A DNA stretch of 46,002 bases from NCBI GenBank assembly GCA_024408085.1, contig JAKSVH010000008.1:1-46002 (forward strand). Direction: 5' to 3'. A program made the position numbers and the translations under genes. A model generated the notes under the pieces. It did not search any database. It was not told where the DNA came from and saw nothing but the letters and a program-made list of their open reading frames with translations. The first letter of the stretch is position 1. Every line of letters starts with the position of its first letter. Shown here piece after piece: positions 1 to 46,002 of the stretch. The stretch comes from Bacilli bacterium (lineage in GTDB: Bacteria > Bacillota_I > Bacilli_A > RFN20 > CAG-826).

Positions 1-823
1 CTTGAACGGCTTCAACACCAAATCTTGTAGCAATAATACGATCATGTGCAGTTGGGCTACCACCTCTTTGGAGGTGACCAAGAACTTCTGCTCTACATTC
101 AATACCAGTTCTTTCAGTAACTTTCTTAGCAAAATCAAAGATATTTGGGAAAATCTTTTCAGAAACAATGACTAATGCGTGTTTTTTCTTACCACCCTTG
201 AGTGATTTAAGTTTATTAACAACATCTTCTTCAGTGTATGGGTGGTCATTTGAAATAACAATTTCAACACCTTCTGCTAAACCTGAGTAAAGTGCTAAAT
301 CACCACATTTATTACCCATAACTTCGATGAATGTGCATCTGGCGTGTGATGCTGAAGTATCTCTGATTTTATCAACACAATCGCATATTGTATTTTGGCA
401 TGTATCAAATCCGATACATTCTTGAGTTGAGCAAACATCATTATCGATTGATGCTGGAATACCAATTGTATGAATTCCTTTAGCTGCTAAATCTTTAGCA
501 CCTCTATAAGTTCCATCACCACCAATAACGATTAATGAATCAATACCGTATGATTCAAGTTGTTTAATAGCCATCTTTTGAATTGCTTCTTCCTTGAATT
601 CTGGAAGTCTAGCAGATCTAAGAATTGTACCACCTCTATTGATTGTGTCAGAAACAAAGTTTCTGTCAACTGGTTCAATACGACCTTCAACAAGTCCTTT
701 GAAACCTTCGTAGACAACGAACATTTCACAGCCTTGTTTAATTCCTGAACGAACAACAGCACGAACACAAGCGTTCATGCCTGGTGCGTCACCACCTGAA
801 GTTAAAACTGCAATTTTTGGCAT
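1..823 (-). CDS. pfkA: 6-phosphofructokinase, C-terminus off the left edge
   Basis: This gene encodes ATP-dependent 6-phosphofructokinase, which phosphorylates fructose 6-phosphate to fructose 1,6-bisphosphate in glycolysis. I translated about 274 residues, starting MPKIAVLTSGGDAPGMNACV. Visible family signatures are the N-terminal ATP loop GGDAPGMN, GGDGTYRGA (Gly at the position that is Asp in PPi-dependent enzymes), the catalytic IDND, FIEVMGNKCGD and GHLQRGGSPTAHDR. The last 40 or so residues lie outside the window. The start is fixed by AAAGGAG about 10 bases before the ATG. The usual PGTIDND is PASIDND here. Alanine is still a small residue at the PPi/ATP-discriminating site, so ATP use remains the best guess. 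It is monocistronic or the first gene of an operon, behind the adhE terminator. Confidence 0.95.
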   Translation of the reverse strand, partial: MPKIAVLTSGGDAPGMNACVRAVVRSGIKQGCEMFVVYEGFKGLVEGRIEPVDRNFVSDTINRGGTILRSARLPEFKEEAIQKMAIKQLESYGIDSLIVIGGDGTYRGAKDLAAKGIHTIGIPASIDNDVCSTQECIGFDTCQNTICDCVDKIRDTSASHARCTFIEVMGNKCGDLALYSGLAEGVEIVISNDHPYTEEDVVNKLKSLKGGKKKHALVIVSEKIFPNIFDFAKKVTERTGIECRAEVLGHLQRGGSPTAHDRIIATRFGVEAVQ

Positions 824-863
824 AGTTTTATAGCTCCTTTTTCTGAAAGATTAGCAATATAAT

Positions 864-897
864 AACACAAACAATTTATAATAAAATTGTAAGTGTT
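864..897. promoter_or_regulatory. 34-bp imperfect palindrome upstream of pfkA
   Basis: The arms AACACAAACAATTT (864-877) and AAATTGTAAGTGTT (884-897) match at 12 of 14 positions around a 6-base AT centre. The element lies about 40-75 bases before the pfkA start, in the expected promoter region. It is large and dyadic enough for a dimeric repressor, but the regulator is unknown and I do not recognise it as a Rex or CcpA site. Confidence 0.45.
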
Positions 898-904
898 ACC
901 AAGT

Positions 905-942
905 AAAAGAAAAATGAGGACTATGTCCTCATTTTATTTTTT
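905..942 (-). terminator. Intrinsic terminator after adhE
   Basis: A perfect 11-bp stem AAAATGAGGAC (911-921) / GTCCTCATTTT (925-935) with a 3-base loop. On the minus strand it is followed by TTTTCTTTTACTT. It ends the rex-adhE transcript before pfkA. Confidence 0.85.
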
Positions 943-952
943 CCTATAGGTT

Positions 953-3571
953 TTATAGGTTAAAACCTTTATAAGCTTGTTTCAAGATTACCTTCATGTC
1001 CTCAACCATTGGAACTCTTGGGTTTGCTGGTGAACATTGATCTTCGTATGCAAGCATAGCGATTCTGTCTAAGTGTTTGTTCCACTCTTTTTCATCAATG
1101 CCACATGCTTTGAAGTTCATATCAAGACCAATCTCTTTTCCAAGATCATCACATGCTTTAGCAAGTGATCTAACACCTTCTTCAGGAGTTTTTGCTGGTA
1201 AGCCAAGAAGTTTTGCAATTTCTTGATACTTCTTATCTGCACAATAATGATTGTATTTTGGCCAGACAGCAAGTTTGGTTGGAACTTGTCCATTGTACAT
1301 AATTACGTGTGGTAAGAGAATACCGCATGCTAAACCGTGTACAACGTGGAATTCAGCACCAACTTTATGAGCCATAGAGTGGGTCATTCCTAAGAAAGCG
1401 TTAGCAAATGCCATACCTGCAATTGTTGCAGCATTGTGCATTTTTTCACGTGCTTCTAAGTCATTTTTACCATCTTTAACTGCTCTTGGTAAGTACTCGA
1501 ATACGAGTTGAATAGCCTTTAAGGCTAAACCATCAGTAAAGTCACTTGCCATAACTGAAGTATAAGCTTCAATAGCGTGGGTTAATACGTCCATACCTGT
1601 CATAGCAGTTGGTCTTGCTGGAAGGTTTGTTGTAAATTCTGGATCAATAATTGCGACAGTTGGAGTTAAAGCGTAGTCTGCAAGAGGATATTTCTTGTTA
1701 TTTGCTTTATCTGAAATAACTGCGAATGGAGTAACTTCTGAACCTGTACCAGAGGTTGTTGGAATACAAATTAAACGAGATTTTGCTCCAAGTTCTGGAT
1801 ATTTAAAGGCTCTCTTACGAATATCCATGAATTTTTGTTTGATATCGTCGAAGTTAACTTCTGGGTGTTCATAGAACAACCACATACCTTTAGCAGCATC
1901 CATAACTGAACCACCACCAAGTGCAATAATTGCATCTGGTTGGAAGATTTTCATCATTTCAGTACCTTTTCTAACTGTTGAAATATCTGGATCTGGTTCA
2001 ACATCGCAGAATAACTGCATTGTAACTTTGTTACGTCTCATATTCAATTGATCTGCGATTTTCTTAAAGAAACCGAATTGAACCATTGAAGTATCGGTAA
2101 CAATAAAGACTTTATTTAAATCTTTACAGCTTTGTAAATATTGTATTGAATTGCGTTCGAAATAAATCTTACGCGGAACTTTAAACCACTGCACTGTATT
2201 TCTCCTTTTGCCAACTTTCTTGACATTTAATAGGTTAACGGCACTTACGTTACCGCCAATTGAGTTTTTACCATAACTACCACAACCAAGAGTCATACTT
2301 GGAAGGAAAGAGTTATAGACATTACCAATTCCACCAAAGGTGGATGGTGAATTCCAAATGATTCTCATAGCTTTACAATTTTCGCCATAAGCATCAGCCA
2401 TAGCTTGCTCTTTACAATGAATTGCAGCACTATGACCTAAACCATTAAATTCAACCATTTCGGCAGCGCGTTTAAAGCCTTCTTTGTCGTCTTTAACTTT
2501 GAAAACAGCTAATACTGGTGAGAGTTTTTCTCTTGAAATTGGTTCTTTTGGACCAACTTCTTTACATTCGACTGCTAAGACAGATGTGTCTGTTGGAACA
2601 TCAAATCCAGCTTGTTTTGCAATCCAAACTGCGGATTGACCAACAATAGCAGGATTTAACTTGCCTAGTTCAACATCTTTATCACCTTTGGCATAGCCAA
2701 ACATAAAGCGAGAAAGTTTAATCTTTTCTTCTGGAGAAACGAAATAAACTTTGAATCTCTTGAATGTATCCACTGCTTTTTTGTAAATTTCTTCATCAAT
2801 AATAACTGCTTGTTCTGAAGCACAAATCATACCGTTATCAAAAGATTTGGAAAGTGTGATGTCATTTACTGCTTGTTCAACATCACAAGATTTATTCATA
2901 TATGCAGGAACGTTACCTGCGCCAACACCCATTGCTGGTTTTCCGCAGCTATAAGCTGCAGTAACCATTGCGTTACCACCTGTTGCAAGAATTGTTGCAA
3001 CACCTGGGTGATGCATTAATGCGGTTGTAGCATCCATGCTTGGGTGCTCAATCCATTGAATACAATTCTTAGGTGCACCAGCTGCTTCCGCAGCTTCCTT
3101 CATAACAATTGCAGCTGCTTTTGAAGATTCTTGTGCGCTTGGGTGGAAACCAAAGATAATTGGGTTTCTAGTTTTCAAACAAATCAAAGATTTGAAAATG
3201 ACTGTTGAAGTTGGATTTGTAACAGGAGTAACGCCTGCAACGACACCAATTGGATCAGCAATTTCAGTAATACCAGTGACTGGATCTTCTGAAATGACAC
3301 CAACAGTCTTAAGGTGTCTCATGTTATTTTGAACGTATTCGCAAGCGAATAAGTTCTTGGTGGCTTTGTCTTCAAAGACACCACGTTTTGTTTCTTCAAC
3401 TGCTAATTGAGCTAAAGAACCATGATGATCAAGACCTGCGACACAGCATTTTGCAACAATGTGGTCTATTTGTTCTTGATCGAGAAGTAAAAATTCATCA
3501 AGTGCTTTTTGAGCGTTCTTAACAAGAGCATCTACTTCTTCTTGAGGACTTAAAATAGTTTCTTTTGCCAT
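953..3571 (-). CDS. adhE: Bifunctional acetaldehyde/alcohol dehydrogenase AdhE
   Basis: AdhE converts acetyl-CoA to acetaldehyde and then ethanol, oxidising two NADH, and in known bacteria forms cytoplasmic spirosomes. The 872-residue length is normal for full-length AdhE. Residues 1 to about 440 are the CoA-acylating aldehyde dehydrogenase, with catalytic Cys250 in NGMICASEQ and the NAD-site stretch GVGAGNVPAY. Residues from about 460 are the iron-dependent alcohol dehydrogenase, with GGGSVMDAAK, GTGSEVTPFAVISD, and the metal-ligand regions MDVLTHAIEAY and MTHSMAHKVGAEFHVVHG. The gene begins 3 bases after the rex stop, so the two are co-transcribed. With HydABC nearby, it indicates mixed ethanol/H2 fermentation. 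Confidence 0.98.
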   Translation of the reverse strand: MAKETILSPQEEVDALVKNAQKALDEFLLLDQEQIDHIVAKCCVAGLDHHGSLAQLAVEETKRGVFEDKATKNLFACEYVQNNMRHLKTVGVISEDPVTGITEIADPIGVVAGVTPVTNPTSTVIFKSLICLKTRNPIIFGFHPSAQESSKAAAIVMKEAAEAAGAPKNCIQWIEHPSMDATTALMHHPGVATILATGGNAMVTAAYSCGKPAMGVGAGNVPAYMNKSCDVEQAVNDITLSKSFDNGMICASEQAVIIDEEIYKKAVDTFKRFKVYFVSPEEKIKLSRFMFGYAKGDKDVELGKLNPAIVGQSAVWIAKQAGFDVPTDTSVLAVECKEVGPKEPISREKLSPVLAVFKVKDDKEGFKRAAEMVEFNGLGHSAAIHCKEQAMADAYGENCKAMRIIWNSPSTFGGIGNVYNSFLPSMTLGCGSYGKNSIGGNVSAVNLLNVKKVGKRRNTVQWFKVPRKIYFERNSIQYLQSCKDLNKVFIVTDTSMVQFGFFKKIADQLNMRRNKVTMQLFCDVEPDPDISTVRKGTEMMKIFQPDAIIALGGGSVMDAAKGMWLFYEHPEVNFDDIKQKFMDIRKRAFKYPELGAKSRLICIPTTSGTGSEVTPFAVISDKANNKKYPLADYALTPTVAIIDPEFTTNLPARPTAMTGMDVLTHAIEAYTSVMASDFTDGLALKAIQLVFEYLPRAVKDGKNDLEAREKMHNAATIAGMAFANAFLGMTHSMAHKVGAEFHVVHGLACGILLPHVIMYNGQVPTKLAVWPKYNHYCADKKYQEIAKLLGLPAKTPEEGVRSLAKACDDLGKEIGLDMNFKACGIDEKEWNKHLDRIAMLAYEDQCSPANPRVPMVEDMKVILKQAYKGFNL

Positions 3572-3574
3572 ACA

Positions 3575-4201
3575 CTATTCTCCTTTATTTAATTTATGTG
3601 AAAGTATTGCAAGAGAAGATGCTAAGTTAACATTTTCTACTACAACACTATCAGGAACATCTAAACGTACTGGAACATAGTTCCAAATTCCTTTAATTCC
3701 GCCTTTAACAAGTTTCTTTGCAACTTGATTTACAACACTTGCTGGAACAGTAAGAATTGCAATTTTAGCATTTAAAAGTGGCAACACGGATTCAATTTCC
3801 TTCATGTCGTAAATATGTTTATGATTGACTTGTGTGCCAATTAAGGATTTATCAACATCAAAACCAGCAATGATATCTAAGCCATATTTTTCAAAGCCTT
3901 TATAGTTTAAAAAAGCTTGGCCTAAATGACCACAGCCAATAACTACTGCTTTTGTGGAATCTTTATAACCTAAGAAATTTCCAATGTCTTGAATTAATTC
4001 AAGAACATCACGACCTGATTTAGGTTTTCCTTCTCTTGAAGTTACAACTTGAAGATCTTTTCTAACCTGTTCTTCAGAAAGTTGTAAAGCTCTAGCAATA
4101 GCTGGAGCTGAAATATTTTTAACACCCGAATCTCTTAAAATGAATAAATATCTTAAGTAAATCGGGTATCTTTCTAGTTGTCTCTTTGAAATCTTTGTCA
4201 T
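3575..4201 (-). CDS. rex: Redox-sensing transcriptional repressor Rex
   Basis: Rex is a dimeric repressor that binds DNA when NAD+ is high and lets go on NADH, controlling fermentative genes. The protein has 208 residues, the usual length. Residues 1-75 form the winged helix (RYPIYLRYLFIL, SAPAIARALQLSEEQVRKDL), and the NAD-binding Rossmann fold starts at AVVIGCGHLGQAFLNY. Its position directly in front of adhE suggests that adhE is a target and that the operon is autoregulated. I could not find a clean Rex palindrome upstream; only one TGTTAA half-site is visible near 4225. The ATG has no clear Shine-Dalgarno sequence. Confidence 0.95.
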   Translation of the reverse strand: MTKISKRQLERYPIYLRYLFILRDSGVKNISAPAIARALQLSEEQVRKDLQVVTSREGKPKSGRDVLELIQDIGNFLGYKDSTKAVVIGCGHLGQAFLNYKGFEKYGLDIIAGFDVDKSLIGTQVNHKHIYDMKEIESVLPLLNAKIAILTVPASVVNQVAKKLVKGGIKGIWNYVPVRLDVPDSVVVENVNLASSLAILSHKLNKGE

Positions 4202-4239
4202 ATTTATCGGTAATTTTATACTGATTTAACAGCAATAAT

Positions 4240-4269
4240 ATTATACGCACAAGAAAATAAATAAATCAA
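4240..4269 (-). promoter_or_regulatory. Probable rex-adhE promoter
   Basis: On the minus strand there is a -35 TTGATT (4269-4264), an 18-base spacer and a perfect -10 TATAAT (4245-4240). The predicted transcript starts near 4233, giving a leader of about 30 bases. A direct repeat TACTGAT flanks it at 4219-4225 and 4278-4284. Confidence 0.6.
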
Positions 4270-4301
4270 TATTTTTTTACTGATATATTTTATTAAAAGA
4301 A

Positions 4302-4325
4302 AAGACCTCGATAAAGAGGTCTCTT
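4302..4325 (-). terminator. Intrinsic terminator after the metallo-hydrolase gene
   Basis: Stem AGACCTC (4303-4309) / GAGGTCT (4316-4322), 6-base loop, followed on the minus strand by TTTCTTTTAATA. Confidence 0.8.
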
Positions 4326-4333
4326 CATCTAAA

Positions 4334-5449
4334 CTAACTATTTGGCCAAGTTCGATGAGCTTTAAACCAATCTGTATCCTTTAGAATAGTGTCATTATTT
4401 GAACCATGAATTTCATAATCTACACCATTTTTACATTTAAATGTAATATTTCCGTTCATTGGTTGATAAACTTTATCTTGATACGAGGCTGTGACATAAA
4501 TTTTATCGGTATGTTTTGCCATTCTATCAATAGTGATTTGATTTGGGAATAATGCTGGATTAGAAGCATATTCATCACTACCACAGCAAGTACAAATACA
4601 AATGTTGTCTGGAGTGATTACATCTAATAAGCAGTCATTATTTGAAGTTTCAGAACCATGGTGTCCACCCTTAAATAATTCGCAATGAGGTAGGTTGTTT
4701 TTAGCGACTAGTGATTCTTCACCGCTCTTTTCAAGGTCACCAGTAAACAAATAATGGTTATCACCTTGACTTAATAAAGCACAAACAGAATAGTTATTTT
4801 CTGTAGAAGATTTTTCATAATAATATTTTTGGTCTAAGATTTCTAAATAAATCTTATCATCTAAAGTAAATGGATTTCTAACACATTCTGAAGCTTTATA
4901 AACCTTAGTTCCTTTACTTTTTAGGGTTTCTACTTTTGTGCAATATTCACTATAAAGAGTACTTGTTGTATCAGCTCTATCAAATTGAATAAGAGTACCA
5001 ATATCAAAATGATCAAAAATTCCACCATGAGCATTTTTTCCGGTTGTACCAACAAATCCAGCAATATGGTCTTCATGAGCATGAGTCGCGATTACGTATT
5101 CAATCTTGTTGTCGCTCATTCTTTCTTTCATAAAGTTTTCAATAGTTTCAGCACTACTTCTTCTACTGCCAGCATCAATTAAAATGTCAACATTTCCAAC
5201 TTGAATGAATGTTGAATCACCAATTCTATCATTTCCTAATTCTAGGAAATTAATTTGAACTTCACCACTTTCGATAGGCTCATGTTTATGTTCGTGACTC
5301 TTCTTGTAAAGTACATAAGCGCCAACGCCAATTGCTGCAATAACAATAAAGATTACTAATGCTATTGCAAAAACTTTAGGATTTTTCTTCGCAAACTTCT
5401 TAATTTGTTTTTGCTGTTTCTTTGTTAATACTTGTTTTTTCTTCGCCAT
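4334..5449 (-). CDS. Membrane-anchored ComEC-like metallo-beta-lactamase-fold hydrolase
   Basis: The 371-residue protein has a Lys-rich cytoplasmic start, one transmembrane helix at about 27-48, and an extracellular metallo-hydrolase domain. The metal motif HAHEDH is at 123-128. Later LLSQGDNHYLFTGDLEKSGE and ELFKGGHHGSETSNND match the second metal region. This order matches the C-terminal domain of the competence protein ComEC, which in that family may degrade one DNA strand. The competence-channel and OB parts of ComEC are absent, so it is a stand-alone exported hydrolase. Nuclease or phosphodiesterase activity is inference. There is no Shine-Dalgarno; the promoter lies inside the preceding terminator and the mRNA is nearly leaderless. 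Confidence 0.85.
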   Translation of the reverse strand: MAKKKQVLTKKQQKQIKKFAKKNPKVFAIALVIFIVIAAIGVGAYVLYKKSHEHKHEPIESGEVQINFLELGNDRIGDSTFIQVGNVDILIDAGSRRSSAETIENFMKERMSDNKIEYVIATHAHEDHIAGFVGTTGKNAHGGIFDHFDIGTLIQFDRADTTSTLYSEYCTKVETLKSKGTKVYKASECVRNPFTLDDKIYLEILDQKYYYEKSSTENNYSVCALLSQGDNHYLFTGDLEKSGEESLVAKNNLPHCELFKGGHHGSETSNNDCLLDVITPDNICICTCCGSDEYASNPALFPNQITIDRMAKHTDKIYVTASYQDKVYQPMNGNITFKCKNGVDYEIHGSNNDTILKDTDWFKAHRTWPNS

Positions 5450-5458
5450 AATACAAAT

Positions 5459-5487
5459 ATTTTATATAAAAAAGCCATCTAATTCAA
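5459..5487 (-). promoter_or_regulatory. Promoter overlapping the upstream terminator
   Basis: On the minus strand: -35 TTGAAT (5487-5482), spacer of exactly 17 bases, -10 TAAAAT (5464-5459), then 9 bases to the ATG of the metallo-hydrolase. The -35 sits in the loop and arm of the terminator hairpin, and the U-tract forms part of the spacer. The transcript would carry only 2-3 untranslated bases. Confidence 0.6.
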
Positions 5488-5495
5488 GATGGCTT
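5472..5495 (-). terminator. Intrinsic terminator after the 155-residue gene
   Basis: Stem AAGCCATCT (5472-5480) / AGATGGCTT (5487-5495), loop AATTCA, followed on the minus strand by TTTTATATAAA. Confidence 0.8.
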
Positions 5496-5514
5496 GTTAG
5501 AAATAATTAAAGAG

Positions 5515-5982
5515 TTATTTAAAATAGAGACCACACATCTCAATAATCAAATGTTCAAAGTCTGAACTTGGAAAACCATCACAATAAACAATGCCACAAG
5601 CTAATCTTACTATTTCTTCAAAAATATCAGCTGGTTCTCTTAAAATCTTACTAATCATAGGTTTAACAAAAAATCTATCTTTTCCGTTATCAGTAATTTC
5701 ATAAAATTTATCATCTGAAAATTCTTCTTCACTAAGATTATAAATTCTTCGATAAAGCTTTTGCATAAGTAAATAAGAATTACCATTATACGAAACAAAT
5801 AATTTAAATAAATTATTTATAAAATCAGTTTGTTCTTGTTTATTCATGTTTTTCTTTTTCTCATGAAATGAATTAATTTTATCAACAGAAGCTTTGCATT
5901 TTAAAACTAATTCATCAAGTTCGTTATGAACAAATTCTTTTTTAATTTCAAGATAATCAAAAGTAGGATTTTTGTGTGCCAT
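5515..5982 (-). CDS. Hypothetical 155-residue helical protein
   Basis: I do not recognise this protein. It is soluble, charged and predicted mostly helical, with no signal peptide or membrane segment. A Lys/Glu-rich N-terminal half (KKEFVHNELDELVLK, HEKKKNMNKQEQ) is followed by a more hydrophobic end (IFEEIVRLACGIVYCDGF). It lies between two terminators with near-identical stems, so it is monocistronic. A TATAAT box on the minus strand near 6017-6012 could be its -10. The coding frame is clean and codon use matches the neighbours. Confidence 0.7.
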   Translation of the reverse strand: MAHKNPTFDYLEIKKEFVHNELDELVLKCKASVDKINSFHEKKKNMNKQEQTDFINNLFKLFVSYNGNSYLLMQKLYRRIYNLSEEEFSDDKFYEITDNGKDRFFVKPMISKILREPADIFEEIVRLACGIVYCDGFPSSDFEHLIIEMCGLYFK

Positions 5983-6032
5983 AGAAATTATTAAACTTTC
6001 TTCTTTAATTATATAAAATAATTATCAAAAAT

Positions 6033-6057
6033 AAAAGCCATCAAATAGATGGCTTAA
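6033..6057 (-). terminator. Intrinsic terminator after hydA
   Basis: Stem AAGCCATC (6035-6042) / GATGGCTT (6048-6055), loop AAATA, followed on the minus strand by a T-rich run. It ends the hydCBA operon. The stem sequence is nearly the same as the terminator at 5472-5495. Confidence 0.8.
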
Positions 6058-6065
6058 ATTTGTAA

Positions 6066-7841
6066 TTACTTAACTGGGAATTTTTCTCTATTCTTGTTGT
6101 AAGTTGTATGGAGTAATTTCTCAGAAAGTTCACCACATGGTTCACCAAGGAAGTCTGCATAGATTTTCTTGATGTCTGGGTTATTGTGAGATTGTCTAAT
6201 TGGTTGACGTTCATCTTCAGCATAGAGGACTGCTGCACGTTTTGCACGATATGTTTCACGAATATCAGCATCTTCATTTGGAAGGAACATTGGTTTGACG
6301 TATGGTTGACCACCGCCATTGATACATCCACCTGGGCAACCCATGATTTCAATGAATGCATATGGTGATTTGCCTTCCTTGATTTGATCAAGTAAGACTT
6401 TAGCATTCTTCATGCCTGATGCCATAGCAACCTTTAAGGTTGTACCATTGATATCAATTGATGCTTCTCTAACACCTTCAAGTCCACGAACAGCTTCAAA
6501 GTTGATCTTTTCGTGTTCTTTACCAGTTAAGATGAAGTAAGCAGTACGAAGTGCTGCTTCCATAACACCACCAGTAACACCAAAGATAACGCCAGCACCT
6601 GTGTATTGGCCAAGTAAATCTTGATCCCAATCTTCATCTTCTGGGAGCATCTTCCAGTTGATACCAGCACGTTTAATCATCTTAGCGAGTTCGCGTGTTG
6701 TTAAAACTGCATCGACATCTCTAATGCCATCAACTTCCATTTCTTTACGAGTTTTCTCGTATTTCTTTGCTGTACATGGCATGACTGAAACAACATAAAT
6801 GTCTTTTGGATCAATACCATTTGCTTTAGCAAAGTATGATTTGGTGATAGCACCTTGCATTTGGTGTGGGCTCTTACAAGTTGACATATTTGGGATGACT
6901 TCTGGATAGAAATATTCCATATAGTTAACCCAACCTGGTGAACAGGATGTAATTTGTGGGAGAACTCCACCATTTTTAATTCTGTTAAGAAGTTCTGTGC
7001 CTTCTTCCATGATTGTTAAGTCAGCTGCAAAGTTGACGTCGAATACACGTTTGAATCCGAGACGTTTGCATGCTGCAATCATCTTCTTGGTACCATTGGT
7101 ACCAATCTTTTCGCCAAATTCTTCAGCGATAGCGGCACGAACAGCTGGTGCAACTTGGCAGACAACGAACTTGCCAGCCTTCATAGCTGCATCAACATTT
7201 GCGATTTCGCTCTTCTCGAGTAATGCGCCTGTTGGACAAACGAGTACACATTGTCCACATTGCATACATGGAGATTCTGCGAATGATCTATTTTGGGCTG
7301 GAGCAACGATAGTTTTGAAACCGCGTTTTTCAAAGCCTAAAATTCCAATACCTTGAGCATCTTTACATGCTTCAATACAACGACCACAAAGAATACATTT
7401 TCCAGTATTACGAATAATACCTGGAGCAACTTCATCAATTGTTGCTGGTGATTGTTCGCCTAAGAATTTTTGATCTCTGGCACCAACCATTTTTGCAACT
7501 TCAAGAAGTTCACAATGTCCGTTCTTTTCACATTGTAAACAATTCTTTTGGTGGTTAGAAAGAAGTAATTCTACAGAATTTCTTCTTGCTTCCATTGCTT
7601 TTTGGGAAGAAATGATAATTTCCATTCCTTCATTAACTGGGTAAACACAAGAAGCTACAAGACCTCTTGCACCGACAACTTCCACTAAACAAACTCTGCA
7701 GCTTGCAAGTGAACATTTACCATGATTCCATGAACATAAGGATGGAATATTATAACCACATTTGCGGCATGCTTCTAAAACAGTTAAATTGTCTTCAACT
7801 TGATAGGATTTACCTTCAATTTTAATATTAACTAAAGCCAT
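6066..7841 (-). CDS. hydA: [FeFe]-hydrogenase catalytic subunit (HydA/HndD type)
   Basis: This is the H2-forming subunit of a trimeric, probably electron-bifurcating hydrogenase. The 591 residues read in order: N-terminal [2Fe-2S] domain (C36, C48, C51, C65; an extra C43), His-Cys cluster H97/C101/C104/C110, two [4Fe-4S] motifs (CILCGRCIEAC; CMQCGQCVLVC), then the H-cluster domain with L1 TSCSPGW at 298-304, L2 MPCTAKK and L3 GCPGGCINGGGQ, ending in the small-subunit-like tail. L1 has Ser301 where many enzymes have the proton-relay Cys. An AGGAGG site precedes the ATG, which lies 13 bases after hydB. The HydE/F/G maturases are not in this window. Confidence 0.97.
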   Translation of the reverse strand: MALVNIKIEGKSYQVEDNLTVLEACRKCGYNIPSLCSWNHGKCSLASCRVCLVEVVGARGLVASCVYPVNEGMEIIISSQKAMEARRNSVELLLSNHQKNCLQCEKNGHCELLEVAKMVGARDQKFLGEQSPATIDEVAPGIIRNTGKCILCGRCIEACKDAQGIGILGFEKRGFKTIVAPAQNRSFAESPCMQCGQCVLVCPTGALLEKSEIANVDAAMKAGKFVVCQVAPAVRAAIAEEFGEKIGTNGTKKMIAACKRLGFKRVFDVNFAADLTIMEEGTELLNRIKNGGVLPQITSCSPGWVNYMEYFYPEVIPNMSTCKSPHQMQGAITKSYFAKANGIDPKDIYVVSVMPCTAKKYEKTRKEMEVDGIRDVDAVLTTRELAKMIKRAGINWKMLPEDEDWDQDLLGQYTGAGVIFGVTGGVMEAALRTAYFILTGKEHEKINFEAVRGLEGVREASIDINGTTLKVAMASGMKNAKVLLDQIKEGKSPYAFIEIMGCPGGCINGGGQPYVKPMFLPNEDADIRETYRAKRAAVLYAEDERQPIRQSHNNPDIKKIYADFLGEPCGELSEKLLHTTYNKNREKFPVK

Positions 7842-7854
7842 TGTTCATTCCTCC

Positions 7855-9765
7855 TTATTTCTTAATAATTGCATGTCTTGCTTTACAGCCAGCCATACAT
7901 GAACCACATTTAATACATTTCTTTGGATCAATTACATGGACAAATTTGCCTGGGAATGGATTTCCGTTTGGCATTTTTGCACCAATTGTACCAGGTGCAA
8001 TAGCATTAACTGGACAGTTACGCATACAAAGTCCGCAACCGATACAAAGTTCAGGTTGAATATAGTATTCCATCATTGATTTACAAACATGAGCTGGACA
8101 TTTGTGTTCATTAACGTGAGCTGCATATTCTTCAGGGAAGTTTGTCATTGTTGAAATAATTGGGTTTGCAGCTGTTTGACCAAGAGCACAAAGTGAATTT
8201 GTCTTGGTAATATTTGCAAGCTCTCTTAATTCATCAATATCTTTTGGTTCACCTTTGCCTTCGGTAATCTTCGTTAAGATTTCGAGCATTCTGCGTGTGC
8301 CAACACGGCATGGGGTACATTTACCACATGATTCATCGCAAATAAATTCCATATAGAATTTAGCGACGTCAACCATACAGTTATCTTCATCCATAACAAT
8401 AGCGCCACCGGAACCCATCATAGATCCACGAGCAACTAAGCTATCAAAGTCGATTTCAACATCTAAGTCTTTTTCAGTTAAACATCCGCCTGATGGACCA
8501 CCGGTTTGAATAGCTTTAAACTTTTTACCGCCTGGAATGCCACCACCGATATCAAAGATAAGTTCTCTTAATGTTGTTCCCATTGGAACTTCGACTAAGC
8601 CAACGTTATTAACTTTTCCGCCTAAAGCGAAAACTTTTGTACCTTTTGATTTTTCAGTACCGATAGCTGCAAACTTATCAGCACCTTCTCTCATAATCCA
8701 GCTAACACTTGCAAGTGTTTCAACGTTATTAATGATTGATGGTTTTTGCCATAAACCTTTAATTGCTGGGAATGGAGGTCTTGGGCGTGGCATACCACGT
8801 TTTCCTTCAATTGAGTTAAGAAGAGCAGTCTCTTCGCCACAAACGAATGCGCCAGCGCCTAGACGAATATGACATCTGAATGAGAAGTTTGTTCCTAAAA
8901 TGTTATCACCTAACAAACCAACTTCTTCAAGTTTTGCAATAGCAATTCTTAATCTTGCAACAGCGATTGGGTATTCAGCACGAACGTAGAAATAACCATT
9001 CTTTGCACCGATTGCATAACCTGCAATCATCATACCTTCAATAACACCAACTGGGTTACCTTCAAGAATAGAACGATCCATGAATGCTCCTGGATCACCT
9101 TCATCACCATTACAAATGACGTATTTATCATCATTTACTTGGTTAAGAGCAAATTGCCATTTTCTTCCGGTTGGGAAGCCAGCACCGCCACGACCACGTA
9201 AACCTGATTTTAAGATTTCATCAACAACTTCTTGTTGGCTCATATGTAAAGCTCTAACTAAGCCTTTAAATGCACCAAATCCTAAAGCTTCTTCGATTTC
9301 TTCTGGGTTAATCATTGAACAACCGTTAAGAGAAATACGAATTTGTTTTTTGTAGAAGTTGATATCTTCTTGTTTTTCGACTTTTTCGTGTGTCTTTGGA
9401 TCTACATAAAGTAAATCTTCAATACATTTTCCGCCAATGATGTCTTCTTCGATAATTCTATCAACATCTTCAACTTTAACAGCACGATAGAGTCTATCTT
9501 CTGGGAAGATCTTAACGAATGGTCCTTGTGAACAGAAACCGAAACAGCCAACTCTGTTAACTGTAGCTTTGTCTTCAAGACCTTTTTCTTTAATAAGTTC
9601 TTCTAATCTTGATAAGATTTCGTCGGAATGTGAGGAGATACAACCTGTACCACCACAGACAACAAGGTGTTTCTTGCCATCTTTTCCGTTAAATTTAGCT
9701 TCTAAGCAAGAACCACAATGTTCAATCTTTTCAGCTAATTCTTTTTCTGATTTAATTTTAGCCAT
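7855..9765 (-). CDS. hydB: NuoF-like NAD(P)H/FMN subunit of the hydrogenase (HydB/HndC)
   Basis: This flavoprotein subunit exchanges electrons between NAD(H) and the iron-sulfur chain of the hydrogenase. The 636 residues comprise an N-terminal thioredoxin-like [2Fe-2S] domain (VVCGGTGCISSHSDE), the NuoF core with FMN/NADH motifs GRGGAGFPTGRKW and GDEGDPGAFMDR, the [4Fe-4S] motif CGKCTPCRVGTRRM, and a C-terminal pair of ferredoxin motifs CIGCGLCMRNCPVN and CIKCGSCMAGCKAR. That domain set is typical of HydB of bifurcating enzymes. It lies 11 bases after hydC and 13 before hydA, with a Shine-Dalgarno in both gaps, which supports equal expression. Confidence 0.97.
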   Translation of the reverse strand: MAKIKSEKELAEKIEHCGSCLEAKFNGKDGKKHLVVCGGTGCISSHSDEILSRLEELIKEKGLEDKATVNRVGCFGFCSQGPFVKIFPEDRLYRAVKVEDVDRIIEEDIIGGKCIEDLLYVDPKTHEKVEKQEDINFYKKQIRISLNGCSMINPEEIEEALGFGAFKGLVRALHMSQQEVVDEILKSGLRGRGGAGFPTGRKWQFALNQVNDDKYVICNGDEGDPGAFMDRSILEGNPVGVIEGMMIAGYAIGAKNGYFYVRAEYPIAVARLRIAIAKLEEVGLLGDNILGTNFSFRCHIRLGAGAFVCGEETALLNSIEGKRGMPRPRPPFPAIKGLWQKPSIINNVETLASVSWIMREGADKFAAIGTEKSKGTKVFALGGKVNNVGLVEVPMGTTLRELIFDIGGGIPGGKKFKAIQTGGPSGGCLTEKDLDVEIDFDSLVARGSMMGSGGAIVMDEDNCMVDVAKFYMEFICDESCGKCTPCRVGTRRMLEILTKITEGKGEPKDIDELRELANITKTNSLCALGQTAANPIISTMTNFPEEYAAHVNEHKCPAHVCKSMMEYYIQPELCIGCGLCMRNCPVNAIAPGTIGAKMPNGNPFPGKFVHVIDPKKCIKCGSCMAGCKARHAIIKK

Positions 9766-9776
9766 TGTTATTCTCC

Positions 9777-10256
9777 TTATTTTGCTGCACGGTATTCATC
9801 AATAATGCCTGCGACTTTGTCGACTGACATCTTTGGATAAACTTTTCCATTAATGGAAATAGCTGGTGCAATACCGCATGCACCGATACATCTCAATGCA
9901 TCAAGGGTAAATAAGCCATCTGCTGTTGTTTCGCCTGGTTTGATGCCTAAGAGTTCTGAGAACTTATCCATGACAAGTTGGGAACCTTTAACGTAGCATG
10001 CTGTACCAAGACAAACACCGATAACATATTTTCCTTTTGGGGTTAAGCTGAAGAATGAGTAGAAAGTAACAACACCATAGATTTCAGCTACTGGGATATT
10101 CATTAATGAAGAAACCAATTCTTGGACTTCAAGAGGAATGTATCCGTATTCGGATTGAATTGCCTCCAGGACCATCATTAATGGAGTTTCTTCATCTTTA
10201 TAACGATTCACAATTTCAGTGATTTGTTTCACTGCATGTGCTTGTAGTTTCGCCAT
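9777..10256 (-). CDS. hydC: NuoE-like [2Fe-2S] subunit of the hydrogenase (HydC/HndA)
   Basis: The 159-residue thioredoxin-fold ferredoxin subunit of the HydABC complex. The four cluster cysteines are visible as CLGTAC and CIGAC, with the usual N-terminal helical region (KQITEIVNRYKDEETPLM). It is the first gene of the hydCBA operon. The start is supported by AGGAGGTAATTT immediately before the ATG, and a strong promoter lies 35-62 bases upstream. Confidence 0.97.
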   Translation of the reverse strand: MAKLQAHAVKQITEIVNRYKDEETPLMMVLEAIQSEYGYIPLEVQELVSSLMNIPVAEIYGVVTFYSFFSLTPKGKYVIGVCLGTACYVKGSQLVMDKFSELLGIKPGETTADGLFTLDALRCIGACGIAPAISINGKVYPKMSVDKVAGIIDEYRAAK

Positions 10257-10286
10257 AAATTACCTCCTATTTTAATAAAATCCACT

Positions 10287-10318
10287 CACTATTATAATAG
10301 TGTAAGAAAATATCTCAA
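10287..10318 (-). promoter_or_regulatory. hydCBA promoter with palindromic -10 region
   Basis: On the minus strand: -35 TTGAGA (10318-10313), 16-base spacer, -10 TATAAT (10296-10291). The -10 sits inside a perfect 16-bp palindrome CACTATTATAATAGTG at 10287-10302. A protein bound there would block RNA polymerase, so it is a candidate operator for redox control. It is not a textbook Rex box. Confidence 0.65.
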
Positions 10319-10390
10319 CACTGAATTTATTAAATTCATATGTATGCGTTTTCATTTTTTAATAAAAACCGCGATAAAATCTTGAAATTG

Positions 10391-10399
10391 TGGTATTAT
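10391..10399 (+). promoter_or_regulatory. Extended -10 promoter of the leaderless lipoprotein gene
   Basis: TGG followed by TATTAT (10394-10399) is an extended -10 element; the ATG at 10406 begins 6 bases later, where transcription should start. No Shine-Dalgarno is present. Confidence 0.55.
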
Positions 10400-10405
10400 A
10401 GTCGC

Positions 10406-12016
10406 ATGAAAAAGTCGTTAATTTTAGTACTCAGTTTGCCATTATTACTCGCTTCTTGCGACATAAAAATGGGTCACCAAACTACTGATCAAAATCCAGG
10501 AGAACAAACTTCTCAAACTGGTGATCAATCCGGACAAGGAACCGAAGGTTCAACCTCAGGTGGCGAAGGCCACAGCGGAGGCTTTCACCCTGGCGGAGGA
10601 AGTCATTCAGGAGGCGATACAACTGGAGGAGAAACTACTGGTGGAGAAACTACTGGTGGAGGAACCGAAACAGGTGGTCAAACTACTGGTGGAGGAACCG
10701 AAACAGGTGCTCAAACTACTGGTGGAGGAACCGAAACAGGTGGCGGAACACAAACAACTTCAACAACTGTCTCAAAAGCTATGTCTGATTGTGGTTTTGT
10801 GAATGCTAAAGATGTCACTGAATTTAATCTTGCAAAAGATTTAAAAGTGACTTTATCAAAAGGCTCAAACACACAAAATGCTCCAAAGTACTATTCAGCT
10901 GATCAAACTCTTAGAGTTTATGGTGGCAATACAATTACTTTTTCAGCAGATTCAAATATAACAAAAATTAAATTACAAATTACATCTGATAGTGGAGATA
11001 ATGGAATTTCCCCTTCGACAGGTTCAATTTCTAACGATAGAACAACTTGGACAGGCTCTGCAAAATCAGTTACTTTAACAGTTCTTAATAAAAGTGGAAA
11101 AATCTGCATTACCTCAATAAGTGGGTCATATGGCGGTTCAGGAGAAACGACAGGAGGTAGCACTTCTGGAGGTGGAACAACCGGCGGCAGTACAACTGGA
11201 GGCGGACAAACAGGTGGTGTTGATGATGGTGCAAACTACATCTCTACATGGCCAGAAAACTATAAACCATATGTTACCACATACCTTAATGGTATGCTTC
11301 CATGCTTCTTAAACACTAATAAGAAAAATTTATTTACAGGATATATGACTGGTTCTGAAATTTTCTATGATGAAAACGAAAACCCATATATGGTTCCTTA
11401 TTTTAATCCTTATATTAAAAATACAAGCCCAGGCATTAATTACGAATATGACTACGGAACTATCCTAAGAAATGCTGGATTTAAACAAACAGATGAATTT
11501 TATGATGACGAAATAGAAGCAACTGTCCACTACTATCAAAAAGGACAATGCTATGTTCAATATAATAAGCACAAAGGAGAAGATAATGTCTATTATTTCG
11601 ATGTTTATGCTTATTACGACAACTACTACACCGGTTCATTCAAAAATTCATATGACATCCAATACGACAATAAAGAACTTGCTTTAGCAAATAAGTACAC
11701 GAGCAATAACAAAACTGTAAAAGTTGGCAATTGGAGCGTTACAATGACTGATGTTATGAAAAGTTCAGAAACAATCCAATTAAAAGCCGATACAGGACGC
11801 ATTGTTATTCAAGGTTCCCTTAAAGGATTAATCATCGAGCCAGAGATTGGTACAAATGCAGAAGCTTTATTCGTTAAAGCTGGTACAAGCGCTTCAAATG
11901 CTCAATGCATATTCAATAATGGCGGCTATTTCGAATTCAAAAGCGGTACAACTTACGCAGAGATAAGCGCTAATTATCGCGTATTAAATATTGAATACTT
12001 CGATATTATCTATTAA
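10406..12016 (+). CDS. Surface lipoprotein with Gly/Thr-rich linkers
   Basis: The start at 10406 is chosen because MKKSLILVLSLPLLLASC is a complete lipoprotein signal with lipobox LASC; the in-frame ATG at 10340 would add 22 residues and spoil it. The mature protein has 536 residues: a low-complexity Gly/Thr/Glu linker with 11-residue repeats, a first beta-rich domain (about residues 110-245), a second Gly/Thr linker, and a C-terminal Tyr/Asn-rich domain. I recognise no enzyme family. A surface-displayed role is inference from the lipobox and spacers. It diverges from hydC and converges on the phosphatase gene across a shared terminator. Confidence 0.85.
   Translation: MKKSLILVLSLPLLLASCDIKMGHQTTDQNPGEQTSQTGDQSGQGTEGSTSGGEGHSGGFHPGGGSHSGGDTTGGETTGGETTGGGTETGGQTTGGGTETGAQTTGGGTETGGGTQTTSTTVSKAMSDCGFVNAKDVTEFNLAKDLKVTLSKGSNTQNAPKYYSADQTLRVYGGNTITFSADSNITKIKLQITSDSGDNGISPSTGSISNDRTTWTGSAKSVTLTVLNKSGKICITSISGSYGGSGETTGGSTSGGGTTGGSTTGGGQTGGVDDGANYISTWPENYKPYVTTYLNGMLPCFLNTNKKNLFTGYMTGSEIFYDENENPYMVPYFNPYIKNTSPGINYEYDYGTILRNAGFKQTDEFYDDEIEATVHYYQKGQCYVQYNKHKGEDNVYYFDVYAYYDNYYTGSFKNSYDIQYDNKELALANKYTSNNKTVKVGNWSVTMTDVMKSSETIQLKADTGRIVIQGSLKGLIIEPEIGTNAEALFVKAGTSASNAQCIFNNGGYFEFKSGTTYAEISANYRVLNIEYFDIIY
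10646..10744 (+). repeat. Three tandem 33-bp units inside the lipoprotein gene
   Basis: Units at 10646-10678, 10679-10711 and 10712-10744 differ at only a few bases and encode the 11-residue unit (E/Q)TTGGGTETG(G/A). A related 15-bp unit GAAACTACTGGTGGA precedes them. Copy-number changes would keep the frame and alter linker length. Confidence 0.9.
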
Positions 12017-12020
12017 AAAA

Positions 12021-12048
12021 TTGCATCCGATAAGGGTGCAACTTTTAA
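12021..12048. terminator. Bidirectional terminator between convergent genes
   Basis: Stem TTGCATCC (12021-12028) / GGGTGCAA (12034-12041), loop GATAA, with A-rich and T-rich flanks, so it can serve the lipoprotein gene (+) and the phosphatase gene (-). Confidence 0.75.
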
Positions 12049-12064
12049 TTTAATTCGTTATATT

Positions 12065-13804
12065 CTAGTACTTCTTAATCATGGTTAAGATGTTTTTTCC
12101 ATCTTTATATTCATAATAGACCTTGTCCATTAAGTTCTTTACCATGAAGATACCTAAACCACCAATTTGACGATCTTCAGCTTTTTGTTTGGTGTTTGGA
12201 TCTTCTTTTGCAAGAGGATCAAATTTAACACCATTATCGCTAAAGACGAGCGTTAAGACGTCATTTTCGTAGTTTACGTCAACTGTACAGTAGCCTTTTC
12301 CTTCGTATGCGTATGAAGCAATATTAATAAATACTTCTTCAGAAACAATTAATAGTTGGTTTTTGTCTTTGACATCTAAATCACCTTTAATTGATGAAAG
12401 AATAAAGTTTTGTACGTTTTCTAAGTTATCAGCTTTAGCTTCGAACTTCTTTGAGAATACACTTTGTGCTTTACGATATTCAACCATTAACATAGTTATA
12501 TCGTCGAATTGTTCAGCATTACGAGAGAATTCTCTAATGTCGTTACGAATCTTTGTGACTGTTTCATATGGAGATGCATCAAGATTTGAAACCATTTCAA
12601 TAAGTCTATCTTCGCCATAAAGTTCACTTCTTACGTTATGAGCTTCAGTTACACCATCAGTGTAAAGGAACAACTTATCACCTTTATTAAGCTTTGTTTT
12701 GGCTTCTTTGTATTCAAAATCTTTGAAACCGCCTAGAACTAAACCTGGTTTTGCGGATAAATATGAGAATTTACCATTGCTCTTAATAATTGGAGGATTA
12801 TGACCAGCGTTTGTGAATCTAAGTTCACCACTTTCTTTATCTAAGATACCAAGCCAGCATGTAACAAACATGTTGTACTCATTACCTTCACAAAGACCAG
12901 CGTTTGCTTCATTAATAATTTTAGCTGTGTCATATTTGCTATCTTTTGCGAGTGCTCTAATAAGAGATTGAGCCTTCATCATATAAAGTGAGGAAGGAAT
13001 TCCTTTACCAGAAGCATCACCAATAACGATAGCTAAGTGGTCATCATCGATTTCAAAGAAATCGTAGAAGTCACCACCAACTTCTTTTGCAGGATCCATG
13101 ATTGCATAGAGTTCACCATATTTTGAGTCTGGGAATTCTTTTGGAAGAACTGCGCTTTGAATTGCTGATGCAATTGATAATTCTGATGTAACTTTTTGAT
13201 TACGTTTAACTTCGTTAACTTCTTGGCCAAGAATTTTGTCAGCACGTAATGCTAAACCGTTTGCGATTTGAGCAATAACGACAATTGCTAAAACTCTTGG
13301 GAGAATGTTGAAAATAAACAATGCGGCATATTTATTAATGTTCATGCCGTATGTAATTGGCTCGTAATTGTTTAAAGCAACAGCAACTACTGGTGCAACA
13401 ATCATTAAACCTAAAGTTACATAAAAAACAATTCTTGTTGTCTTTGGTCTAAAGTAAAGTGTTGAAGCAACAACACAAGCTGCAAAGAAGATACCTTCTT
13501 GTGGAACTAAAAATCCTAAAACCGCAATCGCTACAACAAAGGAAATAAGAATAAAATACTTAAACCAATGTTGAGACGATAATTTTGTTTTTAATAAACA
13601 TGCTGGTAAAGCAAGTGCGACAATCAAAATTGGGAATAGAAGAAGTATTAATAAATTAATACTATCGCTATACAAGAAAGCTTGGACTTTACAGACATTT
13701 AAGATCAAAGTGACAAGCATGAAAACAGCTAATACAAGCGAAGTAAATGCTAGCGAGATATTAGCTTTTTTCTCGTTTTGAAGATAAATGTCCTTTTCGT
13801 TCAT
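12065..13804 (-). CDS. Membrane SpoIIE/RsbU-type phosphatase fused to an RsbW-like ATPase domain
   Basis: A 579-residue partner-switching regulator. Residues 15 to about 200 hold roughly six hydrophobic segments. Next comes a PP2C-type Ser/Thr phosphatase with VGGDFYDFF and VIGDASGKGIPSSL (metal aspartates). From about 445 there is a GHKL/HATPase domain like anti-sigma kinases (EEVFINIASYAY for the N-box, DNGVKFDP, IGGLGIFMVKNLMD). Phosphatase and kinase of a STAS protein would therefore be in one chain. It starts 2 bases after the STAS gene, which is the likely substrate. A sigma factor target is not in the window. Confidence 0.92.
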   Translation of the reverse strand: MNEKDIYLQNEKKANISLAFTSLVLAVFMLVTLILNVCKVQAFLYSDSINLLILLLFPILIVALALPACLLKTKLSSQHWFKYFILISFVVAIAVLGFLVPQEGIFFAACVVASTLYFRPKTTRIVFYVTLGLMIVAPVVAVALNNYEPITYGMNINKYAALFIFNILPRVLAIVVIAQIANGLALRADKILGQEVNEVKRNQKVTSELSIASAIQSAVLPKEFPDSKYGELYAIMDPAKEVGGDFYDFFEIDDDHLAIVIGDASGKGIPSSLYMMKAQSLIRALAKDSKYDTAKIINEANAGLCEGNEYNMFVTCWLGILDKESGELRFTNAGHNPPIIKSNGKFSYLSAKPGLVLGGFKDFEYKEAKTKLNKGDKLFLYTDGVTEAHNVRSELYGEDRLIEMVSNLDASPYETVTKIRNDIREFSRNAEQFDDITMLMVEYRKAQSVFSKKFEAKADNLENVQNFILSSIKGDLDVKDKNQLLIVSEEVFINIASYAYEGKGYCTVDVNYENDVLTLVFSDNGVKFDPLAKEDPNTKQKAEDRQIGGLGIFMVKNLMDKVYYEYKDGKNILTMIKKY

Positions 13805-13806
13805 TT

Positions 13807-14106
13807 TTATCTGACCTTAAGGAAACTTAAGAATCCTGTCATTTCAAGAACGTTTTTGACATCACCTGAAACATTTTCAAGAATGAATTCGCCACCCTTT
13901 GAAGACATGGCTTTGTGAATTGAGAGTAAAACTCTCAAACCAGCTGATGAAATGTATTCGACTTTTGAAAAGTCAAAAACCATTTTTTCAACTTTAGCGA
14001 CATCACCGCTAACAACCTTTTCGAGTTCTGGTGCTGTAGTAGCATCAATGTGTCCGGAAATAGCAAGGTTTAAAACTTTTCCGTTAATTTCTTTTGTTGT
14101 TTCCAT
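13807..14106 (-). CDS. STAS-domain anti-sigma factor antagonist (RsbV/SpoIIAA type)
   Basis: A 99-residue single STAS domain. The switch site is YISSAGLRVL, with Ser54 aligning to the phosphorylated Ser of SpoIIAA/RsbV. In this family the unphosphorylated form binds the anti-sigma kinase and frees its partner. It is co-transcribed with the downstream phosphatase/ATPase fusion (2-base gap), making a two-gene switch cassette. The Shine-Dalgarno is TGGAG, somewhat far from the ATG. Confidence 0.92.
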   Translation of the reverse strand: METTKEINGKVLNLAISGHIDATTAPELEKVVSGDVAKVEKMVFDFSKVEYISSAGLRVLLSIHKAMSSKGGEFILENVSGDVKNVLEMTGFLSFLKVR

Positions 14107-14137
14107 ATTATTTACAACTCCATTTATAATGAGATTT

Positions 14138-14162
14138 TATCACTTTATTAAATAATGTGATA
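14138..14162. promoter_or_regulatory. Inverted repeat upstream of the STAS gene
   Basis: TATCAC (14138-14143) and GTGATA (14157-14162) flank a 13-base AT-rich centre. It may be an operator for the STAS-phosphatase operon or a weak terminator of the gene ending at 14195; a second weak stem GAGA/TCTC with a T-run on the minus strand lies at 14173-14196. Confidence 0.35.
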
Positions 14163-14194
14163 GAAAATTATTAAAAAAGAGAGTATAAACAGTC

Positions 14195-14950
14195 TCAATA
14201 AAAAGGATAATGTGATGAAATGTATTCAAGATCTTGTACAAAATTTGCCCAAACAAAGTTGATTATTTTTCGTTTATATGGATTTCTTTCTTTAAAATTT
14301 GCATATCTAGCGTATGGATGAAACTGTAATGGGCCGATATGTAAATTTCTCATATAATCATAATTTCTTCTTCGCAAATGTTTTACAATTTGCTTTCTTG
14401 AACATAAAACACCAAAATTTATTGAACCATGATAAATAAAATCTGCTTCAGGAATTGATGCGTTGTTGCCAATAAAAACAAACTTTTCAACTAATTTTAC
14501 AACTTTTTCATTATATGAATTTAATTCTTCGTTTGCATTTTTAATATCATTAATCATTATTGGAAATAGCTCATCATAAGTCATCCTATTTATTCCTGAT
14601 CCGTCAGTCGTTCCGTCTCCAAAATGGAATTTTTTTATTGTGTCTATTGACGTTTTAGAAATTTCAAAGTCCTCTAACTTACCAATAAACTTTTCTAATT
14701 CTTCAGAATGAATATGTTTTGCTGTATTTGTTTTCAAACTAATGTAATGCGATTCATTATTCACCGATATTTTTACATCAGGCTTTCCAGATGGATCACA
14801 ATGTTCAGCAACAATTAGATCGTTATCGCTTAATGCTGGAAAAATTATATTCAAAATTCTTCTTAAGTTTTCAGAAAGTTCTTTGAATTTCTTGTTGTTG
14901 ATTGAATTGATAAATTCGTTTTCAAATTCAATGCCGTAATTCATTGCCAT
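14195..14950 (-). CDS. Putative PD-(D/E)XK nuclease-like protein
   Basis: The start at 14950 (MAMNYGIEF) is chosen because GGGAGGTAATTTT precedes it; reading further upstream runs into the tRNA-Phe gene. The 251 residues contain an acidic N-terminal helix (YGIEFENEFIN) and a stretch GKPDVKISVNNESHYISLKT that resembles the PD-x(n)-(D/E/S)XK core, with SLK as the last element. The basic C-terminal half (KHLRRRNYDYMRN) could bind DNA. No methyltransferase is adjacent, so a restriction role is unsupported. Its position just downstream of two tRNA genes is typical of acquired genes. The nuclease assignment is an inference from motif shape only. Confidence 0.7.
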   Translation of the reverse strand: MAMNYGIEFENEFINSINNKKFKELSENLRRILNIIFPALSDNDLIVAEHCDPSGKPDVKISVNNESHYISLKTNTAKHIHSEELEKFIGKLEDFEISKTSIDTIKKFHFGDGTTDGSGINRMTYDELFPIMINDIKNANEELNSYNEKVVKLVEKFVFIGNNASIPEADFIYHGSINFGVLCSRKQIVKHLRRRNYDYMRNLHIGPLQFHPYARYANFKERNPYKRKIINFVWANFVQDLEYISSHYPFY

Positions 14951-15010
14951 AAAATTACCTCCCTCTATATACAATATGCAGTACCATTTCGCATTTCCGC
15001 TGAAAATTTT

Positions 15011-15039
15011 TTTAGACTTATAAATAAGTCTGTTTTTTT
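15011..15039 (+). terminator. Plus-oriented hairpin with T-tract and no plus-strand gene
   Basis: Perfect stem AGACTTAT (15014-15021) / ATAAGTCT (15024-15031) followed by GTTTTTTTG on the plus strand. All nearby genes are on the minus strand, so its role is unclear. Confidence 0.5.
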
Positions 15040-15070
15040 GCGTGTCGAAGGAGAAAACCGGTCTGGACCA

Positions 15071-15097
15071 AAAAAAGATGCACCTTGCGATGCATCT
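15071..15097 (-). terminator. Terminator of the tRNA-Asp/tRNA-Phe transcript
   Basis: Stem AGATGCA (15076-15082) / TGCATCT (15091-15097), 8-base loop, followed on the minus strand by TTTTTTTGG. It starts 13 bases after the tRNA-Phe CCA end. Confidence 0.8.
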
Positions 15098-15109
15098 ATT
15101 TTTGTTAAA

Positions 15110-15185
15110 TGGTGGTCCAGGCCGGGGATGATCCGGCGACACGTGGATTTTCAGTCCACTGCTCTACCAACTGAGCTACCGGACC
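15110..15185 (-). tRNA. tRNA-Phe (GAA) with unusual T-loop
   Basis: A 76-nt cloverleaf with encoded CCA. Acceptor GGTCCGG pairs with CTGGACC (one G-U), D-arm GCTC...GAGC, anticodon stem-loop GTGGA-CTGAAAA-TCCAC with anticodon GAA, variable loop GTGTC, T-stem GCCGG/CCGGC. The T-loop reads ATCATCC, not the usual TTCRANN: T54 is A and A58 is T, while T55 and C56 are kept. All stems pair, so it looks functional, and it is the second tRNA of a two-tRNA transcript. Confidence 0.93.
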
Positions 15186-15271
15186 ACGTCCGCTCAGTAG
15201 GTAGACAGGGACTAAATCCATGTGTTGCCTTACTAAGCTCAATAACGAACGTGAATTCGATATTTAATAAA

Positions 15272-15347
15272 TGGCGGAACATACGAGAGTCGAACTCGTC
15301 TCGCCTCCGTGACAGGGAGGCATCATAAACCGATAGACCAATGTTCC
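15272..15347 (-). tRNA. tRNA-Asp (GTC)
   Basis: A 76-nt cloverleaf with encoded CCA. Acceptor GGAACAT/ATGTTCC, discriminator G, anticodon stem-loop CCTCC-CTGTCAC-GGAGG with anticodon GTC, T-arm ACGAG-TTCGACT-CTCGT with the canonical T-loop. The D-stem is weak (G-T and T-T ends) but G18-G19 and A14/A21 are present. Confidence 0.95.
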
Positions 15348-15418
15348 AACGCTTAAATATTATCCTAAAACTCAATTAAAAAATCAAGGACAATTTTAAG
15401 CTGAAATATTAATTTAAA

Positions 15419-15958
15419 TTAATAATTTTTTGCGCGTAATTCGAAATATGCTTTTGGATGTGCGCAAACTGGGCAAAGTTCAGGAGCAAATTTGCCTACA
15501 TGAATGTGTCCACAGTTGCGGCATTTCCAGACGACAACATCTTCTGCAATAAATACTTTATTGCCTTTAACATTATCAAGAAGCTTACGATATCTTTCTT
15601 CGTGTTCTTTTTCAATCTTTGCAACGCCTTCAAATTTGCATGCAATTTCTAAGAAACCTTCTTTACGAGCAACTTCTGCGAATTCTTTGTACATTTCTGT
15701 CCATTCATAGTTTTCACCATTTGCTGCTGCTTCAAGGTTTTCAATTGTTGATTTCACTTCACCGCCTTCAAGGTATTTGAACCATAATTTGGCGTGTTCT
15801 TTTTCGTTGTCTGCTGTTTCAGTAAAAATAGCAGCAATTTGTTCAAAGCCTTCTTTCTTAGCTTTGCTTGCGAAATAAGTATACTTATTTCTTGCTTGAG
15901 ACTCACCTGCAAAAGCTGCAGCTAAGTTCTTTTCTGTTTGTGAACCTTTTAATTCCAT
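15419..15958 (-). CDS. rbr: Rubrerythrin
   Basis: A non-haem iron peroxidase that reduces H2O2 in anaerobes. The 179 residues have the four-helix di-iron domain with its Glu ligands ([38 protein letters not shown]) and a C-terminal rubredoxin-type domain with two Cys pairs (CRNCGH, CPVCAHP). The length is normal. Its ATG overlaps the stop of the upstream DUF308-like gene by one base (TAATG), so translation is coupled. It points to life at low oxygen. Confidence 0.97.
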
Positions 15959-16470
15959 TATTTTTTCTCCTCCTCGATAGGTTTTACATCGACTGTTTTA
16001 ACACCATTTTTTGGTGGAATGCAAACTAGGATAATTCCAACAATACCAGTAACAATAAATAATGCACCGATAACGAAAATTATCCAATCAGCGCCTTCAC
16101 GGTAGCCAATTAAGAAACCACCGAGTACAGCGCTTAAAACGGAAGATACAACACTACGTGCATCCTCGTTTTGAACTGAAGTAATAAAGCCTAAAATACC
16201 AGAAAGTAACATTAATACACCAAAAATGATGAATGGTACGTTAGGCCAGACCCATGCAGCAACAACAATAAATACGCCTATTGCTGCAAGAACTAAACCA
16301 GAGATAAATCTTTTTGAAAAGCATGCGAAAACGCCTCCAAAAACGATAAGACCCCCTATTATTGTGAATAAAACTTGAAATAATGAGATACCTAAGCAGC
16401 AAAATAAAACACCAGTAACAATAGCACTAGCAAGAACTGCTAACTTAGTTTTCTTTGAAATTGGTTGCAT
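15958..16470 (-). CDS. DUF308-like membrane protein
   Basis: A 170-residue protein with about six hydrophobic segments and small Gly/Ala-rich helices, ending in a charged tail ([10 protein letters not shown]). The repeated short helix hairpins ([52 protein letters not shown]) match the DUF308/HdeD type of repeat protein. Function is unknown; HdeD of enteric bacteria is linked to acid resistance. It is coupled to rubrerythrin by a TAATG overlap and follows the 218-residue gene by 11 bases, so stress protection is a reasonable guess. Confidence 0.8.
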
Positions 16471-16481
16471 ATAATACCTCC

Positions 16482-17138
16482 CTATTGCTTAGCTTTGCTA
16501 AATGTAATTTCAGCAAGCGCTAATTGACCCGCATTCATAATATCTACACGTTTTGAGTGGCCAGAAACAACAAATGTATCAACGCTAGACCAAACAAACA
16601 TCCATGAAATAATCAAGGTTAATTCGTTAATAACTTCTATTTGCTTAAAGCTTAAATCTGCGAATGCATATGCAATTGCAAAGTGAACAGCAAGCATAAG
16701 TAAACCAATAGCAGCTAAAATAAAACCGAATATCATACTTCTATGGTGTTCATAACGAATGTCTTCATATTGAAGATGATAATGACGGGTAACACATTTT
16801 TTAATTTTGTCTTTTAAATCTTCTGAATACTTTCCGCCATCATCAAAGTTAATAACTACAGGAATTTCTGCTCTTAAGTAGAATACTTGTGTATCTATGT
16901 AGTCATAAATATCTGGATCCATACGTTTTTCGTAAGAGAAAACTGAGAATGGGGAATCAAGTTTAGTTAAATCAACATTAACGTAAGCTTTTCCGTCATC
17001 TTTAATTAAAGAATCTTCATAACGAAGAGAATAACGGTACTTTTTGGAATACAAGTCATTAAGTCTATGATTAAAATCACGAACTTGAGTTCTTACTTCT
17101 TTTCTTTTTTCTTTATTTCTTCTTCCAAAAATGCCCAT
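16482..17138 (-). CDS. Hypothetical protein with two membrane helices
   Basis: I do not recognise a family. The 218 residues start with a basic soluble region (MGIFGRRNKEKRKEVR), continue with a soluble domain of about 140 residues (DLTKLDSPFSVFSYEKRMD...), then two membrane helices at about 138-160 and 175-195, and a short tail. It lies 3 bases after the 172-residue membrane protein and 11 before the DUF308-like gene, giving a four-gene operon that ends in rubrerythrin. Confidence 0.75.
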   Translation of the reverse strand: MGIFGRRNKEKRKEVRTQVRDFNHRLNDLYSKKYRYSLRYEDSLIKDDGKAYVNVDLTKLDSPFSVFSYEKRMDPDIYDYIDTQVFYLRAEIPVVINFDDGGKYSEDLKDKIKKCVTRHYHLQYEDIRYEHHRSMIFGFILAAIGLLMLAVHFAIAYAFADLSFKQIEVINELTLIISWMFVWSSVDTFVVSGHSKRVDIMNAGQLALAEITFSKAKQ

Positions 17139-17141
17139 TAT

Positions 17142-17642
17142 TTACTCCCTTTCAATAAATTTTATATCAGTTTTAAACGGTAGCCATGTTGCAAATAAAA
17201 GCAATATAGCACCACATGTTGATGAAATTGCAGATACAACTGGTCCCGCACCGTTTCTTAATAAATTAGACTCGCCAAAGTAATTGATAGATAAAAACAA
17301 TTCCTTAGTGAGAAGAACACATAAAACGCAAAGGAACAAAATAATTGCGAGAACAGTATTAATCACTTTAAGATTAGCAGACCACTTCTGTTTAAATGAT
17401 TCAACAATTAAAAAAATCGCAATGACTAGAGGTATAACAAATCCAAAGACCGGAATAATTGTGCCTTTATAAACGACATAGCCTCCAGATTTTTCACCCA
17501 AATATGCGTTTACTCTGTAATTAATCCAAGTACCATTTATTGAGTCATAAATTTTAAGTGAGTTTGCAAAAAGGGCAATAAACGCAATAATTGCAAACAA
17601 TGCCGCTAAATATATAATAATATTTCTCACATATTGTCTCAT
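17142..17642 (-). CDS. Four-helix membrane protein, first gene of the rubrerythrin operon
   Basis: The start at 17642 (MRQYVRNIIIYL) is preferred over the ATG at 17660, because a TATAAT box lies at 17655-17650, inside the longer reading frame and 7 bases before this ATG. The 166 residues contain about four transmembrane helices with a short extracellular Gly/Tyr loop (YLGEKSGGYVVYKG). No family is recognised. It is divergently transcribed from the gene at 17720. Confidence 0.7.
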   Translation of the reverse strand: MRQYVRNIIIYLAALFAIIAFIALFANSLKIYDSINGTWINYRVNAYLGEKSGGYVVYKGTIIPVFGFVIPLVIAIFLIVESFKQKWSANLKVINTVLAIILFLCVLCVLLTKELFLSINYFGESNLLRNGAGPVVSAISSTCGAILLLFATWLPFKTDIKFIERE

Positions 17643-17649
17643 GATTATT

Positions 17650-17655
17650 ATTATA
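17650..17655 (-). promoter_or_regulatory. -10 box of the rubrerythrin operon (leaderless)
   Basis: A perfect TATAAT on the minus strand, 7 bases before the ATG at 17642, with a weak -35 TTTAAA 17 bases upstream. The start codon would be at or next to the transcription start. Confidence 0.55.
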
Positions 17656-17706
17656 CACAAGAAAACTTGGTTTTTAAATAAAAAAACCTAATTAAATTGA
17701 TAGGTA

Positions 17707-17712
17707 TATAAT
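17707..17712 (+). promoter_or_regulatory. -10 box of the 106-residue gene (leaderless)
   Basis: A perfect TATAAT 7 bases before the ATG at 17720, with no Shine-Dalgarno. It faces away from the promoter at 17650-17655. Confidence 0.55.
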
Positions 17713-17719
17713 TATATTT

Positions 17720-18040
17720 ATGAAAAAAGCGTTTAAAGTCATTAACACACTAACAAATTCAGTTGTTTTTCTTTACGGTCTTTATATTTCTGTTTTATTT
17801 ATTGGTTTAGTGATTGGGCACTTTACAGGAGATTCAGGAAAAGAAGCCGGTAATGGAGGGTTCTTTATCGTTCTTGACCTTTTTGCTATTGGTGGAGCCG
17901 CTATTAATTTTATTCCAAATGCTGTTGGCTTTTTTAAGTTCAAAGGAAAATACCTAACAGTTACATTTATTATTTCTTTAGTGCTGCTTTTTATATCGAT
18001 TGCAACTTGGATAGCAGCATACTTACTTCTTAAGTTCTAA
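17720..18040 (+). CDS. Small three-helix membrane protein
   Basis: The 106-residue protein has three hydrophobic helices: about 12-32, 48-72 (IVLDLFAIGGAAINFIPNAVG) and 80-105. A short polar loop (HFTGDSGKEAGNGG) follows the first. It has no recognised domain. It is a single plus-strand gene with its own -10 box and a shared terminator. Confidence 0.7.
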   Translation: MKKAFKVINTLTNSVVFLYGLYISVLFIGLVIGHFTGDSGKEAGNGGFFIVLDLFAIGGAAINFIPNAVGFFKFKGKYLTVTFIISLVLLFISIATWIAAYLLLKF

Positions 18041-18041
18041 T

Positions 18042-18073
18042 AAAAAAGCCTGGATTTGAATTCCAGGCTTTTT
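18042..18073. terminator. Bidirectional terminator between convergent genes
   Basis: Stem AAAAAAGCCTGGA (18042-18054) / TCCAGGCTTTTTA (18062-18073), loop TTTGAAT. The A- and T-rich ends let it work for both strands. Confidence 0.88.
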
Positions 18074-18077
18074 AATT

Positions 18078-19238
18078 TTATAAATTAAGATCGTCGACTT
18101 CGTAGATAAGTTCAGCAATTTGCTTTTTGAATCTTTCGAGAAGTTCTGGATGATCTTTATACTTATCAAATCTATCAATAAGTTGAATGTAACAAAGGAT
18201 TCTACATTTTTTGATAACAAGTGCGACTTGATCATTTGTGTATCCATTACAGTACATTTCAATTGATCTATTGAAGAAATGGACTAAGTGTTCATGTTCA
18301 ATTCCAAAGAATTGCATACCATTGTCGTGATCAATTTCTTGATAACCGACATAGCTAGAATACATAAAACCAAGTTCAAAGATTGGAGAACCCATTGATA
18401 ATGTATCCATATCAATAATGAATGGATCTTCACCAATCATCATAACGTTTTTAATGTGGTAATCGCCATGAAGCATATGGTTATCTTCTTTAATTCCTTT
18501 AACTAAAGAGATAATTCTACTTCCGACATCTTTTGGAAGCATTGGTTGAATTTCTTTAGCCCAACCAAGGACTTCTTCTTTCTTATCAGATAATTCACCA
18601 GGTTTAAGTTCTGCAGAGTGAATAACTTTTAAAACATCGACTGATTGTTTTACATATTTGTCAATATTGCCAACATCTTTAATGATTCTTTCACAAAGCG
18701 TTTCAGCATCTAAAAGTTCAAATACAGAACCATAGAATTCACCAACTTTAACAATGTCCATTGGAATTGCTGTTGGAACACCTAAAACGAAAGCTTTTCT
18801 TGCGAGTTCTCTTTCATTTTCAATTCTATCTAAGGTCATTGCGTGTGAATAAACCTTAACGATTGTGTCTTTGGAAAGTCTATAAATGGTTCCATAATAA
18901 CCATGACCAATGACTTTGCAACCTTCAACGGAGACTTCTCTCATCTTTTTAGAAATCTTCATCATTTCGGTGAAACCAGTCATTTGGAAAATGTCATAAG
19001 ATTCAGGAGTTGCATCGACAATTTCTGTGTCTTTACATGTTTTCTTAATCTTTAAGATTACTCTTAATCCAGCACTTGAAATGTACTCAAGATAAGAGCA
19101 ATCAATTCTAACTGCTTTTGCATTCGCAACGTCATTAATAACTGCTGCTTCGAATTCTGGTGCGTTATTAGCATCAACTTTGCCAATAACTTTAATGCTT
19201 AATATGCCACCATCTAATACGTTTTTAATGATATCCAT
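18078..19238 (-). CDS. STAS domain fused to an APH-type kinase
   Basis: The 386 residues join two modules. Residues 1-100 form a STAS domain with the switch sequence EYISSAGLRV (Ser55 at the phosphorylation position), very like the 99-residue STAS protein at 13807. Residues 105-386 form an aminoglycoside/choline-kinase-like fold: Gly-rich loop GHGYYGTIY, Lys128 in TIVKVY, catalytic HGDYHIKNVM and the metal motif IDMDTLSMG. The substrate is unknown; sugar, choline or protein targets are all possible. The kinase could be controlled through STAS phosphorylation by the partner-switch proteins at 12065-14106, which is inference. The Shine-Dalgarno is GAGGAAG. Confidence 0.9.
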   Translation of the reverse strand: MDIIKNVLDGGILSIKVIGKVDANNAPEFEAAVINDVANAKAVRIDCSYLEYISSAGLRVILKIKKTCKDTEIVDATPESYDIFQMTGFTEMMKISKKMREVSVEGCKVIGHGYYGTIYRLSKDTIVKVYSHAMTLDRIENERELARKAFVLGVPTAIPMDIVKVGEFYGSVFELLDAETLCERIIKDVGNIDKYVKQSVDVLKVIHSAELKPGELSDKKEEVLGWAKEIQPMLPKDVGSRIISLVKGIKEDNHMLHGDYHIKNVMMIGEDPFIIDMDTLSMGSPIFELGFMYSSYVGYQEIDHDNGMQFFGIEHEHLVHFFNRSIEMYCNGYTNDQVALVIKKCRILCYIQLIDRFDKYKDHPELLERFKKQIAELIYEVDDLNL

Positions 19239-19255
19239 AAAATCTACTTCCTCAA

Positions 19256-20005
19256 TTAGTGGTGATTAATTGTTTGAATATTGATAGCATTTGTAACTTT
19301 TTCAAGTTCAACCTTCACTACTTCAAGATTGAAATCGTCTTTCTTTGAGCTTGGAGAAAGTTTAAATGTTGTTTCAATGCAATTATCTGCACCATTATTA
19401 ACGATTTGGCTAGAGACTTCGCTAATGATGTAATCGTGCTCTTTTGCATAAGCAAGAAGCTTAGTCATAACTGGTTCGCTATCTTTAGCAAGAACAATGA
19501 ATTGTGGAGCACCTTTTGTAACAGCTGTTTCAAGCTTACGGAATACAATAAGAACAACCATAACAATGAATGTTGCAGCAACTGCAAGAATAAAGTTCAT
19601 TGAACCACATGCAAGACCAACAGCCATAACAAGCCATACAGTACCAGCAGTAGTTAATCCTTTAATACCGCCTTGGAAATGAATAACACATCCAGCACCT
19701 AAGAAGCCAACACCAGTAATAATGCCTGCTGCTAAACGAGCAACGTCGCGTTTTTCGCTAAATGCTGCTGGGAATCCATAGATAGACAAAATCATGATGA
19801 TACAAGAACCAACACCGACCAACATATGTGTTCTTAAACCAGCACTACGTCCTCTTTTTTCTCTTTCAAGGCCGATCATACCACATAAAACAACACAAAG
19901 GATTAAAGCGATAGCACAAAGGATTAAATTTCCCCATGGCCAATCTCCGCCTAATCCAAAGTTGTTATTGAAATATTCGGCTAATTTTTGATCTATAGTT
20001 GTCAT
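19256..20005 (-). CDS. MgtC/SapB family membrane protein
   Basis: The 249 residues show the MgtC family core: GMIGLEREKRGRSAGLRTHMLVGVG, then helices with LAAGIITGVGFLGAGCVI and GLTTAGTVWLVMAVGLACG. A soluble C-terminal domain of about 80 residues (FIVLAKDSEPVMTKLLAYAKE...) is of the ACT-like type seen in longer members. MgtC relatives act in Mg2+ homeostasis or modulate the F-type ATP synthase; which applies here is not clear. It lies 17 bases before the STAS-APH gene and is probably co-transcribed with it. No M-box riboswitch is visible in the 125-base upstream gap. Confidence 0.93.
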   Translation of the reverse strand: MTTIDQKLAEYFNNNFGLGGDWPWGNLILCAIALILCVVLCGMIGLEREKRGRSAGLRTHMLVGVGSCIIMILSIYGFPAAFSEKRDVARLAAGIITGVGFLGAGCVIHFQGGIKGLTTAGTVWLVMAVGLACGSMNFILAVAATFIVMVVLIVFRKLETAVTKGAPQFIVLAKDSEPVMTKLLAYAKEHDYIISEVSSQIVNNGADNCIETTFKLSPSSKKDDFNLEVVKVELEKVTNAINIQTINHH

Positions 20006-20097
20006 AAAATTAATCTCCTAACGTATAAATTATAATACAAATCAAAGATTTATCAATCTTCTTTGCAATTATTTTAAATACGTAAAAATATAATAAA

Positions 20098-20119
20098 AAA
20101 GCTCCCGAATGAGAGCTTT
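20098..20119 (-). terminator. Terminator after the DUF2188 gene
   Basis: Stem AAAGCTC (20098-20104) / GAGCTTT (20113-20119), followed on the minus strand by TTTTTTATTATATTTTT. Confidence 0.75.
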
Positions 20120-20130
20120 AATATTTTATA

Positions 20131-20505
20131 TTATTTGCTTTTAATTCTGCCTTTGTTTTGTCCCTTAGAATTGTGGACTAACATTTTGCCACCTTGGTTT
20201 GCAGCCATTTGTTTGGAATATTCCATAGCTTCTTTTTGGGTGTCAAATAATTTGATGACCTTTTCACCGCCAGCAAACTTAACAGCCCATTTGTTATCTT
20301 CTGGACGTTTTACAACGTGATAAACTCTTGTGCCTTCCTTGAGATCTGGCTTCTTGGCTGGTGCCTTTTTAGCAGGAGCAGCTTTCTTGGCTGGTGCAGC
20401 TTTCTTGGCTGGAGCTTTCTTGGCTGGTTCCTTCTTTACAGGTTTTGCCTTTGCTGATTTCTTTGGGGCCTCAATTTTTTCGGCTTTTTTCTTAAATAGC
20501 GACAT
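20131..20505 (-). CDS. Basic histone-tail-like protein with a DUF2188 domain
   Basis: The 124 residues fall in two parts. Residues 1-53 are Lys/Ala/Pro-rich with repeated PAKKA(A) units, like histone H1-type tails. Residues 58-120 are a DUF2188 domain (YHVVKRPEDNKWAVKFAGG, DTQKEAMEYSKQMAANQGGKMLVHNSKGQ), a small family of unknown function. The end is basic too (GRIKSK). Nucleic-acid binding is a fair inference from the tail; a nucleoid or RNA-binding role is not proven. AAGGAG precedes the ATG. It is monocistronic, just left of the TnpB element. Confidence 0.85.
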   Translation of the reverse strand: MSLFKKKAEKIEAPKKSAKAKPVKKEPAKKAPAKKAAPAKKAAPAKKAPAKKPDLKEGTRVYHVVKRPEDNKWAVKFAGGEKVIKLFDTQKEAMEYSKQMAANQGGKMLVHNSKGQNKGRIKSK

Positions 20506-20649
20506 AAATTTTCTCCTTGAACATTAATTATTTTATCAAAAATTATTAAATTTTCTACGTTTTATTTATCTAATTTAGCAAGAAGACTCCCACTTCAAGC
20601 TTGCTAAGTGGTGAGATGAATTGCAAAGAAAAAAAGTTAAAATAACACT

Positions 20650-20677
20650 ATCATTTCATTTGAAATGATAGTATAAT
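20650..20677 (+). promoter_or_regulatory. tnpB promoter with adjacent palindrome
   Basis: Arms TATCATTTCA and TGAAATGATA around a TT centre (about 20650-20671) abut a perfect -10 TATAAT (20672-20677). The ATG lies 6 bases further, so tnpB mRNA is predicted leaderless. The palindrome covers the space normally used by the -35 and spacer. Confidence 0.6.
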
Positions 20678-20683
20678 ATAAGT

Positions 20684-21832
20684 ATGGAAAAGAGAATCAA
20701 GAAAGCATATAAATTTCGAATCTATCCTAATTCTTCTCAAAAACAACAAATTGAGAAAACTTTAGGATGCGTTCGCCAAGTTTATAATGAATTTCTCGAA
20801 ATGTGCATTGAAAAATATGCAGAAGACCCTTCTTTTAAATTAAGGAAATTTGATTTAATTAAGATTCTTCCTGATTACAAAGAAGGATATGAATACTTAA
20901 AAGAAGTTGATAGTGTTGCTTTGCAACAAGCCGTAATTCATTTGCATTCTGCATATATTAATTTTTTTGAACATAAGGGTTCTTTTCCAAAATTCAAATC
21001 TAAAAGAAATGATCATAGCTACACAACTATGAAAATCAACAATAACATCCGCTTTGATGGCAATGAAATCCAAATTCCTAAATTAGGCAGAGTTAAGGTT
21101 GTAGTATCTCGTTTAATGTCTGAATCATTTTCTTTTACCACAGTCACTATCTCTAGAGTTGCAAATCAATATTATGTAACTCTTACTGGAGAAGAAGATA
21201 ATCCAAATGTTGAATTATTTGACACTTTAGAAAAATTAGATGTCAATAAATCAATTGGATTAGATTTTTCTTTAGCTCACCTTTATGTTGATAGCGAAGG
21301 TAATCATGCAGATATGCCAAAGTATCTTCAAAATGATTTGGAGAAGCTTGCAAAATTAACAAGAAAAGCTTCAAAATGCCAAAAAGGTAGCAAAAACTCG
21401 ATTAAATCTTGGCAAAAGGTTAGAAAACTTCAACTTCATATTTCTAATTCAAGAAAAGATTTTTTGCATAAAGAATCTAGAAAAATTGCAAACAAATATG
21501 ATTATGTTTTTGTGGAAAATTTAGACTTAAAATCAATGCAATCAAAAGACACTAAAATGAAGTTAGGAAGAAATGTATCTGATCGAGCATATGGAACCTT
21601 TGTTAATTTCCTAGATTACAAATTGAGATGGTTGGGAAAAGAGTTAATTAAGGTTGACAGGTATTTTCCATCTAGTAAAACTTGTAGTGATTGTGGCTAT
21701 ATCAACAACAATCTTGAGTTAAATGATAGAGATTGGATTTGTCCTATCTGTGGCAAAAAGCACGATAGAGATATAAATGCTGCAATCAATATCAAAAAAG
21801 AAGGAATTAGATTAGTACTTCAAAAACAATAG
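20684..21832 (+). CDS. tnpB: TnpB RNA-guided nuclease (IS605 OrfB family)
   Basis: The 382-residue protein looks intact. It has the usual N-terminus (KAYKFRIYPNSSQKQQIEKT), the RuvC residues Asp194 (IGLDFSLAHLYVD), Glu278 (YVFVENLDLKSM) and Asp363 (HDRDINAAINI), and the zinc ribbon C334/C337 and C353/C356. TnpB proteins cut DNA next to a transposon-associated motif using an omega RNA made from the element's right end, favouring retention of the element. All catalytic residues are present, so activity is plausible. Codon use is not clearly different from neighbours. Confidence 0.95.
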   Translation: MEKRIKKAYKFRIYPNSSQKQQIEKTLGCVRQVYNEFLEMCIEKYAEDPSFKLRKFDLIKILPDYKEGYEYLKEVDSVALQQAVIHLHSAYINFFEHKGSFPKFKSKRNDHSYTTMKINNNIRFDGNEIQIPKLGRVKVVVSRLMSESFSFTTVTISRVANQYYVTLTGEEDNPNVELFDTLEKLDVNKSIGLDFSLAHLYVDSEGNHADMPKYLQNDLEKLAKLTRKASKCQKGSKNSIKSWQKVRKLQLHISNSRKDFLHKESRKIANKYDYVFVENLDLKSMQSKDTKMKLGRNVSDRAYGTFVNFLDYKLRWLGKELIKVDRYFPSSKTCSDCGYINNNLELNDRDWICPICGKKHDRDINAAINIKKEGIRLVLQKQ

Positions 21833-21948
21833 TGGTATTCCACTAAACCGTAGGAACTACGGGGATAGCCTATCGATACTGAAACCCATAGGATTCTTGA
21901 GTAGGAATCCCCCATCTTCAAAACATTTTATGTTTAAGTGGGGGTAGT
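21790..21948 (+). ncRNA. Probable omega RNA / right-end structured RNA
   Basis: Directly after the tnpB stop there are consecutive small hairpins: GTGG-TATT-CCAC, CCGTAG-GAA-CTACGG, GATAG-C-CTATC, then the conserved-looking GGATTCTTGAGTAGGAATCC and the end hairpin at 21909-21944. This order resembles omega RNAs of TnpB elements. The guide would be the sequence right of the element end, beginning in nitroreductase. The 5' end is approximate and probably overlaps tnpB. Confidence 0.6.
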
Positions 21949-22461
21949 TCAATTTATGGCGATATTAATACCATCTTTGGCTTTAATTTGGATAACTGCT
22001 CCATCTTTTCTATAACCAAGAGCAACAGAGCCAACAACACGATGATTATCTGGAATGCCTAGGGATTTTCTAAGTTTTTTGGCTTCAGTTGTACTTAAAA
22101 GTTCATCGAATTGATTAATCCAACAAGAATCAATTTTAAGTGAGGTTGCTGCAACCATCATGTTTTCGATGATACATGAGCAATCTTGAGCGCAAAAAGC
22201 ATCTTCTTTTGGCGCATGAACTAGTACAATAGTACTAGCACCATACATAACGTCTCTATTCATTAAGCGTTTTGAGAGGTCTCTAATTTTGTTAATGTAG
22301 ACACCTTTTCTGACTGCTGTAATGTCAGCAATTTGGCGGTTGCAAGCACTTGGTGCTGCTTGGCCTGCTTCAAGAATCATTTGAAGCTTTTTAAGCGATA
22401 CTTTTTTGTCAGAATATTCTCTACAAGAGACACGATTTTTAATCGCATCAATTGCTTTCAT
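21949..22461 (-). CDS. Small nitroreductase-family flavoprotein, 3' end altered by the TnpB element
   Basis: The start is set at ATG 22461 (MKAIDAIKNRVSCREYSD), 2 bases after the isochorismatase stop; a TTG at 22476 would overlap that gene. The 170 residues carry the FMN-binding start RVSCREYS, AGQAAPSACNRQ, a Cys-rich middle (AQDCSCIIENMM) and the family end IPDNHRVVGSVALGY. Members reduce nitro compounds or quinones with NAD(P)H; the substrate is unknown. The stop TGA is formed by TCA of the TnpB right end, so the original C-terminus has been changed at its last residues. It is the last gene of the operon. Confidence 0.85.
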   Translation of the reverse strand: MKAIDAIKNRVSCREYSDKKVSLKKLQMILEAGQAAPSACNRQIADITAVRKGVYINKIRDLSKRLMNRDVMYGASTIVLVHAPKEDAFCAQDCSCIIENMMVAATSLKIDSCWINQFDELLSTTEAKKLRKSLGIPDNHRVVGSVALGYRKDGAVIQIKAKDGINIAIN

Positions 22462-22463
22462 AT

Positions 22464-23012
22464 TTATTTTTTCCAAGATGCGATAAATTCATCGCTTTTC
22501 ATAACTTTAGCACCATAGACCTCTTTGAGGTATTTAATGCCAATATTGTAGTCTTCTTCAGTGAATGCATCGGTACAATCGCTTGCAACTTCAACTTCAT
22601 AACCAAGTTGGAATGCGTCTGCGGCTGTATGTCTGCAGCACATATGAGCGTGTAAGCCAGTAATAATGACTGTATCAACGCCTAATTCTTTAAGTAATGC
22701 ATCCATACTTGTTTGGAAGAATCCAGAATAACGTTTCTTTGGTACAACAAAGTCAACTTTGGTATCAAGTTTTAATTCTGGGATAACTTCAGCACCTTTG
22801 GTGCCTTCAACAGCGTGTGGACCCCAAACTTTGAATTCTCTATCAATTTCTGGAGTGTGGCAGTCATTTGCGAAAATAACTGGTACACCTGCTTTTCTTG
22901 CTTCGTCTAAAAACTTGGCAAGATGTGGGACGATTGCTTTTCCTCTATCACATGCTAATGCACCAGTGACAAAGTCATTAAGCATATCAACAACAATAAT
23001 AGCTTCTTTCAT
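22464..23012 (-). CDS. Isochorismatase-family cysteine hydrolase (nicotinamidase-like)
   Basis: The 182 residues contain the family triad: Asp9 (VVDMLNDF), Lys92 (VVPKKRYSGF) and Cys125 (LHAHMCCRHTAADAF). NDCHTPE and FKVWGPHAVEGTKGAEVIPEL follow the pattern of nicotinamidase-like members. It probably hydrolyses an amide such as nicotinamide, but the substrate cannot be told from sequence. It lies 19 bases after the ABC permease, probably in the same operon. Confidence 0.9.
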   Translation of the reverse strand: MKEAIIVVDMLNDFVTGALACDRGKAIVPHLAKFLDEARKAGVPVIFANDCHTPEIDREFKVWGPHAVEGTKGAEVIPELKLDTKVDFVVPKKRYSGFFQTSMDALLKELGVDTVIITGLHAHMCCRHTAADAFQLGYEVEVASDCTDAFTEEDYNIGIKYLKEVYGAKVMKSDEFIASWKK

Positions 23013-23031
23013 ATATATGAATCTCCTTTAT

Positions 23032-24018
23032 TTAAAGTGGTAAATCTTTCTTTGTGAATTTAAAGCCGCCAATAAAAGCGAAAATTCCGCCAATACCGAC
23101 AAGGATAGCTAATTTCCATAACCAATCTAAGGTCATGACAACATTTTCAACACCATTTATAGCTTTGGCAAAGTTGCCCATGCCTTCCGTGTCAATAAGT
23201 GTATAAATAGTTAAATAGTTAAAGAAATCCATTGCTTGAACACCAACGCCAACAGAAACGAATACTTTGTTTCCAAATAAACCAAGGATACAACAAAGGA
23301 ATGCTAAAACACATGCGCCACCGCCGATTGTGACTGATTGGTTAGATTTATTAAACCAGCATGAAGCACCAAAGGCTACACCGGTTAAAGCAAACATAGC
23401 AATAAAGCTACCAAAGCAATATAAAACCGTTCTAAGTGCCATAGCACCAAATGGCAAATTAAGTGGTTTAGTAACGTACCAAGCAACAGCGCCTGAAATA
23501 AATGCACCTAAGAAAATAACAACGTACATTACGAATAATGAAGCAACCATAAAGAAATATTGAGTTCTAACTACTTTCTTACGGTTAGTTGGAGTTGAAA
23601 GAATGTAAGCCATTGAACCATCACTTACTTGAGCTGCGATAAGCTTATTACAAGTGATCATAACGTAAATCATAGGTAATAAGACACCTGCAATCTTATA
23701 AATAAGATCGTTCATGACCGAGTTCATATCAATCTGTGACATTGTTTGAATACGATTTAAGTTAAAGCCCATTTGGTCCAAAAGTCCTAAAATTTCAAAC
23801 CATGACATGTTTTCATCTTTAACGTAAATTGCAACTTTGTTCATGTTGATATTGGTAAAAATTTGTTTTGTGCCAACAACAAGGTTAATAATAACAAAGA
23901 TAGCCATTGAACCTATGGTGAGTGCTAACCACAAACCAAGGTTTGACTTAAGACTTTGTTTGAGCAAAGGTTTTGAAAAGAATTCTTTTTTCTTTTTAAC
24001 TTGATTAGTTGCTTCCAT
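23032..24018 (-). CDS. ABC-2 type transporter permease
   Basis: A 328-residue membrane protein with about six helices. Long first loop residues (FTNINMNKVAIYVKDENMSWFEILG) are extracellular, and the stretch ISTPTNRKKVVRTQYFFMV-like (AYILSTPTNRKKVVRTQ) is typical of ABC-2 exporters. Its start overlaps the end of the upstream ATPase by 14 bases, so they are translationally coupled. With two distinct ATPases and one permease, the transporter may use a heterodimer of ATPases. Substrate unknown. Confidence 0.88.
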   Translation of the reverse strand: MEATNQVKKKKEFFSKPLLKQSLKSNLGLWLALTIGSMAIFVIINLVVGTKQIFTNINMNKVAIYVKDENMSWFEILGLLDQMGFNLNRIQTMSQIDMNSVMNDLIYKIAGVLLPMIYVMITCNKLIAAQVSDGSMAYILSTPTNRKKVVRTQYFFMVASLFVMYVVIFLGAFISGAVAWYVTKPLNLPFGAMALRTVLYCFGSFIAMFALTGVAFGASCWFNKSNQSVTIGGGACVLAFLCCILGLFGNKVFVSVGVGVQAMDFFNYLTIYTLIDTEGMGNFAKAINGVENVVMTLDWLWKLAILVGIGGIFAFIGGFKFTKKDLPL

Positions 24019-24982
24019 CTTTGCTTCCTCCTATAACGTTTTCCATAAAGTACTTTTCAAGTGTGTACTGCACTTCTTTAATTATTTTAATATTAAATTT
24101 AGACAATTCTCTGAACATACCATCGAGTTTTTCATTTGGAACTCTTACAACGTATGCGAGATGTTCATCATCTCTACTTAACACTTCAACTTGAGAAGCA
24201 TTAACTTCTTCAAATCCAGTTTTATCTTTAAATCCAATAATGAATTCTCTGAATGGTCTATCATGAATTTCTTCCATATCAACAATGTCTACAATCTTGC
24301 CATCCTTAATAAAGGCGACATAGTCACATGTTTCTTCAAGTTCATCAAACATGTGGTTAGACATAATGATTGTTGCCCCTCTAGCCTTTTCTTCTTTAAT
24401 AATATTAATGAAGGCTTCTCTCATAAGCGGATCTAGACCAGTTGTTGGCTCATCTAGAAGAATAATATCTGGTGAATGCATGAATGCTGCGACTAAGGCA
24501 GTTTTTTGTTTCATACCCTTAGACATACGCTTTAAATTGGCTGTTGGGTCAAGCTGTAAAGCATTAATTATGCGTTCAGCTTTGCTCATATCCGTTACAC
24601 CAAGCATTTCTGCTTGGAAGTTAAGAAATTCAGAACCGCTTTCTAATGGTGGAAAGGCAATTTCTCCTGGGAGATAACCCATCCACTTCTTAATTTCTTC
24701 AGCGTGTTCCCAAGCATTAAGGCCATAGACTGTTGCTGAGCCAGAATCAGGTTTTAAGAATCCCATGATGTGGCGTAATGTTGTAGTTTTACCTGCACCA
24801 TTTGTACCGCAATAGCCAAATGTCTTGCCTTTTGGAACGACAAAGGAGATATCAAATACTCCTCTACCTTTTCCATAATCTTTAGTTAAATGTGAAACCT
24901 CAATAGCAATTTCATCTTTGGAGAACTTCTTTAAGCTTTGAGCGTGTTCATAAATATCGACTTCTTTTTGCTTCTTTGCCAT
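24005..24982 (-). CDS. ABC transporter ATPase (second of pair)
   Basis: The 325 residues have Walker A GTNGAGKTTT, a Q-loop region, the modified signature MSKGMKQKTALVAA, Walker B DIILLDEPTTGLDP and the switch His in MSNHMFDE. The signature is KGMKQ, not LSGGQ, as in many drug/lantibiotic-type exporter ATPases. The N-terminus has an extra 25 residues (KKQKEVDIYEHAQSLKKF). It overlaps the permease and lies 11 bases after the first ATPase. Confidence 0.95.
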   Translation of the reverse strand: MAKKQKEVDIYEHAQSLKKFSKDEIAIEVSHLTKDYGKGRGVFDISFVVPKGKTFGYCGTNGAGKTTTLRHIMGFLKPDSGSATVYGLNAWEHAEEIKKWMGYLPGEIAFPPLESGSEFLNFQAEMLGVTDMSKAERIINALQLDPTANLKRMSKGMKQKTALVAAFMHSPDIILLDEPTTGLDPLMREAFINIIKEEKARGATIIMSNHMFDELEETCDYVAFIKDGKIVDIVDMEEIHDRPFREFIIGFKDKTGFEEVNASQVEVLSRDDEHLAYVVRVPNEKLDGMFRELSKFNIKIIKEVQYTLEKYFMENVIGGSKDGSN

Positions 24983-24993
24983 ATTTTGCCCTC

Positions 24994-25956
24994 CTATTTC
25001 TTATTGCCTACAACACCACCAAGGCCACCAAATGTTTTTTCTTCTTTATAGAAGGACATAAAGTAATCTTGGAGAGTGTAAGGTTTCTCTAAAAATGTAT
25101 CAAGCTTAATGCCTAACATTGAGTCAATAAACTTTTTGTAGTATTTTTGATCAAACTTCACTGTTACGGTACGACGAAGTTCATTTGTTGCGACAATTTC
25201 AAATGGGCAAGTTTCTAAGTATTTCTTATAACTTGCATCATCTTTCATACGTAAAACGTATACTTTAGTTGAAATTTGTTTAACTTCTTCAGCATTAAAT
25301 GTTGAAACGTGTTTTCCGTCTTTAATAATGGAAATAATGTCACATGTAGCTTCAACTTCACTAAAGATGTGGCTAGAAAGAAGAATGGTTTTACCGCGTT
25401 TCTTCTCCTCTACAACAAACTTAATAAAGACTTGTTGCATAACAGGATCAAGTCCAGATGTAGGTTCATCAAGAATTAAAACATCAGGATCATTCATGAA
25501 TGCTGCAACAACAGCAAGTTTACGTTTGTCACCTAGTGACATTTCTTTTACCATTGGAGATGGGTCGAGTTTAAAGAGGTCGAGAAGATATTTTAAACGT
25601 TCTTCGTTTGCCTCTCCCCTCATTTCTTGCATCATTTTTATAAATCCCCAGCCATTAAGACCTGCAGGAATGGATGGTTCGCCAGGGAGATAACCAACCT
25701 TACCAAGTATTTCATCTGTTCTACCAAATGTATCGATACCAAATATTTGAGTTTTACCAACTGTTGGCTTAGAAAAGCCCATGATATGACGAATGGTTGT
25801 GGATTTTCCAGCACCGTTAGGGCCTAAATAACCATAGCATTCACCTTTATGAACTTTAATAGAGACATCAAAAACACCACGTCCATAACCGTAATCTTTA
25901 GTTAGGTTTTCAACGTTAATAATGACAGGTTCTTTTGAAAAGTCTTTCTTTGCCAT
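24994..25956 (-). CDS. ABC transporter ATPase (first of pair)
   Basis: The 320 residues show Walker A GPNGAGKSTT, the degenerate signature MSLGDKRKLAVVAA, Walker B DVLILDEPTSGLDP and the switch His in LSSHIFSE. A C-terminal extension of about 90 residues (KVYVLRMKDDASYKKYLE...) is not part of the ATPase core. It is related to the next ATPase but distinct. It sits 2 bases after the lipoprotein gene, in the same operon. Confidence 0.95.
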   Translation of the reverse strand: MAKKDFSKEPVIINVENLTKDYGYGRGVFDVSIKVHKGECYGYLGPNGAGKSTTIRHIMGFSKPTVGKTQIFGIDTFGRTDEILGKVGYLPGEPSIPAGLNGWGFIKMMQEMRGEANEERLKYLLDLFKLDPSPMVKEMSLGDKRKLAVVAAFMNDPDVLILDEPTSGLDPVMQQVFIKFVVEEKKRGKTILLSSHIFSEVEATCDIISIIKDGKHVSTFNAEEVKQISTKVYVLRMKDDASYKKYLETCPFEIVATNELRRTVTVKFDQKYYKKFIDSMLGIKLDTFLEKPYTLQDYFMSFYKEEKTFGGLGGVVGNKK

Positions 25957-25958
25957 AA

Positions 25959-27149
25959 TTATTCCTTTTTTAGTTCAATTTTAATATCGTGATAATCTCT
26001 AAATTCAAATGGTTTTTGGTAGAAACGTTTCCAATCCCAATCAGTTGGTTCTTCACCAGCAATATGAGTTTTTTGATCAACCATATAATATGGGACTTTT
26101 TCTCCATTAGGACCAATATCATCAAACTCAGTTAAAGATAAACAAAGTTCTTTCTCCAAAGAGAAATCATAATCAAGTAAACCTTGATCTTCTTTGATAA
26201 TACAACTGATTTCTGATGTTGTTGAAGGAACATAACCATCAAGTGGGAAGAAATAATATGAATTAAGTTCAGTGATTTCTTTGTAGATTGTTCCGATCTT
26301 TTTACCTTTAACACCATCAATGTTTTCGTATACAAAAGTATTTGAGAACACACCTTGATACTTTTCATTCATTTCTCCAATTTCATTGACGGTGATTTTT
26401 CCATCTTCGTCAACTTCTAATCTCGGATGTGAGCCATATCTAACTTCAGAGTTTTGTTCTCCAGGAAGTTTTTTATCTAATAATTCATCTAATTGATAGT
26501 ATTTTAAAGAATCACCACCAACTTTTCCTTCAAAATAAAGCTCAACTAAATCACTAATTGTGTTAACTTTATCCTTTAGATATGGGTCGTAATCAATATA
26601 AAATCCGTACCATGCAAGTTGCATTTGGATATCATCAAGTGAAACTGGGAGTTGAAGTGTGAATGAACTTCCATTGCAATAGGAAACAATAAAGTGAGAA
26701 ATGATATCAGTGGCATCTAATTCAAGTAAATCCATTATGGTATTAAATTCTTCACCTAAATCAAAAGCAATTTTCACTTTATTTCCGTACTTAGCATCAG
26801 CTAAATCTAAAACTTTGTAATAGCCAGGAATTTGTGATTTACCACTCAAATCAATATTAAATAATTCACTATTCGAAAGAGCCTCTGAAGCTAAAGCTAG
26901 TAAAGTTTCTGAATCTTCACCATCTAAACTAGAATTAACTAAACCGCTCATTTCTAAACATGCATTGAAGTTTTTATAACCTTCTTTAACAGTAGAAGCT
27001 TCATCTTTAAGCTCCATTTCAATGCTAACACGTGTTTCGTTACTGCCCTGTCTTCCTAAGAGAAATTGATACTTTCCATACACGGAAGCGTCACCACAGG
27101 ACGCAAGACAGGCAGAAGCAAGCACTAATAACGGTAACACTTTCTTCAT
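25959..27149 (-). CDS. Lipoprotein at the head of the ABC operon
   Basis: The signal MKKVLPLLVLASACLASCGD ends in lipobox LASC. The mature protein of about 378 residues is acidic and has no recognised domain; short motifs (SIEMELKDEASTVKEGYKNF, SFTLQLPVSLDD) suggest beta-strands. Being first in the operon and only 2 bases from the ATPase, it may be an accessory or substrate-binding component. It is unlike any solute-binding family I know. Start is supported by CGGAGGTATAGTT. Confidence 0.85.
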   Translation of the reverse strand: MKKVLPLLVLASACLASCGDASVYGKYQFLLGRQGSNETRVSIEMELKDEASTVKEGYKNFNACLEMSGLVNSSLDGEDSETLLALASEALSNSELFNIDLSGKSQIPGYYKVLDLADAKYGNKVKIAFDLGEEFNTIMDLLELDATDIISHFIVSYCNGSSFTLQLPVSLDDIQMQLAWYGFYIDYDPYLKDKVNTISDLVELYFEGKVGGDSLKYYQLDELLDKKLPGEQNSEVRYGSHPRLEVDEDGKITVNEIGEMNEKYQGVFSNTFVYENIDGVKGKKIGTIYKEITELNSYYFFPLDGYVPSTTSEISCIIKEDQGLLDYDFSLEKELCLSLTEFDDIGPNGEKVPYYMVDQKTHIAGEEPTDWDWKRFYQKPFEFRDYHDIKIELKKE

Positions 27150-27180
27150 AACTATACCTCCGATTTAATAACTATCGGCA

Positions 27181-27198
27181 ATTATACCACTATGGTAT
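27181..27198 (-). promoter_or_regulatory. ABC-operon promoter inside a palindrome
   Basis: On the minus strand, TGG plus TATAAT (27186-27181) is an extended -10. It overlaps the palindrome ATACCA-CTA-TGGTAT at 27184-27198, which could be an operator for this operon. Confidence 0.5.
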
Positions 27199-27254
27199 CA
27201 ATTATGATATAAAATAATTGCACTAATCGTTAAAAATTATGCTATTGTAATTGT

Positions 27255-27716
27255 ATGTTAAGTAGAAGCGAGTATTATTTGGAAATATTAGAATACCCAA
27301 AAGAGGAACTCTTTGAGATTGCAGAAAAAACAGCTGCATTTATTTTGCACACCATTAAAGATCAATACGGAGATGGTGATTTACCATATGATCTTACAAT
27401 TGACCTAGTTTTTACATATGCATTTTACGATGGCTATGTAACTGAAGAAAAAAGAGAGTTAATCAAAAATATCTTTACTATGGATATGTCTGACGAAGAT
27501 CTTCTTGGTTTAGCGAATTTTCACAAAAATGAAGGTAGAGAAGAACGAGATAAAATTCTTAATAAATTAAGAAAAAATGAAGAATTCGCAGACGCTGAAT
27601 TCTTACTAGCAATCTCCATTTACGCTCTAGATGGGGAAATAACCAAAGAAGAACAAAACTTTATTGAATCAAACATAAGACAAGATATCATTAAATACAA
27701 AAAAGGGAATGCATAG
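27255..27716 (+). CDS. TerB-like protein
   Basis: A 153-residue all-helical soluble protein. Its end (LLAISIYALDGEITKEEQNFIES) fits the TerB/DjlA-type fold, where a helix is followed by a D-G-x-(I/V)-(T/S)-x-x-E turn; an earlier copy of the turn is FYDGYVTEEKREL. It is related in design to the 141-residue gene at 40788. Function is unknown; tellurite genes are not nearby. The mRNA is probably leaderless: TGCTATTGT acts as an extended -10 ending 6 bases before the ATG. Confidence 0.7.
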   Translation: MLSRSEYYLEILEYPKEELFEIAEKTAAFILHTIKDQYGDGDLPYDLTIDLVFTYAFYDGYVTEEKRELIKNIFTMDMSDEDLLGLANFHKNEGREERDKILNKLRKNEEFADAEFLLAISIYALDGEITKEEQNFIESNIRQDIIKYKKGNA

Positions 27717-27727
27717 CATCCCTTTTA
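27701..27727. terminator. Bidirectional terminator overlapping the TerB-like stop
   Basis: AAAGGGAATGC and GCATCCCTTT pair with one bulged A around ATA. The stop TAG of the plus-strand gene lies in the hairpin, and it also serves the glycosyltransferase gene on the minus strand. Confidence 0.8.
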
Positions 27728-29011
27728 TTTTACTGTATCAACGAATTCAACGTTTCGTTTGGCTTTCTTCCATTTTGGTCTAGAGAAAACACCAATAACG
27801 ATACCAGCGCAATAAATAATCATAAAGATTGGGAAACCAAATATTGAAGAAGCAAGCTTCTTAAATGGTTGACCAATTTTCTTTTTGTCGAGGAAATAAA
27901 CCACCAATGCTTGGATAATAAATGGAAGAACAAAGGCACAAAGAAGTAAAATTCCGATAAGTTCCAGTGCCCAAAACGCTTCCCCTGTCGCTCCAGTTAC
28001 AAAATAATAAGTGATACGGTAAGCATAATAACCTGGTAACCAAGTACAGCACAAAACTGCAATTGGAATGAATAAGAGGTTCAAGAACATGTCAATGTAG
28101 CAGAATCTCCAATATCTAAAGAATTTGAAGAAACACATCACACCTTTAGTCCAAAATAACTTATGCAAACCATTGCCCATACGAATATTTCTTCTAAAAC
28201 AGTCTTTGACTGTTGAAGGTTGGTCTTCATATAAAATTGCATCTGGAACGTACATGTTTTTACGTTTCTTATCCATGTTTCTAATTGTAAATTCTGTATC
28301 TTCACTTGTTCCAGTGCAAATCCATCCGCCATCTTCCTTAATTGAAGATGCAGCAAACATCATTCCACCGCCAAGGAGGAATGTGTCTGTATGAAGACCA
28401 GCACGGGCATGGCAATTAAATCTAGAATCTCTAATGTACCAAAGACCTGAAACACCTGCGACCATGTTTTGAGTTAAATTTGATGCATGGTTATAGCCTT
28501 TTGCAGCTTTAGCGCCACTTTCAAAAGCGTTGTTCATATGTCTAATGTAATCTTTATCAACGATGTCATCAGCATCGAATCTAACAAAGAAATCAAAATT
28601 ATCGATTTCAGGCATTAATTTATCGAATAAATAGTTTAGAACCCAGCCAACTTTATGTTTCTTTTTGTCTGGTTCGTGGCGTTCGATAACTCTTACTTTT
28701 ACTTCGCCATCATAGCTTCTAACAATGTCTGCTGTATTATCGGTGCAGTTATCTGCGGCGACAATAATTTCATATTTATCCTTTGGATAATTGAGTTGAA
28801 GTAAACCTTCAATTGTTCTACCGATAACTTCAGCTTCATCTTTTGCTGCAATAATAATGCCACATCTATGGAATTCTTTTGCTTCCTTATATTTTCTTGG
28901 CTTAAGCCAGAAAAGTAAGATGTAAATAATTTGTGAGCCAAAAGCAATACCAATAATTGTGGTAAGAACTGTGTTAATAATGTCTAATACATTAAATACT
29001 GTTGGATCCAT
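27725..29011 (-). CDS. Membrane GT2-family glycosyltransferase
   Basis: The 428 residues have an N-terminal membrane helix (about 8-35), a GT-A catalytic domain, and three or four C-terminal helices, the plan of processive or lipid-linked GT2 enzymes. Catalytic motifs are VAADNCTDNT (UDP binding), FVRFDADD (DxD), TGTSEDTEF (ED, base) and FRRNIRMGNG in the place of the Q/RxxRW loop. The product, such as a cell-wall glycan or glycolipid, is unknown. It lies 10 bases after the 253-residue membrane protein and likely works with it. Confidence 0.92.
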   Translation of the reverse strand: MDPTVFNVLDIINTVLTTIIGIAFGSQIIYILLFWLKPRKYKEAKEFHRCGIIIAAKDEAEVIGRTIEGLLQLNYPKDKYEIIVAADNCTDNTADIVRSYDGEVKVRVIERHEPDKKKHKVGWVLNYLFDKLMPEIDNFDFFVRFDADDIVDKDYIRHMNNAFESGAKAAKGYNHASNLTQNMVAGVSGLWYIRDSRFNCHARAGLHTDTFLLGGGMMFAASSIKEDGGWICTGTSEDTEFTIRNMDKKRKNMYVPDAILYEDQPSTVKDCFRRNIRMGNGLHKLFWTKGVMCFFKFFRYWRFCYIDMFLNLLFIPIAVLCCTWLPGYYAYRITYYFVTGATGEAFWALELIGILLLCAFVLPFIIQALVVYFLDKKKIGQPFKKLASSIFGFPIFMIIYCAGIVIGVFSRPKWKKAKRNVEFVDTVK

Positions 29012-29021
29012 CTTAAATCAA

Positions 29022-29783
29022 CTACTTTCTATTATTGAGGAAAATTCTCAAACCGAATCCTAAATAACAAGCAACTGTTAAAACGACAAAGATTGCGACA
29101 AACCAGTTAAAATTTGATACAGCAGTAAAGTTTAAAAGTACAACTGAACCGCTTAATGCGAACATAGCAATAACTGGGGAATAATCAAAACGTATTTCAC
29201 CTTTGTTCATAAATTCATAAAGCATAAAACCAAATAAAGGAATTTCTGCAAAGACTGCAAGTAATGTAAAAACATAGAATGGTACTTGTGTTGCTTCATT
29301 AACTGATGTGTATGCTACTGGAATAGCCATTGAAAATAAGGTGAGGAAAATAACTGAAACAATTGAGTTATAGTTGTTCTTATTGCGCTTACAGGAGTCA
29401 ATAGTAACGCATATCATGGCACCAATTAAGAAGCCATACGCTATAAATTGAAGCCAGGAAAGAGTGAATCCTGTATGCATCATTCCTGAAACAAGAAGGA
29501 TCATTGATCCTAAAATAACTTCTTTCCAGTTGAACTCATAATTTTCTGGTTTAAAGAGTTGAACTGTCATTTTGAAAATAGGTTCTGCAAGTAAAACAGC
29601 ACCAACTGTGATAGACAAAACAACAATTGCGTAATAAATAGTTGGCATTACGTTATTGCTAACAAGTGCGTATTCACCACCATTTTGAACACTTAAAATT
29701 AAAGCTACGATACGCTCAACTAAAAGTATGAGTGTATAGAGAATAAACCCTATAGAAACTAGACGATTTAATAATTTATTCAT
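29022..29783 (-). CDS. Seven/eight-helix membrane protein linked to the glycosyltransferase
   Basis: The start at 29783 (MNKLLNRLVSIGF) is chosen over an upstream TTG because it puts positive residues before the first helix and follows an AAGG site. The 253 residues are very hydrophobic with about seven helices and no soluble domain. No family recognised. Co-transcribed with the GT2 gene, it may be a flippase-like or accessory subunit; that is inference. Confidence 0.7.
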   Translation of the reverse strand: MNKLLNRLVSIGFILYTLILLVERIVALILSVQNGGEYALVSNNVMPTIYYAIVVLSITVGAVLLAEPIFKMTVQLFKPENYEFNWKEVILGSMILLVSGMMHTGFTLSWLQFIAYGFLIGAMICVTIDSCKRNKNNYNSIVSVIFLTLFSMAIPVAYTSVNEATQVPFYVFTLLAVFAEIPLFGFMLYEFMNKGEIRFDYSPVIAMFALSGSVVLLNFTAVSNFNWFVAIFVVLTVACYLGFGLRIFLNNRK

Positions 29784-29820
29784 AATTAAAAACCTTTTTG
29801 ATATTAATATAATAACAAAA

Positions 29821-29852
29821 AACAGATCCAATTTGAATCGAATCTGTTATTT
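29821..29852 (-). terminator. Terminator after the 213-residue gene
   Basis: Stem AACAGAT (29821-29827) / ATCTGTT (29841-29847) with a 13-base loop that can pair further, followed on the minus strand by TTTTTTGTTATT. Confidence 0.65.
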
Positions 29853-29858
29853 TTTGAA

Positions 29859-30500
29859 TTATTTCTTATACATGCCTTCTTTTGGCATCCTAAATGGAGG
29901 TTTTAGTAAACTCGAATTTTTAAACATAGAGTAGTCAAAATCACCACCCATATTATTCGCTAAAGCTTCAATTTCTCCCCAACCACTACTTGAAAAATCT
30001 AAACATGTACCATCTTCAAACATTGGAACAAGTTCAATGTCATCACCACCAAAGAAATAATCGTGTTCTGCAATATCATTAATTAATGCTGCAACTTTAG
30101 CATCATTTTGCTCGCCAAATTTAGGATGCATACACGGATCAACCCAACCAATGACTTTTCTTTTGGTGTTTTTCCTAAGTTCATTCCAATAGGAAAGTTT
30201 CTTGTTTGCCTTATCTTCTTTATATTTATCGATAGCATCAAAAGGTGGATTTTTCTTCCAAATTTCTTTTGATTCTTCATCGTTTAAACATTCTTCTTGG
30301 AACGGAACTTCATCATAATCTGTTACGACCCATTGGTTATCAATAGTTAAAAGAAGTGCAAAACATTGGTTGTGATTAACGCAATACAAAGTATTTTCTA
30401 TTCTATAAAGTACTAATCCAAATGTTTTACGAAACAATTCAACGTCGTCTTCTTCTTCAAGTTGAACATACTCAAAATCGCCATGTTTTTCTTTCTTCAT
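29859..30500 (-). CDS. Hypothetical 213-residue soluble protein
   Basis: No family recognised. It is acidic and soluble without signal or membrane segment. Features seen are a Glu/Asp-rich N-terminus (EYVQLEEEDDVELF), a Trp/Tyr-containing middle (WDPCMHPKFGEQN region reads WVDPCMHPKFGE), and an end with FGGDDIELVPMFEDG and SSGWGEIEALANNMGGDFDY. It is monocistronic, with GAGGAATT before the ATG and its own terminator. Confidence 0.7.
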   Translation of the reverse strand: MKKEKHGDFEYVQLEEEDDVELFRKTFGLVLYRIENTLYCVNHNQCFALLLTIDNQWVVTDYDEVPFQEECLNDEESKEIWKKNPPFDAIDKYKEDKANKKLSYWNELRKNTKRKVIGWVDPCMHPKFGEQNDAKVAALINDIAEHDYFFGGDDIELVPMFEDGTCLDFSSSGWGEIEALANNMGGDFDYSMFKNSSLLKPPFRMPKEGMYKK

Positions 30501-30608
30501 ATGAATTCCTCATTAATTGCTAAGATTATTATATAGTAGAAAAGTTAAAACTGCTTTTATTTGTTAAACAAATTAATTACTCATATAATATTAAGCGGGA
30601 GATTTACT

Positions 30609-31493
30609 ATGAATAAAACCGAATTAATCGAATTAACTCAAGAACTTCTAGGCTTAAAAAGCCTTGAAGATAGAAAAGATGATTTGCTTTTCTTAAAAAG
30701 AGAGTACAAACACTACTCAAATAGAGATGAAGACTCATTTTATGAGCAACAACTCACCAACAAGTTCATTAATTTATATTTAGAACTTGCAAAGAAAGAA
30801 CCAAAACTCGTTCAATCAAGTGCAGATGAAAGAAAAGAAATCATCGAAATGACAAAAGCTTTAATGTCTAGAGATGACATTCTTAAAGCATCAAGAGACT
30901 TAGATAATTACATCGACGCCTTTAAAAGAGCTGGAAGCTCCTCTAAAGAAGTCGATGATGCATTATGGGCTGAATTTAGAGAAGCCAAGAATGCTTTCTT
31001 AAATAAGAAAAAAGAATTCTTCGAAAACTTAGATAAAGCTAACGAAGAAAAGAAAGCCAAAAAGCTTGAAATTATCGCAAAAGCAAAAGAACTTCTTGTG
31101 ATTAAAAACATTAAAGAATCCAACGACAAGATGGATGCTTTAATGGCTGAATGGAAAGCCATTGGCTTTTCAGGCAGAGATAATGATCAAGCTTTATGGG
31201 AAGAATTTTCTGAAGTTCGTAAAGAATTCGAACAAAAGAAGAGAGAACACCACCACGAGATGATCAAAGAATTTGAAGTAAGAGCAGAAAAGAAAGAACA
31301 AATGATTAAAGATATGAAGAAATTAATCGCTGATGCTTACTTCACTCCAGAAGAAGTCAAACAAGTTAAACAATTAGACTCTGACTTCAAACACATCGGA
31401 TTCGCTGGTAAAGAAAAAGATGATGATTTGTTTAATAGATGGAACGCATTAATTAAACAATACTTCGAAGAAAAGAAGTTCTACGCTGACTAA
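30609..31493 (+). CDS. DUF349-repeat protein
   Basis: The start at 30609 (MNKTELIELTQELL) is set by GCGGGAG 8 bases upstream. The 294 residues are highly charged and helical and hold about three DUF349-like repeats. The clearest are MAEWKAIGFSGRDNDQALWE and LDSDFKHIGFAGKEKDDDLF, each with the W-x-x-I/hydrophobic, G, D-x-x-L-W pattern. DUF349 proteins are often linked to DNA-damage or stress phenotypes in bacteria, but the mechanism is unclear. Long coiled coils link the repeats. It is a single gene with its own terminator. Confidence 0.85.
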   Translation: MNKTELIELTQELLGLKSLEDRKDDLLFLKREYKHYSNRDEDSFYEQQLTNKFINLYLELAKKEPKLVQSSADERKEIIEMTKALMSRDDILKASRDLDNYIDAFKRAGSSSKEVDDALWAEFREAKNAFLNKKKEFFENLDKANEEKKAKKLEIIAKAKELLVIKNIKESNDKMDALMAEWKAIGFSGRDNDQALWEEFSEVRKEFEQKKREHHHEMIKEFEVRAEKKEQMIKDMKKLIADAYFTPEEVKQVKQLDSDFKHIGFAGKEKDDDLFNRWNALIKQYFEEKKFYAD

Positions 31494-31508
31494 TTATCCA
31501 AAATATCA

Positions 31509-31546
31509 AAAAAGGCCATTCAATCATGAATGGTCTTTTCTTTATT
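31509..31546 (+). terminator. Terminator after the DUF349 gene
   Basis: Stem GGCCATTCA / TGAATGGTC (31514-31534, loop ATCA) with flanking AAAA and TTTTCTTTATT. Confidence 0.85.
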
Positions 31547-31551
31547 CTCTT

Positions 31552-31591
31552 GCCTTTAGACCGAATAGGTTGTAAAGGCCTGATTATTCGC
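31552..31591. other. Alternative stem-loops between convergent genes
   Basis: GCCTTTA (31552-31558) pairs with TAAAGGC (31573-31579), with an inner ACC/GGT pair. CGAAT (31562-31566) can instead pair with ATTCG (31587-31591). The two structures exclude each other. No T-tract follows on the minus strand, so it is not a standard terminator. Confidence 0.35.
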
Positions 31592-31603
31592 TATATATAG
31601 GGG

Positions 31604-33376
31604 TTATTTGTTTAAAGAGTATACTTTTTCACCCTCAAAGTAAGTATTTAAGATTTTTGCGTTATGAATTGTATTTAACTCACTTCCTTGGTAGTTTAAG
31701 AAGTTTGTATCTAAGACAACAAAGTCTGCGTATTTACCAACTTTAATTGAGCCTCTTTCATTTTCAAGACCAAGTAACCAAGCACCATCAATAGTTAATG
31801 CTTTTAAAGCTTGTTTTACACTTAAAAGTTCTTGAGGTGCAAATGCTGGAGCATCATTGTTATAGCCTTGGCCAGTAGTTGCAACTTCAATAACGTTCAT
31901 AATGTTTCCTTCAAGATCCATTGCTGCTGGAGCATCAGTTGAAGAAGAAACAAGGACGCCTTTGTCTACTAATGATTTCATTGGATAACCAGCCATGTAG
32001 TATTCTTCACCCATGTTATCCATGACTTTTTCTCTAATAGCTTTAGATTCTGGATCATTAACACTATAGTCATAGTGCCAAATCAAGTTTGCTGCAACTG
32101 GGATGTTATTTTTAGCACATCTATCAATATCTTCAGTTTTAATATTTCTAACGTGGTCTAAGCTATTTCTAAATTGTTTATTATTAAGTTCATTTGAATT
32201 GATATAAGAATCAATCATTGCAGTACATGCGGCATCACCGAATGAGTGTGTATGCACAGTAATTCCTTTGTGGTTTGCATAGGCAACAATTGCATCAAGC
32301 TCTGCCTGATCCCAAATAATGTTGCCATATTCTTTTCCTGGAAGAGGATATTTGTACTTATGAGAAATCCATCCTGTTCCACTTTCAACAACACCATCAG
32401 CAAATAATTTGATATAAGCTGGGTTACAATGCTTACCAGTGTATTTGTCCATAATGTCCACCACATCTTCGACTCTAGTTTTGTAAATCTTAGAATCAAA
32501 GCTCTTAATATTGAAACATTCAGCAACATTTATCTTTAAAGCGCCATCATCATCCATCTTTTTAATAGCTTCAAATAGACCGGTTGGATCATACATATTT
32601 GTAAAAGCATCAACAGCATTGGTATAGCCGTATCTTAAAAGTTCATTTTGAGCATAAGTACATGCCGCTCTATATTGAGTATCATTAAGAGGTCTTGAAA
32701 TTGTTTTATCAGTCATATAGAAAACGGCTTGATCACCAACATAGCCTGTTGGAACACCATCGTCATCCAAATCAACAGCACCACCTCTAACAGTTGGATT
32801 TTCTTTAGAAACACCAGCTTTAGCAAGTGCGGTTCTATTACAAACAGCAGCGTGACCAGCATTATCAATTAAAACTACAGGGATACCTGGTGCTCTGCTT
32901 TCAATTTCATCAGCAAAATTATGTTTTTGTGATCTCATTTCCATCAAATCTGTTGTTTTCCAGCCAAAGGAAACAAACTGGGTAATATGGTTGTTTTTAA
33001 ACTCTTTCTCAAGTGTATTTAATACATCTTCATAGGATTCATTACAACCGATAAGTTGATTAGCAAGACCTGTACCATCAAAATAGTGAGCGTGGCCTTC
33101 AGTACAACCCGGAATAACTAAACCATCGCTTTCAAGGATTTGGGTTTTATCTTCCTTAATGTATTTTTTAGCGCCATCGCTATTTCCAACATAAATGTAT
33201 TTTCCGTTTTTAACTGCAAATGCTTGAGCTTCACTGTTATTCTCGTTTTCTGCAGTGTAAATATTGGAATACACAACTAAATCAGCTTCTTCAACTCCAC
33301 ATGAAGTTAAAGCACCCATTGTTAAACACAAAACAGGTGTTACAAACATTGTTTTTAAGATTTTGTTTTTTGCCAT
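31604..33376 (-). CDS. Extracellular lipoprotein amidohydrolase (YtcJ-like)
   Basis: The signal MAKNKILKTMFVTPVLCLTM ends a few residues later in lipobox LTSC. The mature 560-residue part is an amidohydrolase-3 (YtcJ-like) metal-dependent hydrolase: a small N-terminal beta domain, PGCTEGHAHYF (HxH metal pair), HTHSFGDAACTA (His ligands), LDHVRNIK, SSTDAPAA (metal Asp) and the closing IKVGKYADFVVLD. Most YtcJ-like enzymes are predicted cytoplasmic; a lipobox puts this one outside the cell. The substrate is likely an amide or cyclic amide but unknown. It is monocistronic with a GAGG site. Confidence 0.92.
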   Translation of the reverse strand: MAKNKILKTMFVTPVLCLTMGALTSCGVEEADLVVYSNIYTAENENNSEAQAFAVKNGKYIYVGNSDGAKKYIKEDKTQILESDGLVIPGCTEGHAHYFDGTGLANQLIGCNESYEDVLNTLEKEFKNNHITQFVSFGWKTTDLMEMRSQKHNFADEIESRAPGIPVVLIDNAGHAAVCNRTALAKAGVSKENPTVRGGAVDLDDDGVPTGYVGDQAVFYMTDKTISRPLNDTQYRAACTYAQNELLRYGYTNAVDAFTNMYDPTGLFEAIKKMDDDGALKINVAECFNIKSFDSKIYKTRVEDVVDIMDKYTGKHCNPAYIKLFADGVVESGTGWISHKYKYPLPGKEYGNIIWDQAELDAIVAYANHKGITVHTHSFGDAACTAMIDSYINSNELNNKQFRNSLDHVRNIKTEDIDRCAKNNIPVAANLIWHYDYSVNDPESKAIREKVMDNMGEEYYMAGYPMKSLVDKGVLVSSSTDAPAAMDLEGNIMNVIEVATTGQGYNNDAPAFAPQELLSVKQALKALTIDGAWLLGLENERGSIKVGKYADFVVLDTNFLNYQGSELNTIHNAKILNTYFEGEKVYSLNK

Positions 33377-33440
33377 AATTTTTGCCTCTTATAATATTTA
33401 TTTTTTAATTACTTTAAAAAAGTAAATAAAATAATTTAAA

Positions 33441-34322
33441 TTATATAATGAACCACAAAAGCATGCCTAAACCAAAGGATAAGATGTTTGCGGCCACTGT
33501 GTAAAGTAGAATTGGTAACTTTGATTTACCATCTTTTCTTTCACAGAATTTCATAAAGACTAAAGCTTCCACTACAACTATTGCAATTTCAACAAATGCA
33601 TAGATGAAAGCAAGCCATGGATTTTTACCATTAAAGTGTGCAGTTAAGTTTAAAGCAACGTTTAAACCAACTTGTGTTATAGCATTCGTAATTGCGATAA
33701 CAATGAAAGATTTTTTAGTAAATTTAAACGCTAAAGCTAGCAATAATTCAATACCAAGGGTAACTGCAAGTCTAAGGAAGAACTCCCCTATTTCTTTACC
33801 ATACTGATATTTAGCATCAAGCGTAATTGGTTTTGATAACGCTATTGATCCATTTTGGTAATTAGCCATATCGCATTCAAAATAAGAATGGAATGCATAA
33901 GTTTTTGTTTCTTCACTTAAGTAATATTGGTTATTTGACTTATTTAATAAAATTAAAATAAAGTCACTTGGCCACATATAACCGCTATTAACAACAATTT
34001 CAGTTACACCAGTGTAAGAACAAGAAATATCACATAGATACCAACCTTCTGGTAAAGTAACAATGTTATAGACTTGGGTTAGTTCTTCTTTGTTTATGTA
34101 TTCTCTATCTTCGGCAGGAGTAAATGCTCTATGTGGACCATAGAATTCTGCATTCATGCCAAAGGCAACAATGTAATCGGATTTCTCTAAATTTTTAATT
34201 GTTATTTGTGTGGTAGGTTTTGGGCCTGTGTCAGCACTAACTGCTGAAGCTTTAGAAGGCACTGCTAAAACAATGGCTAATAAGCCAAGAAATGATATAA
34301 ACAGTGCCAAAAATTTCTTCAT
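33441..34322 (-). CDS. Secreted-start membrane protein coupled to the decarboxylase-like gene
   Basis: The 293 residues start with a cleavable-looking signal (MKKFLALFISFLGLLAIVLA, then PSKASAVSA). A soluble extracellular domain of about 150 residues (TTQITIKNLEKSDYIVAFGM...) follows, then four C-terminal helices from about 180 and a short basic loop (CERKDGKSKL). No family recognised; it is not a recognisable amino-acid/amine antiporter. Its ATG overlaps the stop of the PLP enzyme by one base, so the two proteins probably work together. Confidence 0.75.
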   Translation of the reverse strand: MKKFLALFISFLGLLAIVLAVPSKASAVSADTGPKPTTQITIKNLEKSDYIVAFGMNAEFYGPHRAFTPAEDREYINKEELTQVYNIVTLPEGWYLCDISCSYTGVTEIVVNSGYMWPSDFILILLNKSNNQYYLSEETKTYAFHSYFECDMANYQNGSIALSKPITLDAKYQYGKEIGEFFLRLAVTLGIELLLALAFKFTKKSFIVIAITNAITQVGLNVALNLTAHFNGKNPWLAFIYAFVEIAIVVVEALVFMKFCERKDGKSKLPILLYTVAANILSFGLGMLLWFII

Positions 34323-35491
34323 TATTTGTTTTCTAAGGATGATTTGATATCAGCAATAAATCTATCAAGAATTACTCTTGTAACGTTTTGCATTACAACA
34401 ACGTGGCATAATGGGCCATCATATTGTGGAATTTTTCCACCTGCTAAGGTGTATTTCTTTACAATCCAATCTGCTGGACGTTTAAGATAAACGGTATTTG
34501 AAAGAGGATTACGCCATGCTGGATAACCAATTTCAGTTAACTTAGCATGTAAATATTCAGCGTTATCTAAAAACTCTTTTGCTTGTCTTCTAAGTTCTTC
34601 TTCACCAACGTGAGTCATAAGCCAATAGAACTTAAGAGGAGAAAGAGCACTTCTAGAACAGCTAATCATAGCCATATTTGAGTTTAAATAATCAACTTTA
34701 AATGAAGTTTGTGCAGCATAAACATCTTTTCTTGTTAAGAATAAGCCACATGGTTCATCAATACCAAAGAACTTATGTCCGCTGACAGCAATTGAGTCAT
34801 ATTTCATCTTTGTCATACTGACGAGGTCTTTGTGATCTGTGAATGGCAGATAGCCACCAAATAATGCAGCATCAACGTGTTTATAGACTGCAATTGGTTT
34901 AACTTCATCAAGAACTTTATTAATTGCAGTTAAATTATCAATACCACCCATGAATGTTGTGCCTAAAGCACAAACAACAAGAGCTGGTCTAGATGGATCA
35001 AGTTTTCTTCTTAAATCTTCTGGATCCATTGAACCATGTTCATCGAAATCAATAAGACGACATTCTAAGTTTTGGAGGTCTGCTAATCTACGGTTTGAGT
35101 AATGTGCTTCACTTGAAACGTAAACAATAGGCATCTTTCCGGTTTCGGATAATAACTTTTTAACACCAAAATACATGCCATGGTTATTACTATCAGTACA
35201 GCTATTGGTAATAAAACCCCAAACTTTATCTAGAGGAATACCATAGTAAGGAGCAAACATTTTAATTACTCTCTTTTCAATGCCTAAAGCAGAAAGTACA
35301 AAGTAATTCTCTTCATCGAATGGATCACCAACATTATCCATCATAAAATCACATAAACCTGTTTTGGTATACCAATCATAGAATCCAACTACGTTGGAAT
35401 TTTGGTTAACTGGATAACCAATAGTGTCATCTAGCCTTAAATAAGTATGTCTGGCAAGATTAACTAATTCTTCATCTTTTAAGTCTTTCAT
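34322..35491 (-). CDS. PLP-dependent group II decarboxylase, histidine-decarboxylase-like
   Basis: The 389-residue enzyme follows the layout of pyridoxal histidine decarboxylases from Gram-negatives: IGYPVNQN near the start, NVGDPF, WGFITNSCTD, the ring-stacking His130 (SSEAHYSNRRLA), LGTTFMGGIDN, Asp207 (KHVDAALFGGYLPF), the PLP lysine Lys240 (SIAVSGHKFFG) and AWRNPLSNTVYLK. It would make CO2 and an amine in the cytoplasm, possibly histamine. Other amino acids remain possible. A good Shine-Dalgarno (AAAGGAG) precedes the ATG. The downstream membrane protein overlaps by one base. Confidence 0.9.
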   Translation of the reverse strand: MKDLKDEELVNLARHTYLRLDDTIGYPVNQNSNVVGFYDWYTKTGLCDFMMDNVGDPFDEENYFVLSALGIEKRVIKMFAPYYGIPLDKVWGFITNSCTDSNNHGMYFGVKKLLSETGKMPIVYVSSEAHYSNRRLADLQNLECRLIDFDEHGSMDPEDLRRKLDPSRPALVVCALGTTFMGGIDNLTAINKVLDEVKPIAVYKHVDAALFGGYLPFTDHKDLVSMTKMKYDSIAVSGHKFFGIDEPCGLFLTRKDVYAAQTSFKVDYLNSNMAMISCSRSALSPLKFYWLMTHVGEEELRRQAKEFLDNAEYLHAKLTEIGYPAWRNPLSNTVYLKRPADWIVKKYTLAGGKIPQYDGPLCHVVVMQNVTRVILDRFIADIKSSLENK

Positions 35492-35522
35492 AATTTTTTA
35501 CTCCTTTACTTAAAGATTTTTA

Positions 35523-37589
35523 TTACCATTCCCCATAATAAAGAGTTGTTGCACCACGTGATTTTATGTTCCTTAGAGAATTAATTGATGAGGAACTTAA
35601 AGCATCAAATGAAGCATGTTTTCCTTGATAAACACCATCTTTATCAAAGTATAAACATAATGTATAGCTTTCAAAGTTAACCCTATAATTATACTTTGCA
35701 ATGTGCCAAGTAAGATAGCCTATTTGAATTCCATCAATTTCAGCATCAAGAACATAAGTTCCGCTGCCAGCATATGCGAATTTAAATTCATCCATTCTGA
35801 GATCTACACTAAATTTACCATTGCTATTTAAACTATACTCCAAACCGTTTTTTATAAACGAAGCATAACCATAGGTATTAGCTTTTTCATCTACACCTTT
35901 CATAGCTTCTGGAACATTTACTTTTGTATTGCCAACATTGTAGAAATAATACACTCCTACCTCATTATGATTCCATTCTAGATGAAAATAAGGAGTTTTA
36001 AGAGTAACAATAAAGCAATTATTTACTGTATCAATTTCATAGAAACCATATGTAATTACGCCACCACCTAGAGAGTAATCTTCACCCTTTTCAGCATCAA
36101 CAACTCTGAAACCACCATCATCGCTTTCCAGTAATGCTGCAAAAGGAAGCATTCCATCGCACATATCGGTAACTGTTTCTAAATAGCAATCCACTGGAAA
36201 CTTAGTTGTTTCTAAAGAACCATATTCATAACTTGTTAAATAGGCATAATCTGTACCCTTAACAGCATAGTAGTCATATGTTTCAAATTTCATTGAATTT
36301 TCGTTTCTTCTTCCAGCATAAGCTTCTTCTGTTACATAGTAATTGGATGATTCATTACCTTTGATTACTTCTTCATAGATGCCATCTTTATCATAGTCAT
36401 ATTCATCTAATATTTCTTTTTTAATTGAGAAGTTGCCTTTTTTAATCTCATTATAAAAATCCTTAAATTTTAGATCATTGGTAAACTTAAATGCAGTTTT
36501 ATTTGGGTCAGTAACTCCTATTTGATCTGAAATGGCAACATTAAATGAGAAAGTCTTTGTTGGGAAATCACTTGCAGAATAAGTTGCTGAAACGTTATAT
36601 TTTCCAACATTTTTAATTGTTGGAGTTTTGCTAGCGACTCCGTTTACTTTGTAAACAACAGAATAATTAATGCGATTATAATCTAATTTCTCCTCGTAAC
36701 TTTCAAAGTAAGCTTTTAAATTAACTTCTTTACCATCGTAAATCCAACATAAGTCAGAGAATGTGGCATCCGGGAAGATTTTTTTAGTAATTGTCATTTT
36801 GGCAGTTAACACCAATGTAACATAACCTTCTGCAGTAATTGTTGCTTTAACAATGTATGTATCTTGATATTTTTGATTATTGTTTTCGTAAACTACATCT
36901 GCGAAATTTGGGACACCCTGAGCATAGATTGAATGATAATTACCATCGTAGAGAATAACTTGATCTTCAAAGGTAATACCAGTTAACTGTTTACCTTTAA
37001 TAGTTAAAGTGGCTTTAAGATCAAGTGTTTGATAATGATCCGCAGTAATTGTTGCTTTTACAGTGTAAGTTCCAATAGCGGATTTTCCATTATTGGTATA
37101 AGTAACAGTTGCAAAATCTGGAAGTCCTTCAACTTCAATTGAGTGTGTTTTGCCATCATAATCAAAAGAAGCGTCTTTAAAAGTAATGCCTTCAAAGGTT
37201 AAACCTTTAATAATGAGTTTTGCGCTTAACTTCTTTGTTCTATAGCCTTCTGCTTTAACAGTGGCATAAACTACATATGTATTTGGCTCAATTTTTCCAT
37301 TGCCATCATATGTAACAGTAGCAAATTCAGGAACACCCTTTACAAAGATAGAGTGTTCTTTACCATCATAAGTAAATGTTTCGTTTTTAAAAGCAAGTCC
37401 TGTAAACTCTTGCTTTTCTGTTGGCATATCTGCACCACAGTAATCGCATTTGCCATCAGAATTAGAATCATAATGGTTGGTGCATTCTTCCTCTTGTGGT
37501 TTAGGAGGATTTGGTTGAAATTCACATCCAGACAAAGCGAAAGAAAAACTCGCTAAACCAGCCAATATAAATTTTCTTAAATTTTTCAT
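35523..37589 (-). CDS. Large lipoprotein with YDG-type Ig-like repeats
   Basis: The signal MKNLRKFILAGLASFSFALS ends at lipobox LSGC. Residues 36-55 form a Cys/Asp loop (HYDSNSDGKCDYCGADM). Then come three repeats of about 70 residues (roughly 61-129, 130-199, 200-270), each with F-x-YDG-x-x-HSI, GVPxFATVTY and a closing YxVxATIxAxGY, plus a divergent fourth repeat with WIYDGKEV to about residue 355. These are MBG/YDG-type extracellular modules. A C-terminal domain of 330 residues is unrecognised. Probably a surface adhesin or binding protein. The mRNA is predicted leaderless (TAATAT ends 6 bases before the ATG). Confidence 0.85.
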   Translation of the reverse strand: MKNLRKFILAGLASFSFALSGCEFQPNPPKPQEEECTNHYDSNSDGKCDYCGADMPTEKQEFTGLAFKNETFTYDGKEHSIFVKGVPEFATVTYDGNGKIEPNTYVVYATVKAEGYRTKKLSAKLIIKGLTFEGITFKDASFDYDGKTHSIEVEGLPDFATVTYTNNGKSAIGTYTVKATITADHYQTLDLKATLTIKGKQLTGITFEDQVILYDGNYHSIYAQGVPNFADVVYENNNQKYQDTYIVKATITAEGYVTLVLTAKMTITKKIFPDATFSDLCWIYDGKEVNLKAYFESYEEKLDYNRINYSVVYKVNGVASKTPTIKNVGKYNVSATYSASDFPTKTFSFNVAISDQIGVTDPNKTAFKFTNDLKFKDFYNEIKKGNFSIKKEILDEYDYDKDGIYEEVIKGNESSNYYVTEEAYAGRRNENSMKFETYDYYAVKGTDYAYLTSYEYGSLETTKFPVDCYLETVTDMCDGMLPFAALLESDDGGFRVVDAEKGEDYSLGGGVITYGFYEIDTVNNCFIVTLKTPYFHLEWNHNEVGVYYFYNVGNTKVNVPEAMKGVDEKANTYGYASFIKNGLEYSLNSNGKFSVDLRMDEFKFAYAGSGTYVLDAEIDGIQIGYLTWHIAKYNYRVNFESYTLCLYFDKDGVYQGKHASFDALSSSSINSLRNIKSRGATTLYYGEW

Positions 37590-37595
37590 ACATAA

Positions 37596-37604
37596 ATATT
37601 AACA
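37596..37604 (-). promoter_or_regulatory. Extended -10 of the YDG lipoprotein gene (leaderless)
   Basis: On the minus strand TGT plus TAATAT (37601-37596), then 6 bases to the ATG at 37589. No Shine-Dalgarno is visible. Confidence 0.5.
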
Positions 37605-37654
37605 CAACTTACTTAGTAATTGCTAATAATATGAAAGAATTTTAAAAGTATTAA

Positions 37655-37680
37655 AAAAGGACACATTAGTGTCCATTTTC
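37655..37680 (-). terminator. Terminator after the 86-residue gene
   Basis: Stem GGACAC (37659-37664) / GTGTCC (37669-37674), loop ATTA, followed on the minus strand by TTTTTTAATA. Confidence 0.75.
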
Positions 37681-37941
37681 TTATTTATTTTTATTTAGCT
37701 TATCAAGTTCTTTAACAACTTCAAGTTTCTTTTTGGCATCTTCAGGATCATTTGGATCGATGCTAGATAGAATTTCTATCTTTCTATCTTCAATAGCGTT
37801 TTTTGCTATTCCTTCTTTAATGTCTGTTTTCTTATCAAACTCTTTTTGTTTATTTCCTGTAAAAATTTTGAACATTACTAATCCAAAAACTATAAGAAAA
37901 ACAATAACAACTACTAGAGCAATAATACCTGGTGTACTCAT
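37681..37941 (-). CDS. Small single-pass membrane protein
   Basis: The 86 residues have one N-terminal helix (about 5-28, GIIALVVVIVFLIVFGLVMF) and a charged, Lys/Glu/Asp-rich cytoplasmic tail that is likely helical (KLEVVKELDKLNKNK). No family recognised. It lies between the ATPase gene and the YDG lipoprotein, with its own terminator. Confidence 0.65.
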   Translation of the reverse strand: MSTPGIIALVVVIVFLIVFGLVMFKIFTGNKQKEFDKKTDIKEGIAKNAIEDRKIEILSSIDPNDPEDAKKKLEVVKELDKLNKNK

Positions 37942-37970
37942 ATTTTTAATTATAACCTAATTTTTTATAA

Positions 37971-39014
37971 TTAGATATCAAATTCCTCATTAATGCTGAT
38001 AAAGTTTCTGAAACGAGGTAAAAGTATTTCAAATACACCTTTTTGGTTTTTCAAAATCCCTCTTTTTATTAATCTGTCTTTTAATACAGAAATCTGTTTA
38101 ATAGACATAGAACAATTCTCAACAATATATTTAGAGGTGCACTTTCCATTTTCTGGTATTACTTTTAGCAAAGCTAATTCAGATGCTGGAATGTTGTCAT
38201 AGATTTTGTCGTAGCAATAATCTTTAAGTTTTTTATCGTAATCTTCAAGAAGCTTATCAGTGATTTTTTCTTCTTTAGTGAAAAGCGAACCAATTAATTG
38301 ATATGCATAAGCATAACCGTTTGTTAATAATGTTAATTCCTTAATAACTGATTCGCTTTCGTTATTAAAAATCTTTTTATATGAATTGAAAACATCAATT
38401 AAATCCAGTGGTTCTAGATAAATCTTTGGAGCTCGATATAAAAATGTTAATGTTTTATTGTTTTGAAGAGAATGAATGTTTTCGTATAAGCCAGTCATTA
38501 GCAAGAAAATTTCATAACCATCTCCTAAAAATGATTGAAAATCATGGGCAAACGATTTCATTTCCTTTGAGTTAGTAACTTCATCTATTGAAACTAAAAG
38601 CTTTTTGTTGTGCTTTTTAAGATGAATAAGCATCTTTTCAAGTAAACTCTTAATATTTGAAATCGGTGTTTTACCATCAATTGAGAACGTTAAACCATGG
38701 AATGAGAAAGAGAAAGATGGTTTTAAAAATAAATGTTTTACGCTTTCACTTTCGTAAATATTAGCAGCAATCTGCTCAAGAATGTCACGATCTGGATTAA
38801 CTTTAACAGTAACCCAATCTGTTTCTTCACTCATCATACTATGTACCTTGTTTAGTAAGACAGTCTTTCCACTACCTCTAACACCAGAAATTACATATAA
38901 ATTTGAAGACGGAACTTCGGAGCAAAAATCATAACAAATTTCAGAAATTAGGTTGTCTCTACTTAAAAAATTATTAGGTAATTTGCCAAAAGTAAGATCA
39001 AATAAATTAACCAT
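37971..39014 (-). CDS. Orphan AAA/STAND-like ATPase with winged-helix C-terminus
   Basis: The 347 residues carry Walker A GVRGSGKT (44-51), Walker B KLLVSIDEV, a sensor-like stretch LLMTGLYENI, and a C-terminal winged helix (about 275-340, SELALLKVIPENGKCTSKYI...). This is the plan of archaeal-type orphan ATPases and MNS/STAND-like proteins. Partners are not encoded alongside. It could be a DNA-bound regulator, a defence or stress ATPase. AGGAGG precedes the ATG, and its promoter has a large array of upstream repeats, suggesting tight and possibly self-mediated control. Confidence 0.85.
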   Translation of the reverse strand: MVNLFDLTFGKLPNNFLSRDNLISEICYDFCSEVPSSNLYVISGVRGSGKTVLLNKVHSMMSEETDWVTVKVNPDRDILEQIAANIYESESVKHLFLKPSFSFSFHGLTFSIDGKTPISNIKSLLEKMLIHLKKHNKKLLVSIDEVTNSKEMKSFAHDFQSFLGDGYEIFLLMTGLYENIHSLQNNKTLTFLYRAPKIYLEPLDLIDVFNSYKKIFNNESESVIKELTLLTNGYAYAYQLIGSLFTKEEKITDKLLEDYDKKLKDYCYDKIYDNIPASELALLKVIPENGKCTSKYIVENCSMSIKQISVLKDRLIKRGILKNQKGVFEILLPRFRNFISINEEFDI

Positions 39015-39037
39015 TTTAATTTCCTCCTCGCACTTTA

Positions 39038-39066
39038 ATTATATTAAAAGAAAATCTAACATTCAA
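39038..39066 (-). promoter_or_regulatory. Promoter of the orphan ATPase gene
   Basis: On the minus strand: -35 TTGAAT (39066-39061), 17-base spacer, perfect -10 TATAAT (39043-39038). An AATCTAAC site in inverted orientation fills part of the spacer (39053-39060), and the repeat array begins 8 bases upstream of the -35. Confidence 0.75.
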
Positions 39067-39140
39067 GAAAATTTGTTAGATTGTGTTAGATTTGTTAGAT
39101 TGTGTTAGATTGACAAAAATTTGTTAGATTGTGTTAGATT
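39053..39140. repeat. Phased array of GTTAGATT (AATCTAAC) sites
   Basis: Six direct copies of GTTAGATT start at 39075, 39085, 39094, 39104, 39123 and 39133, with spacing 10, 9, 10, 19 and 10 bases. One inverted copy AATCTAAC is at 39053-39060. Spacing near one or two helical turns puts all direct copies on one DNA face. The array ends just before the AlkD-like stop codon and lies fully in the ATPase promoter region. Confidence 0.9.
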
Positions 39141-39141
39141 G

Positions 39142-39819
39142 CTATCTTTTCAAAGATCTTAAATATTGCTTTTGCTCTTCACTAATGCGATAGCTTTCAA
39201 TTGCTTTTTGAATTGTCTTATTGTGTGCCCAAGTATCAAGTGAATTATTAACTATGTATGGTATTGTTGCGTCCCATTGCTTTGCTAATGCAGTCGCAAA
39301 GAACCATGCTACCATCATATTGACGTAATATTCCTTAGTTCTAACGTTTGAAACAAGTTTTAAATATGGTTCTTTGAAATCGTTGTCTAAATAGAAACTC
39401 ATTAACATTTCAATACCAAATCTACATGTATAAATTTCTTTTGATTTAATCCATACTTTAATACTTTCAAGAAGTTTGACTTTATTCTTTCTTAATGCTT
39501 TGGGAGACATAATGTCACATACAGCCCAGTTATCAACGTATGGGAGGAATCTATTTAATTCAAAAATAATTTGATCAAAATCTTTCATCCCTGAAATAAG
39601 CAAAGCATGAAGCATGTTCTCATCATAATATTTATGTGGAAGTTCTTTTAAGAAAGCTTTTGATTCTTCATTTTTACTATATTGCTTTGCAAACTGCCTT
39701 AAAATTGGCACTCTAACGCCTAAAAATAAACTAGGATCAATACCTGGAGTTAATTTGCTTTGAAATGAAGCATATTTTGCATCACTTATTTTTGTTAATT
39801 CTTTTTGCAAATTGTTCAT
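39142..39819 (-). CDS. AlkD-like DNA alkylation repair protein
   Basis: The 225 residues match the AlkD/AlkC-type HEAT-like repeat family: LFLGVRVPILRQFAKQY, the Trp/Asp motif LPYVDNWAVCDIM (catalytic-region Asp next to Trp) and the end YYVNMMVAWFFATALAKQWD. Family members remove positively charged alkylated bases without base flipping. It is coupled to the upstream Bro-N gene by an ATGA overlap. No adaptive-response genes are near. Whether this member is a glycosylase or only a DNA-binding relative is undetermined. Confidence 0.88.
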   Translation of the reverse strand: MNNLQKELTKISDAKYASFQSKLTPGIDPSLFLGVRVPILRQFAKQYSKNEESKAFLKELPHKYYDENMLHALLISGMKDFDQIIFELNRFLPYVDNWAVCDIMSPKALRKNKVKLLESIKVWIKSKEIYTCRFGIEMLMSFYLDNDFKEPYLKLVSNVRTKEYYVNMMVAWFFATALAKQWDATIPYIVNNSLDTWAHNKTIQKAIESYRISEEQKQYLRSLKR

Positions 39820-40619
39820 TTTATCAATTTTGTTGAAATTACTGATTTACCAGTTTTTGATTCGATTTCTTTTCTTGCGTTCTTTGCTACATTTCCGCCC
39901 ATTTTTGCAACAGTTTGATTTTGTTCAAACCCTTCTGGTTTAACCGACTTGCTAATTTCTTTTGTTGAAGCTTCTGAAAGCATTGTTAGAACTAATTCTA
40001 AATCTGTCATGTTGTCACGAAGATTTTCCTTCTTTAATCCCTTTAGTTCTTTATATTCTTTAATGCTTAAATCACTCCAAGATTTACAGATTTCATCAGT
40101 TAGAATTGCATATTCTTTTGAACTTGCTACACCACGTTCTTTCCATTCGTCTGTAAGTTCGTGTCTTATTTTGATAGAAAGTAGTCTTTGGTAAATCCAT
40201 TCATCAGAATAACCTTTCTTTTTGTAATAATCCATTGCTCTTTGCATGGCGAGTTCTGGATCAGCAATCTCATTTAATCTTTCGCTACCAACTTTTGCTA
40301 ACCATTGTTTGAAAGGTTCTGCTTTCTTTGAAGGTATGGATTGGATGATACGCAAAAGTACTTCTGCATTAGCAACATCAGTTAATCTTTGTTTGCCGTC
40401 TTCAGCTACCATTTTCAACTGGTTACAATTTGTAACCGGTTCAAATCCTTCATCTATTAAACGAAGTTTAAGAACCTTCCAATAATTACGTGCAGCTTGA
40501 TATTCTTGCTCATTTAGTACGCCCACAACGTCAACGATAGAGAAATACCAATCTTGTTCTTCTTCGTTCCAAGTAACTCTTATTTTCTTATCTTCAAAAA
40601 GTTTGATTTTGTTTTCCAT
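39816..40619 (-). CDS. Bro-N domain (antirepressor-like) protein
   Basis: The 267 residues begin with a Bro-N domain (IRVTWNEEEQDWYFSIVDVV, ARNYWKVLKLRL, GKQRLTDVANAEVLLRIIQS), a DNA-binding module of phage antirepressors and baculovirus BRO proteins. The C-terminal half is helical (EWIYQRLLSIKIRHELTDEW) and ends with a basic motif (KMGGNVAKNARKEIESKTGK). Chromosomal stand-alone copies of this type are common in gut bacteria. No phage structural genes are near. It is first in an operon with the AlkD-like gene. AAAGGAG precedes the ATG. Confidence 0.88.
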   Translation of the reverse strand: MENKIKLFEDKKIRVTWNEEEQDWYFSIVDVVGVLNEQEYQAARNYWKVLKLRLIDEGFEPVTNCNQLKMVAEDGKQRLTDVANAEVLLRIIQSIPSKKAEPFKQWLAKVGSERLNEIADPELAMQRAMDYYKKKGYSDEWIYQRLLSIKIRHELTDEWKERGVASSKEYAILTDEICKSWSDLSIKEYKELKGLKKENLRDNMTDLELVLTMLSEASTKEISKSVKPEGFEQNQTVAKMGGNVAKNARKEIESKTGKSVISTKLIK

Positions 40620-40646
40620 TTGTACTTCTCCTTTTCTATCATTTAT

Positions 40647-40687
40647 ATAGTATCATTTGTAATGAATACTTTCAATACAAATGATAC
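40647..40687 (-). promoter_or_regulatory. Bro-AlkD promoter flanked by a 12-bp inverted repeat
   Basis: Arms GTATCATTTGTA (40650-40661) and TACAAATGATAC (40676-40687) match perfectly and are separated by 14 bases. On the minus strand a -35 TTGAAA (40675-40670) and -10 TACTAT (40652-40647), 17 bases apart, fall between and onto the arms. A third half-site TATCATTT lies at 40637-40644. This looks like a repressor operator. Confidence 0.75.
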
Positions 40688-40787
40688 ATAGCAGCAGGCA
40701 TTTTTTCTTAAAACATAAAAATTATTGAATCATTTCAAATAATCAAGTTAAAATAAATCAAGTTTGTAAATTAATAGGAAAAAAATT

Positions 40788-41213
40788 ATGAACGCAAAAT
40801 TAAAAGAAGTTTTTGATTCTTATCTTCGTGCAGATAAGCAACAATTAGCAGATGTCGGTAGACAAGCATTTGCAAACATCGTTGGTAAATACCATGATGT
40901 CACTAAAGATGAAGACACTGCATTCGGATTTGGTATGGCATGCCTTTCATCATTTGTTGTCCAAGATAATGAAATGGACAGCAAAGAATGGGCATTACTT
41001 GAATATATTTTCCAACAAGATATGAGTCAAGAACAAGCAATGACTATGTTCCGCTCTTCATTTGATAGTGACTATTACCAACAAATTAAAGAAATCGCTG
41101 AACACGATAGTTTCATGAAAGAAAACATCTGCCGTTTAGGATTAGCTGTCTGCGCAATCGATGGACACATTACCGATGATGAAGCAGCTTGGTTAGAATT
41201 CCTCATTCAATAA
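40788..41213 (+). CDS. TerB-like protein
   Basis: A 141-residue all-helical protein with two TerB-type repeats: the turn QDNEMDSKEWALLEY and, at the end, LAVCAIDGHITDDEAAWLEF. It has the same design as the protein at 27255. An Asp-Gly-x-Ile-x-x-Glu turn of this kind binds metal in some TerB proteins. Function unknown. AGGAAAA precedes the ATG, and it has its own terminator. Confidence 0.75.
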   Translation: MNAKLKEVFDSYLRADKQQLADVGRQAFANIVGKYHDVTKDEDTAFGFGMACLSSFVVQDNEMDSKEWALLEYIFQQDMSQEQAMTMFRSSFDSDYYQQIKEIAEHDSFMKENICRLGLAVCAIDGHITDDEAAWLEFLIQ

Positions 41214-41233
41214 AGACTTTACCAATCATAATT

Positions 41234-41259
41234 AAAGTGAACATTGTTCACTTTTTTTA
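41234..41259 (+). terminator. Terminator after the second TerB-like gene
   Basis: Stem AAAGTGAAC (41234-41242) / GTTCACTTT (41246-41254), loop ATT, then TTTTTAT. Confidence 0.88.
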
Positions 41260-41331
41260 TAACTTTTTTAAACACAAAAATTTGCATCACTTATTTTAAG
41301 CAATTCTTTTTTCAAATATATATTTAAATAT

Positions 41332-41925
41332 TTATTTCTTTCTATAAATTGGCATTCTACTCCACACAAAAATTGCTAATTGAAGAGGAATACCAACAAA
41401 AAATAAATACCAAAGATTTAAATTATTTATCATTAATACAGTTAAGTATGAAGCAGCTATACCAGTCCACACTAATAAACTTATAAATAAAAATAGATAA
41501 TGACTTCTATTAAACCATATTGATGTAAAAATAATTCCAATTATTGAACAAAGTACTACTCCCCAAACAAATGATAACCATGAAACGTTAAAAAAGTTAG
41601 GGAAAGCAACGAAACAAACAACAGAAACAAAAAGCGCTCCTAACATTGCAAGACCAATAATAATCAGTTTTAAACGTCTGCTATCATCTTCATTTGATAA
41701 CATTTGAACTTTATTATGTTTCTCAAAAAAGTAGTCCATTGAAACACCAAAAAATGATGCAAGTTCTTTTAAAGTATCGCAAGTTGGCAAAGATGTACCA
41801 TTTTCCCATTTAGAAATATTACGATCACTGTAGTTGAGTTTCTCTGATAACTCTAATTGAGTAAGTTTTTTTGATTTTCTTAATTTTATTAAGTTTTCTG
41901 CAAATATCTGATTTAAATTTTCCAT
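41332..41925 (-). CDS. XRE-family regulator with membrane C-terminus
   Basis: Residues 1-65 are a Cro/C1-type helix-turn-helix (LRKSKKLTQLELSEKLNYSD, ISKWENGTSLPTCDTLKELA). Then follow a short linker and four transmembrane helices (about 85-185), with no signal peptide, so the DNA-binding head is cytoplasmic and tethered. Such regulators may sense membrane or cell-wall state. It is monocistronic and probably controls itself through the palindrome in its own promoter spacer. The ATG is predicted leaderless. Confidence 0.85.
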   Translation of the reverse strand: MENLNQIFAENLIKLRKSKKLTQLELSEKLNYSDRNISKWENGTSLPTCDTLKELASFFGVSMDYFFEKHNKVQMLSNEDDSRRLKLIIIGLAMLGALFVSVVCFVAFPNFFNVSWLSFVWGVVLCSIIGIIFTSIWFNRSHYLFLFISLLVWTGIAASYLTVLMINNLNLWYLFFVGIPLQLAIFVWSRMPIYRKK

Positions 41926-41932
41926 GTTAAAT

Positions 41933-41962
41933 ATATTACTCTACTCTGAGTGGAGTTGTAAA
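41933..41962 (-). promoter_or_regulatory. XRE promoter with palindromic spacer
   Basis: On the minus strand: -35 TTTACA (41962-41957), 18-base spacer, -10 TAATAT (41938-41933), 7 bases to the ATG. The spacer is filled by the 17-bp imperfect palindrome CTCTACTCTGAGTGGAG (41939-41955), which has the size of an XRE operator. Confidence 0.65.
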
Positions 41963-42062
41963 TTATTTCTCTACTAACTTGTGTTTCACAGTGTAGTGAC
42001 TATTTTTTAATTAACCGTTAAATTAATAATCGTTTCCTATGTTGATAAAAAAGGAGATTGAT

Positions 42063-42917
42063 ATGAACAAAGTAAAGATTATTGTTGATTCCACTGTGGA
42101 TCTAACAAAAGAAATTTATGAAAAGTATGACATTGAAGTATTACCACTTAATGTCTCTTTTGAAGAAGAAACATACCAAGATGGTGTTAATCTAGACATC
42201 ACCACCTTATTTAAGAAAGTTGAAGAAACAGGTAAACTTCCACATACTAGTGCATGTTCACCAGAATTAATACGTGAAACATTTAAAAAGTACATTGATA
42301 TGGGCATGGACATTATATTTCTTGGTTTATCAAGCACAATGTCCAGTAACTTTCAAAATGCTTTTATTGCAAAAGCAAGTTTTAAAGATGACAGAATTTA
42401 TTTAGTTGATTCAAAAAGCTTATCCACTGGCACAGGTTTATTAGTTTTAAAGGCTGCAAAACTTGTTGAAGCGGGTAAATGTGCAAAAGAAATAGCTGAG
42501 GAACTCGAAAAAACTGTTCCAAATGTTGTGGCTCAATTTACTATTGAGCAGCTTGAATACCTACATAAAGGCGGAAGATGCTCCGGTGCATCTAAAATAT
42601 TCGGTCATATTTTCCATATCCGACCATACATTAAAGTTAAAGATGGCGAAATGTATGTGTATAAAAAGCCTAGAGGGCCTATGAAAATTGCAGTTAATGA
42701 GCAACTCCAAGACATAAAGGAGGCTTTACCAAACGTTGATCAATCTGCTGTTATTATTACACATTCATTAGTAAGTGATGAATTACTTGAATATACAAAA
42801 GCTGAACTAGCAAAAATTGTAGATCCAAAATCAATAATTGTTACTACTTCAGGATGCGTTATCTCTTCACACTGTGGAAAAGGATGTATCGGAATACTTT
42901 ATTTAATAAATAAATAA
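42063..42917 (+). CDS. DegV family fatty-acid-binding protein
   Basis: The start at 42063 (MNKVKIIVDSTVDLT) follows AAAAGGAGATTGAT; the ATG at 42039 would lie before that site. The 284 residues show the DegV (FakB) fold: VDSTVDLTKE (fatty-acid carboxylate binding), PHTSACSPE, FLGLSSTMSSNFQNA, VDSKSLSTGTG, and the C-terminal SSHCGKGCIGILY. FakB proteins carry fatty acids to the kinase FakA for phospholipid synthesis. No fakA is in the window. Single gene. Confidence 0.95.
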   Translation: MNKVKIIVDSTVDLTKEIYEKYDIEVLPLNVSFEEETYQDGVNLDITTLFKKVEETGKLPHTSACSPELIRETFKKYIDMGMDIIFLGLSSTMSSNFQNAFIAKASFKDDRIYLVDSKSLSTGTGLLVLKAAKLVEAGKCAKEIAEELEKTVPNVVAQFTIEQLEYLHKGGRCSGASKIFGHIFHIRPYIKVKDGEMYVYKKPRGPMKIAVNEQLQDIKEALPNVDQSAVIITHSLVSDELLEYTKAELAKIVDPKSIIVTTSGCVISSHCGKGCIGILYLINK

Positions 42918-42924
42918 ATCTATA

Positions 42925-44235
42925 TTATTTTTTTACTGAGTCCAATCTGTTTGAATCAAAAACAGTAAAATTTCCTAAATCTGTCTCGTGATTTAAGCTT
43001 GAATACTTTTGTAAATAATCATGATATTCATTTTGAAGATTTTCGTAATTAGAAATGATGTCTTTAGACTCATCGACAGTACTTGCGAGTATTTCATCAT
43101 AGTTATTAACAAATGTATCAATTACTAAAGCATCTAGTTTATGTGCTTGTTTTTCTTCATTTAATATCTTTACCACTATTTCTTTATCTAAAGCGTTTTT
43201 ATAGCTACGTCTATAGATTAAAGCACTTGCAACGTCTGCAACTTGAATGATTCTTTCAGATAAAGATAAATCTTCTTCCTTTAAATGATTAGGATAACCA
43301 CTACCATCAAGTCTTTCGTGATGACGGTATGCTAGTAAAACGATATTTTCAGGGAAAAGATCTACAATGATTCTGCGTGTACGTTCTGGATGAAGCTTTA
43401 TAATCTCATATTCAGCTTCTGTTAGTTTTGCAGGTTTTTCAAGTATCTCAGTTGGAACATAGATTTTACCCAAATCATGGAGTTTAGACGCAATATATAG
43501 GTCTTGAAGCTCATTTTCAGATAAACCAAGCTTACGACCAATAAACTTAGCAATGTAGGCCATTGTTAAGGTATGAATAACTGTTTGTTCGCTTTTAAAA
43601 TCAACTTCATATGCAAGCATATCAATAATTGGAAGTAATAATCTTTCATCTCTATTGTGGTCATCAAAGTAACTTCTCACTACTTCTTTATAAGAACCAT
43701 CATTTAAAGCGTCGATAAGATGCATTTCTTCATCGAATCTTATAAAGTCATCAACATCATCTGGATTAAATATGGTTCCTTTATTATTAACGAGTTGCTT
43801 TATTAACTTATCTTTAGGTGAACCTGTTACGTTTAAAACATCGATTCTATCTAGTAAGTGAATTAACACTCCATCATTAAAATATGGAGAATCGATGTTT
43901 TCTTTGTAATAGGTATGATGATATAAAAGAACTTCACTATCGCTTTTAAGCGGAGAGAAGTATTTCATAAATAAATAGCCATAGATACAATGTTCTAAAG
44001 TATTTTCAGCATCAAATTTAAGTAAATTAAGGAATTTATCTGTTTTATACGCTCCAATGTCATGAGCAAAACAAGTTAATACTAAATTCTCTAAATTAAT
44101 GTCATCTTTTCTATTTCGCCCTTTTGCCATCATTATCTCTAAAAAGGCTACACGTTCACCATGTTCAATAACTTGTTCATTAAGTTCGCTTAAAATACGC
44201 TTAAGTAATAAGTAGATTGAAATCTTTGAATCCAT
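42925..44235 (-). CDS. HD-GYP domain phosphodiesterase with an extra N-terminal HD domain
   Basis: The 436 residues contain an N-terminal HD-like domain (about 20-140; HGERV, CFAHDIGAYKTD, LLYHHTYY) and a full HD-GYP domain (about 215-385; HTLTMAYIAKFIGRKLG, YIASKLHDLGKIYVP, HPERTRRII, YRHHERLDGSGYP). HD-GYP enzymes cleave cyclic di-nucleotides, mostly c-di-GMP. The N-terminal copy lacks GYP but keeps HD. No diguanylate cyclase is in the window. A coiled-coil tail ends it (ISNYENLQNEYHDYLQKY). The mRNA is predicted leaderless. Confidence 0.92.
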   Translation of the reverse strand: MDSKISIYLLLKRILSELNEQVIEHGERVAFLEIMMAKGRNRKDDINLENLVLTCFAHDIGAYKTDKFLNLLKFDAENTLEHCIYGYLFMKYFSPLKSDSEVLLYHHTYYKENIDSPYFNDGVLIHLLDRIDVLNVTGSPKDKLIKQLVNNKGTIFNPDDVDDFIRFDEEMHLIDALNDGSYKEVVRSYFDDHNRDERLLLPIIDMLAYEVDFKSEQTVIHTLTMAYIAKFIGRKLGLSENELQDLYIASKLHDLGKIYVPTEILEKPAKLTEAEYEIIKLHPERTRRIIVDLFPENIVLLAYRHHERLDGSGYPNHLKEEDLSLSERIIQVADVASALIYRRSYKNALDKEIVVKILNEEKQAHKLDALVIDTFVNNYDEILASTVDESKDIISNYENLQNEYHDYLQKYSSLNHETDLGNFTVFDSNRLDSVKK

Positions 44236-44242
44236 GAAAATT

Positions 44243-44248
44243 ATTATA
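44243..44248 (-). promoter_or_regulatory. -10 box of the HD-GYP gene (leaderless)
   Basis: A perfect TATAAT on the minus strand, 7 bases before the ATG at 44235. No Shine-Dalgarno is present and no clear -35 is seen. Confidence 0.5.
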
Positions 44249-44266
44249 TCAAAGGAGTTAATATAA

Positions 44267-44293
44267 ATGAATTACTACCTGCAGCATTTTTAA
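44267..44293 (+). CDS. Possible 8-residue leader peptide
   Basis: ATG follows a perfect AAAGGAG (44251-44257) at normal spacing and encodes MNYYLQHF before TAA. Right after it TTTAAACG pairs with CGTTTAAA around TCGAATTCGA, followed by ATTTTTG, resembling an attenuator. No promoter upstream is obvious and the lipoprotein gene has its own -10, so it may be chance. Nothing else is seen in the 187-base gap 44236-44422. Confidence 0.25.
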   Translation: MNYYLQHF

Positions 44294-44386
44294 ACGCCTC
44301 GAATTCGACACGTTTAAAATTTTTGTTATTCATTATTTCCAATAACCAATGTATTCAATTGTATTTTTGCTTCTCTTCCTTGCCTA

Positions 44387-44415
44387 TTTACTTTAATTAA
44401 TAATTAATTTAAAAT
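44387..44415 (+). promoter_or_regulatory. Promoter of the 245-residue lipoprotein gene (leaderless)
   Basis: -35 TTTACT (44387-44392), 17-base spacer, -10 TAAAAT (44410-44415), then 7 bases to the ATG at 44423. No Shine-Dalgarno. Confidence 0.5.
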
Positions 44416-44422
44416 TTAAAAC

Positions 44423-45160
44423 ATGAAAATTAAGAATTTATTATTACTTTTAGCGACAACTTTTATTGTTGCAGGTTGCAATTCCAATAATGCTGCAGAA
44501 GATAATGGCTCTTCAAAACCTTCATCTGGAGAATCCTCTAAACCAAGCGGAGGAGGATCAGGTAATAAGGAAGACCAAAAAGAAGATAACACCCCTACTA
44601 AAGTTACTGTTAATGCTCACACTTTAAAGGATTCTAATCCGCCTATAAATGTTAATTTAAAAGGTGAAAAGGTATCAGAAAGTGTATGGGAATCATTTAG
44701 AACTGGTGACTCAAGTATATTTAACAACAACTACAACTACACTTATACTGCGACAACCTTTGGTTCACGCACAATTGAAAAATTTACTAAGAATGGTTAC
44801 TACATGGAATCTAGTAGCGGAAAACTCTACTATGAAAAAATAAGTGGCAACAACTTCTATCAATACATTTCTACTAATGAAGGTTGGTTAAGACAAAAAA
44901 CATCACTTGATTTAAAGAGTAAATATACATCTAGATTAGTAAACGAAGTCTATACACATATGTTTGATCAAGAAAACTATGAATATGATTTCCTTGATGA
45001 TGGAGCTTATTGGTATTTATCAACAGCATTTGGAGCCTCTGTTAAATTCCAGAATGGTTATCTAACTGAGTTGCACTATTCAGTTGGAACAACAACCTTT
45101 GAAATTAATGCTTCATTTGAAACTACAATTGAGATTCCAAAGTCTTATTATTACAATTAA
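44423..45160 (+). CDS. Small lipoprotein of unknown function
   Basis: The signal MKIKNLLLLLATTFIVAGC ends in lipobox VAGC. Residues 20-60 are a Ser/Gly/Pro/Lys-rich linker (SSKPSSGESSKPSGGGSG). The mature domain of about 180 residues is beta-rich with many Tyr and Asn (NNYNYTYTATTFGSRTIEKF) and resembles small surface beta-sandwich proteins, with no family recognised. Single gene with its own promoter and terminator. Confidence 0.8.
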   Translation: MKIKNLLLLLATTFIVAGCNSNNAAEDNGSSKPSSGESSKPSGGGSGNKEDQKEDNTPTKVTVNAHTLKDSNPPINVNLKGEKVSESVWESFRTGDSSIFNNNYNYTYTATTFGSRTIEKFTKNGYYMESSSGKLYYEKISGNNFYQYISTNEGWLRQKTSLDLKSKYTSRLVNEVYTHMFDQENYEYDFLDDGAYWYLSTAFGASVKFQNGYLTELHYSVGTTTFEINASFETTIEIPKSYYYN

Positions 45161-45169
45161 CTTAAATAA

Positions 45170-45202
45170 AATAGATGCAAAAATTTGCATCTATTATTTT
45201 CT
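45170..45202 (+). terminator. Terminator after the 245-residue lipoprotein gene
   Basis: Stem AATAGATGCAAA (45170-45181) / TTTGCATCTATT (45184-45195), then ATTTTC. It lies between convergent genes and may serve both. Confidence 0.8.
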
Positions 45203-45241
45203 TCAACTGAGTGCCCTATTTTGATACAAATGAATCACCTA

Positions 45242-46002
45242 TCATTTAATAGATTCGTAAGTATCAATAATTTGCTTTAAAATATTTTCGTCTACTATTT
45301 GCTTGTTATACAAAAGGTTAATTTCCGCAGTCATGTGCAAGTCTTGAATAGGCTTTGCAACTAATGTTTTATTTTTAATCTCGTTTAAACAAACAGATTT
45401 AGGTAATACAGAAATACCTATATTTTGAGCAACTAAATCTTTAATTGTAGATGTATTATCAATTTCAAGCATTGTTTTAAAATCATCTAAAGATAAACCG
45501 AGTTCAAATAAGTTTGCTGCAAATAAGCTACGTGTAGCAGATTTAGAGTGCCTTAAGATCAACTTTTCTTTCTTAACATCTTCAATTGTGATGATTGATT
45601 TATTTGCTAAAGGATTATCTTTTGACATAACCACCATAACTGAGTCCGTATCCAAAAGTGTTTTTGAGAATTTTGAAGATGTGATTCTACCTTCAACAAT
45701 TGCAAGGTCTAATTCAAAAGTATTAAGTTTATCATAAAGATTTTTTATATCGTCAGAATAAATTTTTATGGTTGTATTCTTATTATTTTTGGCCATTTCC
45801 GCAAAAACTTGAGGGATTAAATTGCCTTCCAATGAGTGAGTAATTCCAACCCTGATTAAACGAGCTTCTTTCTTCTCGTCACTGATCTTAGTTAAAGCTT
45901 CCTTAGATAAGGCTTTTAATCTACGAGCATACTTTATAAGTATCTCACCTTCTTTTGTTGGTATTAATCCAGCAGAAGTTTTATTAAAAATTTTAATGTT
46001 AA
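45242..46002 (-). CDS. LysR-family transcriptional regulator, N-terminus off the right edge
   Basis: The frame stays open to the window edge, giving about 253 residues. The first part is the end of the LysR winged helix-turn-helix (IFNKTSAGLIPTKEGEILIK, YARRLKALSKEAL). After a linker (SDEKKEARLIRVGITHSL) comes the substrate-binding domain (KIYSDDIKNLYDKLNTFELD, LAIVEGRITS, VMVVMSKDNPLANK, GISVLPKSV). An internal TTG near 45832 is not a real start. The inducer and target genes are unknown; they would lie to the right. Confidence 0.92.
   Translation of the reverse strand, partial: NIKIFNKTSAGLIPTKEGEILIKYARRLKALSKEALTKISDEKKEARLIRVGITHSLEGNLIPQVFAEMAKNNKNTTIKIYSDDIKNLYDKLNTFELDLAIVEGRITSSKFSKTLLDTDSVMVVMSKDNPLANKSIITIEDVKKEKLILRHSKSATRSLFAANLFELGLSLDDFKTMLEIDNTSTIKDLVAQNIGISVLPKSVCLNEIKNKTLVAKPIQDLHMTAEINLLYNKQIVDENILKQIIDTYESIK

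Follow-up and report, generated by a model that had tools for sequence, protein, structure and literature searches.

Orc1/Cdc6 proteins combine an AAA domain with a winged helix, and iteron Rep proteins use winged-helix binding to iterons near their own gene. Arrays of short direct repeats at promoters or gene starts are known from three further systems. BldC of Streptomyces, a winged helix-turn-helix (HTH) regulator, binds direct repeats of 9-bp sites head-to-tail on promoters as oligomers of variable length (PMC5859096). In Omega (ParB)/parS of pSM19035, arrays of short non-palindromic repeats lie over promoters, and the protein that binds them controls those genes (PMC9499535). In BstA-aba, the 5′ end of each homologue's gene carries a cognate DNA element whose direct repeats are required, and aba DNA sequesters or inactivates BstA (PMC8585504).

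The locus analysed here lies in a stretch of 46,002 nucleotides, hereafter the window. The 8-mer AATCTAAC occurs there in six exact direct copies on the coding (-) strand between 39075 and 39140 (it reads GTTAGATT on the plus strand), with start-to-start spacings of 10, 9, 10, 19 and 10. On the coding strand, AATCTAACACAATCTAACAAATTTTTGTCAATCTAACACAATCTAACAAATCTAACACAATCTAACAAATTTTCTTGAATGTTAGATTTTCTTTTAATATAATTAAAG comes directly after the stop codon of an AlkD-like gene and is followed by AGGAGG and by the ATG that starts a 347-aa protein (Table 1). The preliminary description had reported these six copies and their spacings, together with an inverted copy between the two boxes of a TTGAAT-17-TATAAT promoter, and all of this was confirmed. 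The spacer copy is inverted in the window and direct in relatives with the same layout.

Table 1. Coordinates of the array, the promoter and other features of the window
Feature	Position	Strand	Basis or remark
Six direct AATCTAAC sites	39133-39140, 39123-39130, 39104-39111, 39094-39101, 39085-39092, 39075-39082	-	exact match; unique in genome
Inverted AATCTAAC copy in the 17-bp promoter spacer, beside the -35 box	39053-39060	+	sequence; kept in sister genome L011
-35 box TTGAAT	39061-39066	-	sequence; family promoter scan
-10 box TATAAT, 17-bp spacer	39038-39043	-	sequence; family promoter scan
Ribosome-binding site AGGAGG of the ATPase gene	39023-39028	-	sequence
Orphan P-loop ATPase P0001, 347 aa, C-terminal winged helix about 273-347	37971-39014	-	Pfam profiles; HTH matches of relatives
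AlkD-like DNA alkylation repair protein, upstream neighbour; stop codon abuts array	39142-39819	-	kept in L011; absent from other family loci
Bro-N domain protein, 267 aa	39816-40619	-	PADLOC match to phage-defence candidate PDC-S13, 2.3e-125
Coding tandem repeats, 15/18/33-bp units	10610-10756		in 558-aa ORF at 10340
Coding tandem repeats, 15-bp units	20351-20442		in 124-aa ORF at 20131

Seven of the 9 exact copies of AATCTAAC on both strands of the window fall within these 88 bp, and no enrichment was seen elsewhere in the window (60 one-mismatch matches versus 68 expected). The array statistic gave 10 phased pairs of one 7-mer, whereas 200 dinucleotide shuffles gave 0.25 on average and never more than 3. 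A genome-wide pattern scan found the paired motif nowhere else in the 1.15-Mb assembly, and just three further matches, poor and scattered, were recovered at 3 mismatches; the array is unique in the genome. No RNA family of Rfam matched at the array, and RNA-level control of the window gene was rejected on account of the array's position upstream of the promoter. The spacings correspond to ~9.67 bp per site, not 10.5; therefore, the sites rotate by ~170 degrees over the array on relaxed B-DNA, and pairs of sites are in phase while the array as a whole does not keep strictly to a single DNA face. In the sister MAG L011, whose ATPase is 98% identical to that of the window at the protein level, 123 of the 126 bases of array and promoter are kept (98%), compared with 994/1041 bases (95%) of the ATPase gene and 589/636 (93%) of the upstream gene.

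The preliminary assignment of the gene product, an orphan ATPase of AAA/STAND-like type with a winged helix at its C-terminus, agreed with profile searches. P0001 matched ATPase_2 (PF01637) at 33.6 bits (cut-off 33.2) and AAA_14 (PF13173) at 30.1 bits (cut-off 27), with a Walker A motif GVRGSGKT at residues 44-51 and a Walker B motif LLVSIDE at residues 139-145. Within an alignment of 86 family sequences (A2), 82 matched ATPase_2 and 85 matched AAA_14 (E<=1e-3); G44, G49, K50 and D144 are invariant, and R46, G47 and T51 are conserved in at least 90%. The winged helix of P0001 itself is weak in profile searches (HTH_36, E=0.049) and was accepted because relatives match HTH profiles clearly: the C-terminal HTH of member L021 matches HTH_24 (1.1e-7, over its cut-off), and the C-terminus of member L064 matches HTH_5 over its cut-off. 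A structure prediction of P0001, made from an alignment of the window protein and that of L011, reached a pLDDT of 34.5 and was discarded. Upstream, the Bro-N gene overlaps the AlkD-like gene by 4 bases.

The family set comprised 95 members, 94 of them with a testable upstream region. Within the order, 69 of 279 genomes carry a homologue; in wider samples the counts are 18/395 genomes for the class and 16/392 for the phylum, and some genomes carry several homologues, at dispersed sites. Members stand alone on chromosomes among ordinary genes, and no neighbour gene is conserved across the family loci, including any replication, partition or integrase gene. Broken ATPase copies with internal stops occur in L009, L010 and L024, where the arrays are still recognisable. 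A near-identical block consisting of a leader of ~330 bp, the array and the ATPase gene was seen in L044 (1099-3186), L046, L047, L099 and L010. It sits downstream of His, Pro or Ala tRNA genes depending on the genome, and this recently moved block follows different tRNA genes in L044, L046 and L099; its leader contains a tRNA-like remnant, GTTCGATTCC, with GGTGGTG/CACCACC arms. These observations suggest that the tRNA-adjacent block is a small tRNA-linked mobile element.

Protein searches of phage and viral contigs with the window's protein or its small alignment found no viral relatives of the ATPase. The phage family phrog_6841, of unknown function, matched 36 of the 86 aligned members (best 3.4e-17). 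When viral contigs were scanned for the paired word, 116 stretches came up, nearly all of them with a single match; this is about as many as expected by chance on our own estimate, and they were set aside. One 13-kb viral contig (L156, IMGVR_UViG_3300012667_000971) holds five exact CTAACANAATCTAACA matches, and the other contigs hold one or two.

Arrays across the family were scored as one 7-mer repeated at 9-11, 19-21 or 29-31 bp within 220 bp of the start codon. At least 2 phased 7-mer pairs were found in 79/94 upstream regions, compared with 3/131 neighbouring control genes, and 81% of members lay at the shuffle floor (p=0.005). Fifteen of the 94 failed the repeat statistic; the sequences themselves show arrays by eye in nearly all of these, with none visible in L035 and L079, and in some members the arrays are degenerate. 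The commonest spacings are 10 (186), 19 (91), 9 (42) and 17 (11). The 9/17 spacing is limited to a clade with CAAACCTAACAA units, in which a site takes up 8.67 bp. A period of ~9.67 or 8.67 bp argues for a constant subunit step and not for one helix face, so the strict one-face phasing of the preliminary description was not borne out.

The repeated words vary from member to member and include CTAAC, TTCTAA, GTTCTAA, TGACAA, TGATAA, GTATGA, GTATAAC, GTTATGA, TTGCACA, TATACACA, GTTCACA, TTATGTT, GTGTGA and more. Arrays are also often present, by eye and partly by statistic, in plasmid relatives of 21-30% identity from several other phyla, with the words ATACTAAAG in Pseudobutyrivibrio, GTAAAATGAA in Lactobacillus crispatus, GTATAAAC in Chlamydiota, and GACTCACA and TTTCACC in the high-GC DNA of a plasmid from the actinobacterium Arthrobacter; several other plasmid relatives showed no clear array. 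An array upstream is thus retained by the sister genome and, under other words, by nearly every orthologue. As a family feature, the architecture stood and the AATCTAAC word did not: what is conserved is the layout and the matching of protein and DNA.

Promoters were called by a simple consensus scan, and some of the following assignments are doubtful. Among 75 arrays, 61 share sequence with the -35/-10 region or extend across the promoter. Another 7 are located entirely downstream of the -10 box, 3 are confined to the upstream side, and 4 lack a clear promoter; the window array falls in the upstream-only group because the copy in its spacer is inverted. Most often the promoter is TTGAAA-17-TATAAT, and its spacer holds one or two copies.

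Across the family, distances between motifs correlate with distances between proteins (Mantel). Sliding Mantel windows peak at residues 291-325 and also at 66-100, 131-160 and 171-205; after overall divergence was regressed out, the best columns included 76, 75, 158, 157, 149, 186, 292, 305, 306, 309 and 310. For the comparison of residues and words, the words were set in one register, blind to the protein. CTAA occurs in 24 of 24 members that have K306 and V310 and in 0 of 51 that lack them. Only 2 of 314,028 residue pairs predict CTAA perfectly, both including K306, which alone reaches a phi of 0.97. K306-S309-V310 goes with CTAA, and N306-Q309 goes mostly with GACA. Part of the co-variation is phylogenetic signal shared by residues and word. 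On the tree, K306+V310 and CTAA each change six times, always jointly and with no exception; well-supported branches alone hold 3 independent pairs of such changes, 3/3 concordant. Two separate switches are nested in the GTTCTAA clade (L086 versus L040/L097, and L016/L071/L021/L068 versus L065), and in both TTCTAA becomes TTATAA (CTAA to ATAA) jointly with K306S and V310N/S. Joint change of word and residues is expected if the protein reads the array directly, and it is hard to explain otherwise.

Judging from the HTH_24 profile match, positions 305-310 probably form the start of the recognition helix. For the AAA-domain columns 75/76, 149, 157/158 and 186, co-variation with the word is as strong as for the recognition helix, which suggests that the ATPase domain may contact DNA besides the winged helix, as in Orc-type proteins. 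R76 as a reader of the C in CTAAC was not retained; it is a mere trend, and the R76-TAAC link has 8 exceptions.

Taken from sequence comparison, these patterns strongly imply that the ATPase binds its own array. The preliminary description had offered this as a possibility, and it is now well supported because the putative recognition-helix residues co-vary with the word. We consider it likely, though by no means settled, that the array is the cognate operator of the adjacent ATPase, bound head-to-tail and serving autorepression. One ATPase subunit would occupy each 10-bp unit, in such a way that residues 305-310 of the C-terminal winged helix would recognise the core of the word and the AAA-domain surface (75/76, 149, 157/158, 186) would probably recognise its flanks. 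Subunits would align head-to-tail on the direct repeats, one per ~9.7 bp, as an oligomer that may coat the array cooperatively and that would cover or abut the -35/-10 region, shutting down the promoter of the ATPase itself. Assembly or release would presumably be governed by the binding or hydrolysis of ATP.

Repression of the ATPase's own gene is what we infer from array geometry alone, and members whose array lies upstream of the -35 box may instead be subject to a positive effect. Arrays in the spacer or downstream of the -10 box fit repression, which leads us to propose head-to-tail assembly with autorepression; where either repression or activation had been suggested, repression is now the likelier, given the position of arrays on the core promoter or downstream of it. 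The module appears horizontally mobile and has no conserved partner gene, so that each copy would keep a private word and drift by paired changes in protein and array, from which new words would arise. Under autorepression by a cognate operator, the family would be a source of orthogonal repressor-operator pairs: it offers ~75 natural protein-DNA pairs with a partly readable, directly testable recognition code, and the arrays give a handle on the role of widely annotated 'ATP-binding proteins'.

By analogy, the most interesting alternative to autorepression would be self-recognition of the BstA-aba kind. One version, speculative and with a low chance of being right, sees pan-bacterial mobile stand-alone ATPases whose private address array of 10-bp units, together with matching residues, would keep the ATPase bound to, or neutralised by, its own gene. 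Such a self-recognition device, one example being a DNA tag that restrains its own defence ATPase, would diversify like an immunity or incompatibility system. In another, which we rate as rather unlikely, the ATPase would act on foreign or replicating DNA and the cognate array would be an immunity or decoy tag that sequesters or inactivates it, promoter overlap being secondary. A DNA element that is private to each member and placed where an orphan, mobile gene has its 5′ end is consistent with such a tag, as are the required direct repeats of the cognate aba elements at BstA loci (PMC8585504) and the PDC-S13 homologue two genes upstream of the window ATPase. Members also resemble defence-candidate ATPases (mad8, 65/86; PDC-S01, 54/86), but these matches amount to weak P-loop similarity. 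Paralogues of one genome never share a word (0/20 pairs); however, unrelated members of equal divergence do so in only 0.5% of pairs, and because of this low background the paralogue count is uninformative and was dropped as a sign of selection. Tight overlap with the promoter would be unnecessary for a tag, and no phage or prophage context was found. No BstA match was among the PADLOC hits listed.

The ATPase might instead bind the array and activate its own promoter in positive feedback, since in the window and in about half of the family most copies lie upstream of the -35 box, where activators bind. We regard this as quite improbable: it is common for copies to sit between the two promoter boxes or past the -10 box, wholly so in the 7 arrays mentioned above, which fits repression, and near-consensus promoters (TTGAAA-17-TATAAT) need no activator.

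Array and ATPase could also form an origin or centromere module of an integrated element, with an Orc1/Cdc6- or Rep-iteron-like initiator or a partition site. The combination of AAA domain and winged helix, both of which apparently read DNA, an iteron-like array at the gene's own promoter, plasmid-borne relatives and weak ORC-type matches all point this way. Those matches, however, are far below the ORC1/Cdc6 model cut-offs (NF001624, 20.4 bits versus 354; TIGR02928, 18.3 versus 181.3), and lone chromosomal members without conserved replication, partition or integrase neighbours, in several dispersed copies per genome, make such a module very improbable. Finally, a functionless satellite or slippage repeat, to which AT-rich low-complexity intergenic DNA and the degenerate arrays of some members might point, is practically refuted by the linkage of arrays to this gene family and not to control genes, the fixed spacing, uniqueness in the genome, the better conservation of array and promoter than of either flanking gene in L011 and the co-variation of word and residues; array-less orthologues together with many clusters elsewhere, named beforehand as the mark of a satellite, were looked for and are not the pattern found.

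In the open-access literature searched, we found no description of the pairing of this ATPase family with an array, or of a cognate upstream array for ATPase_2/AAA_14 proteins, and the family with its private arrays is apparently undescribed. It has the P-loop ATPase domain in common with these STAND-related proteins. As for Orc1/Cdc6 initiators and iteron Rep proteins, the P0001 sequence falls below all model cut-offs, and no origin context was found. Omega is a ribbon-helix-helix protein that binds gapless 7-bp repeats and works with a separate ParA ATPase in plasmid partition (PMC9499535), whereas the window family has a single AAA plus winged-helix protein, 10/19-bp spacing and no ParA; with no conserved neighbour either, membership in the pSM19035-type ParABS systems was rejected. 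BstA-aba is similar in that each homologue has its own cognate repeat element, but aba covers 63 bp over the start codon with two CCCGCC repeats and is prophage-borne (PMC8585504), compared with 3-12 phased units over the promoter here. BldC, like the proposed ATPase assembly, lies head-to-tail on direct repeats at promoters, but it is a 68-residue MerR-like protein without an ATPase, pleiotropic and with one conserved consensus (PMC5859096). In the window family, the DNA-reading module is part of an ATPase that apparently targets only itself, and each member has its own word; P0001, with 347 aa and no MerR profile match, was not assigned to the BldC family of short proteins made of a winged HTH only. 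Autorepression through repeated operators is an already known kind of circuit; here a whole, apparently undescribed ATPase family would make use of it, in which the 10/19-bp architecture is rigid while the words change freely.
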